Positions 1 to 60,711 of a stretch of DNA of 60,711 nt are shown piece after piece. The notes beneath the pieces were generated by a model, which was not told the DNA's origin, searched no databases, and saw only the letters and a program-made list of their open reading frames with translations. The translations under genes were made by a program, and so were the position numbers. The stretch covers positions 1 to 60,711 of the forward strand of contig MFRN01000030.1 in the NCBI GenBank assembly GCA_001784585.1, given 5' to 3'. How positions within the stretch are numbered: position 1 is the stretch's first letter; each line of letters starts with the position of its first letter. This DNA is from Candidatus Melainabacteria bacterium RIFCSPLOWO2_02_FULL_35_15 (lineage in GTDB: Bacteria; Cyanobacteriota; Vampirovibrionia; 2-02-FULL-35-15).

Positions 1-1
1 T

Positions 2-82
2 AAAAAGATAGAAGAAAACCATTTAGAGCCAATAGAATATACCCAATTCCTAATTCCTGGAATATTAGTAGGTAATCAATAG
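2..82 (+). CDS. Possible C-terminal end of an unidentified protein
   Basis: An open frame enters from the left edge and encodes 26 residues ending ...PGILVGNQ before a TAG that lies inside the left inverted repeat of the insertion sequence. If it is real, its last codons were supplied by the insertion. It overlaps the presumed original 3' end of the small secreted-peptide gene on the other strand. There is too little sequence to name a family, and chance is a fair alternative. Confidence 0.2.
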   Translation, partial: KKIEENHLEPIEYTQFLIPGILVGNQ

Positions 83-96
83 ACCTTTTGCGAAAG
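77..96 (+). repeat. Left terminal inverted repeat of the IS
   Basis: CAATAGACCTTTTGCGAAAG matches the reverse complement of the right end, CAATAGATCTCTTGCGAAAG, at 18 of 20 positions. The outer CAA may be flanking DNA that matches by chance, with TA as the target duplication. Confidence 0.85.
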
Positions 97-145
97 TCAG
101 CGTTATAGAAGGCCACTAAAAACTGAAGAAATAGTCTTTTTTAGC

Positions 146-972
146 ATGAGCATTACATACGAAAGACTATCCAAGAAACCTTTAACTTTTCAAAGATTAA
201 CAGGTACATCGATAAAAGATTTTGAAGCAATCTGTGGCAAAGTTGCTCCTTTATGGAAGCAATTACAAGATTCTAAGAAATTAGATGGTCGACCACCAAA
301 AATAGCGGGTCTTAGAAACCAACTATTAGCAATGATGATGTACTACAGAAGCTATGTTACCTATGAGTTTTTAGGATTCTTGTTTGGATTAGATCAATCC
401 AATGTCTGGAGAGCAGTTAATAAGTTAGAACCTTTAGTAATAAAAGTTATTTCGATTAAAAAAGATCGGACACTAACATCTGAAGAACTTTCTACACTAA
501 TCATAGATGCAACTGAACAAGCAATTAATAGACCTACAAAAGGTCAACGGAAATATTACAGTGGCAAAAAAAAGACCATACAATCAAGACAGAAATTAGA
601 ATTAATGACAAAGGAAAAATAATCGGAGCATCTAACCCTTACCCAGGAAAAACTCATGATTTAACTATCAGAAGAAAAGAAGATCCTATCCCCAGAGACT
701 CATTAGCATTAGTAGATAGTGGTTATCAAGGTTTACAAAAGAAACATCCAAAAACAAAATTACCAATTAAAAAGACAAAGAAAAGACCTCTCTCTAAAGA
801 AGATAAAAAATACAATCGTAAATTATCATCCATAAGAGTATTGGTTGAAAATACAATTTGCAAGATAAAAACTTTTCGGATTTTACAACAGCAATTTAGA
901 AACAGGAGGTGTAGATATGGGCTAATAATGCAAATTATTGTTGCAATCGTCAATCTGAAGATGGGATTTTGA
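146..972 (+). CDS. IS5-type DDE transposase made by -1 frameshifting
   Basis: The first frame (146-622) encodes 158 residues with an N-terminal helix-turn-helix region and the first catalytic Asp in LIIDATE. At 568-574 the heptamer A AAA AAG lies exactly in the phase needed for -1 slippage. The -1 frame then continues from GAC at 574 to a TGA at 970-972. It contains HTIKTEIRI, GKTHDLTI, the second Asp in ALVDSGYQG, the Glu in VRVLVENTICKIK-like context (RVLVENTICKIK) and the C-terminal FRNRRCRYGL block typical of IS5 transposases. The fused product would be about 275 residues and complete. Neither frame alone has the whole DDE triad. A simple inactivating frameshift is the alternative, but the precise slippery site argues for programmed frameshifting. 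Confidence 0.88.
568..574 (+). promoter_or_regulatory. A AAA AAG slippery heptamer for -1 frameshifting
   Basis: In the zero frame the bases read GGC AAA AAA AAG ACC. Slippage of both tRNAs by -1 on A-AAA-AAG places GAC CAT ACA next in frame, which starts the conserved second half of the transposase. I did not find a convincing stimulatory stem-loop by eye. Confidence 0.8.
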
Positions 973-1049
973 ACCATCTCAAATATTTAAATAAAAAATA
1001 CCCATCATTATGAAGGTGATATTTGATTTTAGTATTCCTTTTGTAGGTC

Positions 1050-1310
1050 TTAATAAAAATTACTCTGCTTTCGCAAGAGATCTATTGCATCAATTGGAAG
1101 TGGGATTTGGGTTACATTTGTAAATGATTCTCTGTGTAAAACATTTTTTATTATTTTTGAGAATCTTTTGTTTAATACTCTTTCATGACTGTGTTTGTGT
1201 CTCTCTTTAGCATAAGCTGAAATAGTAAATATGTTAAAAATGTTTGAAAAACAAAGTATAGAAAGCAGAGTGACTAAGAGTTTTCTTTGTAACTTTGTTC
1301 TTTTTTTCAT
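1050..1310 (-). CDS. Small secreted basic peptide with C-terminus replaced by the IS
   Basis: The gene encodes 86 residues. The first 34 look like a signal peptide: a KKRTKLQRK start, a hydrophobic core and a cleavage-like SAYA before KERHKHSHER. The rest is short and basic. From residue 77 on, the codons (DLLRKQSNFY) lie in the right end of the insertion sequence. If the target duplication is TA, the uninterrupted gene would have read IDAILITY and stopped, making an 80-residue product. The insertion therefore changed only the tail. I do not recognise a family. A 19-bp palindrome lies 62 bp upstream of the start. Confidence 0.5.
   Translation of the reverse strand: MKKRTKLQRKLLVTLLSILCFSNIFNIFTISAYAKERHKHSHERVLNKRFSKIIKNVLHRESFTNVTQIPLPIDAIDLLRKQSNFY
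1068..1087 (-). repeat. Right terminal inverted repeat of the IS
   Basis: This is the partner of the left repeat at 77-96 in inverted orientation. It lies inside the reading frame of the small secreted-peptide gene and supplies that gene's present C-terminal codons. Confidence 0.85.
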
Positions 1311-1371
1311 CAGGCATATGATTTAACCAAAAGATTTATTTTTTTTGTATCGGGAAAAGTATTAGGCTTGA

Positions 1372-1390
1372 ATGTAACCCCGGGTTACAT
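1372..1390. promoter_or_regulatory. 19-bp perfect palindrome, candidate operator
   Basis: ATGTAACCC, one C, then GGGTTACAT form a perfect inverted repeat with 9-bp arms. GTTACAT occurs again at 1393-1399, and GGGTTACAT again inside the small-peptide gene near 1110. The position between two divergent genes suits a regulator site, but no regulator is identified. Confidence 0.35.
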
Positions 1391-1574
1391 CCGTTACATA
1401 AGTCTCTGAAAACCATATGAAAAACAAAATATCTTTAAAAGTATGTAAAGTATTTCTCTAATCCTTTTGCTGTATTGATGATACTTTCAGTATCAAATCT
1501 TTTTATTTTTTTAATGTTTCTTGCTTCCAGTCAAAATAAGACTGTAGAGGTACTGCATATATATAACCTCTACA

Positions 1575-1617
1575 TAAGTTAGTCAAGTTAGACTTAGTAA
1601 CATAGCCAGGCAATAAC
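1575..1617 (+). repeat. 43-nt dispersed repeat, copy 1
   Basis: Starting TAAGTTAGTCA and ending in a CAATAAC block, it matches 50254-50296 without gaps at 38 of 43 positions. The central ACTTAGTAACATAGC is identical. Both copies lie 8-14 nt upstream of a TATAA motif and upstream of a plus-strand gene. Confidence 0.75.
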
Positions 1618-1625
1618 AAAACTGT

Positions 1626-1631
1626 TATAAT
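1626..1631 (+). promoter_or_regulatory. dapB -10 box with leaderless spacing
   Basis: A perfect TATAAT ends 6 nt before the dapB ATG at 1638, so transcription would be expected to start at or next to the A of the start codon. There is no Shine-Dalgarno sequence. A good -35 is not obvious; that stretch is occupied by the 43-nt repeat. Confidence 0.55.
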
Positions 1632-1637
1632 TTTTTC

Positions 1638-2450
1638 ATGCCAAAAAATATCAATGTATTGGTTTGTGGTGCAGCAGGAAAAATGGGTCAGTGCGTTATA
1701 AGAGCTGTTGATGCTGAAGCCGGATTTAAACTTGTCGGTGCAGTAGACAGATCAGAAAATCCAAATATCGGAAAAGATATTGGAATAATTTGCGGCATAA
1801 ATGAAACTGGAGTTAAATTATCGGGTGACTTAAAAGAAGCTATTACGAAAACAAATCCTGATGTAATGGTAGATTTTACAATGCCTGAAATTGTAATTGT
1901 AAATGCACAAACAGCTCTGAAATCCGGTGTCAGAGCAGTAATTGGAACGACAGGAATGACAAAAGATGATATAAGTGAACTCTCTAAAATATCCAAACAA
2001 AATCAGAGTGGGGCAATTGTCGCACCAAATTTTGCTCTCGGGGCTATTTTAATGATGAGGTTTGCAAAAGAAGCTTCGAGATATTTTTCTTGTGCAGAAA
2101 TCATTGAATACCATCACGATAAAAAACTTGATGCCCCAAGCGGTACATCTATAAAATCAGCAGAGCTTATGGCACAGTCCAGAAAAGAGTTTGGACGGGA
2201 CAGTGTTAAAGGAAAAGAAACTATAAAAGGTGCCCGCGGTTCTATAGCCGATGGAAATATTCATATCCATAGCATTAGACTGCCAGGAATAATTGCTAAT
2301 CAGGAAATAATAATGGGAATGCTCGGTCAGACTTTAACCATAAGACATGATACGTTTGATCGCACAGCATTTATGCCAGGGGTACTCATGGCAGTAAAAC
2401 AAGTAATGGAACTGGATCATCTGGTTTACGGGTTAGAGAATATTATTTAA
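1638..2450 (+). CDS. dapB: 4-hydroxy-tetrahydrodipicolinate reductase DapB
   Basis: DapB is the NAD(P)H-dependent reductase of lysine and diaminopimelate synthesis. The 270-residue length is normal. The N-terminus has the dinucleotide-binding loop GAAGKMG (residues 11-17), GTTG lies at 103-106, and the signature EYHHDKKLDAPSGTS spans 157-171 with the catalytic His-His and Lys. The stop codon overlaps the stop of the convergent binding-protein gene by 4 bp. No other lysine gene is adjacent. The ATG start is fixed by the conserved N-terminus and the promoter-like box just before it. Confidence 0.97.
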   Translation: MPKNINVLVCGAAGKMGQCVIRAVDAEAGFKLVGAVDRSENPNIGKDIGIICGINETGVKLSGDLKEAITKTNPDVMVDFTMPEIVIVNAQTALKSGVRAVIGTTGMTKDDISELSKISKQNQSGAIVAPNFALGAILMMRFAKEASRYFSCAEIIEYHHDKKLDAPSGTSIKSAELMAQSRKEFGRDSVKGKETIKGARGSIADGNIHIHSIRLPGIIANQEIIMGMLGQTLTIRHDTFDRTAFMPGVLMAVKQVMELDHLVYGLENII

Positions 2451-3586
2451 GGCACCGTTACAAACATTCCGTTTTTAACTACATAAATAGAAAACTTTGG
2501 ATCTATCAGATCACCCTTTTCATCAAATGAAATATTTCCTGTTAAACCCGGGAAATTTTTTGTCTCTCTGACTGCTTTTGCGATTTTATCAGGATTTTTT
2601 TCTTTTACTTTTTCAATTGCAGAAATTAAAATATTTGTAGCATCAAAAGAATTTGCCGAATATGAACCAAGCTCTCTTCCAAATTTATTTTTATAATCCT
2701 CAAGAAATTTTTTATCTTTTACCGCAGGCAGTGAAATAACCAAAGCTCTTTCACTGTGACCTTTTGCAGAGTTTATAAACTCCTGATCAAAGACTCCCTC
2801 ACTGCCCAGAAATGCACTGTTCAGCCCTGTATTTCTTAATTGTCTTAAAAACTTTGCAGCATCTCCGTATTCACCTACAAAAAATACGAGATCCGGCAAT
2901 TTTGTTTTTAAACTGTTTATCTCTTGTAAAAAATTATCTGTACCTACTTTATACATTTCATAAAAAACCACTTTGGTTTCTTTAGCTGAGTTTATTTGCC
3001 TGACAAATTCAGAAGCAAGACTTTCACCATAATCTCTGTTATTGTAGAGGACAGCAATCTTTTTAAAATTTCGGCTAAGTGCAAACCTGGCAGAGAGTTC
3101 CCCTTGTTGATCATCCCGACCAATAGTTCTGAAAACATAGCCCTTAACTGGTTTTCTCTCTGTAAAAAATGTGCTTGTTGAGCCCGGGGAAATTTCAGGA
3201 ATCATTGCTTTAGAATAAATTTCAGATGCTGGTATGGAAATATCGGAATTTAAATGCCCTATAACACCTAATACCATTTCATCCACTAAACTTCTTGCTC
3301 TCCATGTGCCTTCTCCTGCAAGACCTCCATCGTCCACAGTAATTAATTTGATTTTCTTGCCATTGATCCCACCTGATTGATTTTTTAAATCAACTGCCAG
3401 CTGTGAACCATTTACAATTGAAAATCCAAGCGCTTTATATGGTCCAAACTGCGGAGCTGCTACTGCTATTTTATAGGTGTCTTCATCTTTTGCCCGGGGA
3501 GAATTTTTTTGTGCTAATGAGCAACCGCTTAAAGAAAGACAAACAGTCAAAAGCAAGAGATAAAATAAATTATTTTTCATTTGCAA
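2447..3586 (-). CDS. LivK-type substrate-binding lipoprotein A
   Basis: This is a periplasmic binding protein of the branched-chain amino acid type (Peripla_BP_6), 379 residues. A lipoprotein signal ends LSGC with the lipidated Cys at residue 22. The body carries VAAPQFGPY, DDGGLAGEGT and GVIGHLNSDISIPASE. It is a close paralogue of the gene just upstream and overlaps its 3' end by 17 bp, so tandem duplication and cotranscription are likely. No permease or ATPase gene is nearby. The ligand is unknown; amino acids are the family's usual ligands. Confidence 0.9.
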   Translation of the reverse strand: MQMKNNLFYLLLLTVCLSLSGCSLAQKNSPRAKDEDTYKIAVAAPQFGPYKALGFSIVNGSQLAVDLKNQSGGINGKKIKLITVDDGGLAGEGTWRARSLVDEMVLGVIGHLNSDISIPASEIYSKAMIPEISPGSTSTFFTERKPVKGYVFRTIGRDDQQGELSARFALSRNFKKIAVLYNNRDYGESLASEFVRQINSAKETKVVFYEMYKVGTDNFLQEINSLKTKLPDLVFFVGEYGDAAKFLRQLRNTGLNSAFLGSEGVFDQEFINSAKGHSERALVISLPAVKDKKFLEDYKNKFGRELGSYSANSFDATNILISAIEKVKEKNPDKIAKAVRETKNFPGLTGNISFDEKGDLIDPKFSIYVVKNGMFVTVP

Positions 3587-4736
3587 TCACCTTGAATTTA
3601 CCATTTTCCACTTTACTTAAAACAAATCCCGGAGAAGTTAAGTCACCATTTTCATTAAATGAAATCAGGCCACTAACTCCTTTAAAGTTCATTGTAGAAG
3701 CTACTTCCCTGGCAATCTTTTCTCCATCCTGAACTTTTACTTTTCTTATAGCAGCAATTAAAATATTTGTCGCATCGTAAGAATTTGCAGCGTATCCTAA
3801 TGGTACTTTTTTAAACCTGTCAACATACTTGTCAATAAAACTTTTATCTGTAATTGGAGAAGGAGATATTACAACAGCTCCTTCTGTATTTTTCCCTCCG
3901 ATTTTTATAAACTCTTCATTATCAATTCCATCCCCGCCAATAAACCTGGTCATGCCAAGTCCGTATCTTGGAAAATCTTTTACTAAATTTCCTGCATCAT
4001 CCTGTTCGCCTGCCAGGAAGACAACATCTGGCTTATACGATGAAAGCTGGGAAATCAATGCTCCATAATCTTTTTTCCCTACTTCTATCATGTTATAGAA
4101 AACTATCTGTGGTTTTATTCTTGAATTTACGGTATTTTTTAATGACTTTGCAAACTCACCTGCCAAAAGCTTTCCATAAGCACGATCATTGTATAAAATA
4201 GCTACCCTTATTAATCCATGTTTTATAACATAATCAGCCAGAAGTTTTCCCTGAGTATCATCTCTTCCAATCGTTCTAAATACATAACCCATTGTCGCTA
4301 TTCTTTCCGTAAAATACGGGCTTGTGCTACCAGGGCTAATTTCAGGGATCATTGCACGCGCATAAAACTCAGACGCCGGGATTGAAATATCTGAGTTTAG
4401 ATGCCCGATAACTCCAAGAACCATTTCAGTTCTGGTCAAACGATAAGCAAAAAATGCTCCCTCTCCAACTAACCCGCCATCGTCTTCTTTAATTAAAACA
4501 ATTTTCTTTCTGTCAATTCCACCACTTGCATTAGCTTCTTCTACTGCAAGCTCAGCACCATTAATAATTGATTCCCCAAGATATAAGTACGGCCCGCTTT
4601 GCGGTGCAACAACTGCAATCTTATAAACTTCTTCTGACCGTGGAGGACTAAAACATCCCCACATTAAAAATAAGCTTAAAATTAAAATGAGCAAATTAAT
4701 TAACTGTTTCTTCACTTTTTTTTCCTTTTCATTCAA
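3570..4736 (-). CDS. LivK-type substrate-binding lipoprotein B
   Basis: This 388-residue binding protein of the Peripla_BP_6 type has a long charged N-terminus followed by a hydrophobic segment and lipobox MWGC (Cys28). It shares YKIAVVAPQSGPY, KEDDGGLVGEG and GVIGHLNSDISIPASE with the downstream paralogue. The start overlaps the stop of the PstS-like gene by 8 bp, so the three genes form a tight unit read leftwards. No transporter membrane components are in the window. Confidence 0.9.
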   Translation of the reverse strand: MNEKEKKVKKQLINLLILILSLFLMWGCFSPPRSEEVYKIAVVAPQSGPYLYLGESIINGAELAVEEANASGGIDRKKIVLIKEDDGGLVGEGAFFAYRLTRTEMVLGVIGHLNSDISIPASEFYARAMIPEISPGSTSPYFTERIATMGYVFRTIGRDDTQGKLLADYVIKHGLIRVAILYNDRAYGKLLAGEFAKSLKNTVNSRIKPQIVFYNMIEVGKKDYGALISQLSSYKPDVVFLAGEQDDAGNLVKDFPRYGLGMTRFIGGDGIDNEEFIKIGGKNTEGAVVISPSPITDKSFIDKYVDRFKKVPLGYAANSYDATNILIAAIRKVKVQDGEKIAREVASTMNFKGVSGLISFNENGDLTSPGFVLSKVENGKFKVIANEK

Positions 4737-5637
4737 TTGTCCCGCCTGGAATTTGTTTTTTGCCAGTCTTAATTCTATCTAACTCTTCAACTGTAGTGAT
4801 AAAACTAACAGGTAAAAAACCTTCCTGCACTACTATATCCTGCCCCTCCGGACTAAGTACATAATAAATATACGCTAATTCAAGGCCGGATGATCCTTTT
4901 CTAATGGCATAGTAAAGATCCCTGAAAAGAGGATAATTACTTTTATAAGCAGCAGCATAAGTAGGAGGAACTCCATCAATAAAAAGAGCTTTTACAGTAT
5001 TATCCAGATAACTAAAAGGCAGATAACCAATTGCATATTTAAAGTTTGCAATATTTGCCTTCATTTCAGAGCTTGAGTTTGTAACTACTGACATAAGTGT
5101 AATTAAATTACTGCCTGCCTTTTTATCTTTTGATTTTTCCATTACACGTTCTTCCAGCGCAGTTCTTGTTCCATTCCCTGATGAATCATTAATTAACTGA
5201 ATGGGTTTACTGAAGGGAGTTCCGAGCTCTTTCCAGTTTGTAATTTTGCCAGATAAAATACCTTGCAGCTGTTCGGTAGTAATATTTTTTATGGGATTTG
5301 ACGGATGAACAACAATTGCAAGCACATCATGAGCTATTGTAAACACTTTTAAGTTTTTACTTTCTTCATCTGTAAATGTTCTTGAGCTTGCTGCTATTTG
5401 TGCAATTCTGTTTAAAACTGCAATTGGACCAGCACTTGATCCTCCGCCCTGAACCAGGACTTCTACCCTGGTTTCTTTCCTATAATGTGTAGCAAGATGT
5501 TCTGATAAAGGAAGCATAGTCGTAGAACCTACTATAACTAATCGAGGATTTTTCGCATGGGACCGGGGAATAAAGCAAAAGAAGGTTAAAAGGCAATACA
5601 TCATTAAGCCATATTTTAAAATCTTTAAAAAATTCAT
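4729..5637 (-). CDS. PstS-like phosphate-binding protein
   Basis: This 302-residue periplasmic binding protein resembles the phosphate-binding PstS group: GSTTMLPLSEHLA near the mature N-terminus, QGGGSSAGP, and WKELGTPFSKPIQLINDSSGNGTR. An ordinary signal peptide ends near SHA (about residue 28), with no lipobox. It is first in the unit with the two LivK-like genes and is divergent from recN. No pstC, pstA or pstB follows. PBP-like proteins of this kind can also take part in sensing, so phosphate uptake is not certain. Confidence 0.85.
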   Translation of the reverse strand: MNFLKILKYGLMMYCLLTFFCFIPRSHAKNPRLVIVGSTTMLPLSEHLATHYRKETRVEVLVQGGGSSAGPIAVLNRIAQIAASSRTFTDEESKNLKVFTIAHDVLAIVVHPSNPIKNITTEQLQGILSGKITNWKELGTPFSKPIQLINDSSGNGTRTALEERVMEKSKDKKAGSNLITLMSVVTNSSSEMKANIANFKYAIGYLPFSYLDNTVKALFIDGVPPTYAAAYKSNYPLFRDLYYAIRKGSSGLELAYIYYVLSPEGQDIVVQEGFLPVSFITTVEELDRIKTGKKQIPGGTIE

Positions 5638-5669
5638 CGTATTACTCAGTCCTATTATAATAGATACTA

Positions 5670-7409
5670 ATGTTAACCCAGTTCACAATAACTAACTTTG
5701 CGATAATAGATCAAGTTGATTTGCTTTTTAAAGACAACTTTATTGTACTTACAGGAGAAACAGGTGCCGGTAAATCAATAATTGCAGATGCTATTGATTT
5801 TTTATTTGGTTCAAGAACAAATCCGGATCAAATCAAAACTGGTACAAGTAAAGCAGGTGTAGAGGGAATATTTCATGCAGGGGCATTACATGCAACACCA
5901 TTACAGGATTGGCTTGAAAAAAATGGTTTTGAAAATCCTGAAGATAAAAATATCTTAACTGTTTCCCGTGAATTAACTCCACAGGGATCAAAAGCAAGAA
6001 TAAACGGATCTTTAGCTAATGTCTCACATCTTTTATTTCTAAGGAGATACATTATCGATATTCACGAACAAAGTGAACATATAGAACTTTTAAAACCTGA
6101 AAAACAGTTAGACATACTGGATAGTTATGGGGACAGCTTACATGAAAAATTAATTAAGGAATATATAAAATCTTTTGAAGAATACCAATTAATAAAATCC
6201 AGGCTAAATAATCACCTGAATAATTCAGCAGAGCTGACAAAAAAACAAAATCTGCTTGAGTTCGAAGTAGAAGAAATAAAATCTGCCAAGATAAATGACA
6301 TACACGAAGAAGAAAACCTTCTGGCAAAAAGAGAAATTCTGCTGAATAAGAAAGACCTCATTGAAAATACAAGTTTGATTTATGAAATTATCAATGGAGA
6401 AAATACAGGCAATTTAATTTCCAGTTTATCCCAGATAAAAAAGCTTCTTGCAAATTCCCTGGAATTTGATAAGTCTTTTGAGCCTTATTTTACAACCATT
6501 GAAAACATAATTTCTGAGATAAAAGAACTCTCTTCTTTTGTAAACAATTATTCAGGGAGTGTTGACTGTAACGAAGGTGATTTGGATGAGATTGAAGACA
6601 GATTGGACCTTTTTTATGACTTAAAGAGAAAGTATGGGAAAACTTTAGCTGATATTCTGGAGTACTATAAAAAAATCCAAATGGAACTTAAAGGACTAAA
6701 ATCAATAAACATTTCACATCATGAGCTTGAACAATCCTTCAGGCAAAAAGACAAAGAAATAAATATTCTGGCTGAAAAATTAACCGGATCGCGTGAAAAA
6801 ATTACAAAAGATTTTGTGAACAAAATAAACGAAGAGCTTCAAACGCTTGGGTTTAAACATGCATTATTTGTGGTAGAGTTTACAGAATGTGAATTATCAC
6901 AAAACGGCAAAGAACAAATTCAGTTTTTATTTACTGCAAATCCCGATGAACCTCCAAAACCGTTATTAAAAGTAGCATCTGGCGGAGAGCTGTCAAGAAT
7001 AATGCTGGCAATTAAATCTATCATTTGCAAAGACGGGTCGCGACCTGTCCCTACAACGATGATTTTCGATGAAATCGACATGGGTGTTAGTGGTGAAATA
7101 GCGTCAAGCGTTGCCAAAAAACTTTATAAAATATCCCGGCAAAATCAGATCTTATGCATAACTCATCAGCCGATTATTTGTGCAATGGCTGATAATCATT
7201 TTATAATTGAAAAAAATGTAATTGATGAAATTACACATGTAACAGTAAGAGAAGTTTCACACAATGAAAAAGCAGAAGCCCTGGCTACATTATTAACTCC
7301 GGACAAAAAACGAAAAGATGGTATTACCGAAGATGCAAAATTGTTTGCAAGATCGCTTTTGGAGAATGCTAAACGTATTAAAGAGAAGGAATTAATCAGA
7401 ACAAATTAA
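5670..7409 (+). CDS. recN: DNA repair protein RecN
   Basis: RecN is an SMC-like ATPase for double-strand break repair. The 579-residue length fits the family. Walker A GETGAGKS is at 29-36 next to the RecN-type N-terminus FTITNFAIID. A long charged coiled-coil middle follows. The ABC signature ASGGELSRIMLAIKS and Walker B TTMIFDEIDMGVSGEIA are near the C-terminus, then CITHQPIICAMADNHF. A TATAAT at 5656-5661 lies 8 nt before the ATG, and I see no Shine-Dalgarno. It is divergent from the PstS-like gene. Confidence 0.97.
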   Translation: MLTQFTITNFAIIDQVDLLFKDNFIVLTGETGAGKSIIADAIDFLFGSRTNPDQIKTGTSKAGVEGIFHAGALHATPLQDWLEKNGFENPEDKNILTVSRELTPQGSKARINGSLANVSHLLFLRRYIIDIHEQSEHIELLKPEKQLDILDSYGDSLHEKLIKEYIKSFEEYQLIKSRLNNHLNNSAELTKKQNLLEFEVEEIKSAKINDIHEEENLLAKREILLNKKDLIENTSLIYEIINGENTGNLISSLSQIKKLLANSLEFDKSFEPYFTTIENIISEIKELSSFVNNYSGSVDCNEGDLDEIEDRLDLFYDLKRKYGKTLADILEYYKKIQMELKGLKSINISHHELEQSFRQKDKEINILAEKLTGSREKITKDFVNKINEELQTLGFKHALFVVEFTECELSQNGKEQIQFLFTANPDEPPKPLLKVASGGELSRIMLAIKSIICKDGSRPVPTTMIFDEIDMGVSGEIASSVAKKLYKISRQNQILCITHQPIICAMADNHFIIEKNVIDEITHVTVREVSHNEKAEALATLLTPDKKRKDGITEDAKLFARSLLENAKRIKEKELIRTN

Positions 7410-7759
7410 AAAACCCAAGCATAAATACTTTTTACAGTACAATGCTCGGATTTAATTATTATTCTTAAATATACAAAATCAAGCCATTGCTATTGGACTG
7501 ATTCCTTTAATCGCATCAGATGCAAGATTTAAAGCAGGGCCTTTTGGTAAAATCCCTTGTGTATTTCCAACAACTGATGCTGCTTGTTCTGCAACTCTGG
7601 GATTAAAAGCCAAATTTCTTGCAGCAGTAACTACTGCAGGTGTTGCTATTGTCATAGAATTTCCTTTCCCAAATTTTTCATTTGATATTTATACAAAGAT
7701 CGATTAAGAAAAAAGTTGACTTTAAGGCTCGGTTAAAGGAATTTTGATATTATATAAAA
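7410..7759. other. Region between recN and adk
   Basis: About 350 bases contain the small minus-strand gene at 7479-7655 and a promoter-like TATTAT 6 nt before adk. secY, which usually precedes adk in cyanobacteria-like gene orders, is absent. Confidence 0.6.
7479..7655 (-). CDS. 58-residue hypothetical protein
   Basis: This is a short frame with ATG at 7655 and TGA at 7479. The codons give MTIATPAVVTAARNL at the start and KGISPIAMA at the end, rich in Ala, Val and Pro, without signal peptide or cysteine. A good ribosome-binding sequence (GGGAAAGGAAATT) lies just before the ATG, and this is the best support that the gene is real. It is divergent from adk. I know no family. Confidence 0.5.
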   Translation of the reverse strand: MTIATPAVVTAARNLAFNPRVAEQAASVVGNTQGILPKGPALNLASDAIKGISPIAMA

Positions 7760-8434
7760 ATGAAAAAAGAAATTAACATAATCTTTTTTGGTGCTCCCGG
7801 GGCCGGTAAAGGTACACAGGCAAAAAAAATGTCCTGTGAACTAAAACTACCGCATATTGATACAGGAAGTTTAATAAGAGAAGCTATTACAAATAAAACA
7901 GAGCTTGGCATAAGAGCACAACAGTTTGTTGAAAGTGGGAAATTAGTCCCAGATAATCTTGTAATTAATTTAATCAAAGAAAAGCTTATTATATTAAAAG
8001 ACAGAAACTTTAATGGTTTTATTTTAGATGGTTTCCCACGGACAATTCCGCAGGCAGATGCGCTTAAAACTTTACTTGAAGAATTAAAGCTCGAGCTTAC
8101 GTATGTATTAAACATACAAGCACCTGAAAATATTCTTATAAAAAGGCTTAGCTCGAGAAGACTCTGTTCAAATAAAAACTGCGGGGCAATTTTTAATTTG
8201 ATTACAAAAAGGCCAAAAGAAGAAAATAAATGTGATCTATGTGGTTCACCTCTATATCAGCGCAAAGATGATACAGAAGAAGCAGCGAAAGAACGATTAA
8301 ATGAATATCATAATAAAACCGCGCCACTTGAAAAATATTACCGGGACCAGAATAAACTGGCTGATATAGCTGGCACAAAAGATTCAGAAGATGTTTATAA
8401 TGAGATAATAAAAATCCTTTATTTATGCCAATAA
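7760..8434 (+). CDS. adk: Adenylate kinase with zinc-binding lid
   Basis: Adenylate kinase interconverts ATP, ADP and AMP. The 224 residues include the P-loop GAPGAGKGT (11-19), DGFPRT (90-95) and a lid domain with Cys136, Cys141, Cys158 and Cys161, the four-cysteine zinc type. The first Cys pair has four residues between its members (CSNKNC), wider than the usual two. It is followed by map with a 10-bp overlap. A TATTAT ends 6 nt before the ATG and there is no Shine-Dalgarno. Confidence 0.97.
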   Translation: MKKEINIIFFGAPGAGKGTQAKKMSCELKLPHIDTGSLIREAITNKTELGIRAQQFVESGKLVPDNLVINLIKEKLIILKDRNFNGFILDGFPRTIPQADALKTLLEELKLELTYVLNIQAPENILIKRLSSRRLCSNKNCGAIFNLITKRPKEENKCDLCGSPLYQRKDDTEEAAKERLNEYHNKTAPLEKYYRDQNKLADIAGTKDSEDVYNEIIKILYLCQ

Positions 8435-9210
8435 CATTTTATGAAGAAGAACAATTCGAGACAATTAAGCTTGCAGGAAAACTTGCCAGGCAGGTTCTGG
8501 ATCTTGTATGTAAATCTGTTAAGCCCGGCATAAGTACCTGGGACCTGGATCAAATTGCAGAAGAATGGATTAGAGCACATGGTGCAAGTCCTACCTTTAA
8601 AGGTTACTTAGGGTTTCCGGCTTCACTCTGTACATCGGTAAACCATGAAGTAGTTCATGGCATTCCAGACAAAAATAAAATCTTAAAAGAAGGAGATATT
8701 ATTAGCCTCGATATAGGTGTAACTGTAAAGGAAAAATTTAAAGATGCTGAATGGAATTATATTGGGGACACAGCAAAAACAGTTGCTGTAGGTTCTATTA
8801 ATGCCCAGATACAAAAATTAGTGGATGATACCGAAGCTTCATTGTATAAAGGTATTGAAAACTGTAAAACCGGAAAAACCATTAAAGACATTTCCATTGC
8901 TGTAAACAATGTGGCAAAAAAAGGAAAGTATGGGATTGTAAGAATGTTTGGAGGCCATGGAATAGGTTCAAATTATCATAGTGAGCCATTTATCCCAAAC
9001 TGGCCTGAATACTTTGAACACACTAACAACACAGAAATAAAACCAGGTATGTTGTTATGTATTGAACCTATGTTCAATCTCGGTACTGATGATGTAAGAA
9101 AACTAAAAGATGACTGGACAATTGTCACTGCAGATCATAAACCCTCGGCACATTTCGAACATACTATTTTGGTTACCGGCAATGAATCATTTGTAACAAC
9201 CACCCTTTAA
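8425..9210 (+). CDS. map: Type I methionine aminopeptidase
   Basis: This enzyme removes the initiator Met from nascent proteins. The length is 261 residues. Metal ligands can be placed at Asp96, Asp115, His178 (GGHGIG), Glu214 (CIEPMF) and Glu245 (FEHTILV), with the family His in [13 protein letters not shown]. The gap between the two ligand Asps is 19 residues, about eight more than in the textbook enzyme, because of the insert [13 protein letters not shown]. The start overlaps adk by 10 bp, and infA follows after 17 bp, so the genes are probably cotranscribed. Confidence 0.96.
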
Positions 9211-9215
9211 TACGT

Positions 9216-9221
9216 TATAAT
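9216..9221 (+). promoter_or_regulatory. infA -10 box with leaderless spacing
   Basis: TATAAT lies in the 17-bp gap after map and ends 6 nt before the infA ATG. A TTGTAA at 9191-9196, inside the map coding sequence, is a possible -35 with a rather long spacer of 19 bp. No Shine-Dalgarno fits in the gap. Confidence 0.55.
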
Positions 9222-9227
9222 CTTCCT

Positions 9228-9476
9228 ATGCCAAAAGATGCAATTGAATTTGAAGGTATTATAAAAGAATCACTGCCAAATGCAATGTTTCGGGTCGAGT
9301 TAGAAAACGGGCATCTGGTACTAGCCCATATTTCCGGGAAAATAAGAAAAAACTTTATTAAAATATTGCCAGGTGATCGGGTAAAAGTTGAGCTTACACC
9401 TTATGATTTAAATAGAGGCAGGATTACTTTCAGGGTTCAGGATAAAAGGGGGATCGTTAAGGACATTAACGAATAA
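9228..9476 (+). CDS. infA: Translation initiation factor IF-1
   Basis: This is an 82-residue OB-fold protein with the family blocks [38 protein letters not shown] and [10 protein letters not shown]. The C-terminus ([13 protein letters not shown]) is about ten residues longer than in E. coli. It lies between map and rpmJ in the standard order. Confidence 0.97.
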
Positions 9477-9488
9477 AGGAATTTAAAA

Positions 9489-9602
9489 ATGAAACACAGA
9501 GCATCAGTAAGAAAAATTTGTGCAAAATGCAAAATTATCAAACGCAAAGGGCGTGTAATGGTGATTTGTGAAAATCCAAAGCATAAGCAAAAGCAGGCAT
9601 AA
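9489..9602 (+). CDS. rpmJ: 50S ribosomal protein L36
   Basis: This 37-residue basic protein starts [15 protein letters not shown] and has the L36 zinc motif with Cys11, Cys14, Cys27 and then His32 ([12 protein letters not shown]). It begins 12 bp after infA with AAAGGAA as ribosome-binding site. The usual start MKVR is MKHR here. Confidence 0.96.
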
Positions 9603-9607
9603 AACGT

Positions 9608-9655
9608 GTAGAGACGCTCCGCTGGAGCGTCTTTACTCCAGCGGAGCGTCTCTAC
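9608..9655. repeat. Large palindromic element between rpmJ and rpsM
   Basis: GTAGAGACGCTCCGCTGGAG (9608-9627) is followed after 8 bp by its exact reverse complement (9636-9655). Each arm is itself nearly palindromic (GACGCTCC GCT GGAGCGTC), so the element can fold as one long hairpin or two small ones. The outer GTAGAGACG...CGTCTCTAC is shared with the repeat inside the CCA-adding enzyme gene at 33506-33605. It may act as a processing or attenuation hairpin within the ribosomal operon; this is inference. Confidence 0.8.
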
Positions 9656-9773
9656 TGCGGATAACAGACCGGTTTATAAGGAAAAAATGCGTAATTGCTT
9701 GTTTCAATTGCATAAAAAAGATAAAATTGTTGTCTTTAGAAAACCCGATAGTAAATAATAAAATTGAGGAAAC

Positions 9774-10160
9774 ATGGCACGATTTAGTGGAGTAGATTTA
9801 CCACAAGATAAAAGAGTAGAAATTTCACTTACATATCTTTATGGAATTGGCAGATCTCAGAGTAATAAAATTTTAGAAAAAACCAGTGTTGATAAAAACA
9901 AAAGGATGAAAGATCTTACTGATTCTGAGATAAATAAAATCAGGGAGGAGATTGAAAAAAATTATCAGGTTGAAGGTGATTTAAGAAGAATTGAAGGATT
10001 AAATATTAAACGTTTAACGGAAATTAATTGTTATCGGGGGATAAGACACAGGAAAGGATTACCGCTTAGGGGCCAAAGAACAAAAACAAATGCAAGAACA
10101 AGAAGGGGCAGAAAGAGAATGACTGTAGCCGGTAAAAAGCAAACACCAACTCTGAAATAA
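9774..10160 (+). CDS. rpsM: 30S ribosomal protein S13
   Basis: 128 residues, starting [21 protein letters not shown], with the [11 protein letters not shown] helix and the C-terminal [23 protein letters not shown] block that contacts 16S rRNA and tRNA. A GAGGAAAC sequence just before the ATG supports the start. A 172-bp gap with the palindrome separates it from rpmJ. Confidence 0.98.
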
Positions 10161-10166
10161 AAAGAA

Positions 10167-10541
10167 ATGAAACCAAAGAAAAAAGAAAGAAAAAATGTAC
10201 CGTCCGGATATATTCATATCCAGTCTACCTTTAACAACACTATTGTTACTGCTACAGACACTCATGGCAATGCACTGGCCTGGTCGAGTGCTGGGGCATG
10301 CGGATTTAAAGGTGCAAAAAAAGGTACGCCATTTGCTGCACAGCAAGCAGCTATCAGCGTGGCAAAAAAAGTTTTAGATCATGGCATGAGACAGGTTGAA
10401 GTTCAGGTAAGTGGGCCAGGTGCAGGCAGAGAAACTGCAATAAGAGCACTGCAGTCAGCAGGACTTAGAGTAACTGTTTTACGTGATGTTACCCCCATAC
10501 CGCATAATGGTTGCAGAGCATCAAAGAGGAGAAGAGTATAA
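10167..10541 (+). CDS. rpsK: 30S ribosomal protein S11
   Basis: 124 residues with [45 protein letters not shown] and the terminal [18 protein letters not shown]. Only 6 bp separate it from rpsM. rpsD does not follow; rpoA does, as in Cyanobacteria. Confidence 0.98.
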
Positions 10542-10554
10542 TAAAGGAGAAAAA

Positions 10555-11556
10555 ATGAGTCAGATAACAATAAAATGCCTGGAAAATAAAACCAATAATG
10601 ATGGTTCACTTTATGGAAAGTTTTTAATTGAGCCGTTTGACAGAGGTTTTGGTGCAACAGTTGGAAACTCACTAAGAAGGATCCTGCTCTCGAGTATTCC
10701 TGGCTCAGCTGTTAGCGGGGTAAGAATTGAAGGGATAACTCATGAGTTTTCATCTATACCAGGAGTTTTAGAAGATGTTGTCGATATAATGCTAAACCTA
10801 AAAGGGTTAGTGGTTAAGTCATTTTCCAGTCAGCCGCAAACTTTAAAAATTTCTGCAAAAGGTCCCATGACGATTTTAGCAAAGGATATTATTCTTCCGG
10901 CAGATATTCAGGTTATTAATCCGGACTGGAAGATTGCTACTTTAGCTGGTGATGGAAAACTTGAAATGGAAATTATTGTAGAAAATGGAGTTGGCTATGT
11001 TCCTGCTGATAAACAAAAAACACAAGACAAACCAATTGACATGATTCCTGTGGATGCAGTTTTCATGCCCATTAGAAAAGTTGCTTATTTAGTCGAATCA
11101 GTGAGAACACATGACGGTGTGGATTTTGACAGATTAATTGTAGATATATGGTCAAGCGGCGGTGTAGAGCCGACTGTAGCTTTAGGACAGGCTGCTGCAA
11201 AACTAATTGAAAAGCTGGCACCAGTAGCTCAATTTTCCGGTGAATCAATCAGCATACAAGCAGCTGTTGAACCGGTAAAAACAGAGGAAGCTGTAGATCA
11301 AAGAAAACAGCTCAGCATCGAAGAGCTGGAACTCTCTGTCAGGGCATATAATTGCTTAAAGAGAGCAAATATTAATTCACTGGGTGAGTTATTAAGCCTT
11401 TCATATAATGAGCTTATGAACATTAAAAACTTTGGGAAGAAATCAGCTGATGAAGTATTAGAAAGATTACACAAAATGGGATTGCATCTTATTGACGAAA
11501 CCATCCCACCGAATATTGATGAGCTGAGTATGGAAAGTGAGGCATTTTCTACTTAA
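10555..11556 (+). CDS. rpoA: RNA polymerase alpha subunit
   Basis: I choose the ATG at 10555 (MSQITIKCL) because AAAGGAGAAAA lies directly before it and the product then starts like other alpha subunits; upstream starts in the same frame overlap rpsK. The 333 residues include the dimerisation block FDRGFGATVGNSLRRILLSS, and the C-terminal domain SIEELELSVRAYNCLKRANI with INSLGELLSLSYNELMNIKNFGKKSADEV-like DNA-binding helices. The stop overlaps the rplQ start by one base. Confidence 0.97.
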   Translation: MSQITIKCLENKTNNDGSLYGKFLIEPFDRGFGATVGNSLRRILLSSIPGSAVSGVRIEGITHEFSSIPGVLEDVVDIMLNLKGLVVKSFSSQPQTLKISAKGPMTILAKDIILPADIQVINPDWKIATLAGDGKLEMEIIVENGVGYVPADKQKTQDKPIDMIPVDAVFMPIRKVAYLVESVRTHDGVDFDRLIVDIWSSGGVEPTVALGQAAAKLIEKLAPVAQFSGESISIQAAVEPVKTEEAVDQRKQLSIEELELSVRAYNCLKRANINSLGELLSLSYNELMNIKNFGKKSADEVLERLHKMGLHLIDETIPPNIDELSMESEAFST

Positions 11557-11909
11557 TGAGACACTTAAGGAAAAAAAACAGATTATCACTACCAGCAGAT
11601 CAAAGAAAAGCAGTTTTACGTACCATGGCAAACTCATTCTTTAAATCCGGTGAAATTAAAACTACTTTAGGCAGAGCAAGGGCACTACAGAGAGAAATAG
11701 AATACCTGATTACACTTGCAAAGCGCGGTGATATACATGCCAGACGTCAGGCTGCTGCGTTTTTGTATGAAAAGGATGTTGTAAAAAAGCTGTTTAATGA
11801 AACTGTCGGTAATTTCAAAACTAAAAAGGGCGGTTACACCAGACTTATTAAAACCCTGCCAAGACGTGGCGATGCTGCTCCTACAGCTATTTTGCAATTA
11901 GTTAATTAA
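11556..11909 (+). CDS. rplQ: 50S ribosomal protein L17
   Basis: 117 residues starting MRHLRKKNRLSLPADQRKAVLR with the L17 block FFKSGEIKTTLGRARALQREIEYLI split over residues 29-53. It is coupled to rpoA by a TAATG-type overlap. It ends the ribosomal protein run; truA, rplM and rpsI do not follow here. Confidence 0.97.
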   Translation: MRHLRKKNRLSLPADQRKAVLRTMANSFFKSGEIKTTLGRARALQREIEYLITLAKRGDIHARRQAAAFLYEKDVVKKLFNETVGNFKTKKGGYTRLIKTLPRRGDAAPTAILQLVN

Positions 11910-11915
11910 GGACTC

Positions 11916-11950
11916 TTGTCATTGCGAGGAACGCAGTGACGAAGCAATCT
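11916..11950. repeat. Short dispersed palindromic repeat of the GTCATTGCGAGG type
   Basis: The stretch TTGTCATTGCGAGGA then ACGCAGTGACGAAGCAATCT folds as GTCATTGCG / CGCAGTGAC with one mismatch. I recall near-identical intergenic repeats in many unrelated bacterial genomes, but could not check. It lies just after rplQ and could end or protect the operon transcript. Confidence 0.6.
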
Positions 11951-11963
11951 TACCTGATCGATA

Positions 11964-12902
11964 ATGTCAAATTTAAACACAACTACTGGTAAAGTCTCCC
12001 TAAAAAACCCTGTTCTGCTTGCTTCCGGTACATGCGGAGTTGCAGGACATGAATTTGAGCCTTATTTTAATTTAAGTGAGCTTGGCGGAATAGTTACTAA
12101 AAGTTTAAGCATAAAACCAAGAGATGGAAATCCTGCTCCACGCGTAGTAGAAATCCCAGGCTGTGGAATGCTCAATTCAATCGGGTTACAGAATCCGGGC
12201 ATTGAATACTTTGTAAAAAATGAGTTGCCTTACTTAATTAAAAAAAATGCCACAATAATAATTAATATAGTCGGTGAAACAGTGGACGACTATGCAGGTG
12301 CTGTTAATTTTATAAGAGATAAAAATGAGATTTCTGCAATAGAATTAAATCTCTCATGTCCCAATGTATCCGGCGGATTGGATTTCAGTCAGGATCCAAA
12401 AAAAGCTTTTACTCTAATCAGTGAAATGAAAAAGTTAACTAAAATCCCTCTCTGGGCAAAACTTTCTCCAAATGTTACTGATATAACTGAAATCGTAAAA
12501 GCCTCTGTAGATGCAGGTTCTGATGGAGTTTCTTTAATTAATACTGTTTTAGGTCTTGCTATAAACCGCTGGACTAAAAAGCCTGCCCTTCCACGTGCTA
12601 CAGGCGGATACAGCGGTCCTGCTATAAAGCCAATTGCACTTAGGATGATCTGGGATACACATAAAAAATTTCCAAACATTCCTATTATTGGAATAGGCGG
12701 GATACATACTGCAGATGATGCCATTGAATTTTTACTGTGTGGTGCATCATGTGTACAAATCGGTACTGCAAACTTTGTAAATCCAAAAGCAAGTATTGAA
12801 ATAATTAATGGTTTAAAGGATTATTGTGAGAAAAATAAATTGAATTCAATTAGTGAAATTGTCGGGGCTGCACACCATTTAGTAACTTTAAGTGGAGCCT
12901 GA
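11964..12902 (+). CDS. pyrD: Dihydroorotate dehydrogenase, class 1B catalytic subunit
   Basis: This FMN enzyme oxidises dihydroorotate to orotate in pyrimidine synthesis. The 312 residues fit class 1. Seen are NPVLLASGTCG, IPGCGMLNSIGLQNPG, and NLSCPNVSGG with the class 1 catalytic Cys132, then IGIGGIHTADDAIEF and GASCVQIGTANF at the phosphate site. Class 1B enzymes use a PyrK electron-transfer subunit; no pyrK is adjacent. The 54-bp gap from rplQ is occupied by the GTCATTGCG repeat. Confidence 0.95.
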   Translation: MSNLNTTTGKVSLKNPVLLASGTCGVAGHEFEPYFNLSELGGIVTKSLSIKPRDGNPAPRVVEIPGCGMLNSIGLQNPGIEYFVKNELPYLIKKNATIIINIVGETVDDYAGAVNFIRDKNEISAIELNLSCPNVSGGLDFSQDPKKAFTLISEMKKLTKIPLWAKLSPNVTDITEIVKASVDAGSDGVSLINTVLGLAINRWTKKPALPRATGGYSGPAIKPIALRMIWDTHKKFPNIPIIGIGGIHTADDAIEFLLCGASCVQIGTANFVNPKASIEIINGLKDYCEKNKLNSISEIVGAAHHLVTLSGA

Positions 12903-12924
12903 GATGCAGGAGTTATAAAAAGTA

Positions 12925-12936
12925 CACCACGTGGTG
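12925..12936. terminator. CACCACGTGGTG palindrome after pyrD
   Basis: A perfect 12-bp palindrome begins 22 bp after the pyrD stop. There is no run of T after it, so it is only a weak terminator candidate or a protein-binding site. The remaining gap to 13120 shows nothing else convincing. Confidence 0.25.
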
Positions 12937-13119
12937 GAATAACTACTTCTATGTTAGAACGGGGGCTGGGTGTAGACCCGGCTCTCTGATTAAGTTTTAA
13001 AAACACATGATCTGCCAGATTCTTAAGAATTTCTTTAGAAAGATAACTTTCTATTTTAATTTGTTTGCCTTATTATCAAATTACAAGGTTAAAGTCCAGG
13101 TTAGTCAAATTTTTCATAG

Positions 13120-14109
13120 ATGATTTTAGCTATATTAATACAACCAATTAAAACAATATTTGCTCCATTATTTTGGGTACTAGATGAAACTATACCAAAA
13201 GATGAAAAGCCAACCTTGGAAAATTTTAAAAAATGTTATATCAACAAATGTAATAAAAACCAACCGCCGGGAGATGTTGAAAAAAGGCTTCTCCTTGAAC
13301 TTTTAGGCAGTATTGGTGTTATTAGTGGAGCAATGCTTTGGGTGTATGGTTATTTTAAAAACAGTAAATTTTGGAAATATCTTGGAGGAGGATTATCGTT
13401 TGGAGGACTTGGAACAACTATTACTGGACTTATTCAATATGCCAGATTAGGAATCGGTGAACTATTAAAATTACCTAAAAAATCTGATCCTATAGAACCA
13501 GATGAAAAAAATAAAGCAAATGATAATCCGGAACCAGTTCCAAAAAATATGAGCTTAGTTCCTGTAAATAATGAAGTAGATAATGGAGATAGTACAAAAA
13601 CTAAAGATCAAAATGGACAGAAGGATGTTATTCAGGACGAGTTAGCAGAACCTGGTTACGGAAAGCAATTGCTTAACATAGGTGAAGGAGCTGTCAATAA
13701 AGTCGCCGCAACAACCTCTGACATCCTAGAAAGTCATCCTAATCTTAAGCCTTTCATACTTATAATTCCTGGCGGGGGCAGTATATTGTTAGCAGTTGAA
13801 GCTGTTAAAATCTTTAATGAGTTTAGAAAAGGAAATTTTAGCTTTGAATATGCTGATCCTAAAACTGGGCAAAAGACAGAGTATAGTTATTCTGACGACA
13901 AGACTAAAAATAAAATCTTATTTGAAAAATCCTGTGAAATATTAGGAGTTAATGAGAATTCGACTGAGGAAGAAGTTAAAAAAGCGTATAGAAGTGCAGC
14001 TAAGAAATATCATCCTGATAGAAACTTAGGAGATGAAACTGCTGTCGGACAATTTAAAAACTCAGCACTTGCATATGAAATTATTCGAAAATATAGGGGC
14101 TGGGATTAA
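13120..14109 (+). CDS. Membrane-anchored protein with C-terminal J domain
   Basis: The 329-residue protein has no N-terminal J domain. An N-terminal region includes likely membrane segments near residues 65-85 ([20 protein letters not shown]) and 88-110, and a third hydrophobic stretch near 209-228 ([20 protein letters not shown]). A charged low-complexity linker lies between. The last 60 residues form a J domain: [20 protein letters not shown], then HPD at 298-300. J domains stimulate DnaK ATPase, so this may recruit DnaK to a membrane. No chaperone gene is next to it. It ends 4 bp into the convergent aguA. Confidence 0.8.
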
Positions 14110-15188
14110 ATTAATAGCTCCTGCTTCGTCATACAGTGTAATCCACCGCCTTCTTCTATTAAAAGAGAGCAATCAATCCCTGCTATTTTTCTGTCAGGAA
14201 AAACCTTTTTAAAGGTTTGAAGAGCTTTTTTATCTGCCAGGCAGTTAAATGTCGGAATGATTACCCCGCCATTTACAAAAATAAAATTTGCATAAGAATT
14301 TGGCAGTCTTTCGTTTTTAATTTCTATACGATCCGGCACAGGAAGTTCTATAACTTCTAATTTATATCCCTTCTTTGGATGTATCCACTTTTTTAAATAT
14401 TCAATGCTTTCATTTAGATGTTCATAATTATTATCTTTTTTATCATTAGATTTGCAGATTAAAATCTTTCCTGGACCGACAAATCTGGCTACATCATCTA
14501 TATGTCCGTCTGTATGATCCCCTTCCAGTCCTCGTTTTAGCCAGATTATTTCTTCTGTATTAAAAACAGATTTTAAAATGTTTTCAATTTCATTTTTACT
14601 TAAGTCTGGATTCCTGTTTTTATTTAAGAGACATTGTTCTGTCGTAAGAATCAATCCATCACCAGAAAACTCTAAAGATCCTCCTTCCATGATGATTGGA
14701 TAGGATTCTATTTCACAGCCTAAGTAAAATGCCATCTCTTTCGGAATGTTGTTATCCAGATTCCACGGAGAAAATTTTCCTCCCCATGCATTAAATTCAA
14801 AATCAATTAGTACTGGTTTTTTCTTTTTCCCGTCACCTGTCTCCATAAAAAACGGGCCATAATCCCGGATCCAGATATCGTTATTCGGGATTATAATTTT
14901 TTTTAGTTTATATTTTTTCTGTTGAGACATACTACAGCATGTTTCTTCCAGGAATTCTTCATTTGGAATTATCAAATTCACATCCTGAAATTCCAGGATT
15001 TTATTCACCAATTCAATATAAAATTTTTTTATTTTCTCTATTCTTTTCTTTCCCCATTCCTTTTCATTATGAGGCCATGAAAGCCAGGTAGCACGCTGAG
15101 TTTCCCACTCAGCAGGATAATGTCTGTTAGCTGTTAGCTGCAGACTATTGGTTATTGGTAAAAAGAATTTCTTTTCCTTAATTTTCAT
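14106..15188 (-). CDS. aguA: Agmatine deiminase AguA
   Basis: AguA converts agmatine to N-carbamoylputrescine. The 360 residues carry [57 protein letters not shown] and the C-terminal GGGLHCMT with catalytic Cys352. These motifs fit the agmatine deiminase branch of the Porphyromonas-type peptidylarginine deiminase family. It follows aguB with an 11-bp overlap, so the two-step pathway is encoded together. The N-terminal 20 residues before the conserved block are not diagnostic, so a later start is possible. Confidence 0.94.
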
Positions 15189-16041
15189 CTGAATACTTTA
15201 ACAGACTATTATAACTGTCAATTCTTCTATCACGTAAAAATGGCCATATCTGTCTGCATTCTTTTGTTTTACTAAAATCAATTTCTACTTCTGAAATAAC
15301 TTCATTTGTTTTGTCTTGTTTAACCAGGGCCCCATAAGGATTTACTAAAAAAGAATGTCCCCAGAAATTTAAGTGCCCTTCTTTTCCTGCTCTGTTTACA
15401 GCCATGACATATATTCCATTTGCAATAGCATGTGAGCGCATAATGGTAGTCCAGGCCTCAACTTGTTCAGAGTAAACATCAGCAGGTTCATTATCATCCC
15501 AGCCAATTGCAGTAGGATAGATTAAAATATCCGCACCTTTAAGAGCTGTAATTCTGGCTGCTTCCGGGAACCACTGATCCCAGCAGATTAAAATACCAAG
15601 ATTTCCAAGAGATGTTTTTATAACTCTGAATCCCAGGTCTCCGGGGGTAAAATAATACTTTTCATAAAATCCAGGATCATCAGGAAGGTGCATCTTACGA
15701 TAGTGTCCTGCTATTTCTCCGTTATTTTCTATAATTAAGCAGCTATTGTGATAAATCCCTTCTGTTCTTTTTTCAAAAATCGGCAGAGTTAAAACAATCT
15801 TTAAATCTTTTGCAAGCAATTGAAAATGTTTTATTATATCTGATTTAATTTCAACAGCTGTATCAAAGTATTTTTTATCTTCTGTAATCGGGAAATAATC
15901 CCACAAAAATAATTCAGGAAGCACTATTAATTTTATATGATTCTTTGCAGCAGATTTTATTTTTTCTGAATAATATTTCAGGTTTTTATTAAAATCACCC
16001 TGTGATTTCCCCTGAATCCATGCTGTTTTAAACGATGGCAT
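15178..16041 (-). CDS. aguB: N-carbamoylputrescine amidase AguB
   Basis: This nitrilase-fold amidase yields putrescine, ammonia and CO2. The 287 residues show the catalytic triad: Glu43 in LPELFLWDYF, Lys116 in HYRKMHLPDDPGFYEKYYF and Cys153 in ILICWDQWFPEAAR. These contexts and the partner aguA make the N-carbamoylputrescine specificity likely. A TAAAAT box ends 6 nt before the ATG, suggesting a leaderless transcript. Arginine decarboxylase, needed to make agmatine, is not in the window. Confidence 0.95.
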   Translation of the reverse strand: MPSFKTAWIQGKSQGDFNKNLKYYSEKIKSAAKNHIKLIVLPELFLWDYFPITEDKKYFDTAVEIKSDIIKHFQLLAKDLKIVLTLPIFEKRTEGIYHNSCLIIENNGEIAGHYRKMHLPDDPGFYEKYYFTPGDLGFRVIKTSLGNLGILICWDQWFPEAARITALKGADILIYPTAIGWDDNEPADVYSEQVEAWTTIMRSHAIANGIYVMAVNRAGKEGHLNFWGHSFLVNPYGALVKQDKTNEVISEVEIDFSKTKECRQIWPFLRDRRIDSYNSLLKYSDEN

Positions 16042-16047
16042 AGAGAT

Positions 16048-16053
16048 ATTTTA
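16048..16053 (-). promoter_or_regulatory. aguB -10 box with leaderless spacing
   Basis: Read on the minus strand, TGTTAAAAT gives a -10-like TAAAAT that ends 6 nt before the aguB ATG. No Shine-Dalgarno is visible. Confidence 0.45.
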
Positions 16054-16107
16054 ACAGGACTTATATAAATAAGTTTTTCTACTTTGTTCCATTTACTTGA
16101 TGCTGCA

Positions 16108-16623
16108 CTAAGGAGGAGGAGCAGAACCAGCATTACTACCGACATTTGGTGCTTCTATGAATGAAATTTCAGGATCGTTATTTGGTTCTGGTGCTACTTC
16201 AGGAGTAGCTGTTATAGCAGCTGTGGCAGGCGATTGATCAGAGATATCATCATCATCTAAAGTTAAAACCACATCGTCACCTTCATTACTATTTCCAGAG
16301 TTATCCACTGAACCTGCCTGATATTTAACCTGAAAAATAATTTTGTTTCCGCTTTCATCTTTCTTATGACATTTAAAAGTACCATCTTCTCTTTTTTTAC
16401 AGCATCGTGACTCAAAGTTTCCTGTATCATCTTTTCTACATTTCGGATAGATAAAATTTGCATCTTCACTACAGACAGGTTTTGCATCACCGGGGCACTG
16501 AACTTTCATCTTTCCTTTATTATTTTTTTCACAGCTACATTCCTGTGCATTTGCAAAGTTATTAATTATAATTCCCAGGCCAAGAATTAAAATTATTGAA
16601 ACAAAAAGGCTTTTTCTTCTCAC
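16108..16623 (-). CDS. Secreted eight-cysteine protein with acidic/Pro-rich tail
   Basis: The 171-residue product starts with GTG at 16623 after GAGGATTTAAA. A signal peptide ends near ANA-QE. Residues 29-85 hold eight cysteines (29, 31, 43, 51, 62, 74, 75, 85), suggesting a disulfide-bonded domain. The tail from about 105 is acidic (LTLDDDDISD) and then Ala/Pro-rich, ending SAPPP. The signal peptide core (ILGLGI) resembles that of the next upstream secreted gene (ILGPGI), and both genes share an upstream motif. I know no family; export and a surface role are inference. Confidence 0.75.
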   Translation of the reverse strand: MRRKSLFVSIILILGLGIIINNFANAQECSCEKNNKGKMKVQCPGDAKPVCSEDANFIYPKCRKDDTGNFESRCCKKREDGTFKCHKKDESGNKIIFQVKYQAGSVDNSGNSNEGDDVVLTLDDDDISDQSPATAAITATPEVAPEPNNDPEISFIEAPNVGSNAGSAPPP

Positions 16624-16670
16624 TTTAAATCCTCACTAAAAACCTCTAACCAGTTCACTAGGTTTCTTAT

Positions 16671-16676
16671 ACCCCT
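16671..16676 (-). promoter_or_regulatory. Promoter-like motif shared by the two secreted-protein genes
   Basis: On the minus strand a TAGGGGTATAAGAAA stretch lies about 50 nt upstream of the GTG of the eight-cysteine gene. A closely similar GAGGGTATAAAAAAT lies upstream of the Pro-rich secreted gene. Each is preceded by a short palindrome containing GGGCT(A/T)GCCCT. Confidence 0.35.
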
Positions 16677-16696
16677 ATTTAAGAGGTATTTTTAGT

Positions 16697-16708
16697 AGGG
16701 CTAGCCCT
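16697..16708. repeat. AGGGCTAGCCCT palindrome
   Basis: This perfect 12-bp palindrome lies between the two secreted-protein genes. A related palindrome (CAGGGCAAGCCCCTG, near 17785-17799) lies in the matching position upstream of the Pro-rich gene. On the same strand the two read GGGCTAGCCCT and GGGCTTGCCCT. Confidence 0.45.
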
Positions 16709-16761
16709 GCTTCCTTAGATAGTCCAGACTTAGGGCATGATCATGATGCACGCAAACTATT

Positions 16762-17691
16762 TTACGGTATATCGGAAGAAGCTCTACATGAACCAGTTCC
16801 AAATACAGTACCTAATTCATCTACACAATCTCCTTTAGTTTTTGTTCTAAAGATGTGGTCACCGGTTTCATCACTTGTAAGCCGGCAACAAATCAAAGGA
16901 CCTTGAGAAGAATTATTATTAGCTGTGGTAGCAGCAGCAGAATTAGATCGAGGCTCAGGCTCTTCTACTACTACAGGAAATGGTTCATTATCAGGCTCTT
17001 CAGCAGTAACTTCATCATCTGCAGATGATTGTTCAAAAGCAGGAGTTTCAGCCGTACGTTGCTCATCACTGGAAGGTTGTTCTATAGCTTGAGGAAAGGC
17101 CTGAGGAATATCGAATTGGGCAGGACGCCCATCATTAGAAGGCGGGGAATTGAGAGCAGGAGCTGGAGCTGGGGTTGGAGCATTTAGTAGAACTTGAGTT
17201 GGAACAGCTGCAGGAAGAACAGGAATACTTGGGAGACGTTCCTGAACAGTTTTCTGTATTTGAACAAACTCTTTGGCTTGTTTTTGTACTTCAGCAGGAG
17301 CTGCTGCTCGTTCACGAATTAAAGCTCGTGGTCGTTCAGCCTGAGGCAGTGGTTCCTGAGTAGCCTCAGGCTCTTCCTGCTGACCAGCAATAAACTCTTC
17401 CAGAACAGGTTCTTGTACATCAGCATCACGAGTATGATTGGGTAAATTAAGAGTATGCTCAGCAGGCGATTCAACTGGCGGTGGCGGAGTTTGTGCAGCA
17501 GGCTGTTCAACTGGCGGTGGATCAGCAGTTTGAATAGAATCACCAGGACGCCCGCTATCAAATCCACTATTAGGAGCAACACCAGCTTCTCCATCCTGCT
17601 GTGCTATTGCCGGATTATTCTTTGACTGTAGTAATAAAATCCCCGGGCCAAGAATTAAAAATATTGCAATAAAAATAATCTTTTTTTTCAT
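16762..17691 (-). CDS. Secreted Pro/Glu/Ala-rich protein with C-terminal cysteine domain
   Basis: The 309 residues begin with a signal peptide (KKKIIFIAIFLILGPGILLL, then AIAQ). Residues 40-260 are low-complexity and rich in Pro, Glu, Ala and Gln, likely extended or wall-spanning. The last 44 residues form a compact segment with Cys268, Cys269, Cys289 and Cys302. It resembles the downstream eight-cysteine protein in the signal sequence and in having an adjacent Cys pair (ICCRLTSDETGD against RCCKKREDGTF). The pair may be related or co-exported. No known family is recognised. Composition alone cannot give a function. Confidence 0.72.
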   Translation of the reverse strand: MKKKIIFIAIFLILGPGILLLQSKNNPAIAQQDGEAGVAPNSGFDSGRPGDSIQTADPPPVEQPAAQTPPPPVESPAEHTLNLPNHTRDADVQEPVLEEFIAGQQEEPEATQEPLPQAERPRALIRERAAAPAEVQKQAKEFVQIQKTVQERLPSIPVLPAAVPTQVLLNAPTPAPAPALNSPPSNDGRPAQFDIPQAFPQAIEQPSSDEQRTAETPAFEQSSADDEVTAEEPDNEPFPVVVEEPEPRSNSAAATTANNNSSQGPLICCRLTSDETGDHIFRTKTKGDCVDELGTVFGTGSCRASSDIP

Positions 17692-17813
17692 AGTAAACTC
17701 TTGTTTGGAATTCCTTACTTCTGCTCTATTAAATTTTTTATACCCTCAGATACTGGCTGTATTATTAAGTTCTAGGTTTAATTTGCAGGGCAAGCCCCTG
17801 TAAAAATTAATGT

Positions 17814-18806
17814 TTATCTGGCTTTGATTAAACTTGGTTTTATTTTATTTAAGATTATATTTAAGATACTGCCCACAGTTTCTTTAGCCATAATACCTTC
17901 ATAACTTAGAGTAATTCTGTGTCTTAAAACATCAAAGATTAATTTTTCCACATCCTCTTCTTTTACATAATTCCGGCCGCAGATCAGTGCAAGTGCTTTT
18001 GATGCTTGGGTAAGATTTAATGATGCTCTTGGACTTGCACCATAGCTAACATAGCCCGAAATATTTTCAAGTTTATAATCCATCGGATTTCTTGTAGCTG
18101 AAATTAAATCAGCGATAAAATTTACAATGCCTGGATCTACATAAACTTTATTTACAAGATTATTAATTTCAACAAGTTCATTTTTTGTAATTGATTTTTT
18201 AATGTGAGACAACTCTTCAGTACAAAACCTGTTTATAATTGCAGCTTCTTCTTTTGAACTTGGATATGAGATTATAAGCTTAAACATAAATCTGTCAATT
18301 TGCGCTTCAGGAAGCTGGTATGTTCCTTCAGATTCAATCGGGTTTTCTGTAGCAAGGACTATAAACGGTTCATCCAGCTTATGTGATTTCTTTGCAATTG
18401 TTACCTGCTTTTCCTGCATTGCTTCAAGCAGTGCGCTCTGGACCTTTGCAGGAGCACGGTTTATTTCATCTGCTAAAACAAGATTTGCAAAAACCGGTCC
18501 TAAGATAGTTTCAAAATCACCTGTTTTTTGATTATAAATCTGAGTACCTGTCAGATCTGACGGCAGTAAATCAGGAGTAAACTGTACTCTTTGAAATTTT
18601 AAATCCAGTGTTTCTGCAAATGTTTTTAAAATAAGTGTTTTAGCTAACCCTGGCGGACCTTCAAGAAGAATGTGTCCGCTGGCTAAAAGTCCGACAAGTA
18701 TTCTCTCTAAAATATAATCCTGCCCAACAATTATTTTTTTTACTTCATAAAGTGCAGATTCAATTTTTTTTGCAGCTTCTAGGTACTCTGTTTTTGTTTC
18801 CGGCAT
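17814..18806 (-). CDS. MoxR-family AAA+ ATPase
   Basis: This 330-residue ATPase has Walker A GPPGLAKT (50-57), Walker B VLADEINRAP (Asp113, Glu114), SALLEAMQEKQVTI, and sensor I ATENPIESEGTYQLPEAQIDRF. The C-terminal lid has SYGASPRASL and DVLRHRITLSYE. MoxR proteins act as chaperones with von Willebrand factor A domain partners, often with DUF58 and transglutaminase genes. None of those is adjacent here, which is unusual. A TATAAT 7 nt before the ATG suggests a leaderless start. Confidence 0.95.
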   Translation of the reverse strand: MPETKTEYLEAAKKIESALYEVKKIIVGQDYILERILVGLLASGHILLEGPPGLAKTLILKTFAETLDLKFQRVQFTPDLLPSDLTGTQIYNQKTGDFETILGPVFANLVLADEINRAPAKVQSALLEAMQEKQVTIAKKSHKLDEPFIVLATENPIESEGTYQLPEAQIDRFMFKLIISYPSSKEEAAIINRFCTEELSHIKKSITKNELVEINNLVNKVYVDPGIVNFIADLISATRNPMDYKLENISGYVSYGASPRASLNLTQASKALALICGRNYVKEEDVEKLIFDVLRHRITLSYEGIMAKETVGSILNIILNKIKPSLIKAR

Positions 18807-18813
18807 AGTAATT

Positions 18814-18819
18814 ATTATA
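18814..18819 (-). promoter_or_regulatory. moxR -10 box with leaderless spacing
   Basis: On the minus strand TTTATAATAATTACTATG contains TATAAT ending 7 nt before the moxR ATG, without a Shine-Dalgarno. Confidence 0.5.
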
Positions 18820-18853
18820 AATGATTATTACTATATCTTAAGCAGGGAAATAT

Positions 18854-19222
18854 TTACTTATCTCTTTTTAATATAAATCTATCTCTAACAATATTTTTGG
18901 GTATAAGCAATGTCCTGAGAGCATCTGTGCCATCTGATTTTGTAAAATACCCTTCAACAAGATAATGTGTTACCAGGCCGCTTCTGTATCTAAAAGTCCC
19001 TTCCTGATCATAAAAACCATTTACACCTCTTTTAAGAGTTAGAACAGCTCCTGGTTTTACAAAAAACTGAACTGTATTATTTCTTTCTTCTTCAGGTTGT
19101 AGTGGTATGTAAGTATAGTCATTGCTCAGAGGTGTTATTTTTGTATTATCAGCTATGCGAGGTGTTATTCCTCCACTACTGACTAAACCTATTGCTTCTG
19201 CTAATTTAACAATGAAACCCAT
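18854..19222 (-). CDS. Hypothetical protein, 122 residues
   Basis: I do not recognise this protein. It starts MGFIVKLAEAIGLVSSGG, has no signal peptide or cysteines, and is mostly beta-type sequence (TVQFFVKPGAVLTLKRG, FRYRSGLVTHYLVEGYF). It ends in a basic stretch (RDRFILKRDK). It lies 47 bp upstream of moxR on the same strand and may be cotranscribed. A TATAGT lies 9 nt before its ATG. Confidence 0.65.
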   Translation of the reverse strand: MGFIVKLAEAIGLVSSGGITPRIADNTKITPLSNDYTYIPLQPEEERNNTVQFFVKPGAVLTLKRGVNGFYDQEGTFRYRSGLVTHYLVEGYFTKSDGTDALRTLLIPKNIVRDRFILKRDK

Positions 19223-19312
19223 AATAGTTTTACTATAGCAAAGTCAGGTTAACAAATTTGATTCCCTTTAGAATTTCTTTAGCTTTTATGAGATTGCTGC
19301 AAAGATAGCCTT

Positions 19313-20914
19313 TTATAGCTGTTTAATATTTAAGAGAGCTGCTTCAAGAGAATCAAAACATATTGCATCAATATTTTTTATGGAGCCGATCTTTTCAAAA
19401 AGAACTTTAATAGGTGGCGTTATTCCAACAAAAAACACTTTTACTCCATTTTTTGCCAAGAATTCTATTGCATCTTCAAGAGCATAAATCCCTGTTTGAT
19501 CAATAGTAGGAACATTATAAAACTTTATTATCAGATACTTAATATCTTTCATCTTCTCGATAGCTATATTAAAGTTCTTTACTTCTCCAAAAAAAAGCGG
19601 GCCATTAAAAGTATATGTATAAATTCTCTTCCTGAATTCAGAAGGAATATGTTCAGAAATTTCATGAAGATGTTCAAGATTATCAAAACTGGAGTGAGTT
19701 GAAAGACTTTGATCACTTAGTTTTTTTGCAAACAACACACTTGCAAGAGCTATACCAACTGCTACAGCCACTATCAGGTCAACAAATACAGTTAGTGCTA
19801 AAACACAAAACATTACTATTGCATCCTCTTTCGGTATCTTGCAAATATCTTTTAAACCTTTGTAGTCGATAATACTGACTCCCACAGTAATTAAAATTCC
19901 TGCCAGGCATGAAAGAGGAATTAAAGAAGCCACTGGTCCTAAATATAGAAGTACAGCCAGTAAGAATAATCCATGTATGATTCCGCCTAAGTGTGTAGTA
20001 CCTCCGGAACGCAGATTTACAAGGCTTCTCATAGTCGCTCCTGCCCCGGGAAGTCCACCTGTTAATCCTGCCACAATGTTTCCAATTCCTTGTCCTATTT
20101 GTTCCTGATCACTATGATGTCTTTTGCCGGTAAGCCTATCCATTACTATGGAAGTAAGTAACGAATCAATGGAACCAAGTATCGCAAGAGAGATTGCTGA
20201 AGGAAGTATTAAGTGTAATTCACTAATGGAAATCAAAGGAAATTTTAGTAGTGGAAGTCCATGAGGAATTTCTCCTATCCTTGGTAAATCTAACTTAAAG
20301 TAGACTGAGGCTAAACTACAAATTATAAGAGATACAAGTGGAGCTGGAATTTTTTTTGTAATGAAAGGAAAAAAATAGATTATTAAAATTGCCAGTAAAC
20401 CAATAAGCAATGCATTCAAATTAAAATCTTTTGTAATGCCTGTAAAATATCTAAGAGCTTGTCCTACATCACCAAATGTCTTTAAACCAAAAAGCGGATT
20501 GATTTGAAGAATGATTATTATTAAACCAATACCACTCATAAATCCTGAAATCACAGGATAGGGTACATATCTTATTAGTTGTCCGGTTTTAACAAGTCCA
20601 AAAATAATCTGAAATATTCCGGCAAGTATTACTGCAGCAAAGACAAGTTCAGGACGGCCTAAATGCCCGGCAACAATTGTGGCAGTAACTACTGTCATTG
20701 GTCCTGTAGGTCCTGACACCTGCGCTGGTGTTCCACCAAACAGTGCAGCAAAAATACCAGCAGCCATTGCACCGTATAAACCTGCTTCTGCACCGAGTCC
20801 TGAAGCTACACCAAATGCAAGCGCCATTGGAAGAGCTACTACACCTGTAGTAAGTCCTCCGAGAATATCACCTGCCGGATTTGCAAAGTATCTGGTTTTG
20901 AAATCTATTTTCAT
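19313..20914 (-). CDS. SulP-family anion transporter with STAS domain
   Basis: This 533-residue membrane protein has the SulP signature region early (GLTTGVVALPMALAFGVASG), about ten to twelve membrane segments, and a C-terminal STAS domain from about residue 420 (FNGPLFFGEVKNF, IIKFYNVPTIDQTGIYALED). SulP proteins move sulfate, bicarbonate or other anions; the substrate cannot be read from sequence. No carbonic anhydrase or sulfate assimilation gene is adjacent. A TATAAA lies 4 nt before the ATG. Confidence 0.94.
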   Translation of the reverse strand: MKIDFKTRYFANPAGDILGGLTTGVVALPMALAFGVASGLGAEAGLYGAMAAGIFAALFGGTPAQVSGPTGPMTVVTATIVAGHLGRPELVFAAVILAGIFQIIFGLVKTGQLIRYVPYPVISGFMSGIGLIIIILQINPLFGLKTFGDVGQALRYFTGITKDFNLNALLIGLLAILIIYFFPFITKKIPAPLVSLIICSLASVYFKLDLPRIGEIPHGLPLLKFPLISISELHLILPSAISLAILGSIDSLLTSIVMDRLTGKRHHSDQEQIGQGIGNIVAGLTGGLPGAGATMRSLVNLRSGGTTHLGGIIHGLFLLAVLLYLGPVASLIPLSCLAGILITVGVSIIDYKGLKDICKIPKEDAIVMFCVLALTVFVDLIVAVAVGIALASVLFAKKLSDQSLSTHSSFDNLEHLHEISEHIPSEFRKRIYTYTFNGPLFFGEVKNFNIAIEKMKDIKYLIIKFYNVPTIDQTGIYALEDAIEFLAKNGVKVFFVGITPPIKVLFEKIGSIKNIDAICFDSLEAALLNIKQL

Positions 20915-21048
20915 TTTGTTTATATTTCACTAACTATAACAAGATTTGCAAAGAAATGTCTAACTTATTAATTTAAAGTAAATTAATCAAAGAAAAAATT
21001 GTAAAATATAGCCTTTTCCCCTATAATTAAATCAGAGGAAATAAGCCC

Positions 21049-21237
21049 ATGTCAGCAAATGAAAAACAGAAACGTCAAAAAGATAATCCACAGGATAAAA
21101 TAAATACTGAAAATAAGAAAAAAGGATTTCAGCCCCCGCCACCAAAACCCTTTCAACAATTTTCCAGTCCAAACAAATTTAAAGGTGGTGGACCGGGGCA
21201 GTCCTTTAATGCATTCCACCGCAGGTTAGGGAAATAA
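21049..21237 (+). CDS. Small basic, Pro-rich hypothetical protein
   Basis: The 62-residue product is rich in Lys, Gln and Pro (GFQPPPPKPFQQFSSPNKF) and Gly, ending FHRRLGK. It looks disordered. CAGAGGAAATAA precedes the ATG as a ribosome-binding site and TATAAT lies near 21023. It is 2 bp from the nuclease gene downstream, so the two are probably coupled. A nucleic-acid-binding accessory role is possible but only a guess. Confidence 0.6.
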   Translation: MSANEKQKRQKDNPQDKINTENKKKGFQPPPPKPFQQFSSPNKFKGGGPGQSFNAFHRRLGK

Positions 21238-21239
21238 TC

Positions 21240-22685
21240 TTGCGCTTCAGTGTTTCAGAGCTGCTTAACTTCTATCGCTGTCAGAGACTTTTATTTTTAA
21301 ATAAATATGGTGATAAGAAATTTCAGCTTGCACCAAGTGATTTTTTAAAACGGCTCTGGAAATTTGGACGTACTTATGAGTCCAATGTTATTGACTTTTT
21401 CAAATATGAGAAGCCAAAATACAAAGTCGGGGATTATGAAAAAGGATTTGAGGAAACACTAAGGTTTATGAAAGCCGGTGTGGAAACTATTTACCAGGGA
21501 GTTTTAAGAAATGATGAGCTGCAGGGTATTCCGGATTTTTTAATTAAAGCAAAAGGATATTCACTTTTTGGTGATTATTATTATTATCCGGTAGATGTAA
21601 AAGGTGCTTCTACTTCCAGGGAAAGATATTTGTTTCAGCTTGCAAGCTATTCATATTTACTGGGGGAAATTCAGGGATTTACTCCCCTTTATGGAGGGCT
21701 TTTACTTCTGGATATGGATTTGCAGATAAGGCATTTTTATACACTTATAAAACAAGTTGTTTATAGCATCAGTGAAAGTAAAAAAATTTTAAGTGACAGT
21801 GAAAATATGCCGGATTTATTTATAGATTCAAGCTGCCAGATGTGCCAGTGGTATGATTTTTGCCTGCCGGAAGCTCTTAAAAGAAAACATTTGTCACTTG
21901 TGTACGGTGTAAATAAAAAAATAAAAGATAAACTTGAAAAAATATCGATTAAAAATTATGCAGAACTGGCAAATTGTACAGAAGAAGATTTTTCAGGGAT
22001 TGAAGAACTCTCCGGAAAAAAGGGGGAATCAGTAATAATTCAATCCATCTGTTTAAAAGAAAAAAAGATTTATTTAAAATCAATCCCAAATATAGAAAAA
22101 GAGGAAAAAGAAATATTTATAGATTTTGAAAGTGATATGGTATTGAATGAAAAAGGAACTGAGCTTATAAGGATAGATTATTTAGTCGGGCTTTTAAAAT
22201 GCAGTGATGGAAAAAAAGATTATTTTTCCCTGCTGCTTGAAACAGACGAGCAACTTTTATCTGATTTTACAAGGTTTTTAAACGATCATAAAGATTATAT
22301 TTTTTATCATTACGGACATTATGAAAAGTCTATCTTTGAAGATAAATGGGCAGACTTACCTAAAGTAAATCTGGTTAATATTGAAAAGATAATCAAAGAT
22401 TCAATGGTCCTGCCGGTCTCAGGCTATTCTTTAAAAAACATTGCAAAGATATTTGGCTTTAAGTGGAGAAACAAGGATGCAAATGCAATGCAATCCATGT
22501 GTTGGTACAGTAATTATCTTGAAACAAAGGATAAAAAATATCTGGATATGAGTATTGAATATAATCAGGATGACTGCCTGGCGTTGCATTTTATTAAAGA
22601 GTGGCTTTTAAATTTAAAGAAACAGGAAATTCCTACAGGTGAGTTTGTCAGCATTAAAGAGATCCTTCTTTCCTTTTTTCCTTAA
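21240..22685 (+). CDS. TM0106-family RecB-like nuclease
   Basis: This 481-residue predicted nuclease starts with TTG (MRFSVSELLNFYRCQRLLFL). The N-terminal half is a Cas4/RecB-type nuclease domain: GIPDFLI, then YYYPVDVKGA, then CQMCQWYDFC near residues 199-208. A helix-hairpin-helix-like stretch follows (AELANCTEEDFSGIEELSGK). The C-terminal half is an RNase H-like exonuclease domain (IFIDFESDM, then SGYSLKNIAKIFGFKW and NQDDCLALHFI). The architecture fits the TM0106 family; its role is not well established. There is no CRISPR array in the window. Confidence 0.85.
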   Translation: MRFSVSELLNFYRCQRLLFLNKYGDKKFQLAPSDFLKRLWKFGRTYESNVIDFFKYEKPKYKVGDYEKGFEETLRFMKAGVETIYQGVLRNDELQGIPDFLIKAKGYSLFGDYYYYPVDVKGASTSRERYLFQLASYSYLLGEIQGFTPLYGGLLLLDMDLQIRHFYTLIKQVVYSISESKKILSDSENMPDLFIDSSCQMCQWYDFCLPEALKRKHLSLVYGVNKKIKDKLEKISIKNYAELANCTEEDFSGIEELSGKKGESVIIQSICLKEKKIYLKSIPNIEKEEKEIFIDFESDMVLNEKGTELIRIDYLVGLLKCSDGKKDYFSLLLETDEQLLSDFTRFLNDHKDYIFYHYGHYEKSIFEDKWADLPKVNLVNIEKIIKDSMVLPVSGYSLKNIAKIFGFKWRNKDANAMQSMCWYSNYLETKDKKYLDMSIEYNQDDCLALHFIKEWLLNLKKQEIPTGEFVSIKEILLSFFP

Positions 22686-24165
22686 AAAACATAAATAAAA
22701 CAGGTAACATTGTCATAGAGACAAAATTTAAAATTTTTGCCTGATCTAAAAAAGTAAGAGCATAAACATGGCTCAATGAAAGTGCAATAAGGATATTTTT
22801 AAGAAAGCGAGGCTGAAGAAAAGGAATTAAAACAATAAGATTTAACAGATACCACGAATGAAACTTTGCAAGTGTAAAAGCTATAAATATAAATAAAACC
22901 AAGGTAATTTCAAAAATTAAATTTGTTTTTTTCTTAAATAAAACCCAGAAATAAAATACTAAAAATGTTATATAAAAAGAAGATTTTAATATAAATTGGA
23001 GCTTATCAGGATTAAACTGGAGATTTGATAAATTACAAATGTATTTAATAACAGTAAAAACTGCTGCTATTAAAGACTGGTGAACCAGACCCAGATTTGA
23101 AATTAATTCATTAGAGCTGCTTATGGACAGGTTTCTGAATGAAATTAAATAATCCATTGAAAAGATAAGTATCAGTAATAAGCCGGAACAAAATCCAAGC
23201 AGTAAATTCACAAAGACTTTTGCATCTGTTCTTTTTTGCAAAAAGTAGAACGTGATAACAGGGATAATTAAAGCAGAGACATATTTTATTCCAAAGGCAA
23301 GGACCAGAGAAAAAATACTCCAGAAATATTTATTATTATTTTTACTCTTAAGCAGCATATAAATCCCTAAAAATATAAATACTCCTGAAACCAGGTCATT
23401 ATGACAATTCCATAACCCCTGAATTAAAATCAGAGGGTTCCATGCTATTAAAAATAAATCTTTTGTCTGATTTAACTTCGACACAAATAAAATCAGGAGA
23501 AAGTACAGAGTCAGATTTAAAAGTTTAAAATTGATAAAAGAAATAAGAAAGTTATTGTTGCTCAGATAAACGATTGCTTTTGTAATAAAGATAAATACAG
23601 GTCCATAAGTAGTGGGCTGATGCGGCCATGAAAAATTACAAAGCATCCTGTTAAAACGATAATCTTTAATATTATCCACTGTTTCCAGGTAAGGATTCTG
23701 GTGATAGATGGATTGTTGTGCGCCTCTTGCAATATAACCGAATAAATCCGAAGAGTGAGATGGGATTGAAACAGTCATTAATACTGAAAAAAGAACAGCC
23801 CATTTAATGATTGCTCCATGGCTGATTGTATTTGACTGAACGATTTTATAACCAAGAAAAAATAAAATTATCAGGCTACTTGAAATAAATACAAAAAATA
23901 AATCATCTATCAGTTTGTAGGGAATGTTTGTATTAATCAGAGCTTTGTAACCTGCAAGGTTATATATACTCTTTGAAATATTTTCTATATTAGTTATCTT
24001 ACTATCATTAAATGTAATCAAATAGCTTTTTAAAGGGAAATAATGCCTGTTAAAAAACCAGGCTGCAAGAAAATTAAAATGCCCGCAAATTGCTGCTATA
24101 AAGTAAACTATAAAGGTGAAGATTGATATTTTTGTGAACTGCTGATGACCAATATTACTTTTCAT
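22654..24165 (-). CDS. Polytopic membrane protein, GT-C glycosyltransferase-like
   Basis: The 503-residue protein has about ten to twelve hydrophobic segments. The loop after the second or third contains SIPSHSSDLFGYIARGAQ, HQNPYLETVDNIKDYRF and WPHQPTTYGPVF, the pattern seen in polyprenol-phosphate-mannose-dependent GT-C enzymes (DUF2029/GT87-like). The 3' end overlaps the nuclease gene by 32 bp on the opposite strand. Its start overlaps the start of the GH38 gene head-to-head by 21 bp. A lipid-linked sugar donor is inferred from the family. Confidence 0.75.
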   Translation of the reverse strand: MKSNIGHQQFTKISIFTFIVYFIAAICGHFNFLAAWFFNRHYFPLKSYLITFNDSKITNIENISKSIYNLAGYKALINTNIPYKLIDDLFFVFISSSLIILFFLGYKIVQSNTISHGAIIKWAVLFSVLMTVSIPSHSSDLFGYIARGAQQSIYHQNPYLETVDNIKDYRFNRMLCNFSWPHQPTTYGPVFIFITKAIVYLSNNNFLISFINFKLLNLTLYFLLILFVSKLNQTKDLFLIAWNPLILIQGLWNCHNDLVSGVFIFLGIYMLLKSKNNNKYFWSIFSLVLAFGIKYVSALIIPVITFYFLQKRTDAKVFVNLLLGFCSGLLLILIFSMDYLISFRNLSISSSNELISNLGLVHQSLIAAVFTVIKYICNLSNLQFNPDKLQFILKSSFYITFLVFYFWVLFKKKTNLIFEITLVLFIFIAFTLAKFHSWYLLNLIVLIPFLQPRFLKNILIALSLSHVYALTFLDQAKILNFVSMTMLPVLFMFFKEKRKEGSL

Positions 24166-26640
24166 GTTATTTCACATACTCACTGGGACAGAGAATGGTA
24201 TCTTCCATTTGAAGTCTTTAGGATTGAACTTGTAGAACTTATAGATAATCTCCTCAACATTTTAGAACAAAAGAAAGATTTTATATTCCACCTGGATGGT
24301 CAAACAATAATTTTACAGGATTATTTAGAGATTAAGCCTTATAAAAAAGAACAAATTAGAAAGTTTGTAGAGTCCGGAAATCTTTTAATTGGTCCATGGT
24401 ATGTGCTCTCTGATCAGTTTTTAACTAGCGGAGAGGCAATAATCAGAAATCTGCTTTATGGTATGAGAGATGTAAAAGAATACGGGGATGTAATGATGGT
24501 AGGCTACAATCCTGATCAATTCGGACAAATAGCCCAGCTTCCCCAGATATTTAAGGGTTTTAATATTAACTCAGCTCTAATTGGTCGCGGGATTCAGGAT
24601 AGCATTGCTGAACACAACTGGTTTGGGTTAAATGGTGAGAGCATTTTAGCAATTTCTCTTACTCATTGGTATAACAATGCCCAGAGATTCCCGGAAGAAG
24701 ATACACACAAATATATCGATAAGATTTTTGAAACCCAGGCAAAAACATCCAGATCAAACCACATTTTATTAATGAACGGGTGTGATCACTTATCTGCACA
24801 GAGCAATTTATCTGACATTTTAAAGTCTGTAAACCAGAATCAAAAATGGCAACTACAGCAAAATAGTTTACCCGAAGCAGTAAAAAATATTATAAACAGT
24901 TCAAACAAAAAAAATTATCCGATTTGTTACGGTGAACTTCGTTCTGACAATAATAAATATATCCTTGCCGGTACTTTATCAAGCAGGGTTTATCTGAAAC
25001 TTTTAAATTACAAATGTCAGACAATCCTGGAAAAAATTATTGAACCTTTAGCTGCTATTTTAAATATTCAACAAAATAAAATTTATCCTTATGACGAAAT
25101 TAAATATGCATGGAGATTATTAATGCAAAACCATGCGCATGATTCAATCTGCGGTTGTTCAATTGATGAGGTTCATAGGGAGATGGAATTACGTTTCCTG
25201 AAGGTAAATCAGGTTTTGGATAAGATAAAAGAAAACCTTTGTAAAGATAAAGACACTGCATTGCAGTATCTTTATCTGCAAATAATCAATCTGACTAATT
25301 TTTACAGAAATGATGTTATTGAAGCAGAACTTGAGGTTCCAATGGGTCCGCCATCAGAGCATCCTTCTGCTACTCCTACGGTAAATAGACCAGAAATTAA
25401 AAACCTGGCTTTAAAACTAGACGGGAAAGAAGTAACCTTTCATATTCTGGAGAATTACATGGCTTATAAAATGATACGTTCTAAAGATGAAGTACCTTTA
25501 CTGCAGGCTATTCAGAAGATAAAAATATTGCTGGAGACAAATGTTAAACCATTTTCAGCAATAAGTTATGAGATCTGCACAGAGACAGAGAAAGAAGCCA
25601 GAAAGCAGGGAAACTTTGAAAATCAAAATTACAAGCTTGAAATTAACAAGGATGGTTCATTTAATATTTCCCTGAAAGAAAAAAAATGTAAATTTGAAAA
25701 TATCCATTTTATTACTATAGAGAATGATAAAGGAGATGAATATAATTTCGTACAGGATGAATTTGGAACTACTCTTTCATCAAAGGACTGGAGCTGGAGC
25801 ATTAAAGTAACGGAAGAAAATAATTTAAGGAAAAAAATTATACTGGCCACAAGTGATGTTATTGACATTAAAATTGAATTAACCTGTTACAGAAATTCAG
25901 ACAGAATTGACTTTAGAACAAAAATTCAGAATACTCTGAAAAATAAAAGAATAAGACTGCATTTCCCTGATAATCTTCAAGCAAATTATATAACAGCAGA
26001 TACGCCGTTTGGAATAATACAGAGGGCATGTCCGCCGGCAGACTGGATAAACTATGCCAATTCACAACCGTTGCATAACTGGATAGATCACAGTAATGAT
26101 GAATCTGGTTTAGCATTTTTTGGTGGTGGGTTAGCTGATTATGAGCTTTTCAAAGATGGAAACGGGTTTGCCGTTACATTAATCAGAGCAATTGGAAGGC
26201 TTTCTTCTGTAAAATCCCACTCATTGATTGAAACTCCTGAAGCACAGTGTAACAGAGAAATAGAATTTACTTATGCAATTTATCCTCATACCGGTAACCG
26301 GGAAAAGAAGCAAATCCAGAATGAGTTTTTAATTTATCAGACTCCACTAATAATAAATCAGTCAGGCTCTATGATTAACTTTCATGGTCTAATTACAGTT
26401 TCTCCAAAACTTACAGTAAGTTCATTTAAAAGATCTGAAGATAAAGAAAATTTATATATCCTGAGAGTCTTTAATCCAAATAACAAAGAATTAAATAATT
26501 GCGAAATAAATTTAAATTTCAGATTTAAAAAACTATACTTTTTAGACTTAAATGAAGAAATTACAAGTATAGTTAATAATGATAAGCTGGTTTTTAAAGC
26601 TGAACCATTTCAAATTCTTACCTTTGGTATTGAAATATGA
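24145..26640 (+). CDS. GH38 alpha-mannosidase, MngB-like
   Basis: The 831 residues form a family 38 glycoside hydrolase. ISHTHWDREWYLPFE supplies zinc ligands (His11, Asp15 in this start). GYNPDQFGQIAQLPQIF carries the catalytic nucleophile Asp124. LLMNGCDHL and NHAHDSICGCSIDEVHREM complete the metal site. The length and the lack of a signal peptide fit cytoplasmic MngB-type enzymes acting on mannosylglycerate or related mannosides. The substrate is not certain. It is head-to-head with the GT-C-like gene and overlaps the propeller gene by 4 bp (ATGA). Confidence 0.93.
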   Translation: MTNITFHVISHTHWDREWYLPFEVFRIELVELIDNLLNILEQKKDFIFHLDGQTIILQDYLEIKPYKKEQIRKFVESGNLLIGPWYVLSDQFLTSGEAIIRNLLYGMRDVKEYGDVMMVGYNPDQFGQIAQLPQIFKGFNINSALIGRGIQDSIAEHNWFGLNGESILAISLTHWYNNAQRFPEEDTHKYIDKIFETQAKTSRSNHILLMNGCDHLSAQSNLSDILKSVNQNQKWQLQQNSLPEAVKNIINSSNKKNYPICYGELRSDNNKYILAGTLSSRVYLKLLNYKCQTILEKIIEPLAAILNIQQNKIYPYDEIKYAWRLLMQNHAHDSICGCSIDEVHREMELRFLKVNQVLDKIKENLCKDKDTALQYLYLQIINLTNFYRNDVIEAELEVPMGPPSEHPSATPTVNRPEIKNLALKLDGKEVTFHILENYMAYKMIRSKDEVPLLQAIQKIKILLETNVKPFSAISYEICTETEKEARKQGNFENQNYKLEINKDGSFNISLKEKKCKFENIHFITIENDKGDEYNFVQDEFGTTLSSKDWSWSIKVTEENNLRKKIILATSDVIDIKIELTCYRNSDRIDFRTKIQNTLKNKRIRLHFPDNLQANYITADTPFGIIQRACPPADWINYANSQPLHNWIDHSNDESGLAFFGGGLADYELFKDGNGFAVTLIRAIGRLSSVKSHSLIETPEAQCNREIEFTYAIYPHTGNREKKQIQNEFLIYQTPLIINQSGSMINFHGLITVSPKLTVSSFKRSEDKENLYILRVFNPNNKELNNCEINLNFRFKKLYFLDLNEEITSIVNNDKLVFKAEPFQILTFGIEI

Positions 26641-28037
26641 GTCATTTTACACATAGCACAAAACAAATTTGTGCTTTTTTCTTTGTTTTACTTAATCTAT
26701 ATTCATTTCAGCCGGTATTTTCAGAAGAGGTATCTCCTGATATAAAAGAGATTTTTAAAAAAAAGTTTGTAAATGTTGCCTTTAAAATTGATAACTCTTT
26801 TGTAGTAAATAATAAAGATATCTACTTGCCTCTTATTCCGCAAACTCACAGAAATACAAATAAAATTAAAATAGTTGATTCCGTACAAGATACACTAAAT
26901 AAGAATTTGCCAAAGTTAATAGAACTCTCAAACGGATGGATGTTTGTAAAATTAATAAAACAAAAAGACGGAAGTCAGACAATTATTGATTTAAAAGAAA
27001 TTCCTGAATCAATAAAAACCACTTTCTTGGATTTGAGATTTCCCGGTGATTTAGTCATTCCGAAAGGATTTGTTTTAAAGGAAGAATTATTTGCCCTGGC
27101 CGGAGGCCTGCCAATAAAAATAGAGTGGAATCTAAATGGTTTATTGTATCTGACAAGTCCTGATACAGGAAAAATAGTTTATTTGGATCTTAGTGATGTA
27201 TCCATGATTTACAATATTCAAGCCAAAGGAACTCCATGGGATATAGTTTTTGATAAAGAAAATAAAATTTTTTACGTGAGTGACTTTGCAAAAGATTTAA
27301 TTTATACCTTAAAGCCTTTGGAGAGTTCCATCCTTACGACAATTACTTTACCAGCTATGTCATCTCCAACAGATATTGAACTTTCTGGTGATGGATCTTT
27401 AATCTATATACTTGAGAGCCTTGCTAACAATTTTGCAGTTTACAAAACAAAGGAACCTAAATTATTATTCACTGCAAAAACACTAATTAGTCCGGCTAGT
27501 TTTACACTGGTTAAAGATTTGGCATTAATTGCAATTTCTTCACCCAGTTCAAATTCCATAATATTTTTAAATGCAAATAGTTTTTTACCTGTTAATCAGA
27601 TAATGCTTGAAGGTAATCCTGAAAAAATAATTTATAATCCGGTAAATAATCTTTTATATGTAGCAAACAGAAACGGGAATAGTGTTTCAGTAATCGATCC
27701 TGTGAATAAAAAAACCAAGGACACGATCCAGGTTGGGGAAACTCCGGTGGCCATCACAATTGATTCAAGCGGGAAATGGTTGTATGTAGCAAATGCAAAA
27801 TCAAATACAATAAGTATCATCGATACAGAAAATGAATCTCTGACAGAAACTATTCCATTACCTGTTGAAACACAGTTTCCCGGTGATATTAAAATTACAT
27901 CTGACAACAGATGGCTCATAGTAACAAGCGAGACTACAAATGTCATATCAATAATAGATCTGAATCTTAAGCAAGTGGTAGTAAAATTAGATGTTGGCGC
28001 TACTACGCATGCAGCGTTTTTACATGATGCAAAATAA
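26637..28037 (+). CDS. Secreted YVTN-type beta-propeller protein
   Basis: The 466 residues start with a signal peptide (ICAFFFVLLNLYSFQPVFS). After a 120-residue leader domain come repeated propeller blades: NLLYVANRNGNSVSVIDPVN, KWLYVANAKSNTISIIDTE and RWLIVTSETTNVISIIDLN are the clearest. Such propellers are common in surface or periplasmic proteins with binding or lactonase-like roles. The ATG overlaps the GH38 stop, so the two are cotranscribed. The export of one and the cytoplasmic position of the other leave the link unclear. Confidence 0.88.
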   Translation: MSHFTHSTKQICAFFFVLLNLYSFQPVFSEEVSPDIKEIFKKKFVNVAFKIDNSFVVNNKDIYLPLIPQTHRNTNKIKIVDSVQDTLNKNLPKLIELSNGWMFVKLIKQKDGSQTIIDLKEIPESIKTTFLDLRFPGDLVIPKGFVLKEELFALAGGLPIKIEWNLNGLLYLTSPDTGKIVYLDLSDVSMIYNIQAKGTPWDIVFDKENKIFYVSDFAKDLIYTLKPLESSILTTITLPAMSSPTDIELSGDGSLIYILESLANNFAVYKTKEPKLLFTAKTLISPASFTLVKDLALIAISSPSSNSIIFLNANSFLPVNQIMLEGNPEKIIYNPVNNLLYVANRNGNSVSVIDPVNKKTKDTIQVGETPVAITIDSSGKWLYVANAKSNTISIIDTENESLTETIPLPVETQFPGDIKITSDNRWLIVTSETTNVISIIDLNLKQVVVKLDVGATTHAAFLHDAK

Positions 28038-29169
28038 AATATCTGCTGAAAGCATATACATTCATGTACCATTTTGTGAAACAAAATGTTCGTATTGTGA
28101 TTTTGCATCATGGGCAAAAAAAGAACACCTTATTGATAAATATTTTGATGCTTTAATATTTGAGATTAAAACAAAATGTAGTGCATATTTTGCCTGTAGT
28201 GAGCCAGGGCTTGCCACTATGATTAAAACCATATTTATTGGCGGCGGTACTCCTTCATTAATCTCACCTGAATACTATGAAAAATTATTTGGCGAATTAA
28301 AGAAACATTTTACATTTGATAATAATTGTGAAATCACCATGGAGTTAAATCCCGGGACAGCAAAGGATGATTATCTGGAAGGTTATAAAAAACTTGGTAT
28401 AAACAGAATAAGCATTGGTGTCCAGAGCTTTAGTGAAAAAATTTTAAAAACCTTCGGCAGAAAACATTCTGTAATCGATACTGTAGAAGCGATAGAAAAA
28501 GTTAAAAAAGCCGGAATTAAAAATTTTAATCTGGATTTTATTTATGCAGCTCCCGGAATAACAAAAGAGATCTGGGGAGATTCTGTTTACAGAGCACTTG
28601 AGTTTGAGCCAAAACATATTTCAGCATATTCACTGATCATTGAACCGAATACTCTGTTTGAGAAAATTTACAAAAACCAGGAACTTTTACCGTCAGATGA
28701 TTTTGCATACGATTTATATTTTGATCTTTGTTCCATTTTAAAAGAAAATGATTTTGTGCATTATGAAATAAGTAACTTTGCAATCCCGGGATATGAATCA
28801 AAACATAATATAAATTACTGGCAGGCCAAAGAATTTTTTGCATTTGGCGCAGGTGCCCACAGATATTTAAATAAACTAAGGACAAATAATATAAGAGATC
28901 TTGAAACATATATTTCATGCCCTAATCTGGAAAATATAATTGATTTCCAGACAAGCGAGAAATTTGAAAAAATTATGTTGAACTCCAGATTAAATGCAGG
29001 CTTTGAGCTGGATTTAATAAAAGAAGTAACTACAAAAAGCCATAAAGATATAACAAAGCTGTTAAATGACTTGTCAAATGAAGGTTATTTAGAACTTTTA
29101 AACAATAAAATCTATCTTACTGACAAAGGATTGTTTGTAAATAATGAGATTCTTCTCAAATTAATATAA
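28024..29169 (+). CDS. hemW: HemW, radical SAM haem chaperone
   Basis: The 381-residue radical SAM protein has CETKCSYCDF (CX3CX2C), GGGTPSLI, MELNPGT, NRISIGVQSFSEKILKTFGR and the C-terminal HemN-type domain (INYWQAKEFFAFGAGAH). HemW proteins, once called coproporphyrinogen oxidase-like, are haem chaperones. I choose the ATG at 28024 or 28027 (MMQNKISAES), just before the conserved YIHVPFC. The frame stays open to an upstream ATG at 27991, but that lies deeper inside the propeller gene. Even the short form overlaps that gene by 14 bp. Confidence 0.94.
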   Translation: MMQNKISAESIYIHVPFCETKCSYCDFASWAKKEHLIDKYFDALIFEIKTKCSAYFACSEPGLATMIKTIFIGGGTPSLISPEYYEKLFGELKKHFTFDNNCEITMELNPGTAKDDYLEGYKKLGINRISIGVQSFSEKILKTFGRKHSVIDTVEAIEKVKKAGIKNFNLDFIYAAPGITKEIWGDSVYRALEFEPKHISAYSLIIEPNTLFEKIYKNQELLPSDDFAYDLYFDLCSILKENDFVHYEISNFAIPGYESKHNINYWQAKEFFAFGAGAHRYLNKLRTNNIRDLETYISCPNLENIIDFQTSEKFEKIMLNSRLNAGFELDLIKEVTTKSHKDITKLLNDLSNEGYLELLNNKIYLTDKGLFVNNEILLKLI

Positions 29170-29187
29170 AGGATAAATCCAGATAAA

Positions 29188-32100
29188 ATGATTTCAGTAA
29201 AAACAGTAACGAGAATTCTTGTGTGGTCATTTATTGGTCTTTGTCTTTTAATTAATTGTTTTTTTTACTTTTTTGGAAATATAAACAAACTTAAAAGCGC
29301 AGTAGAACTAAATTTAAAAAATCAGCTGCAATGTACAGTTAAACTTGGGGATCTTGAATGGGATTGGGATGGTTTGAGGCTTGGAGTCACCACATCCCAG
29401 ATAACTTTATACGATAAGGAGAATAATATTGTCTTACAGGGTGGTCCAACCAGATTTGTATGGCATCTAAAAAATATAATTATCGGTTCATACTCACATT
29501 TTCACAGCATAGACTCTACAAATCTTTATTTGAATGCGATAAGAAATAAAGAAGGTGCCTGGAATTTCATTGAAATATTTCCATCAGGGCCACCTCCAAA
29601 AGTAGATAATCTGCGACTTCATAACAGCATTGTTTATTTAATTGATCAGTTAAATCCTGCTACTCAAAAAATTCTATATAAAGATTTAAACTTAATTTTT
29701 GAAAAAAATCTCTTTTCAAAAATTAGAAAAATTGATTTAACTGCAAGAATAGGTTCACTTAAAACCTATTCATTTATAAAAATCAAGGGCAGATACTCTG
29801 AGATGAAAAAATTTGACTGGTCAAAGAGTGAATTAAACATTTTTCTTGTAGCTAAGAATGTAGAGCTTTCAAACTGGTACGGTTATCTTAGTAATTTAGT
29901 AAAAGAGCCTGAAATAAAAAAAATTTCCGGGGAATTTACAGGTGTTTTACGAATAAAAAAGATTAAAAAAGAAAAACAAATTAAGCTGAGAATTAAAACA
30001 AATACAAATCAATTTATTATAGGTTTTCAAAATAAAGATATAGCGCAGGTTATAGAAATACCAAAAACAGATGTATTTGCCAAGATTTTTATTGAACAAA
30101 ACAAGATTTTTTTACAGAATTTAAAATCAAATATTGATGAGTTAAATTACACACTAAACGGCTATATTTATAACTGGTCAAAAACCCTCCCTGAAGTAAA
30201 TCTGGAATTAAAAACAAACAAGTTTAATTTTAAAACTGTAAAACCATATCTGCCTCTTTCTCTCTTACCTGCACGCACAAGAGCAAGAATTGAACCAGTT
30301 AATGACGATGGCTATGTAGAGCTAAATCTAAAATTAAATGGCCCGCTTATTGCACCAAAATACAACGGTACCATTTTACTCAGTAATTTTAACCTTACTG
30401 CTGAATCCGGCTTTTTAAATGTTATTAGCGGGCTGGAAGGAAAACTTATCCTGAATGATCAGATCATGAAAATAGATCATCTGAATATTCCAATTGAGGG
30501 ATCTCCGCTGATTGTAACAGGTCTGATTGACAGTGAAAATGCAAAAAGTAATTTTACTGTAGCCGGGAAAGATCTTAACATTCATAATCTGTTTTCTCTT
30601 TTTGCAGAAGCAGGACTCCAGTCTTCAATTTTAAAAGAAGTAAGTTCTGAAGGAAAAATAGATTTAAATCTTGAAGTTGCAAATGCTCCGGATACTCCTC
30701 CTGACATAATGGGTAATTTAGGATTTCATGACGTCAGGCTTTTAATATTTAAGGAAGAACCTCTGGAAATAAAAAATGTTGTCGGTGATCTTTTATTAGA
30801 TGGCTCAAAGGTTACATTTAATAATTTAAACGGCTTAATTAATAATGAAGGTTTTTATATAAATGGAAATTTTTCACTTAAGGAAGATGAAAAAGTAAAT
30901 TTACTGGTTGAAGCAAAGCACTTAAAAATTATTCCATATGTTTTATCGTTTATAACATCTAAGACTCCATTTAAACCAGTTGCTGAAACAATTTCAGGAG
31001 AAGTCAGTGATCTGAATTTAAACATTTCCGGTTCATTTTCAAAGCCAATATTATTTGGAATGTTATTAATTAACAATGTATCATTTGGACTGCCTAAATT
31101 GGAAGACAGGATCAGTAATATTACCGGGAGTCTTAGCTTTGAAGGTACTGAACTGGTAATTGATGATTTAAGCGGGAAAATTCAGAATGCGGATTTTGCA
31201 ATAGCCGGATACATTCGGGATCTGCTTTTGGCACCAAAACCAAAAATCAGACTGATTACAGGAGATCTGGAAATTACCAATTTATGGAATTTTATAAAAG
31301 AACAATTAAAAACAACTTCACTTAATACACAGGCAGAAGCACTTGAAAAGTTTAATGGTATTGCAGCAATAGATATATTTTTACATCCTGATGCTGTACT
31401 TGGGAATATCTTTTTCAAAGATGTAGAAATAAAATACAAGTCTCTTCCGTTTGGACTGAATAACCTGACTGGCAGACTTGTAATCAGTGAAAAAGATTTA
31501 AATTTATATGGTCTAAAAGGATCTATAGATGGGGGGAATAATTTTAACTGTAATCTGACTGTGTCAGATTATTTAAACCCCAATTTTAATCTACAAGGAC
31601 AACTCTGGGCTGATCTCAGTATTCCTTCTTTTATACAAGCAATTAATGCCCCTGAGTTAAACCAAATTACTTCAGATGGATTAATTCCGACAATAGCAAC
31701 TTTTGATATTACTTTTCCCTGGGTTAATTTATCTCTTTATTCAGTCCTGGACGACATGCTCATGCTTGAATTCCCTCCATACATAAGAAAACCACCGGAT
31801 AAAAGTTATACAATTTCTACAAATTTAGACTTTAATTCCGACAGTATGGATTTATACCTAAATGAGTTTAATATCAAGGCAAATAAACTTTCCATTACTG
31901 CAAATGGGAACATTAAAAATATTTCTTCCCAAAAACCAGAGCTTATGCTTCATTTCAGGACCGATGAACCATGCGGTTTATTTATGATAGTTGAGCCAAT
32001 TATTCCTTTAATGGGATTAAAAGCATGGGGAATGATTGAACTTGAAGGTTCTGTTTCAGGAACTCCTTCAATGTATGCTATCTCCAGCAATGCAGTAGCA

Positions 32101-33072
32101 TCTGAAATAGAACTACCGGAATTATTCGGGAAAAAATTAACTGCTACAGATGGATTTTTCAATATTTATCTGGATACTGAGCAAGGTATTGCAAATTCAA
32201 AAATCAACAATATTCAGTATGCATCTTTAAATGCCAATTCAGTTTCTCTGTCACTTAATTATTCAAACCCGATAATTTATTGTAATGAGTTTTCACTCGA
32301 TGCACATCCTGGAAATATTTTTGCTGTGGGTTCTTATGACCCGAGAGATAATGCTGTAAATTGCACCATTAACGGCTCCGGGCTTGATTTATCCAGTCTG
32401 GGTTCTTTTGTATTGCTGGATCCGACCAAGCTGTCAGGAACTACAAATTTTTCTCTTATGATTGATGGAAAAGGAAAGACAAAAAATGAAATACTTGAAA
32501 ACAGTATTGGGAATCTGTCTTTTTCAGTAACAGATGGAAAATTAGGACAGGTGGCTCTATTGCAAAAGGGATTACAGTTTGCCAGTATTTTTACTCAGGG
32601 AATTTTTGGATTTAATTTAAAAAATGTACTTTCATTGTTTTTTAAATATCAGGATGGAAGTTTTAATAAGATAAGAGGAGAGCTTGATTTAAAAGACGGT
32701 ATAGTTAAAGCAAAAGAGTTTATTTACAGAGCAAAGGATTTATATTTAAACTCTTTTGGTTTTGTAGATCTGATAAATTCTTTTGTAGGATTGTCTTTTT
32801 ATGGTTATATCCCTGAAAAGAGAGTAGAGGAAATAAGAAATAAAACAAATACTTTTACTGGTGCTATTTCTATTGTCCCTGACACTATAGGTAAAAAACG
32901 ATTTTTCATTCCGTTTTTGTCATCAAACCCACCGAGATATTTTAAATTTGAAATAAAAGGTGACATTAAAAATCCAAAGAAAATTACAAGCCACACCAGA
33001 CACAGTTTTAAGTGGCTTAAGGGGAAGCAATTATTTAAAGAGGTTAAATATGTTCCAAAGGCAGAGCAGTGA
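29188..33072 (+). CDS. Giant AsmA/YhdP-like envelope protein
   Basis: This 1294-residue protein has one N-terminal membrane anchor (ILVWSFIGLCLLINCFFYFF, about 10-30). Long repetitive beta-rich sequence follows, typical of AsmA-like bridge proteins, then an AsmA-like C-terminal region (GTTNFSLMIDGKGKTKNEIL, SFSVTDGKLGQVALLQKGLQ). Such proteins carry phospholipids between inner and outer membranes; that role is inferred from the family. AAAGGATAAATCC lies just before the ATG. It follows hemW by 18 bp and converges on the CCA-adding enzyme gene 6 bp away. Confidence 0.86.
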   Translation: MISVKTVTRILVWSFIGLCLLINCFFYFFGNINKLKSAVELNLKNQLQCTVKLGDLEWDWDGLRLGVTTSQITLYDKENNIVLQGGPTRFVWHLKNIIIGSYSHFHSIDSTNLYLNAIRNKEGAWNFIEIFPSGPPPKVDNLRLHNSIVYLIDQLNPATQKILYKDLNLIFEKNLFSKIRKIDLTARIGSLKTYSFIKIKGRYSEMKKFDWSKSELNIFLVAKNVELSNWYGYLSNLVKEPEIKKISGEFTGVLRIKKIKKEKQIKLRIKTNTNQFIIGFQNKDIAQVIEIPKTDVFAKIFIEQNKIFLQNLKSNIDELNYTLNGYIYNWSKTLPEVNLELKTNKFNFKTVKPYLPLSLLPARTRARIEPVNDDGYVELNLKLNGPLIAPKYNGTILLSNFNLTAESGFLNVISGLEGKLILNDQIMKIDHLNIPIEGSPLIVTGLIDSENAKSNFTVAGKDLNIHNLFSLFAEAGLQSSILKEVSSEGKIDLNLEVANAPDTPPDIMGNLGFHDVRLLIFKEEPLEIKNVVGDLLLDGSKVTFNNLNGLINNEGFYINGNFSLKEDEKVNLLVEAKHLKIIPYVLSFITSKTPFKPVAETISGEVSDLNLNISGSFSKPILFGMLLINNVSFGLPKLEDRISNITGSLSFEGTELVIDDLSGKIQNADFAIAGYIRDLLLAPKPKIRLITGDLEITNLWNFIKEQLKTTSLNTQAEALEKFNGIAAIDIFLHPDAVLGNIFFKDVEIKYKSLPFGLNNLTGRLVISEKDLNLYGLKGSIDGGNNFNCNLTVSDYLNPNFNLQGQLWADLSIPSFIQAINAPELNQITSDGLIPTIATFDITFPWVNLSLYSVLDDMLMLEFPPYIRKPPDKSYTISTNLDFNSDSMDLYLNEFNIKANKLSITANGNIKNISSQKPELMLHFRTDEPCGLFMIVEPIIPLMGLKAWGMIELEGSVSGTPSMYAISSNAVASEIELPELFGKKLTATDGFFNIYLDTEQGIANSKINNIQYASLNANSVSLSLNYSNPIIYCNEFSLDAHPGNIFAVGSYDPRDNAVNCTINGSGLDLSSLGSFVLLDPTKLSGTTNFSLMIDGKGKTKNEILENSIGNLSFSVTDGKLGQVALLQKGLQFASIFTQGIFGFNLKNVLSLFFKYQDGSFNKIRGELDLKDGIVKAKEFIYRAKDLYLNSFGFVDLINSFVGLSFYGYIPEKRVEEIRNKTNTFTGAISIVPDTIGKKRFFIPFLSSNPPRYFKFEIKGDIKNPKKITSHTRHSFKWLKGKQLFKEVKYVPKAEQ

Positions 33073-33078
33073 TACTAC

Positions 33079-34380
33079 TTAGATTAACTTTCTAGCTTCT
33101 GCCAGCTCATCATTTTTATTCATGCTTGCATTTTTAATTTTTTTCTCTAATATTTGTTCTAAGATCTCCCCGATTTTCTTACCTTCTTTAACTCCCATAT
33201 GAATTAAATCCTGACCGGTAATTTCTAATTTTATTTTTGAGGTTTTTTCGATATATTCGTCTATGAAATTATTTATACCATATAACATTTTTACAATACA
33301 AATACTCTCAGCAGAAAGATTTCTTAATTCATGATAAATAATTACAGAATCAACTGATTGTTGTTCTTTTAATTTGTTAAGGGCATTAAAGCCATCCTTA
33401 ATTATTTTTATCTCATCTGCAGTTAATTGGAGGTTTTTCATTATTTTTTCCTGTCTGTCAGAAGACAAATCTTTTATTATTAATGCAAAATATATTAACC
33501 AGCCCGTAGAGACGTTGCATGCAACGTCTCCACCGCATGCAACGTCTCCACCGTATGCAACGTCTCCACCATATGCAACGTCTCCACCGTATGCAACGTC
33601 TCTACGAGATTCCAAATCTATCGATATCATTCTATAAATCCCTAAATTAAAAAATGTTCTGACTGCATGTTCTATATCCGGCAAATTAAACAAATATCTG
33701 ATTTCAATCTTTACCCTGTCCCCGCGGATCTTTTCAATTAAATTATCAAATTGTCTGGAGTCAATAGCTTCTTTTAAAAGTCTTTTTGTGTTTTCTTCAA
33801 TCTCAAAACCCAGTTTACATGCAAATCTTCCAGCCCTTATTATTCGGGTCGGGTCATCAATAAAACTTAATTCATGAAGTATCCTTATTTTTTTTTCTTT
33901 TAAATCAAGTAACCCGTCAAACAGATCAACTATTTCACCAAAATCTTCCGGCAGAATTGAAACAGCAAGAGCATTTATCGTAAAATCACGGCGATACAAA
34001 TCACGCTTCAGATCAGAAACACTGACTTTAGGAAGAGCAGCAGGATGTTCGTAAATTTCTTCTCTACTTGAAGCCAAATCAATAGGAATTTTTTCTCCAT
34101 TAACATTAAAAATAACTTTGGCTGTATGAAAACGATCGTGTTTGGCGCTTAATTCACAGTTTGGAAATTTCTTTACTAATTTTTCTGCCAGAAGCTTTGC
34201 ACTATTTTCAACCACAATGTCTATATCCAGATTATCAAAACCAAGCAATAAATCTCTTACCATACCACCTACAAGGTAAGATTTTAGTCCTTCTTCTTTG
34301 GATACTTTGCCAATGTCTATTAGCAAAGTATAGTGATCCTTGTCGATTTTTTGAAGTTTATCTTTTATATTAGATTTCAT
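33079..34380 (-). CDS. cca: CCA-adding enzyme with an in-frame palindromic repeat insert
   Basis: This class II tRNA nucleotidyltransferase is 433 residues. The head has LVGGMVRDLLLG and the catalytic DIDIVVEN, then RRDFTINALAVSI and FIDDPTRIIRAGRFACKLGF. The C-terminal region (ITGQDLIHMGVKEGKKIGEIL) is typical. Between residues about 259 and 291 lies an insert of six-residue units (GGDVAY or GGDVAC), encoded by 18-bp DNA repeats at 33521-33602. These repeats form a palindromic element. The frame is open through it and the flanking domains look intact, so the enzyme is probably functional with a flexible loop. Both tRNA genes in the window need CCA addition. Confidence 0.93.
   Translation of the reverse strand: MKSNIKDKLQKIDKDHYTLLIDIGKVSKEEGLKSYLVGGMVRDLLLGFDNLDIDIVVENSAKLLAEKLVKKFPNCELSAKHDRFHTAKVIFNVNGEKIPIDLASSREEIYEHPAALPKVSVSDLKRDLYRRDFTINALAVSILPEDFGEIVDLFDGLLDLKEKKIRILHELSFIDDPTRIIRAGRFACKLGFEIEENTKRLLKEAIDSRQFDNLIEKIRGDRVKIEIRYLFNLPDIEHAVRTFFNLGIYRMISIDLESRRDVAYGGDVAYGGDVAYGGDVACGGDVACNVSTGWLIYFALIIKDLSSDRQEKIMKNLQLTADEIKIIKDGFNALNKLKEQQSVDSVIIYHELRNLSAESICIVKMLYGINNFIDEYIEKTSKIKLEITGQDLIHMGVKEGKKIGEILEQILEKKIKNASMNKNDELAEARKLI
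33506..33605. repeat. Palindromic 18-bp tandem repeat inside the CCA-adding enzyme gene
   Basis: GTAGAGACGTTGC at 33506-33518 is the exact reverse complement of GCAACGTCTCTAC at 33593-33605. Between them are four full 18-bp units starting GCAACGTCTCCACC (33521, 33539, 33557, 33575) and a fifth partial one. The unit length is a multiple of three, so the reading frame is kept. The outer sequence is the same type as the element at 9608-9655. Confidence 0.9.
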
Positions 34381-34409
34381 TAGATTACTTTAAAAACTCT
34401 AAATGTTAT

Positions 34410-34415
34410 TATAAT
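34410..34415 (+). promoter_or_regulatory. TATAAT upstream of the threonine dehydratase gene
   Basis: A perfect TATAAT lies only 4 nt before the ATG at 34420. That is slightly too close for the annotated ATG to be in a leadered mRNA, so either transcription starts inside the first codon or the box is not used. Confidence 0.35.
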
Positions 34416-34419
34416 CCTT

Positions 34420-35394
34420 ATGAGTAAAGAAACCACTTTAATATATCCGGAATTAGAACTGGCTGAAATAAAAAAAGTTCATGAAACTATAAGGCCATAT
34501 CTGGTCTGGACTCCTTTAATATCAACTGTTACATTTACAGAATTAATCGGCACAAATATATTTTTTAAACTTGAGAATTTTCAGAAAACAGGTTCTTTTA
34601 AACCACGTGGTGCACTGAATAAAACCCTGAAGTTATTAAAACAAAAAAGGGTAAAAGGGCTTGTGGCTGCAAGCGGCGGAAATCATGCTCAGGGAGTAGC
34701 TTATGCAGCACAAAAACTTGGTCTTAAAGCAAAGCTTGTTATGTTTAAAGGTGTCCCTGACTGTAAAATTGATGCGTGTAAAAGCTATGGCGCTGAAGTA
34801 ATTATTCACGGGGATGATTTATATGAAGCTCTTAATTATTCATTTTGGCTTCAGAAGGAAACAGGCTATGAACATCTGCATGCATTTAATGATATAGATA
34901 TTGTAGCCGGACAGGGAACAGTAGCTCTTGAAATAATTAAAGATCTTCCTGAAGTAGATACCATTATCTGTTCAATAGGCGGCGGCGGTTTAGTTTCCGG
35001 GATAGCAAGCACAATAAAACAAATTAAAAAAGATATAAAAGTTTTTGGAATCGAAACTATCGGGGCAGATTCAATGTATCAGAGTTTTAAATCAGGGAAA
35101 ATCGTACCGCTGCCAAAAATCACTTCATTTGCTGAAGGACTTTCTGCATGCAGGGTCGGAGATATTACATTTAATCTGACAAAAAACTATGTGGATAACA
35201 TTTTTACAATCTCAGATGAAAAGACAAAAGATGCCATTTTAATGCTCCTTGAAAGACAAAAACTTCTGGTAGAACCATCTGCAGCATGTACTGTAGCTGC
35301 ACTATTAGAAAGGAAAATTCCAGCAGGGAAAAATACAGTAGTTGTGCTTAGCGGCGGGAATCTGGATTTGAGCAGGTTAAAGACGTTCTTATAA
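34420..35394 (+). CDS. Threonine/serine dehydratase without ACT domain
   Basis: This PLP enzyme deaminates threonine to 2-oxobutanoate, or serine to pyruvate. The 324 residues include KLENFQKTGSFKPRGALNK with the PLP lysine (Lys61), AASGGNHAQGVAYAA and SIGGGGLVSGIAS, and end at LSGGNLDLSRL. There is no C-terminal regulatory ACT domain, as in catabolic (TdcB-like) enzymes and some serine racemases. Isoleucine synthesis genes are not nearby, so biosynthetic or catabolic use cannot be decided. Confidence 0.93.
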   Translation: MSKETTLIYPELELAEIKKVHETIRPYLVWTPLISTVTFTELIGTNIFFKLENFQKTGSFKPRGALNKTLKLLKQKRVKGLVAASGGNHAQGVAYAAQKLGLKAKLVMFKGVPDCKIDACKSYGAEVIIHGDDLYEALNYSFWLQKETGYEHLHAFNDIDIVAGQGTVALEIIKDLPEVDTIICSIGGGGLVSGIASTIKQIKKDIKVFGIETIGADSMYQSFKSGKIVPLPKITSFAEGLSACRVGDITFNLTKNYVDNIFTISDEKTKDAILMLLERQKLLVEPSAACTVAALLERKIPAGKNTVVVLSGGNLDLSRLKTFL

Positions 35395-35418
35395 GAAAGG
35401 GAGATTAATTAACCTTGC

Positions 35419-35679
35419 CTATCTATAAACATCTCTTCTGTGCCCAATTTTATAAATCTCAATGATTTGAATTGTTTTATCTACTGCATATAAAATTCTA
35501 TAGTCACCAGTTCTAAGTCTGTAACCTAAATTATCTTTTAATTTTTTAGAGCCAACAGGAAATGGATTGTATTTAAGTTCTTCTATTTTATGACACAGAT
35601 TTAGAAGTAACTTTTTGTCACTTAGCTTTTTTAGAAACTTTCTTGGACTTTCTAATAGGTTTAGCTGATACATTTTCAA
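35419..35679 (-). CDS. RelE/ParE-type toxin
   Basis: The 86-residue (or 84 from the second ATG, MYQLNLLESPRKF) toxin ends with the RelE pattern GYRLRTGDYRILYAVD, IIEIYKIGHRRDVY. RelE proteins cleave mRNA on the ribosome. It overlaps the end of the upstream antitoxin gene by 56-62 bp in another frame, a much longer overlap than usual, which would couple their translation. Confidence 0.88.
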   Translation of the reverse strand: MKMYQLNLLESPRKFLKKLSDKKLLLNLCHKIEELKYNPFPVGSKKLKDNLGYRLRTGDYRILYAVDKTIQIIEIYKIGHRRDVYR

Positions 35680-35929
35680 ACAATTCTTTTTTTACATCTT
35701 CCCAATTATATCTAACGCCAGAATCTTTCTTCATGAGTTTTTTCATAAGCTCAGATTCTCTTTCAATTTCCCATTCTTCAAAAGCCTCATATTCAGGATA
35801 AGGTACAATAGCTGCTTGTGGCTTATTATATTTTTCAATAATTATGCTTTCATTCTTCATCTTAACCTCTTCTATAATATCGGCCAGCTTTTCACGAACC
35901 TCAGACATGTTTAATTCTTTTCTTTCCAT
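35618..35929 (-). CDS. Phd/YefM-type antitoxin with basic tail
   Basis: The 103-residue protein starts MERKELNMSEVREKLADIIEEVKMK and has IIEKYNKPQAAIVPYPEYEAFE, the Phd/YefM DNA-binding fold. The C-terminal part binds toxin. It has an unusual Lys-rich tail (RKSKKVSKKAK), which is the part that overlaps the toxin gene. AGAGGG just before the ATG is the ribosome-binding site. It probably represses its own promoter through the inverted repeat at 35945-35966. Confidence 0.87.
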   Translation of the reverse strand: MERKELNMSEVREKLADIIEEVKMKNESIIIEKYNKPQAAIVPYPEYEAFEEWEIERESELMKKLMKKDSGVRYNWEDVKKELFENVSAKPIRKSKKVSKKAK

Positions 35930-35944
35930 AAAACCCTCTTTTTA

Positions 35945-35966
35945 GTACAAGTATACAATGTTGTAC
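35945..35966. promoter_or_regulatory. Likely operator of the toxin-antitoxin operon
   Basis: GTACAA, ten bases including GTATAC, then TTGTAC form an inverted repeat 15 bp upstream of the antitoxin start. Antitoxins of this type commonly bind such sites. Confidence 0.5.
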
Positions 35967-36015
35967 AACTTTATATATATATTATACACAAAATGTTTCT
36001 GCCTAAGCACTTTTC

Positions 36016-36097
36016 AAAGCCAGACCCGCTTCGCCTCGCGTCGAGCGAGGCGAGCAAGCGAGGTTTGCCTGATTCATTCAGCAAACCTGAGTAATAA
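36016..36097. repeat. Degenerate intergenic repeat with AGGTTTGC hairpin, copy 1
   Basis: The stretch holds AGCACTTTTCAAAGCC, a GC-rich palindromic CGAGCGAGGCGAGCAAGCGAGG-type core (written in part) and the hairpin AGGTTTGCCTGA / TCAGCAAACCT. The region at 50136-50246 has matching pieces with one half inverted (AGCACTTTGCAAAGCC and AGGTTTTGCTGG / CCAGGCAAAACCT). Base composition is more GC-rich than its surroundings. Confidence 0.4.
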
Positions 36098-36138
36098 CTT
36101 TCAAACTTGCGTAAAAAGAAGTAAAAAAGAAGACCGGT

Positions 36139-39100
36139 TTACTTTTTATTTGCAATAACAGGTGCCCCGTTTGGTACTGGTGGGTTTGGATTGACTACTT
36201 CCTGCATAAATCGTGTAGCATCGAAAGCCCTTCCACCTTCCCACCTTTCTCGTTCCGGAAGCATTATTGTTGACCTTTCAAGTACTCCTTGCCATTCCTG
36301 TGAAGTAAACTCTCTTAAACCAAGTTTTTTTCTGGTTTCAATTCCCAAGGCAAGCACTCTTGAATTATTTGGTGCTGCAAATGAAGTCCCATTTACAGGT
36401 TCAAGTACCCACTTGCCATTATCAACCCATGGAGCAATTACATGAACCCCCTGGAAAGCAGTCATATTAATTGCTTCAGCTGTTCTAAGCGGATCCTGTT
36501 TACTTGTAAATTCTGCAAGTCTATCTGCATACTTATCCATTGCAGAGGCAAAAAATACATTATCTGGTTTTATAGTCTTCCCATCATTAGTAAATCTAAG
36601 TCCTGTAGATAAGACTTCTCCCTGAGAACCATATCTTACAATTGGCGGGAAATCACCATGCTCATTACCAGCAGCTACAGTATGTTTTGTCCCCATTGTA
36701 CCAAGAAGTTCCATAAAAGCAGAGTATTGATCAATCCATTCAGATCTAAGTTTTTCATTGTGAAGGACAAAATTATAAAATCCGTATGAGTGATTTACAA
36801 CCTCTATGTTAGCTTTATCATCTAACATATTTTGTGCCATATCTTCATGTCCAAATATCCCGGCATCCTGAGTATCCCCTGGCCTAAATGGGATCTCCGG
36901 AATACTGGCTATCAAGCTATATGTCCAGAACTTGGAATCAGCTCTATCAGCACCTTTAGCCCTGGTATAAAATACAGCAGTTGGATGTAAGTCAAGAAAG
37001 TCAGACAAATCACTCCACCTGATGAAATTCTCCGGGTAAATAATTTTCTTATTTAACTCAGGATAAAAATGTAAAGGATAGACATATCCAACATCCATAA
37101 TGGCAGTCTCTGTTCCCTTGCCATCTCTTGGCTGGTCAGAGATATTACCTAACCAGTATCTTTGCTTTTCAAAGTCACTATAAAGTGTAGCTAGCTGATC
37201 AGCAGCCTTAGGCTCAAAACCTAATCTATGAATATCTTCAACTCTATGCTGATTAGAAATTAATGCGTGCATTACTGATCTAATAACTTGTGCTGCTGAA
37301 TTTGTTTTATGGGCTTCATTTGCTATATTTAACAAATCTTTTGTAGCACCAAACCGATCAGCAAGTTTTGCATGTGCAAACTCATTATACATAGCACTTA
37401 ATCTGACTTGAGTGGTATCTTCAAGCCCTTTTTGATGAAATGCCATATGTCCTAAGATTTGATCAGCATGTGCTTTTCTAGCAGCAATTGTACGTATATT
37501 ATCTGGTCCAGTATCATGTAGTCCATTAAAATAAGCATCATACCTGTCAGCCAGATGCTCTAAGCCATATAAACTAGCCCATCTAAACATTGATGAGGTA
37601 TCTTTCCTGGCGATGGTATGTAGGATTTTTGCATTAGGATTATTAGCATCATTTAGAGGTACAGTACCTCCTAAATCTTCAATTGCATAAAGTCTGAGCA
37701 TGGCAGTATCATAACCAGCAAAAAGCAAACCAAAAAAGTTTGGCCTTTTTGAATGATCTTTTACATACCTTTCCGGGTTAGTAGCAATATCAGCTAGTGT
37801 TGTAGAGGCTTCTTTATAGTTTGACTTTGAAAGTATATCCATCATTGGCAAAGCAAGCCATAGATCTATATGCTTATTAAAGTCTTTGCAGCTATTTAAA
37901 TAATTAACCATAGGCTGGAGATATTTTGCACTAAAAGCAAAATCTTTTGCCTTAGTCCTTAATACTCCTTCATTACCACCAAATGTTTTTCTTACTATTT
38001 GGGAAGCTACCATTAATTTTTGTTCATCTGTTACCTGTGCCGGAGTCCTTCCTTTTGCCTGAGATGCTTTGTTTAAGCTCTCTTGTTGATTAAGCCATGT
38101 TGTGTATTCAGATGAAATCCTGGCATGGAACGGGTTCTTCATGTCGAACTGGCTTAATAAATCTATCTCTTTTCTTTCAGTTCTTTTTGCATCTTTTCTT
38201 GCATCCTGCAAATGATGTCGTAAGCCTGTTGGATGAAAGGGTGATTCTTCAGATGCCCTTTGTCGGATTTCTTGTGGAATTACATCCGGAGCATTAATAA
38301 ATAAAACAGCTTCAAGTGCAAGCGATCTCAAATTACTATCAGCTGATTCATTTACAGCCAGTGCTAAAAGGGGTTCTACTGACTCTTTATCTTTTGCAAG
38401 TGCTACACCAACAGCTGCTCTGAACCTGTCATTAACAGTAGTAAGCGGGTTATTAAGTACTCCGCGCAAATAGGGAGTAAAACCTCTGGCTTTATCCAGG
38501 CGTGCCATGGTAAATAATGCAAAAGTCCTGCCTTGACTTTTTAAATCATTTACAGATTTAATATCCTGTTCATTTACAGGCTCAGTCCAGATTAATTTTG
38601 CATTTCTTTCTGCAAGTGCTGTAATTAAGTCACGCGCAGAATTTGGATTTGCTGAAAATGCTTTTACAATTTCTCTTCCTGCTGTTATATCAGGCCAATT
38701 ATCCATGAAAACACTTCCTGCAATAAATGCATCACTAAATAACTTGGGATTAGATGCAGCTACTCTTTCTAAGACTTTAAAAGCTAATTTGTCCTTTTGA
38801 GCTAACTTAGCTAATGCTTCAAGAACCATAAAATCAGTATCAGCACTAAGCAATGAAGATTTCGAATCTGCCTCATATGGTTTAATTGCAAACCACTGGG
38901 CACAAGCTGGCAGCGCAAATTCATTGTTATTTTGTGCAAGGAATAAAATATTCTTTGCTATGAATTTCTGTTCAGAATTATCTTTTGCGAATGGATAAAA
39001 GAGTAGTGGCGAGACCAGCTTTTCATCTAATTCTTTTAATCCTTCTAGTGATCCAGTTTTTGAACCTGGGGGAAGCCCTGGATTTGGAATTGGTGGAGGT

Positions 39101-40263
39101 ACTGGTTTAGTAGCTGGTGGTACTGCTGGCTCCATTGAATTATCTAGTTTAGGAGCTACTGGCATTACTGGTTTAGCCGCTTCTTTTTCAGCTTTATCTG
39201 CTTTTGCTTTTTTATGTGCCCTTAGCTGTGTATTTCCAAATACCCATTCCTTTGATTTTTCAATTATAGCTTTTGGAACTTTATCCTGATTTGTATAAAA
39301 GAATGTATCAAAAAACATATTTCTGCGTTCAGTTTCATTTCCACTATTAATAAGTTCTTTAGCAGCATTATCTAAAGTAACTTGTTCACCAATGGTTCCT
39401 ACTGCAAAGCTGCCTATTTTATCAAAATCATTTCCGCTATATACCTCTCCACCTTTAATTTTGCTTGCTTCAGCAGGTTGTACTAAATAACGGAGTTTTC
39501 TGCCATCTTCTGTTTTGTAATCAACAATTACTTTTCCAAGATAAGGAATAACAGTAAGTGCCATTTTATCTCTGCGGGTTTTATAAGCAGCATTGTCATT
39601 GTTTATGCTTGTAATTTGGTTTTGCAGATTGTCAACTCTTGCTTTTAGCTCCTGTGGCAATGATGCTTTTATATTAGTTAGACCAGTAGCTTGCTTCTGG
39701 AGTGATTTTAATTCTTCAGTTAGAGAAGCAGATTTTTTTTCATTAATTGCAATTTCAAGATTTAGTCTTTTTGCACTTGTAGCAGTAGTATACAAAGCAC
39801 CATGGACAATTCTAGCTGGGATATTTGGATTTGATGCCCCTTTGTCTAGAACTTCAGCACGAATTGATTCAAGTGCTTCAATCATTGTGTCATCGGAAAC
39901 ATGGAATGAAGCCTGGAGATTATTCCATAAAATATTCCTGCTTGTAACTTCCTCTATTTTCTTATTTTGATCAATTACTAGTTTTAAAGGATTCCACGCT
40001 TCTTGTGCAAATTTTGCAACCGCATTTTCTCTTTGTTTATTACTAGCTGCATCAGTTTTATTTCCTTCAGCAAATGGAAGTAAAAGTGCAAGTGCTGTAA
40101 TCGACTTTGCAGTCCATTTAACAAAAGAAGACATTCCTTTGCCTGACGTTGGCATTACATTTTCTTTACTTGTTGCAGGGTCTTTAGCTCTTAAATCTTC
40201 GCCTTCTGTAAGAATTGTTTCTTTATTGGATACAATATTATTAACTGCGGAAATAATAGACAT
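36139..40263 (-). CDS. Giant protein with HEAT-like middle and divergent subtilisin-like domain
   Basis: The 1374-residue product starts after AAGGAGAGTGTTGT. A hydrophobic segment near residues 50-65 (SITALALLLPFAEG) may anchor or export it. A charged helical region and a Pro-rich linker (about 365-410) lead into alpha-helical, HEAT-like sequence (about 430-1030, for example DRFRAAVGVALAKDKESVEP). The last 330 residues resemble an S8 protease: Asp1057 in AIMDVGYVY, His1139 in FGHEDMAQ, Asn1200 in VAAGNEHG and Ser1294 in NGTSFAAP. The Ser and Asn motifs are strong; the Asp and His motifs are weak, and the spacing Asp to His (82) is long. An active protease, or a derived inactive one, are both possible. 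Confidence 0.75.
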   Translation of the reverse strand: MSIISAVNNIVSNKETILTEGEDLRAKDPATSKENVMPTSGKGMSSFVKWTAKSITALALLLPFAEGNKTDAASNKQRENAVAKFAQEAWNPLKLVIDQNKKIEEVTSRNILWNNLQASFHVSDDTMIEALESIRAEVLDKGASNPNIPARIVHGALYTTATSAKRLNLEIAINEKKSASLTEELKSLQKQATGLTNIKASLPQELKARVDNLQNQITSINNDNAAYKTRRDKMALTVIPYLGKVIVDYKTEDGRKLRYLVQPAEASKIKGGEVYSGNDFDKIGSFAVGTIGEQVTLDNAAKELINSGNETERRNMFFDTFFYTNQDKVPKAIIEKSKEWVFGNTQLRAHKKAKADKAEKEAAKPVMPVAPKLDNSMEPAVPPATKPVPPPIPNPGLPPGSKTGSLEGLKELDEKLVSPLLFYPFAKDNSEQKFIAKNILFLAQNNNEFALPACAQWFAIKPYEADSKSSLLSADTDFMVLEALAKLAQKDKLAFKVLERVAASNPKLFSDAFIAGSVFMDNWPDITAGREIVKAFSANPNSARDLITALAERNAKLIWTEPVNEQDIKSVNDLKSQGRTFALFTMARLDKARGFTPYLRGVLNNPLTTVNDRFRAAVGVALAKDKESVEPLLALAVNESADSNLRSLALEAVLFINAPDVIPQEIRQRASEESPFHPTGLRHHLQDARKDAKRTERKEIDLLSQFDMKNPFHARISSEYTTWLNQQESLNKASQAKGRTPAQVTDEQKLMVASQIVRKTFGGNEGVLRTKAKDFAFSAKYLQPMVNYLNSCKDFNKHIDLWLALPMMDILSKSNYKEASTTLADIATNPERYVKDHSKRPNFFGLLFAGYDTAMLRLYAIEDLGGTVPLNDANNPNAKILHTIARKDTSSMFRWASLYGLEHLADRYDAYFNGLHDTGPDNIRTIAARKAHADQILGHMAFHQKGLEDTTQVRLSAMYNEFAHAKLADRFGATKDLLNIANEAHKTNSAAQVIRSVMHALISNQHRVEDIHRLGFEPKAADQLATLYSDFEKQRYWLGNISDQPRDGKGTETAIMDVGYVYPLHFYPELNKKIIYPENFIRWSDLSDFLDLHPTAVFYTRAKGADRADSKFWTYSLIASIPEIPFRPGDTQDAGIFGHEDMAQNMLDDKANIEVVNHSYGFYNFVLHNEKLRSEWIDQYSAFMELLGTMGTKHTVAAGNEHGDFPPIVRYGSQGEVLSTGLRFTNDGKTIKPDNVFFASAMDKYADRLAEFTSKQDPLRTAEAINMTAFQGVHVIAPWVDNGKWVLEPVNGTSFAAPNNSRVLALGIETRKKLGLREFTSQEWQGVLERSTIMLPERERWEGGRAFDATRFMQEVVNPNPPVPNGAPVIANKK

Positions 40264-40435
40264 ACAACACTCTCCTTAATTTTTAGAGGTAAAAAACAAC
40301 CGGATTTTTTAACTTACTGAGTATGATATATGAAAGCATGATTGTATGCAACTGTATATAACATGTAAGAATGTCCTCACAATCTGAAAAATATTGTATT
40401 CTATATAAATCCATAATTTTAGAAAGGATAAAAAT

Positions 40436-40834
40436 ATGATTAATATAAATGCAATACAAAGAGTTTACATAGTAGGTACAAGGCAGAATTTTATACCCCT
40501 GGAAGAACGTATAAGAAATTCTCTCCATCAATTAGGCAGAGCAGATACAAGTAAAATCTTTTTTTACAGGATTTCAACAGATGAAATATTTATTGATGAA
40601 ACACATCCTGAACCGCAAGACCACAAAAGAGAAGTACTTGGTCCCGTAGTTAATCATTTGGATCTTCATTCAGATGGCGGGTTAAAGCTAAAACAGGATC
40701 CAGGATTTACTCCAGATCCACAAACTACTTTATTTGTAATAGACAGGTCAGGTAAAGTAGCAGCAACATTAGTAAAACTACTTGAAAAACCTTGGAAAGG
40801 GTTTCCATTTGAAGCACAAACGATTGTTGTATAA
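40436..40834 (+). CDS. Hypothetical protein, 132 residues
   Basis: I do not recognise this protein. AGAAAGGATAAAAAT precedes the ATG. The sequence is soluble-looking (VYIVGTRQNFIPLEERIRNS, then FFYRISTDEIFIDETHPEPQ, then FVIDRSGKVAATLVKLLEKP), without cysteine, signal or membrane segment. It stands divergent from the giant subtilisin-like gene and 25 bp upstream of the alcohol dehydrogenase gene on the same strand. Confidence 0.65.
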   Translation: MININAIQRVYIVGTRQNFIPLEERIRNSLHQLGRADTSKIFFYRISTDEIFIDETHPEPQDHKREVLGPVVNHLDLHSDGGLKLKQDPGFTPDPQTTLFVIDRSGKVAATLVKLLEKPWKGFPFEAQTIVV

Positions 40835-40859
40835 CAATATTTAAGCTAAAATAACTATC

Positions 40860-42086
40860 GTGCCAGTCACTGATGAAATAACTCTTCCGTTTATAGATCC
40901 CACAATTAAAGGTCAGCTTCTGGATAAAGGTATTATTAGTTTTAGCTTTGCGCCACAAATTGTTTTTGGATACGGGTGTTTAAATCGTGTTGGATTTTTA
41001 TCACTTTTTTTAAAAACGAAAAATGCTTTTATAGTTACTGATTCTGAAATCGAAAAACTTGGATTTGTAAATAAGGTTCAAAAATATTTAGAACTAAGTG
41101 GAATAAAATCTAATGTTTTTAATGAGATTGAACCAAATCCACAGGAAGAAACTGTTATAAAAGGAGCCAAAGAGTTTAAAAGTACAAACTCTGACACAGT
41201 TATTGCAATTGGCGGAGGGAGTGTCCTCGATTCTGCAAAAATAATCAGGCTTTTAGTTAAACAGGGTGGTAAACCGTCTGACTATAACTGTAAAACATCC
41301 ACCATTATGGCTGTTCATGAAATGCTGCCACTGCAGATTAGCATTCCTACTACAAGCGGAACAGGTTCTGAAGTTTCAATCGTAGCTATGGTTACAAGTG
41401 GGCATGAAAAAGTTACAATTTTAGGTTATCCATTAATTTCTACAATTGCCCTTGTAGACCCCAAGCTTACGATGTCATGTCCGCCAAACTTAACTGCTAT
41501 GTGCGGCATGGATGCACTAACTCATGCAATAGAAGCATTTATTTCACTTAGGATAAATCCTGTAGCCGATATGTTTTCACTTCAGGCAATTACTCTTATT
41601 TACCAGAACTTAAAAAAGGCTTATTTAAACGGACAGGATGTAATAGCCAGAATAAATATGTCACTTGCAGCAACAGTTGCCGGAATGGCATTTAATCAGA
41701 AGTCTGTAGGCCTGGTTCATGCCTGCTCACACCAGCTGTCTGGTCAGTGTAATCTTCCTCATGGCCTGGCTAATGCAATTATACTTCCACATGTTTTAAG
41801 AGTAAATAAAAAAGTTTCTATGTCACAATATGTAACTCTGGCAACAGCACTTGGACTTGATCTGACGAAACTATCTGACGATGAAGCTTCTGAAAGATTT
41901 ATTTTAGAAATTGAAAAATTAAATAAAGAAATTGGAATTCCTGAAAAGCTTGCTGAATGTGGCGTTAAAGAAAGTGATATTGCAGCAATGATTCCAAATG
42001 CTACCAGTGATATTTCAGCTATTACAAATCCACTTCAGCCTGTTACAAAAGAGATGGTAGAAAGTGTTTATAGAGCTGCGCTTTGA
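40860..42086 (+). CDS. Iron-containing alcohol dehydrogenase family protein
   Basis: The 408-residue enzyme starts with GTG (MPVTDEITLPFIDP). NAD(P)-binding is shown by IAIGGGSVLDSAK and TTSGTGSEVSIVA. The metal-site region has CGMDALTHAIEAFISL and GLVHACSHQLSGQCNLPHGLANAIILPHVL, matching the Fe-ADH family. A TAAAAT lies 7 nt before the GTG. The first 40 residues are a little longer than usual. Substrates in this family range from butanol to 1,2-propanediol and lactaldehyde, so none is assigned. The 3' end overlaps nusB by 19 bp. Confidence 0.92.
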   Translation: MPVTDEITLPFIDPTIKGQLLDKGIISFSFAPQIVFGYGCLNRVGFLSLFLKTKNAFIVTDSEIEKLGFVNKVQKYLELSGIKSNVFNEIEPNPQEETVIKGAKEFKSTNSDTVIAIGGGSVLDSAKIIRLLVKQGGKPSDYNCKTSTIMAVHEMLPLQISIPTTSGTGSEVSIVAMVTSGHEKVTILGYPLISTIALVDPKLTMSCPPNLTAMCGMDALTHAIEAFISLRINPVADMFSLQAITLIYQNLKKAYLNGQDVIARINMSLAATVAGMAFNQKSVGLVHACSHQLSGQCNLPHGLANAIILPHVLRVNKKVSMSQYVTLATALGLDLTKLSDDEASERFILEIEKLNKEIGIPEKLAECGVKESDIAAMIPNATSDISAITNPLQPVTKEMVESVYRAAL

Positions 42087-42751
42087 CCTCTGGCCAGCTC
42101 CACCACATCCCTTAAAACTCCATTTACAAACTTTTTACTTTCATCACTGCCATACTTATCTGCAATTTTTACTGCTTCATCACATATAACTTCTGTAGGC
42201 GTGTCTTTTAAAAATAAAAGTTCAGTAGCTGCAATCCTTAAAATATCCCGATCTAATCTGACCATTCGGTTTAATTTCCATTTTTTATCTTTGTCTCTGC
42301 GTTGTGCTGCCTGTTCAATAACCTCATTTACTCTTTCCTTATTTTCCACATAATTTTCCAATAGCTGCATAGCATATTCGAGAGTCGGCTTCTGGCCGCT
42401 TTGAATAACAAATTCAGGCAGTTCCAGAATATTTAAAAGCTCAGTAGAGGCTGATTTAATAGCTTCTACCTGTTCGCGTAAAATCTTAGTATCGGGGATT
42501 AAAACCGGACTAATCTGTGAAGTGTGTGTTTCATTGTCCGGATGTTCTATTTCAGTATTTAACAGAAACTTTTCAATCCTCTGGAGGTCTGAAGATACTG
42601 AAGTTAAATTTTTCTTTGCGTAATCACTTAGCGACCTGCTTAAAGAGAGAATAATTTCTTCAAATCCAGTCTTTGAAAATTTGGTACTGTCTTTTGGCAA
42701 CTGAGGCAGGGCCAAAATAACAATTTCTCTTGCTGCAGTACGATGGTTCAT
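42068..42751 (-). CDS. nusB: Transcription antitermination factor NusB
   Basis: NusB works with NusE (S10) at boxA in rRNA transcription. The C-terminal 85 residues are diagnostic (WKLNRMVRLDRDILRIAATE, TPTEVICDEAVKIADKYG, KKFVNGVLRDV). The protein is 227 residues, 70-90 longer than E. coli NusB; the extra length lies before and within the first half, as in several cyanobacterial homologues. A TATAAA precedes the ATG by 8 nt. Confidence 0.93.
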   Translation of the reverse strand: MNHRTAAREIVILALPQLPKDSTKFSKTGFEEIILSLSRSLSDYAKKNLTSVSSDLQRIEKFLLNTEIEHPDNETHTSQISPVLIPDTKILREQVEAIKSASTELLNILELPEFVIQSGQKPTLEYAMQLLENYVENKERVNEVIEQAAQRRDKDKKWKLNRMVRLDRDILRIAATELLFLKDTPTEVICDEAVKIADKYGSDESKKFVNGVLRDVVELARGQSAAL

Positions 42752-42853
42752 AAAGATTTTTTATACTTATGCTAATGTGTCAGGAGTCACAAATATTATT
42801 GCTTAGCTAGTTTAACACTTCGAAGCAAGCTACTTATAAAAATTAAAACAATA

Positions 42854-45800
42854 ATGAAAATAAAAAATATTGTAAGTATAAATTTAATTCTGGCCATGCT
42901 GGTTTTAACAGGTTTATGCCTGTCTGCAAAGGCAGAATCTATTCAGAAAATATTTCTAAATGATAATATCTCTGTAAGCAATAATATTAGATTTGAAAAA
43001 GTAAGCACATTGCAATGTGCTACACATGAATGTTTTAAAAGACCCAATGATGCAGCAATCTCTAATGACGGTTCATTTGTTTTAGTAGCAGACTCTTCTA
43101 ACCCTGGTAGTAGTGGGATTAATTTAAAAAAGTTTAATTTTGCAGCTGATCGTTTTACTGATATTTTAACGCTTCCGTTAATTCAAAAAAGCACTAACTC
43201 CCCGCTTTTAAATCTTGCTTTAAATCAAAACAGTACAAGAGCTCTGGTTTACAGGGAACCAACTGAAGGAGAAAATACTTTGGTACAATTAATAGATCTT
43301 TCAACCAATACCTTAAAAGAACTCTCAAGCGTCAGCTCAAGCAGTACAAAAATCGGCGTGCCGGCTTTTTTAGACGCCGAAGGAAAAAAATTAATTGCCG
43401 GGACACTGGATCTTTCTTCGCCGCAGCTGGTAGTCGTCGATCTGGATACTGATTCCATATCAAATAAAATTTCTCTGTCCGACAAAATACAATCTGTAAT
43501 TCCATCTCCGAATTTTAAGCAAGCTGTAATCACATACAGCGCAGATCTTGGTCAGTCAGTTTCTATTTATAACATTCCAAACAATTCTTTGTCTACTCTT
43601 AATATTGATGATGAAGAGCTTGCATTTTCAGTAGATGATTTTCTTGGAAAAGTTAATTTTGATCTTTCCGGGAACAGGGCTGTAGTCGCATCCTTTGGTG
43701 GGAATCATGTTCTACACTTTCTGGACCTAAAAAGCAATAAACTCACTCCGTTAATTCTTGATAAAACACAGTACGGCCCGACAATATCTACGATCAGTCC
43801 TGATGGAAAAACAACAATTTCTATTGGAAGTATTTTAAAAAAATCTGTCGGATTTAAAATTTATAAATCAAGTATTTTAGCTGATGGTTCAGTGTCTTTT
43901 ATTAATTCAGTATCTTTCCTTGACGGGAGTATAGCTCTGGATGTGGATATTTCTCCTGATCAAAATAAAATTTATGTTCTTGAATTAAAAAATAATTCCA
44001 AACAATTAAAAATACTGGATCTGGCTACCCTGAAACAAATAGCTGAGCTGATAGTTTCTTCAGACAACACTCAAAGTTTTTTAGCAATAGATCCAAACGG
44101 CCGTTATGCTATTACTCCAAATACAAAAACAGAGGCCTCAGTCAGTATCATTACTGATCTGACTCCTGCACCAATATTAAAAAGTATAATTCCTAACGGA
44201 GGTTCAGCTAATGGAGGTTCAGCATTTACAATTAATGGCTTTGTTGATTTGACAAAATTTACTACAGATCTGAAAGTTTGTTTTAAAAGTTCTGCAAGTT
44301 GTGCTACATCTACAACTGTCTCAAAAAATGGTCAGGTAATTACAGGTATTACACCAAAAGTATCACAGAGTGGCTTGAGCGATGTAACACTAATTGCAAA
44401 ATCAATTACTGACGGATCTTTAGTCTCAAGTAAATATGAAGATATTTTTCAGTTTGTAAAAGATGCAAGTACCATTAGCGACACTTTTCCACCGGAGATT
44501 ACAGTTTTAGCTCCAAAGGATTCTACTGCTTATAATACAAAAAGAATCCGAGTATTAGGAAAAGCAGATGGCACAGGTTCACAAATTGACAGTGTACTTA
44601 TAAATGGAATTCCTGCTACTTTAAGTTCTGAAGGAGTTACAAATCCAAGTAGTGTTAATTTTTCAAGTGATATTCAGGCTGATAAGGATGGTCCTTTACA
44701 AATCACAGTTATTGCTAAAGATAAAGCTGATAACACAACAGAAAAATCTGTAAAAATCACCGTTGATACTATACTTCCAGCAGTTACAGCAAACATACAA
44801 CCTGGTGGAACAGGTCAGCTCAGTGTCTCAGGTACTGCAAAAGGCACAGGGACTAGTGTTTCCTCCATTAGTGTTAATTCAGTACCAGTTAGTTTTACAG
44901 AAAGTGAAAATGTAAATTTTAACACTACTGTAAACTCAACACCAGTAACTATCATAGTCTCAGACAAGGCTGGAAATAAAACCCAGGTACAAATATCAAG
45001 TACATCATCAACAGATTCAACTCCTCCGACAATTACACTTGTAAATCCTTCCGGTGGAAGTGTTTTTAAGGACAATCCTATAACTACAGTTACATTTTCT
45101 GTAACAGATGATTCCTTAATCAATACAGTAAAACTCAATGGTAAAAATCTTTCAGTGTCTGCAGATAGTCAGTATTCTGAAAATCTGACATTGAGCCCTG
45201 GGGAAAATTCAATTTCTATTGTTGCTACAGATACAGCCGGGAATAAATCAGTTTCAAATATAACAGTATCTTTTATTCCTTCTATAACGGGGACTATGTC
45301 TACTTCTTCTGATACGCCTGATTTTCAAAAAGCAAAAGAAGTTATCACTATTGACCCGTCAAAAGATTTAAATGATGCCATTAAAGATCAGCTGGTTGAT
45401 GAGAGTGGTAATGTTATTGATATTGGAAATACTTCTTCTGTAGAGATTTCAAACCCACCACCAATCCCGGACGGTGAACCTGCGCAAATTGAACTTCCTG
45501 TAGTAGAAGGCTTACATATAGATGCCCCATCCAGTCAGTCCATTCCAAAAGGATTCTCATTTGCAACCGGGGTTTCTTTTATAAATAAAGGTGGAAGTGC
45601 AGTTACCATTAGTGATGTTAATGCAGATAAGTTATTTACTTCTGTTTTAGTGGATGCTACAGGGAAAACATTTGTTGTTGGTTTTGCATCTTTAAAACCA
45701 GTTAAAAACACAGGTACCAGAAATAAGTTATCCAGGTTTCAGACTGCAAATGGCATCCTTCTTGATTTAATAACTACACTTACAATACCAAGCGATGCAA

Positions 45801-46297
45801 ATGAAGGAAGTGCAAAAGTTTCAGTCATCGATAAAAATGACTCTCTCGCTACAGTATTGCTGAATATAGCTCCGCCTAAGAAAGTTACCATTGGAAAAAG
45901 AATTATCCCAAGACCACAAATTAAAGAACCTATTAATGCTATTGTAAAAAATCAAGGCAAAAAACTTATCCTGATCATAAAAGGTAAAAACTTTATTGGC
46001 AGGATAGCTACTATAGACGGGAAATTACAAAAATTACTTGGTAAAGGAAAGTTCTTTACAAATGTTACATTTGTCCCCAGTGAAGGAATTACAATAAACA
46101 ATTTCCAGGTTCAAAACAATAAACTTATTTTAACTGCCGCCATTGATGGTAATGTAGAATCAGGAATAAAGTTATTTAACATTATTACGCCAAAAGGTGC
46201 AGACATAGGTGGAATAGTCTTTCCTGCTGAACTTCAGGATGGAAAATTACAAACTACCGCTTCTCCGGAAAGCCTGCTTTTACAGAACTCGCAGTAA
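42854..46297 (+). CDS. Large secreted beta-propeller, IPT/TIG and Ig-like protein
   Basis: The 1147 residues begin with a signal peptide (ILAMLVLTGLCLSAKA). Residues about 40-440 contain propeller-type blades (FKRPNDAAISNDGSFVLVAD, LNLALNQNSTRALVY). An IPT/TIG domain follows (APILKSIIPNGGSANGGSAF), then two or three Ig-like domains of the glucodextranase/Big type (PPEITVLAPKDSTAYN, then GTSVSSISVNSVPVSF, then PPTITLVNPSGGSVFKDN). The C-terminal third has PRPQIKEPINAIVKNQGK and another TIG-like segment. Such mosaics are extracellular and adhesive; a specific ligand cannot be read. No sorting signal is seen at the C-terminus. Confidence 0.85.
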   Translation: MKIKNIVSINLILAMLVLTGLCLSAKAESIQKIFLNDNISVSNNIRFEKVSTLQCATHECFKRPNDAAISNDGSFVLVADSSNPGSSGINLKKFNFAADRFTDILTLPLIQKSTNSPLLNLALNQNSTRALVYREPTEGENTLVQLIDLSTNTLKELSSVSSSSTKIGVPAFLDAEGKKLIAGTLDLSSPQLVVVDLDTDSISNKISLSDKIQSVIPSPNFKQAVITYSADLGQSVSIYNIPNNSLSTLNIDDEELAFSVDDFLGKVNFDLSGNRAVVASFGGNHVLHFLDLKSNKLTPLILDKTQYGPTISTISPDGKTTISIGSILKKSVGFKIYKSSILADGSVSFINSVSFLDGSIALDVDISPDQNKIYVLELKNNSKQLKILDLATLKQIAELIVSSDNTQSFLAIDPNGRYAITPNTKTEASVSIITDLTPAPILKSIIPNGGSANGGSAFTINGFVDLTKFTTDLKVCFKSSASCATSTTVSKNGQVITGITPKVSQSGLSDVTLIAKSITDGSLVSSKYEDIFQFVKDASTISDTFPPEITVLAPKDSTAYNTKRIRVLGKADGTGSQIDSVLINGIPATLSSEGVTNPSSVNFSSDIQADKDGPLQITVIAKDKADNTTEKSVKITVDTILPAVTANIQPGGTGQLSVSGTAKGTGTSVSSISVNSVPVSFTESENVNFNTTVNSTPVTIIVSDKAGNKTQVQISSTSSTDSTPPTITLVNPSGGSVFKDNPITTVTFSVTDDSLINTVKLNGKNLSVSADSQYSENLTLSPGENSISIVATDTAGNKSVSNITVSFIPSITGTMSTSSDTPDFQKAKEVITIDPSKDLNDAIKDQLVDESGNVIDIGNTSSVEISNPPPIPDGEPAQIELPVVEGLHIDAPSSQSIPKGFSFATGVSFINKGGSAVTISDVNADKLFTSVLVDATGKTFVVGFASLKPVKNTGTRNKLSRFQTANGILLDLITTLTIPSDANEGSAKVSVIDKNDSLATVLLNIAPPKKVTIGKRIIPRPQIKEPINAIVKNQGKKLILIIKGKNFIGRIATIDGKLQKLLGKGKFFTNVTFVPSEGITINNFQVQNNKLILTAAIDGNVESGIKLFNIITPKGADIGGIVFPAELQDGKLQTTASPESLLLQNSQ

Positions 46298-46307
46298 CAC
46301 CTGGGGG

Positions 46308-46721
46308 TCAGTCTTTAATAGTAACCAGTCCTCTTTGTGAATCTCTTAAAAGCCGTTTAGCTAAAATTATATCTTCAATAACTCTTTGATTTGAATTTTT
46401 ACTTGCATCCAGCTTTGCAAGTTCATTTGTCAAATCTTCTACCAGAGATAACATCTTGTTTTTTAACAATGAAATTTTTTCCACTAAATCTTCATGGCGT
46501 AAATTACATGTGTTTGAAGCTAACTCTTTTGCCAATATTCTTGCCTTTCGTGAAAGAGATTCTAATTCAGAAACTGTTTTTACTTTACAGTCAGTACTTA
46601 AAACCTCTGTTGCAAGTAAAAGATTATTACTTATAATACTGAATAACCCGGACAGCTGGCGCCCCTTACCAGATTCTTCAGCAGTTTCCCTGTATCTTTT
46701 TGTTTGTGTTTGTACTGCCAT
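46308..46721 (-). CDS. Helical hypothetical protein, 137 residues
   Basis: The sequence is mostly charged helix with a coiled-coil look (ARILAKELASNTCNLRHEDL, EKISLLKNKMLSLVEDLTNEL). I choose ATG at 46721 (MAVQTQTKRYRE) with AAGGAT upstream; an in-frame TTG at 46736 is the longer option. It converges on the propeller/Ig gene. No family is recognised. Confidence 0.6.
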   Translation of the reverse strand: MAVQTQTKRYRETAEESGKGRQLSGLFSIISNNLLLATEVLSTDCKVKTVSELESLSRKARILAKELASNTCNLRHEDLVEKISLLKNKMLSLVEDLTNELAKLDASKNSNQRVIEDIILAKRLLRDSQRGLVTIKD

Positions 46722-46945
46722 AATTTTTTTTACCAATCCTTAATTAATCTTACATTATTCATACCATACAACTGCATCTAATACAAAGATGGAATTCTAA
46801 AAAAATTGTTCAGATTTTTTATCCGTGTTCTTAACAAATCAAATATTAGAATAAAGTACATATTTGCTGGTTAAGACTACTAAGAATTGTAAAAAATAAT
46901 TTGCAATTTAAGAGTTTAAAAAATCTGGAATAGGGGTAGCACTGT

Positions 46946-48535
46946 TTAAGGACCAACAGAGACCTCTGCACAAAAAACTAAATCCATAGAATTAAACTTA
47001 AAGTTCTTAACCCACGGCTTATTTAGTAAAACCTGAGTATTAAAAAATAATGGTGCAATTGCAACCTCATCTTCAAGAAGAAGTTTCTGGGCTTTTCTGT
47101 ATAAAGATTTTCTTAGGTGCAAATCAAGTGTAGTACTGGCCTGTAAAACAAGTTCATCATAATTTTTATTTTTCCAGAGCCCGTGATTATTTCCAGAGTT
47201 CCCTGTAAACAAAGTCATAAAAGTATCAGGATCAGGATAATCAGCTCCCCAGCTCATTCTAAACATATGGGGCGGATCCTGGTGAAGAGTAGAAAGATAA
47301 ACCTTCCATTCCTGATTTAAGATTTCCACTTCTACATTTAAGACTTTTTTCCACAGTGCCTGAACTGATTCAGCAATTAACTTTGCATCTTCTCTTGTAG
47401 GAAAATACATAGAGACTTTAGGAAAACCACTGCCATTCGGATAACCGGCTTTTGCTAAAAATTCTCTTGCAAGATTTATACTATAGTTTCTGCCAATGTC
47501 CGGAGAATAAAAATCTTTTAATCCGGGTGGTATCCATGTAGCAGCCGGGACTTCCTCCCGTTGTAAGACTTTCGGAAAAACATTTCTGTCTATTGAATGA
47601 GCAAACGCAGCTCTGACAAATTTATTGTCAAATGGTGGCTTAGTCACATTAAAACCAATATAAGTTCCTCTAAGGAGAGGATAAATTTCTGTTTCTGGCA
47701 TTCTTCTTACTGTTTCAATTTCACTGATTGGGATAGATCTGTTATCAATGCAGTCCAGTTCATCATTCAGATAAAGTGAAAATGCACCGGATTGTTCAGG
47801 AACTATGTGATATCTGATTTCCTCCAGTGCTGGAACTGGATTTAAATAATACGGATTTCTTTTCAGAGAAAGCTTATATTCATGCTGCCATTTTTCAAGT
47901 AAAAACGAGCCGCAAGTAACAATATTTTCTGGTTCTGTCCAGTCACCCTTATACTTTTCTACAATATCTTTCCTATGGGGAAAATAAACTGCACACGAAG
48001 TAAGATTTAAAAAAAATGCAAGCGGTGATTCTAGATTTACTTCAAGAACATCATTACTAACTGCTTTTATCCCAAGCAATCCAGGATCTTCTATTTCTCC
48101 GGCATTATATAAAAGAGCATTTTTTACAGGATAAAGCAAATATGCATAAGGTCCTGCAGTTTCCGGATTTAAAATCCTCTCCCATCCATACACAAAATCT
48201 TTTGCAATAAGCGGCCTGCCATCGGACCACTTTGCATCTTTATCTAAAAGAAAATGATAAGTCCTGCCACCATTCGATATTTTCCAGCCCTTTGCCAGAG
48301 ATGGTACTGACTTTAAATCATTGTTGTATTTTGTAAGCCCTGCCATTAAGTTTGTGATTACATCAAAGGAGTAAGAATCTGTTGCTTTTGCCCAGTCCAG
48401 TGTATCCGGCTCAAATCCCAGGTTTAATCTAAGTGTTCCCGGGACAAAATTTTTCTTTTTCAAATTTGTACATGCAAAAGAAGGAAACAAAACAGAAGCT
48501 AATAGTAATTTGTTAAATTGACGGCGGCTTAGCAT
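46946..48535 (-). CDS. OppA/DppA-type peptide-binding lipoprotein
   Basis: The 529 residues form a family 5 extracellular binding protein: LRLNLGFEPDTLDWAKA, YHFLLDKDAKWSDGRPL, FVRAAFAHSIDR, and GADYPDPDTFMTLFTGNSG. The N-terminus SRRQFNKLLLASVLFPSFAC combines a twin-arginine-like start with a lipobox Cys22. It probably feeds oligopeptides to an ABC importer, but none of the opp membrane genes is adjacent. This is the fourth binding protein in the window without a transporter. Confidence 0.92.
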   Translation of the reverse strand: MLSRRQFNKLLLASVLFPSFACTNLKKKNFVPGTLRLNLGFEPDTLDWAKATDSYSFDVITNLMAGLTKYNNDLKSVPSLAKGWKISNGGRTYHFLLDKDAKWSDGRPLIAKDFVYGWERILNPETAGPYAYLLYPVKNALLYNAGEIEDPGLLGIKAVSNDVLEVNLESPLAFFLNLTSCAVYFPHRKDIVEKYKGDWTEPENIVTCGSFLLEKWQHEYKLSLKRNPYYLNPVPALEEIRYHIVPEQSGAFSLYLNDELDCIDNRSIPISEIETVRRMPETEIYPLLRGTYIGFNVTKPPFDNKFVRAAFAHSIDRNVFPKVLQREEVPAATWIPPGLKDFYSPDIGRNYSINLAREFLAKAGYPNGSGFPKVSMYFPTREDAKLIAESVQALWKKVLNVEVEILNQEWKVYLSTLHQDPPHMFRMSWGADYPDPDTFMTLFTGNSGNNHGLWKNKNYDELVLQASTTLDLHLRKSLYRKAQKLLLEDEVAIAPLFFNTQVLLNKPWVKNFKFNSMDLVFCAEVSVGP

Positions 48536-48652
48536 TTTTTGCTCAGTTTATATTAGCAAATTGACTATGATTTTTAGTTCAATATAAAACGAATTAGATT
48601 TTGTTAGTTGTGAAAATCTAAAGAGTTTACTGAGAGGATATTCTAAATCAAA

Positions 48653-48725
48653 AGCCCCCCACCGGGATTGAACCGGCGACCTCGTCCTTACCAAGGACGT
48701 GCTCTACCAACTGAGCTAGAGGGGC
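48653..48725 (-). tRNA. tRNA-Thr (anticodon GGT)
   Basis: On the minus strand the gene starts GCCCCTCTAGCTCAGTTGG and closes with GGGGGGC, giving a seven-pair acceptor stem. The anticodon arm CGTCC TTGGTAA GGACG puts GGT at positions 34-36. The T loop is TTCAATC. No CCA is encoded after the acceptor stem. Confidence 0.96.
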
Positions 48726-48761
48726 AAAGAAAATTTACAGGCTGATGTAGATCCGATCCCT

Positions 48762-48834
<73 letters not shown>

Positions 48835-48910
48835 GTTTTATTATTACTAAAAACATTTTATTTATAGCATTTTTACATCCAGACAAAACCAATATTTACA
48901 CAAGGTGTTA

Positions 48911-50122
48911 CTAAAGAGGCACTGTTTTATTTGTTTCAGGTACAAATAAACTAATAATTGCACCAATTAAAAACATTATTGACATTACTGCCGCTGCATG
49001 TCCTATATTTCCGTCAAATTTTTGTACCAGAAATCCACTGTACAAAACTCCAAACACTGTTACTATTCTGCCTGTACTGTAACAAAATCCTTTTGCTGTT
49101 GTCCTGATCTTGGTAGGGAATAGTTCAGGGAAATAAATTGCAAAACTTGCCGGTATAATTCCAAAGAAAAAACCAAGCATTGAAGCAATCAATAAAACAC
49201 CAATACTATAACTATGAAAGAAGGAATACATAGCAAAGGCAGTTAAAAAAGTCATAAAGTAACTTATAAACAAAATGGATTTTCTCTTATAGATACTTAG
49301 CAGTGGTCCTGCAGAATATGACCCCAGTGCATGTGTTAGCATTGAAATAAAAATAACTATTGTTTTATCGTTTAGATTTCCTCCGAGGGTCCTCTCAATC
49401 CAAAGTGGCATCCAAAAAAGAATACATGTCCAGGAGCCTATGGTACAGGTCACATTAAGAAAAAATGCAGCCCAAAGATTATAGGAATATTTTCTCTTAA
49501 AAATTTCAAAGGGATTGTTTATTTTTTCTTTTATGGATACCCATAAATCAGGCTCCTTTATATTTCTCCTTATGAAAAATACAAGAACTGCAGGAATTAT
49601 TCCAAACAGGAAAACAAGTCTCCATCCAAAAGGACTTATTAAAAAGTTTGCTATTACAGCTACACAATAACCCAGAGAAAATCCTGTGGCCAGAAACGCT
49701 GTTGACATTATTCTTTTTTCTGGTTTAACAGATTCAGCAAGAAGTGCTACACCCAGCGCCCATTCACCCCCCATGCCAAGCCCGCTTAAAAAACGAAATA
49801 CTGAAAGCTCAGCCCAGGTATGTGAAAGTCCTGAAAGTCCTGTAAACATTGCATATGTAAGAATAGAGAGTGAGAGTGATTTAACTCTTCCAATTTTATC
49901 CCCTAAATATCCAAACAAAAAACCGCCCAGAGCCCAGCCTAATAAAAACATTGCTGTAATTTGTGCTGCTATCTGTCCAAAATTGGGATTATTTCCTCCT
50001 ATTAATTCTCCCAGCGCCTGGTTTGCTACAAGCGGGTAAAGGGAGCTGTCCATGCCGTCAAACAGCCAGCCAAGCCAGGTAGCTAGTATAACCTTCCTAG
50101 AAGCAGTGTTTGTATTTAACAT
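48911..50122 (-). CDS. MFS transporter, sugar/acid porter type
   Basis: The 403-residue protein has about twelve membrane segments. The loop GYLGDKIGRVKSLSLSI after segment 2 and RFLSGLGMGGEWALGVALLAE in segment 4 are MFS hallmarks of the metabolite:proton symporter group (ProP, ShiA, NanT-like). The start WLGWLFDGMDSSLYPLV fits that group. The substrate is unknown. A hairpin repeat region lies upstream, between it and the divergent gene at 50376. Confidence 0.9.
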   Translation of the reverse strand: MLNTNTASRKVILATWLGWLFDGMDSSLYPLVANQALGELIGGNNPNFGQIAAQITAMFLLGWALGGFLFGYLGDKIGRVKSLSLSILTYAMFTGLSGLSHTWAELSVFRFLSGLGMGGEWALGVALLAESVKPEKRIMSTAFLATGFSLGYCVAVIANFLISPFGWRLVFLFGIIPAVLVFFIRRNIKEPDLWVSIKEKINNPFEIFKRKYSYNLWAAFFLNVTCTIGSWTCILFWMPLWIERTLGGNLNDKTIVIFISMLTHALGSYSAGPLLSIYKRKSILFISYFMTFLTAFAMYSFFHSYSIGVLLIASMLGFFFGIIPASFAIYFPELFPTKIRTTAKGFCYSTGRIVTVFGVLYSGFLVQKFDGNIGHAAAVMSIMFLIGAIISLFVPETNKTVPL

Positions 50123-50135
50123 ACACTTTAGGTTT

Positions 50136-50246
50136 TTGCCTACCGCCCTCCTTGCTTCGTACCTCGCTTGTCGGGCTTTGCAAAGTGCTCGCAGTCTGCC
50201 TTTTGTATCATTTTTCAGGTTTTGCTGGATAAACCAGGCAAAACCT
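50136..50246. repeat. Degenerate intergenic repeat with AGGTTTTGC hairpin, copy 2
   Basis: The region contains CCTCGCTTGTCGGGCTTTGC, AAAGTGCTC and, at 50217-50246, the hairpin AGGTTTTGCTGG / CCAGGCAAAACCT with one bulge. It shares these pieces with 36016-36097, partly inverted. No gene is seen here. Confidence 0.4.
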
Positions 50247-50253
50247 TTCTTTG

Positions 50254-50296
50254 TAAGTTAGTCAGATGAGACTTAGTAACATAGCTAGGCAGTAAC
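50254..50296 (+). repeat. 43-nt dispersed repeat, copy 2
   Basis: It matches copy 1 (1575-1617) without gaps at 38 of 43 positions. Like copy 1 it is followed by a TATAA motif (CTATAACAT, here near 50308) before a plus-strand gene. Confidence 0.75.
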
Positions 50297-50375
50297 CACT
50301 TTAGCTATAACATTAAATTTATTTAATGTAAACATTTTCTGCCAGAAAACTTTATACTTTTAGAGAGGTTTCTAT

Positions 50376-51038
50376 ATGGACATAACTCCTGCAGGGAAAA
50401 ATCAGCTGTCTATCGGAGTTCCTGACATAAAAACCAAAAATATAAACTGGGTTAGAAACAGATCCCAGGCATTGGTGCCAACAATTTACAGAGACTTACA
50501 AAGAATACTAACTGATAAAAAAACTGCAAATATTAAAGGCGGGGTCTTTGAAATAGTTGGTATCTTACCAGGTAAAATGCTCAGTGAAAGTACCATACAA
50601 AATGTTGCAGAGGATGTGTGCAAAGATAAGTGGGATGATAAATTCAGTGGTGTTAAGCGAAATTCAAAGCTTTTAGAAAATACTATATCCGGGCCCATTC
50701 TGGCATCAAAAGTAGTTTGTAAATTAACTCCAGAAAAAGGTGAGGCATGTTTTGTAATTATCCAGGCTTCAGTTTATAGGGGCAACTTTTCATTTCCACC
50801 ATTTTTTGCACCGGCAGCAGAGGGAAAAACAAAAGAAGAACAGCTTGTAAATCTACAAACTTATCTGGATTTGCCGGACCCAGAAGTAGAACCAAATGAC
50901 ACTTTTAAAAAATATTTTGATCAAACAAACGGGTTTAGAGCCCAAAGAGAAGAATTAACTATCTTCCCGATTGAAGAGTTGATACAGCTTGAAAAAGGCA
51001 CAGAAGAAAGTGAGAGCTTAAAGCACTTTACAAAATAG
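50376..51038 (+). CDS. Hypothetical protein, 220 residues
   Basis: I do not recognise this protein. It starts MDITPAGKNQLSIGVPDIKT after a GAGAGG sequence. It has no signal peptide and looks globular (FEIVGILPGKMLSESTIQNV, ASKVVCKLTPEKGEACFVII). Another frame (-1 relative to it) stays open from just before its stop into the next small gene, so the two may be one gene with a frameshift or a coupled pair. Confidence 0.6.
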   Translation: MDITPAGKNQLSIGVPDIKTKNINWVRNRSQALVPTIYRDLQRILTDKKTANIKGGVFEIVGILPGKMLSESTIQNVAEDVCKDKWDDKFSGVKRNSKLLENTISGPILASKVVCKLTPEKGEACFVIIQASVYRGNFSFPPFFAPAAEGKTKEEQLVNLQTYLDLPDPEVEPNDTFKKYFDQTNGFRAQREELTIFPIEELIQLEKGTEESESLKHFTK

Positions 51039-51097
51039 CTACTGAAGAAATAAGCACAAAGATCAATTGTGAGTTTGCAGGAAATCATATTCCATCT

Positions 51098-51298
51098 TTG
51101 CCTGAACCTGTTAAAATTATAATTCTCTTAGCTGAATGTCCAGACGGCAGGCATATACACACAAATCTATCCGACAGAATAATTACTGGAATTGACTTTA
51201 AGCCAGGTCCTGATCTGAGTAAAGAACAAATCAAATTTTTTAACGGGCTTGGAAAGAAAAAACATCTTTTAGTTCTTCTTAAAGAAGCTCTTAAGTAA
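51098..51298 (+). CDS. Small hypothetical protein coupled to the preceding gene
   Basis: The only in-frame NTG start is the TTG at 51098 (MPEPVKIIILLAECPDG). The frame, however, is open back to 51014 and reads ELKALYKIATEEIS before it. The sequence looks protein-like (ITGIDFKPGPDLSKEQIKFF). Translation might begin at a rarer codon, or by frameshift from the preceding gene. It overlaps the end of the glycosyltransferase gene by 30 bp. Confidence 0.45.
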   Translation: MPEPVKIIILLAECPDGRHIHTNLSDRIITGIDFKPGPDLSKEQIKFFNGLGKKKHLLVLLKEALK

Positions 51299-52372
51299 GA
51301 TCTCCTTTTTAAGTTTACCCATCTTGCCAAAAACAAGCTCCGGCGTTAATAGTTTCATACAGCTCACATGTGAACACTTTACTTTCACATCACATGGCTG
51401 GCATGGTAATAACTGTTTTAACCTTATTGGGAAAACACTTTTACCTGCTGGCAGCCAGCGCTCCGGTCCGGTCGGTCCATATAAAATATATGTTGGTATG
51501 CCGCCTGCTGCTGCAAGATGCGCATTCCCTGAATCTACACAAAGCGCCAGATCAAGTCCTCTATAAATCAAATAACATTCCCGAATTGAAGTTAATCCAC
51601 ACAGATCAAGTATCTTAAATTTGTTTTTATTTCTACACCAGTTAAGTATTTTCTCATAAACTTCTTTGTCAATCTTCGCACCGGTAAAAACAAACTGAGC
51701 TTCAAAGTGTTCAAACAAACTATCCATAAGATTTGCAAAATATCTCTTTGGCCACATTTTATAAGGATGAGCACTGGTAGCATGAATTAAAACTTTTGGT
51801 TTAAAGCGATCAAGCCTGATTAAAAATCCATTTGCTTTTGCTTCTTCTTTTTGATTTGGATAAATCTCCGGGACATATTTTTTAGTTTTTATATCAAGCA
51901 GCTCTAAACAATTTAAAAAATTATCGAGCTCATGGATATTTTGATCGTACTTAACAGGATGCGTCAATAAAAAAGACCTAAGCTCTGTATCAAATCCAAT
52001 CCTGTACTTAATTCCAGCCAGTGAAGCCAATAGAGCACTTGAAAAAGATCTCTTTAAAATAAACGCAAGATCGTATCTTTGTTTTCTTAATGATTTTACA
52101 CAGTCAAGGAAAGAATTATAAATCTCAGCAGAGACATCCCATGGTATGTTTCTACGCTCATATTTATGAAACCCTGAATTATCAAAATAAATTACATTGT
52201 TTATATCCGGATTATTTTCTAAAAGCTCCCCGCTGTTTGGGGAGACTAAAATATCAATTTTCGCATCCGGGAAATTTTTCCTGACATTTTTTATAAAAGG
52301 TATGGTTAAAATGGTATCTCCAATAAATCTGTAGCGAAGGATTAAAATCTTTTTTATCTGATTTTTATCCAT
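51269..52372 (-). CDS. Glycosyltransferase family 9 (heptosyltransferase-like)
   Basis: From ATG at 52372 (MDKNQIKKILILRYRFIGDT) the product has 367 residues. The N-terminal RYRFIGDTILTIPFIKNVRK, the HATSAHPYKMWPKRYFANL segment and the donor-site LALCVDSGNAHLAAAGGIPT with YGPTGPERWLP are typical of GT9 enzymes that build lipopolysaccharide core. The start overlaps the lpdA stop by 8 bp (ATGGATAA). A longer frame exists upstream but would sit inside lpdA. Confidence 0.92.
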   Translation of the reverse strand: MDKNQIKKILILRYRFIGDTILTIPFIKNVRKNFPDAKIDILVSPNSGELLENNPDINNVIYFDNSGFHKYERRNIPWDVSAEIYNSFLDCVKSLRKQRYDLAFILKRSFSSALLASLAGIKYRIGFDTELRSFLLTHPVKYDQNIHELDNFLNCLELLDIKTKKYVPEIYPNQKEEAKANGFLIRLDRFKPKVLIHATSAHPYKMWPKRYFANLMDSLFEHFEAQFVFTGAKIDKEVYEKILNWCRNKNKFKILDLCGLTSIRECYLIYRGLDLALCVDSGNAHLAAAGGIPTYILYGPTGPERWLPAGKSVFPIRLKQLLPCQPCDVKVKCSHVSCMKLLTPELVFGKMGKLKKEILLKSFFKKN

Positions 52373-53762
52373 TATTTTCCAAACAGTCTTCCAGGGCTTC
52401 AAGTACAATCTCAGAATAAGTAGGGTGTGCATGAATAGAGTGTACAATTTTGTCTACAGTTAAATCATTTTGCACAGCTACAACAAGTTCATGAATTAAA
52501 TTTGATGCTTCTGCGCCTATAATATGAGCTCCTAAAATTTTCCCTGTGTTGTTATCCATTAATATTTTTACAAGACCTTCTGTTAAGCCGGATGCTTTGG
52601 CTTTTCCATTTGCTAAAAACAAAAATCTACCTGCTTTATAATCTGCTTTTCTTCTTTTAAGTGCTTCTTCAGTTTCTCCAAGAAAAGCAATTTCAGGATA
52701 ACCAAATATGCAGGAAGGGATTAACTCGCCGTTAAACTTTTTTTGTTTTCCTAAAATATTTTCACTGGCAATTTTTGCCTGGGTACTTGCTGTATGAGCA
52801 AGCTGTGGAAAGTTTGTAATATCTCCTGCTGCCCAGATGTTTTTTTTACTTGTTTCCATCGATTTACTGACTTTTACAAAGCCCTGCGGATCAAGTTCAA
52901 TGCCTGCTTTCTCAAGTCCAAGATTCTCAACATTCGGACTTCTGCCGACAGCTATCAAAGCCTGATCAAATTCCTGCACTTCTCTTTGACTGTCCATAGT
53001 GCTGATAAATTCTACTTTGATTTTGTCTTCTGTTTTGCTTAAAACTTTTGAAGCTGTATTTGGTTTTAAACTTATTCCCTTTCGCTTTAAACTTCTGACT
53101 AAATTTTCCGAGATTTCCAGATCCAGAATCGGGCAAATAAATTCTTTTATTTCAGCTACAGTTACTTTAGAACCAAGCCCGTTAAATACCCTTGCAAACT
53201 CAATTCCAATTGGTCCTGAGCCAATAATTAAAAGTTTTTCCGGCACTTTCGGGATATTCCAAACATCATCACTTGATACAATTAGTTTTTTATCAAACTC
53301 AAAAGTCGGAATGGATTTGGGGCTTGAACCAGTAGCAATAATTATTTCATCTGCATCAATCTCTGCTTTTTGGCCTTTACTTTCTACTAATATTTTTTTA
53401 TCTGATATTAATTTTGCTTCACCGGAAACAAACTTTACTTTGTTTTTCCAAAAAAGCTTCTCTAAACCGGAGGTAAGTTGTTTAATTACTTCAGCCTGAT
53501 AATTTCTCAGACTATCAATATTTATACTTACTTCACCGGAAAATAGTTTCTTTTTTAAGGAAGACTCTCTAAAGTGCTCAAAGAGACTAATGTGATCTAA
53601 AAGTGTTTTAGTCGGAATGCAGCCAATATTAAGGCATGTACCACCGGCATATTTTTTATCAATCAGAGTTACATCCAGGCCTGCTTTTGCAAGCTTAACT
53701 GCAGCATGGTACCCGCCAGGACCTGCTCCGATTATTACTATTTTTTTATAAGGTTCAGACAA
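52365..53762 (-). CDS. lpdA: Dihydrolipoamide dehydrogenase
   Basis: This FAD disulfide reductase regenerates lipoyl groups of 2-oxoacid dehydrogenase or glycine cleavage complexes. The 465 residues include IIGAGPGGYHAA, redox-active Cys43 and Cys48 in GGTCLNIGCIPTK, IIGSGPIGIEFARV, and the C-terminal HAHPTYSE with the catalytic His and Glu. The start is TTG at 53762. E1 and E2 genes are not adjacent. It is followed by the GT9 gene. Confidence 0.94.
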   Translation of the reverse strand: MSEPYKKIVIIGAGPGGYHAAVKLAKAGLDVTLIDKKYAGGTCLNIGCIPTKTLLDHISLFEHFRESSLKKKLFSGEVSINIDSLRNYQAEVIKQLTSGLEKLFWKNKVKFVSGEAKLISDKKILVESKGQKAEIDADEIIIATGSSPKSIPTFEFDKKLIVSSDDVWNIPKVPEKLLIIGSGPIGIEFARVFNGLGSKVTVAEIKEFICPILDLEISENLVRSLKRKGISLKPNTASKVLSKTEDKIKVEFISTMDSQREVQEFDQALIAVGRSPNVENLGLEKAGIELDPQGFVKVSKSMETSKKNIWAAGDITNFPQLAHTASTQAKIASENILGKQKKFNGELIPSCIFGYPEIAFLGETEEALKRRKADYKAGRFLFLANGKAKASGLTEGLVKILMDNNTGKILGAHIIGAEASNLIHELVVAVQNDLTVDKIVHSIHAHPTYSEIVLEALEDCLENNG

Positions 53763-54072
53763 GTGGAGTAAATTTGCATTACTTTATAGAACTACTATAT
53801 ATATCCTAAATTATTATGGCAGTAACCTGTCAAAAAACTACAACTTACTTTTATTAAAAGTTAAAGGGTAAGGGTAAAAGGAAATACATGTAAGCTGTTA
53901 TTAGATTAATAAACAGTTTTTAAACAGGTGATTTCCCTTATATTACCTGCATTTAAAGGTTTCTTTCACAAATTTCTCTCTACTACTACTACTAGTTAAA
54001 TTTAAAACAAGGAGGAAACTAATACTCTTAAATAAGAAATCCGGTATAGAATTATTAAATTAGAGATTACAC
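53763..54072. other. Intergenic region upstream of dnaN
   Basis: These 310 bases have no gene that I can support. They include an imperfect hairpin CAGGTGAT / ATTACCTG at 53925-53949, a short ACT triplet run near 53981-53994, and an AAGGAGGAAA sequence at 54009-54018 that is 54 nt from the dnaN ATG, too far to serve it. No clear DnaA-box cluster is visible, so I do not call an origin. Confidence 0.6.
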
Positions 54073-55206
54073 ATGGACATAGAAGTAAAAACAGAACAAT
54101 TTAAAAAAGTAGTTTCATGTGCTAGCAGGGCAACATCAAACAAAGCAATTCAGCCAATTTTAAATAATATTTTACTACATAGTGAAAATGGATCTCTAAT
54201 GGTATCAGCTACTGATTTAGACCTTGCAATAGAGTGTAAACTGCCTGCAGAAATATTAAAACCAGGAAGAATAACTTTACCAGCAAAAAAATTGGATGAA
54301 ATAGTAAATAAAGCATCTGGAATCAGTGTAAATATTTCAATAGATAAAAATCAACTTGCAAAAATATTAAGTGATAAGGCAAAGTTCCAGATAAACGGGG
54401 TAAGTCCGGATGAATTTCCTGAAGTAATATCCAAACAAGAAGAAAAACCTATAAATATCAATCAAAATGAACTGATGCGGGCTATTTCCTTAACTTCATT
54501 TGCTACTTCTAAATTTGAGAGTACCAGTATTTTATCCGGGGCAAATTTTGAAATAAACGGAAATAAATTTGAAATAGGTGCCACCGATGGAAGCAGGTTA
54601 GCCAGATATACAGGAAACATAGGTGAAGATAAGGAAGAAAATGACCAAAGAAAATCTGCAGTAATTCCAGGAAGAGCACTGGCAGAATTAGAAAAATTAA
54701 TTGATACATTTAAAGACGGAAATGAATTTGTATCAGTTTACTTTTTACCGGGACAGGTAGTTTTTCAAAACAATGATTTTTCTCTTAGTACAAGACTTGT
54801 TAATGGCACATTTCCTGAATACGATAAATTAATCCCGAAAGAACAGTCAAACAAAGCAGACTTTTCGAGAAGTGAGCTTTTAGCAGCACTGGAAAGGGTT
54901 GCAATACTTGCAAATGAAAGAACAAATGTTATTAAACTTACGTTTGAAAAAGGTAAAAAATTTGCACAGTTAAATTCAAACTCTCCTGATTATGGAAATG
55001 CTACTGATGAAATAGAAGTTGAATATACAGGAAACAGTGTGGAAATTGCTTTTAATTACAGATACTTAACAGAAGTTCTGAGAAATCTTCAGACAGACAG
55101 AATTTTGCTTGAAATGGAAACATCTTTGTCTCCGATACTCTTAAAGTTAAGTGAAAAAGCCAATTACAGATATACTTACTTAATCATGCCGGTTCAGTTA
55201 AGATAA
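54073..55206 (+). CDS. dnaN: DNA polymerase III beta clamp
   Basis: DnaN is the sliding clamp. The 377 residues show the three-fold clamp pattern: VKTEQFKKVVSCASRATSNK, VSATDLDLAIECKLPAE, ATDGSRLARY, VIPGRALAELEKLI, and the C-terminal LIMPVQLR. The start is fixed by the conserved N-terminus. dnaA is not in the window. murF follows after 9 bp, an arrangement that may give one transcript. Confidence 0.97.
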   Translation: MDIEVKTEQFKKVVSCASRATSNKAIQPILNNILLHSENGSLMVSATDLDLAIECKLPAEILKPGRITLPAKKLDEIVNKASGISVNISIDKNQLAKILSDKAKFQINGVSPDEFPEVISKQEEKPININQNELMRAISLTSFATSKFESTSILSGANFEINGNKFEIGATDGSRLARYTGNIGEDKEENDQRKSAVIPGRALAELEKLIDTFKDGNEFVSVYFLPGQVVFQNNDFSLSTRLVNGTFPEYDKLIPKEQSNKADFSRSELLAALERVAILANERTNVIKLTFEKGKKFAQLNSNSPDYGNATDEIEVEYTGNSVEIAFNYRYLTEVLRNLQTDRILLEMETSLSPILLKLSEKANYRYTYLIMPVQLR

Positions 55207-55215
55207 ATTGGTTAT

Positions 55216-56601
55216 ATGAAGCTAGTTAAATCCGAAGCAAAGTTTAGTATTAAAGAATTAAATAAGCTTTTTAAAACCAGGTTTAATGCTGATTTTAGCG
55301 TTTCAATCTGTACCGATTCCAGAATAATAAAACCAGGACAGGTTTTTTTACCTTTAAAGGGAGAATCATTTGACGGACATAACTACATAAACAATATTCT
55401 AAAAAAAAATTGGAATGAAAAAAATCCCATAATTTTTTCTTTCTGTGAAAAGAAAAAATTACCCAAAGTGAAAAAACAATACAGAAACAGGTTAATTGTT
55501 GTAAACAACACACTTGATGCTTATCACCAGCTTGCAAATTATTACAGAAGAAAAATAAATCCAAAAGTTATTGCTATTACAGGAAGCTCAGGCAAAACAA
55601 CTGCAAAGGATTTGTTAGCAAGTGTTTTGTCCTTTTCCTTTAAAGTTCATAAAACAGAAGCGAACTTTAATAATGAAATAGGGCTACCTAAAACTATTCT
55701 TGAAATGCCGCCTGGTGCAGATGTTTTAGTTCTGGAACTTGCTATGAGAGGGAAAGGAGAAATTGAGTTTTTATCCAGGACTGCAGAACCTGACATTGCT
55801 GTTATTACAAACGCAGGAACTGCACATATTGGAAGATTAGGAAGCCAGAAAGCCATAGTAAAAGCAAAGTGTGAAATCCTTAAACACCTGAAAGAGAATG
55901 GTCTTGCGGTTTTGCCTAATGATCAAAAGCTGCTTAAAGCAGCAGCTAAAATCTGGGATGGAAAAACTGCTTCATTTGATTTAGAGCAGGTTTCACAGAT
56001 AGTGTTTAAGAACGGAAGAAGTTATTTTACACTGAACATGAAAAATCTTTCTCATGAAACATATTCTATAGGTGCCATGGGAAATATTCATATCTTAAAT
56101 TCCTTGATCTCAATTTTAATCGGGAAATATCTTGGACTGTTAAAACACCAGATTCAAAAAGGACTTTCTGCATTTGAGATTCCTCCCGGGAGAGGCGGAC
56201 TGGTTAAAATTTCAAAAGATATTTATTTAATTGATGAGTCATATAATGCAAATCCGGATTCAGTAAAAGCCTCCGTGGAAAGCCTGGTGCAGTGCTGGGA
56301 AAATGGATATAAAAAGATTCTGGTTTTAGGTGAACTTGCTGAGCTTGGGAAACATGAAGGTAAATTATTACATGCTCTGTCAAGGTGGCTGAAAGATAAA
56401 GGGCTGAGTACTGTAATTACAGTTGGAAAGAAATGGAAATCATTTCTTAGTGCATCAAATGTTAAAAACGCAAGCAATACAAATGTATGCTGTGCTATCT
56501 TAAAGAGGTTATTTACTCCGTATTCGGTAATCCTTATAAAAGGGTCACGAGTTGCAAGACTGGAAAGGGTCATAAAAAATCTTGTCAAAAATAAAAACTG
56601 A
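55216..56601 (+). CDS. murF: UDP-MurNAc-tripeptide D-Ala-D-Ala ligase MurF
   Basis: MurF completes the cytoplasmic peptidoglycan precursor. The 461 residues have the N-terminal DSRIIKPGQVFLPLKGESFDG, the ATP loop AITGSSGKTTAKD (120-132), NFNNEIGLPKTILE, ITNAGTAHIGRLGS and DESYNANPDSVKASVE. The 3' end overlaps the TTG start of pgi by 20 bp. Confidence 0.95.
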   Translation: MKLVKSEAKFSIKELNKLFKTRFNADFSVSICTDSRIIKPGQVFLPLKGESFDGHNYINNILKKNWNEKNPIIFSFCEKKKLPKVKKQYRNRLIVVNNTLDAYHQLANYYRRKINPKVIAITGSSGKTTAKDLLASVLSFSFKVHKTEANFNNEIGLPKTILEMPPGADVLVLELAMRGKGEIEFLSRTAEPDIAVITNAGTAHIGRLGSQKAIVKAKCEILKHLKENGLAVLPNDQKLLKAAAKIWDGKTASFDLEQVSQIVFKNGRSYFTLNMKNLSHETYSIGAMGNIHILNSLISILIGKYLGLLKHQIQKGLSAFEIPPGRGGLVKISKDIYLIDESYNANPDSVKASVESLVQCWENGYKKILVLGELAELGKHEGKLLHALSRWLKDKGLSTVITVGKKWKSFLSASNVKNASNTNVCCAILKRLFTPYSVILIKGSRVARLERVIKNLVKNKN

Positions 56602-57880
56602 TCTTACGAATTATTTAGGAATTGAGAAAAACATAGACTTTAAAAGCCAGCAGAATAATGTCTTTAACATAATTTCGAATCTTTATTCTTCAAAGTCGAA
56701 CCCGCAAGCTATGACAGGCTGGTTAAACCTCCCCCATGATTCCGGAATGTTTCAGGAGATAGATAACTTTGTCTCAAAAGTTAAAAGCGCAGATCAATAT
56801 CAGCATCTTCTTGTGTTTGGAATAGGAGGCTCCAGCCTTGGAGCTCAGGCATTAATTGAAAGTTTAAAAACAAATCTCTGGAACAGGCTTTCAGCTACAA
56901 AAAGAAAAGGTTATTTAACAGTTGATTTTATAGATAATCTGGATCCGGTAATGATTAGAACTATTTTAAGCAGGCTTAAACTTAATAAAACATTGTTTGT
57001 AGTAATTTCAAAAGCAGGCTGCACAATTGAAACCATAATTCCCATGCTTATTGCAAAAGAATGGACAGGAGAAAATTTTTATAAACAGTGCGTGTTTATT
57101 ACAAGTAAAGACAAAGGTGTTCTTTCTGAATTATCACAAAAACATTCTGTCCCTGTCTTTCCGATTCCTGAAAACGTAGGCGGAAGATATTCTGTATTTT
57201 CTCCTGTAGGCCTTTTGCCTGCTGCCTTATGCGGTGTAGATCTAAATGAGATAAAGGCAGGATTAATTGAAGCAGATAGTTTATGCCACTTGCAGGATAT
57301 AAGAGCAAATATTGCAGCAAGCATTGCTCTGTGTGCATATTTTTCATATATGGCTAGCAGAAATATTTTTGTTTTAATGCCTTACTCTACGTGTATGAGA
57401 CGTTTTGTAGACTGGTTTATACAGCTTTGGGCAGAATCAACAGGAAAAAATCAAAAAGGCTCTACTCCTCTTTCTGCTATCGGTGCTACAGATCAGCACT
57501 CACAGCTGCAACTGTTTAACGAAGGGCCAAATGACAAATTAATTTCTTTTATAAAAATATACAAGCACAAAAGAGATTTAACAGTGCCGGATTTTTCAGG
57601 TGATAATCAGAATTTTAGAGCATATGCCGGACACAAAGTAGGACAAATATTAAATATAGAGATGGATGCTACAAGGCGTGCGCTTACTGAAAACAAAAGA
57701 CCAAACTTTACTGTTACCCTTCCGGAGTTAAATGAGTTTTATATTTCACAGTTAATGTACATTCTTGAAGTAGCTACAGCAATTACCGGAAATATGCTTG
57801 GGATAAATCCTTTCGATCAGCCGGGGGTTGAGCTGGCAAAAAGGTATACAAAAGAAGCACTGAATTTAAATCCTCACTGA
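56582..57880 (+). CDS. pgi: Glucose-6-phosphate isomerase
   Basis: This enzyme interconverts glucose-6-phosphate and fructose-6-phosphate. The 432 residues match the short bacterial form: [60 protein letters not shown] and [12 protein letters not shown]. The start is TTG inside murF; no ATG lies near the right place, so the exact start is uncertain by some residues. It converges on hisF with a 15-bp overlap. Confidence 0.93.
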
Positions 57881-58624
57881 TAATTCTTCTTTTCTCATTT
57901 CTTCTTTAATCTCTCTTATTGAAACATCCTTGTAATGCAGTATTGAAGCAAGCAGTGCAGCGCTGCAATTAGTCTTTTTAAATACATCAGTTATGTCCTG
58001 AATTTTCCCGGCTCCGCCGGATGCAATCACCGGGACACTTACAGCTTCAACTATTTTTTTTGTAAGTTCCATATCATAGCCAGTTTTTGTGCCGTCAGCA
58101 TCCATGCTGGTTAATAATATTTCACCTGCTCCAAGCCCTACTGCTTTTTTTACCCATTCTATTGCATCAAGTCCGGTATTTTCCCTGCCGCCTTTTACAT
58201 AAACCTCCCATTTTTCTGCTCTCTGCTTTTTTGCATCAATTGCCAGGACAATACACTGAGAACCAAATAAAACAGCACCTTCTTTTATAAGATTAGGATT
58301 TTTAACTGCAGAGGTACTAATAGTTATTTTATCTGCCCCTGCTCTTAAAATATCTTTCATCTGACCTGTTGAACTTATCCCGCCACCTACAGTAAACGGT
58401 ATAAAAACTTCTCTGGCAACAGCTTCAACTATTTCAATTATTATTTTTCTTTCTTCATGACTGGCAGTAATATCCAGAAAACAAAGCTCATCAGCACCTT
58501 CTTTGTTATAGTATTTTGCCAGCTCTACAGGATCGCCGGCATCTTTTAAGTTTAAAAACTTTGTGCCTTTGACGACACGACCGTTTTTTATGTCTAAGCA
58601 GGGGATTATGCGTTTTGCTAGCAT
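57866..58624 (-). CDS. hisF: Imidazole glycerol phosphate synthase subunit HisF
   Basis: HisF cyclises PRFAR with ammonia from HisH in histidine synthesis. The 252 residues start [20 protein letters not shown] with catalytic Asp11; the second Asp lies in [25 protein letters not shown] and [17 protein letters not shown] are the phosphate-binding loops. No other his gene is adjacent. A TATAAT lies 11 nt before the ATG. Confidence 0.96.
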
Positions 58625-58757
58625 TTCATATTTATATTATATACACTATATAACGCGACATAATTGATTTTGATTTAATCTTTCCTGCTTGATTAAGAAA
58701 CCTAAAATCTGTTATCTTAATAAAAATCCGGGTAGTTTATTTAAAAAGGAGATAAGA

Positions 58758-59375
58758 ATGATAATTAATCCATATAATCCAAATCAATTTTATGTAGGAG
58801 CAGGTATAAACTCACCAGGCCAGGAAGGTCCTGAAAAAAGAGAGACAGAAACAATCAGAAAAAATGATCCATTTAGACTTAGAGCTAAATACATTGGGAA
58901 TCAAAAGGTAATTAGTATCCTGGATGTAATAGAACAAGCAGTAGAAAAAAGTAATGAAACAGGAACACTAGATTTAAGTAATACAGACCTAAGCAATTTA
59001 TCATTATCAGGTTTGCGGTTAGGAGCACGTCTTGTTAACCTGGAAAGGTTAATTTTAGCAACAGGAGCAAAAAATCAATACCCGTTGTCTCGTGCCAACT
59101 TGTCTCGTGCTAACTTGTCTCGTGTTAACTTGTCTGATGCTAACTTGTCTGATGCCGACTTGTCTGATGCCGACTTGTCTTATACTGACTTGTCTTATGC
59201 CAACTTGTTTTGTACCAACTTGTCTTGTGCCAAGTTGTCTTGTGCCAACTTGTTTAATGCCACCTTATCTGCTGCCTTTATCCTGCAAGGCACTAAAAAA
59301 ATTGCAGGTGAGGAATTAAGAAGATATTTAGTTATAAACTATAACGTGAATGTTAATAAAAACACACGGTTCTAA
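58758..59375 (+). CDS. Pentapeptide-repeat protein
   Basis: I choose the ATG at 58758 (MIINPYNPNQFYVG) with AAAAAGGAGATAAGA directly before it; an upstream in-frame ATG at 58689 has no such site. The 205 residues have a leader of about 75 residues, a first short solenoid turn (DLSNTDLSNLSLSGLRL) and then about 12 uninterrupted pentapeptides (ANLSR, VNLSD, ADLSD, YANLF) from roughly residue 113 to 172. The DNA here is a near-perfect 15-bp tandem repeat (59091-59270), suggesting recent expansion. The function is unknown. Confidence 0.88.
   Translation: MIINPYNPNQFYVGAGINSPGQEGPEKRETETIRKNDPFRLRAKYIGNQKVISILDVIEQAVEKSNETGTLDLSNTDLSNLSLSGLRLGARLVNLERLILATGAKNQYPLSRANLSRANLSRVNLSDANLSDADLSDADLSYTDLSYANLFCTNLSCAKLSCANLFNATLSAAFILQGTKKIAGEELRRYLVINYNVNVNKNTRF
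59091..59270 (+). repeat. 15-bp tandem repeat coding for pentapeptides
   Basis: About 12 copies of units close to GCCAACTTGTCTCGT encode A(N/D)LSx. The spread of changes (Cys, Tyr, Asp, Arg at the fifth position) follows blocks, as expected from duplication of groups of units. Confidence 0.85.
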
Positions 59376-59459
59376 ATCTTAGGAACTAATGTCTATTTTG
59401 GCTCTGCCACCCTAATATGCAATTCTTTTAACTGCTTATCACTTGCCAAACTAGCCCAT

Positions 59460-59535
59460 GATTATAGGTAATTGTAACTCCATAATTACCGCGTTTTTGG
59501 AGCTTATAATTCCATAATTGTGGTATAGTATTTGT
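59460..59535 (+). promoter_or_regulatory. Promoter region with inverted repeats before the DUF4143 gene
   Basis: GGTAATTGT / ATAATTACC form an inverted repeat (about 59466-59490), and CCATAATT occurs three times in this stretch. A TATAGT at 59523-59528 ends 7 nt before the ATG at 59536. An operator overlapping the promoter is plausible. Confidence 0.4.
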
Positions 59536-60687
59536 ATGTTTAATAGGCTAATTGATAATTTGCTTAAAGAAAAAAATAGTTTCTTTCTTTTTGGAGCAAG
59601 AGGAACAGGCAAAACCTTTTGGCTTAGAGAAAAGCTACCGAGAGAAAGCATATTAATTGATCTTCTGGAATCAGATAACTATATTAAACTACAAAACAGA
59701 CCTCAACATTTGGAAGAAATAATCCCACCGGATTATAACGGGTGGGTAATAATTGATGAAGTTCAAAAAATCCCAGAATTATTAAATGAGGTTCATAGAC
59801 TAATTGAATTAAAAAAGTATAGGTTTATACTTACTGGCTCAAGCGCAAGAAGTTTACGAAAAAAGGGGGTTAATTTGCTTGGAGGACGTGCGCTAAATTA
59901 TAAGCTTTACCCACTTACTGCTAAAGAGCTCGGAGATGAATGGGATATAAATACAGCATTAAAGTATGGGACTTTGCCTTCAATCTATTCACGACATAAA
60001 AATCAGCCTAAAAAATATCTAGAATCATATATTGAAACTTATCTAAAAGAAGAGGTTTTACAAGAAGGGTTGACAAGAAACCTGGGTGCTTTTTCTAGAT
60101 TTATGGAAATAGCAAGCTTCTCACAAGGCTCAGTTCTCAATATGACAGAAATAGCAAGAGAAAGTCAAATTAATAGAAAAATTGTGGAAGGTTATTTTAG
60201 TTTGTTAGAAGATTTATTGATTGCTTATAGATTGCCAATATTTACAAAAAAAGCAAAAAGGAAACTTATTACTCATCCGAAATTTTATTATTTTGACGTT
60301 GGCATATATCGCATTCTTAGGCAGCTTGGCCCAATGGATTTCGATCCAGAAATAAGCGGGATTGCTTTAGAAACTCTTGTACTCCAACATCTAATAGCAA
60401 TAAATGCTTATTATGATTTTAATTACAAAATTTATTACTGGAGAACTAAACATGGTTTAGAAATAGATTTTGTACTCTATGGCGAGAATGGGCTTTTTGC
60501 TATTGAAGTAAAAAGTTCTAACCAAATACATTCAAAACACATAAAAGCTCTAAGGCACTTTAAAGAAGATTACAAGATAGCAAAATTATATGTTTTTTAT
60601 ACTGGAAAACGAGAGCTTCACCTAGAAGGAATTAGCATAATTCCTGTTGATTTAGCTTTGAGAAAACTTGAAAAAATATTAGGGTAA
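59536..60687 (+). CDS. DUF4143-type AAA+ ATPase
   Basis: From ATG at 59536 (MFNRLIDNLLKEKNSFFLFG) the product has 383 residues. Walker A GARGTGKT is at 20-27, and Walker B is GWVIIDEVQK. Sensor-like FILTGSSARSLRKKGVNLLGGRA is typical of the family. The C-terminal DUF4143 region has YYWRTKHGLEIDFVLYG and FAIEVKSS, a PD-(D/E)xK-like nuclease pattern. These ATPases are common, mobile and of unclear role. The lack of a Shine-Dalgarno and the close TATAGT suggest a leaderless start. Confidence 0.88.
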   Translation: MFNRLIDNLLKEKNSFFLFGARGTGKTFWLREKLPRESILIDLLESDNYIKLQNRPQHLEEIIPPDYNGWVIIDEVQKIPELLNEVHRLIELKKYRFILTGSSARSLRKKGVNLLGGRALNYKLYPLTAKELGDEWDINTALKYGTLPSIYSRHKNQPKKYLESYIETYLKEEVLQEGLTRNLGAFSRFMEIASFSQGSVLNMTEIARESQINRKIVEGYFSLLEDLLIAYRLPIFTKKAKRKLITHPKFYYFDVGIYRILRQLGPMDFDPEISGIALETLVLQHLIAINAYYDFNYKIYYWRTKHGLEIDFVLYGENGLFAIEVKSSNQIHSKHIKALRHFKEDYKIAKLYVFYTGKRELHLEGISIIPVDLALRKLEKILG

Positions 60688-60711
60688 TTAAATCAGCATT
60701 TTTTAATCGTC

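What the first reader, a model, noticed from the sequence alone, without database searches (positions are those of the whole stretch)
33506..33605. Palindromic repeat expanded in-frame inside the CCA-adding enzyme gene
Four and a half 18-bp units enclosed by a 13-bp inverted repeat lie within the coding sequence of an essential enzyme. They add about 30 residues (GGDVAY units) without breaking the frame. A related palindrome sits between rpmJ and rpsM, so this looks like a mobile short palindrome that entered a gene and then expanded. It recalls the in-frame palindromic elements described in Rickettsia, but the sequence type resembles repeats I associate with Cyanobacteria.
Basis: partly seen in the sequence, partly recalled or inferred. 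Interest (0 to 1): 0.7.

Follow-up and report, generated by a model that had tools for sequence, protein, structure and literature searches.

The report
Mobile palindrome grown inside enzyme gene
A 28-letter mobile DNA palindrome sits inside the gene of a tRNA-finishing enzyme and has copied one arm of itself four times without breaking the protein; it belongs to a known kind of jumping palindrome that, in this bacterial family, lies inside dozens of core genes.

Summary
Window 33506-33605 is one 28-bp palindrome plus exactly four 18-bp half-palindrome units, in frame in a tRNA nucleotidyltransferase gene (33079-34380, minus strand). It is a "double-foot" REP, the kind that Quentin et al. 2018 tie to TnpAREP (RAYT) subclass 2.4. 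The genome holds about 20 intact copies and an intact RAYT of that subclass, which carries the same REP, also expanded by 18 bp, between its HuH and Tyr motifs. The REP in the enzyme is old: six of ten family members checked have one at the same codon, with different but mostly perfectly paired stems. Only the window's species shows the four-unit expansion, which adds 24 residues. Related arrays occur in Nostocales, Runella and other bacteria, with periods of 14-25 bp, mostly 18. Further points: REPs lie in frame in core enzymes (Eno, DnaX, RadA, GltX, PyrD, TrpC), in one species as often as random positions do; against orthologues without a REP they add only 0-24 (once 27) nt, so they mostly replace sequence; stem mismatches show no preference for G.U in mRNA, which points to a DNA-level cause. 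A known kind, with an uncommonly rich data set.

The parts
33506..33605 (.). Whole element: double-foot REP plus four half-palindrome units, in frame in the tRNA nucleotidyltransferase gene
33506..33533 (.). Complete 28-bp palindrome GTAGAGACGTTGCATGCAACGTCTCCAC (one mismatch, in the right foot)
   Evidence: other copies
33534..33605 (.). Four 18-bp units (33534-33551, 33552-33569, 33570-33587, 33588-33605), each the right arm plus centre; the last one ends in an intact CTAC foot
33079..34380 (-). Host gene: class II tRNA nucleotidyltransferase (CCA- or A-adding), 433 aa
9608..9655 (.). Second REP of the family in the window, with a partial extra arm, between rpmJ and rpsM
14109..15191 (-). 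REP-free orthologue of G001 L246: same length as the REP-bearing gene (net 0 nt)
11961..12875 (+). pyrD, REP-free orthologue of G008 L292 (REP form +12 nt)
1620..2447 (+). dapB, REP-free orthologue of G008 L104 (REP form +15 nt)

Best explanation
The array is a double-foot REP (non-autonomous palindromic element of the TnpAREP/RAYT subclass 2.4 kind) that entered the linker of a tRNA nucleotidyltransferase gene before the family radiated. It was kept because the linker tolerates about 10 changed residues and because two of the three frames through the element are open. In the window's lineage one arm was then duplicated in tandem four times in steps of 18 bp, most likely by hairpin-promoted replication slippage, with selection keeping only steps divisible by three. 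Shown: element identity, genome-wide family, cognate RAYT gene with the same REP inside it, same-codon occupancy in six species, expansion in this species only, in-frame expansion of related arrays elsewhere. Inferred: spread by TnpAREP single-strand cleavage and transfer, slippage as the cause of the array, and tolerance rather than function at the protein level.
For: About 20 intact copies in the genome and up to 83 in relatives, reversed-pattern control 0 (1 in G007). RAYT with NHVH, WQ and YIMNNP motifs carrying the same REP with an 18-bp duplication; same features as subclass 2.4 in PMC6006769. Single REP at the same codon in five relatives. Genomes where no RAYT was found have 4, 1 and 0 REPs. 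In-gene arrays of 18, 21 and 24 bp in this family and 14-25 bp without frame constraint elsewhere.
Against: No transposition or repeat-number change was observed; there is no strain data. REP number does not track RAYT number closely (G005: four RAYTs, 17 REPs). The extra base in the 18-bp units is not explained by simple microhomology slippage. The tree behind a single old insertion is weakly supported.
Confidence: 0.85

Rival explanations
1. The tandem units were made by the transposase, not by slippage: TnpAREP cleavage at GTAG feet and strand transfer between REPs produced head-to-tail half elements, as has been proposed for complex REP arrays (PMC3733652).
For: Units begin at or next to a GTAG foot in most arrays; RAYT genes are intact in this genome; TnpAREP enzymes cleave near REP feet in vitro (PMC8266576).
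Against: Periods vary from 14 to 25 bp and some units start inside the stem (21-bp array in G009 L100), which foot-to-foot joining does not predict. Arrays of unrelated GC-rich coding repeats show that slippage alone makes such arrays.
Confidence: 0.25
2. Independent insertions hit the same codon in each species, so the site is a hot spot and not an old insertion.
For: Each species has a different stem; in G000, G008 and G009 an identical REP exists elsewhere in the same genome. Presence is scattered on the tree.
Against: All six are at the same codon and in the same frame. Other genes share the site between species too (GltX, QueA, TrpC, the L253/L207 gene). Replacement of a resident REP by another, or palindrome-correcting mutation, explains different stems without new insertion.
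Confidence: 0.2
3. The palindrome is kept for an RNA hairpin in the mRNA or for a protein function of the repeat.
For: Mostly perfect pairing in spite of changing sequence.
Against: Sense-strand mismatches are 15 G/T against 16 A/C, with no preference for G.U. The peptide differs between species and the same element is read in two frames in different genes (41:38). Four relatives lack it.
Confidence: 0.05

Closest known systems
Double-foot REPs of TnpAREP subclass 2.4 (Bertels group 4), Quentin et al. 2018, PMC6006769
   Same: GT[AG]G and C[TC]AC at the two ends, long stem, dispersed copies, TnpAREP with NH[IFV]H, WQ and YIxNNP, REPs in frame inside the tnpAREP gene between HuH and Tyr, found in Cyanobacteria and Bacteroidetes.
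   Different: Here also in many housekeeping genes, with in-gene half-arm expansion and replacement of host residues; these points were not in the text read. That paper does mention short repeats in the variable domain of subclass 2.4.
GTAG REPs and intragenic REPs, Di Nocera et al. 2013, PMC3733652
   Same: GTAG-tagged palindromes, present in Cyanobacteria, linked to RAYTs, sometimes in frame in genes including tRNA enzymes; clusters coding for 43-82 residues are reported.
   Different: Their GTAG is unpaired and at one end; here both ends pair. Their elements are mostly extragenic.
Rickettsia palindromic elements (RPE)
   Same: In-frame palindromic inserts in many genes.
   Different: Other sequence family; R. 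conorii RPE-4 and RPE-6 are placed with CGTC REPs and have no known transposase (PMC3733652).
Small dispersed repeats (SDR) of Nostoc, Elhai et al. 2008 (recalled, paper not read)
   Same: 21-27 nt mobile repeats in cyanobacteria with compensatory stem changes.
   Different: Sequences not compared here; described as working through RNA intermediates (from memory).

Membership tests
[quoted passage not shown]
   GTAG...CTAC in the copies read, by pattern; GTGG/CCAC variants in the array
Double-foot REP (TnpAREP subclass 2.4) | Long palindromic stem, dispersed in many copies | tested here: met
   27-29 bp, 20-83 copies in four genomes, reversed control 0
Double-foot REP (TnpAREP subclass 2.4) | Cognate TnpAREP with NH[IFV]H, WQ, YIxNNP in the genome | tested here: met
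   G000:C10:43184-43762, NHVH, WQ, YIMNNP; NF047646 E 1.5e-20, 73.5 bits against cut-off 80
Double-foot REP (TnpAREP subclass 2.4) | REP inside the tnpAREP gene, in frame, between HuH and Tyr | tested here: met
   At least 11 of 16 near-complete RAYTs of the family
Double-foot REP (TnpAREP subclass 2.4) | Cleavage or mobilisation of the REP by the cognate enzyme | not testable with these tools
   needs biochemistry
Canonical GTAG REP (Di Nocera 2013) | Unpaired GTAG tag at one end only | tested here: not met
   GTAG pairs with CTAC at the other end
Rickettsia palindromic element | In-frame insertion in coding genes | tested here: met
Rickettsia palindromic element | Sequence relation to the Rickettsia families | not tested
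   no Rickettsia sequence was compared; literature puts RPE-4/6 with CGTC REPs
Nostoc SDR elements | SDR1-8 consensus sequences | not tested
   the paper was not read; resemblance recalled only

The most novel reading that the evidence does not exclude
In this family REPs do not simply insert but overwrite. A REP copy replaces target sequence (net 0-24 nt, once 27, for a 27-29 nt element) or a resident REP, so a palindrome can stay at one codon across genera while its stem sequence turns over by a DNA-level, palindrome-preserving process. That makes core enzymes routine, nearly neutral hosts for a mobile element.
Probability: 0.3. Interest if true: 0.75.

Novelty: new member of a known kind. 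Interest (0 to 1): 0.5.

Why it matters
REPs are named for being extragenic. Here is a bacterial family in which they sit in frame in enolase, DnaX, RadA, PyrD, GltX, TrpC and a tRNA nucleotidyltransferase, with REP-free orthologues at hand, several of them in this very window. Such with-and-without pairs let one ask how a REP gets into a gene, what it displaces, and why palindromes stay perfect while their sequence changes. The array is also a natural record of a hairpin-linked repeat expansion filtered by reading frame.

Tried and rejected
AlphaFold of the enzyme alone: mean pLDDT 35.8, pTM 0.26, meaningless, not used for a fold search; whether the insert is a surface loop therefore rests only on the PDB sequence alignment, which skips residues 232-321 between two aligned parts. 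Literature search for the bare sequence GTAGAGACG: the listed papers looked like chance hits. Searches for REPs in Melainabacteria and for palindromic tandem repeats in this enzyme: nothing relevant. The 84,980-genome scan had period 18 built in and so could not be used for the period; a separate search with gap 1-20 was made. Several hits of that scan (Archangium, Streptomyces, Oscillospiraceae, one Deltaproteobacteria MAG) look like unrelated coding repeats without a terminal palindrome. Considered and rejected: selection for an mRNA hairpin; assembly artefact (units differ from one another and the frame is kept, but reads could not be checked).

Full report
Observation. The stretch 33506-33605 is one 28-bp palindrome followed by exactly four 18-bp copies of its right arm with the centre, in frame in a 433-aa class II tRNA nucleotidyltransferase gene on the minus strand. 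The encoded stretch is RRDVAYGGDVAYGGDVAYGGDVACGGDVACNVSTG. The units differ from one another at the CGC/CGT/CAT triplet and at CCAC/CTAC, so they are not freshly copied. NCBIfam's best model for the enzyme is the A-adding type, below its cut-off, and a paralogue exists at C10:6011-6607, so its exact activity and essentiality are open.

Family of elements. The window genome (1.94 Mb, 45 contigs) has 20 matches to GTAGNGNC-N8..16-GNCNCTAC; same-family genomes have 0-83; the reversed control pattern gives 0 in all of them except one match in G007. In four genomes 147 copies were read: lengths are 27-29 bp with two of 25, 133 sequences are distinct, 89 have no mismatch, and 75 of 113 28-mers are perfect palindromes with 55 different arms. 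In the phylum they are frequent in many genomes (f19: often tens to hundreds) and nearly absent in f5 and f36. The same half-arm arrays occur in Nostocales, Runella, Chitinophagaceae, Bacteroidales, Anaerolineae and Desulfamplus.

Transposase. An intact RAYT lies at G000:C10:43184-43762. Its frame carries the REP, with one 18-bp duplication, between the HuH motif (NHVH) and the Tyr motif (YIMNNP). At least 11 of 16 near-complete RAYTs in the family carry a REP there. This matches the 'double foot' REPs and REP-bearing tnpAREP genes of subclass 2.4 described by Quentin et al. 2018 (PMC6006769). Genomes where no RAYT was found have 4, 1 and 0 REPs.

History of the site. Six of ten family members have a REP at the same codon: GTAGAGACGTTGTATGCAACGTCTCTAC (G001), GTAGAGACGTATGGCCATGCGTCTCTAC (G008), GTAGAGGCGTTGCGCGCAACGCCTCTAC (G009), GTAGGGGCTTGTCGCGACAAGCCCCTAC (G004), GTAGTGACGCGATCAATCGCGTTACTAT (G002), and the array in G000. 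G003, G005, G006 and G010 have none; the orthologue of G007 was not recovered whole. Summed over all species pairs, 67 stem differences are two-sided and 19 one-sided; pairs are not independent. Presence is scattered on a two-gene tree with weak support, so one old insertion with losses is likelier than six hits at one codon. In G008 and G009 the REP of this gene has an identical copy elsewhere in its genome, so replacement by a sister copy is possible.

REPs in genes. By a stop-to-stop criterion (at least 150 aa, at least 30 aa each side), REPs lie in frame in 34 of 46 (G008), 12 of 20 (G000), 17 of 34 (G009) and 16 of 47 (G001) cases; random positions in the same DNA give 0.68-0.75. G008 thus shows no avoidance of genes and G001 a clear one. 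Survivorship may raise the share, since intergenic copies may decay faster, and the criterion is not a gene prediction. Host genes identified above NCBIfam cut-offs include queA, prpB, glpK, dnaX, gltX, mtnA, dapB, alr, queG, eno, radA (two REPs), thiL, trpA, rlmB, cobA, hemB, wecB, pyrD and trpC. Of the three frames one has a TAG stop in the foot; the 79 intragenic copies use the other two 41:38.

Replacement. Where a REP-free orthologue was in hand (17 REP sites), the REP-bearing gene is longer by only 0-24 nt, once 27 depending on the orthologue compared, typically 12-15, never by 28-30. Examples: the gene at window 14109-15191 against its G001 orthologue, 0 nt; pyrD +12; dapB +15. Against solved structures the enolase alignment has one extra residue at the REP and DnaX five. 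Either insertion removes target bases, or later trimming was selected; in coding DNA a plain 28-bp insertion would shift the frame, so survivors are a filtered set.

DNA or RNA. Sense-strand mismatches in intragenic REPs are 15 G/T and 16 A/C, so there is no sign of selection for mRNA pairing. Beyond the feet only the first flanking base pair is complementary clearly more often than background (60% against 22-39%).

Expansion. In-gene arrays in G000 have periods of 18 (tRNA nucleotidyltransferase, QueA, RAYT) and 24 bp (C36), and in G009 21 bp. In nine genomes reached through the scan, a search with free gap gives 14-25 bp, mode 18, with non-multiples of three. Those genomes were chosen because they hold an 18-bp array, so the mode is partly selected. 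This fits a hairpin-linked duplication process filtered by frame within genes. Slippage is favoured over transposase joining because some units start within the stem, but neither is shown.

Verdict. The thing is a known kind of element in a new place, expanded, within a family-wide pattern that is more striking than the single case.

Noticed in passing
L066 (G002 tRNA nucleotidyltransferase), L265 (G009), window 11918: A second, longer palindromic repeat family (GTCATTGCGAG...CGAAATGAC or CTCGCAATGAC) is also inserted in frame in genes of this family, including the same enzyme in G002.
   Followed up: partly
window 59085-59253: 15-bp tandem repeat, 11.3 copies, coding for pentapeptide-type repeats (LSxAN) in a 228-aa ORF.
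   Followed up: no
L063 (G009): The same enzyme has a second REP near its C-terminal part (VETLHCSVST) that other species lack.
   Followed up: partly
L239 (G001) and L288 (G008): WecB carries REPs in almost the same place but in different reading frames in two species, so these look like separate insertions.
   Followed up: partly
L012, L024, L101, L207: REP-bearing ORFs without an NCBIfam match at 1e-10; their identity was not pursued.
   Followed up: no
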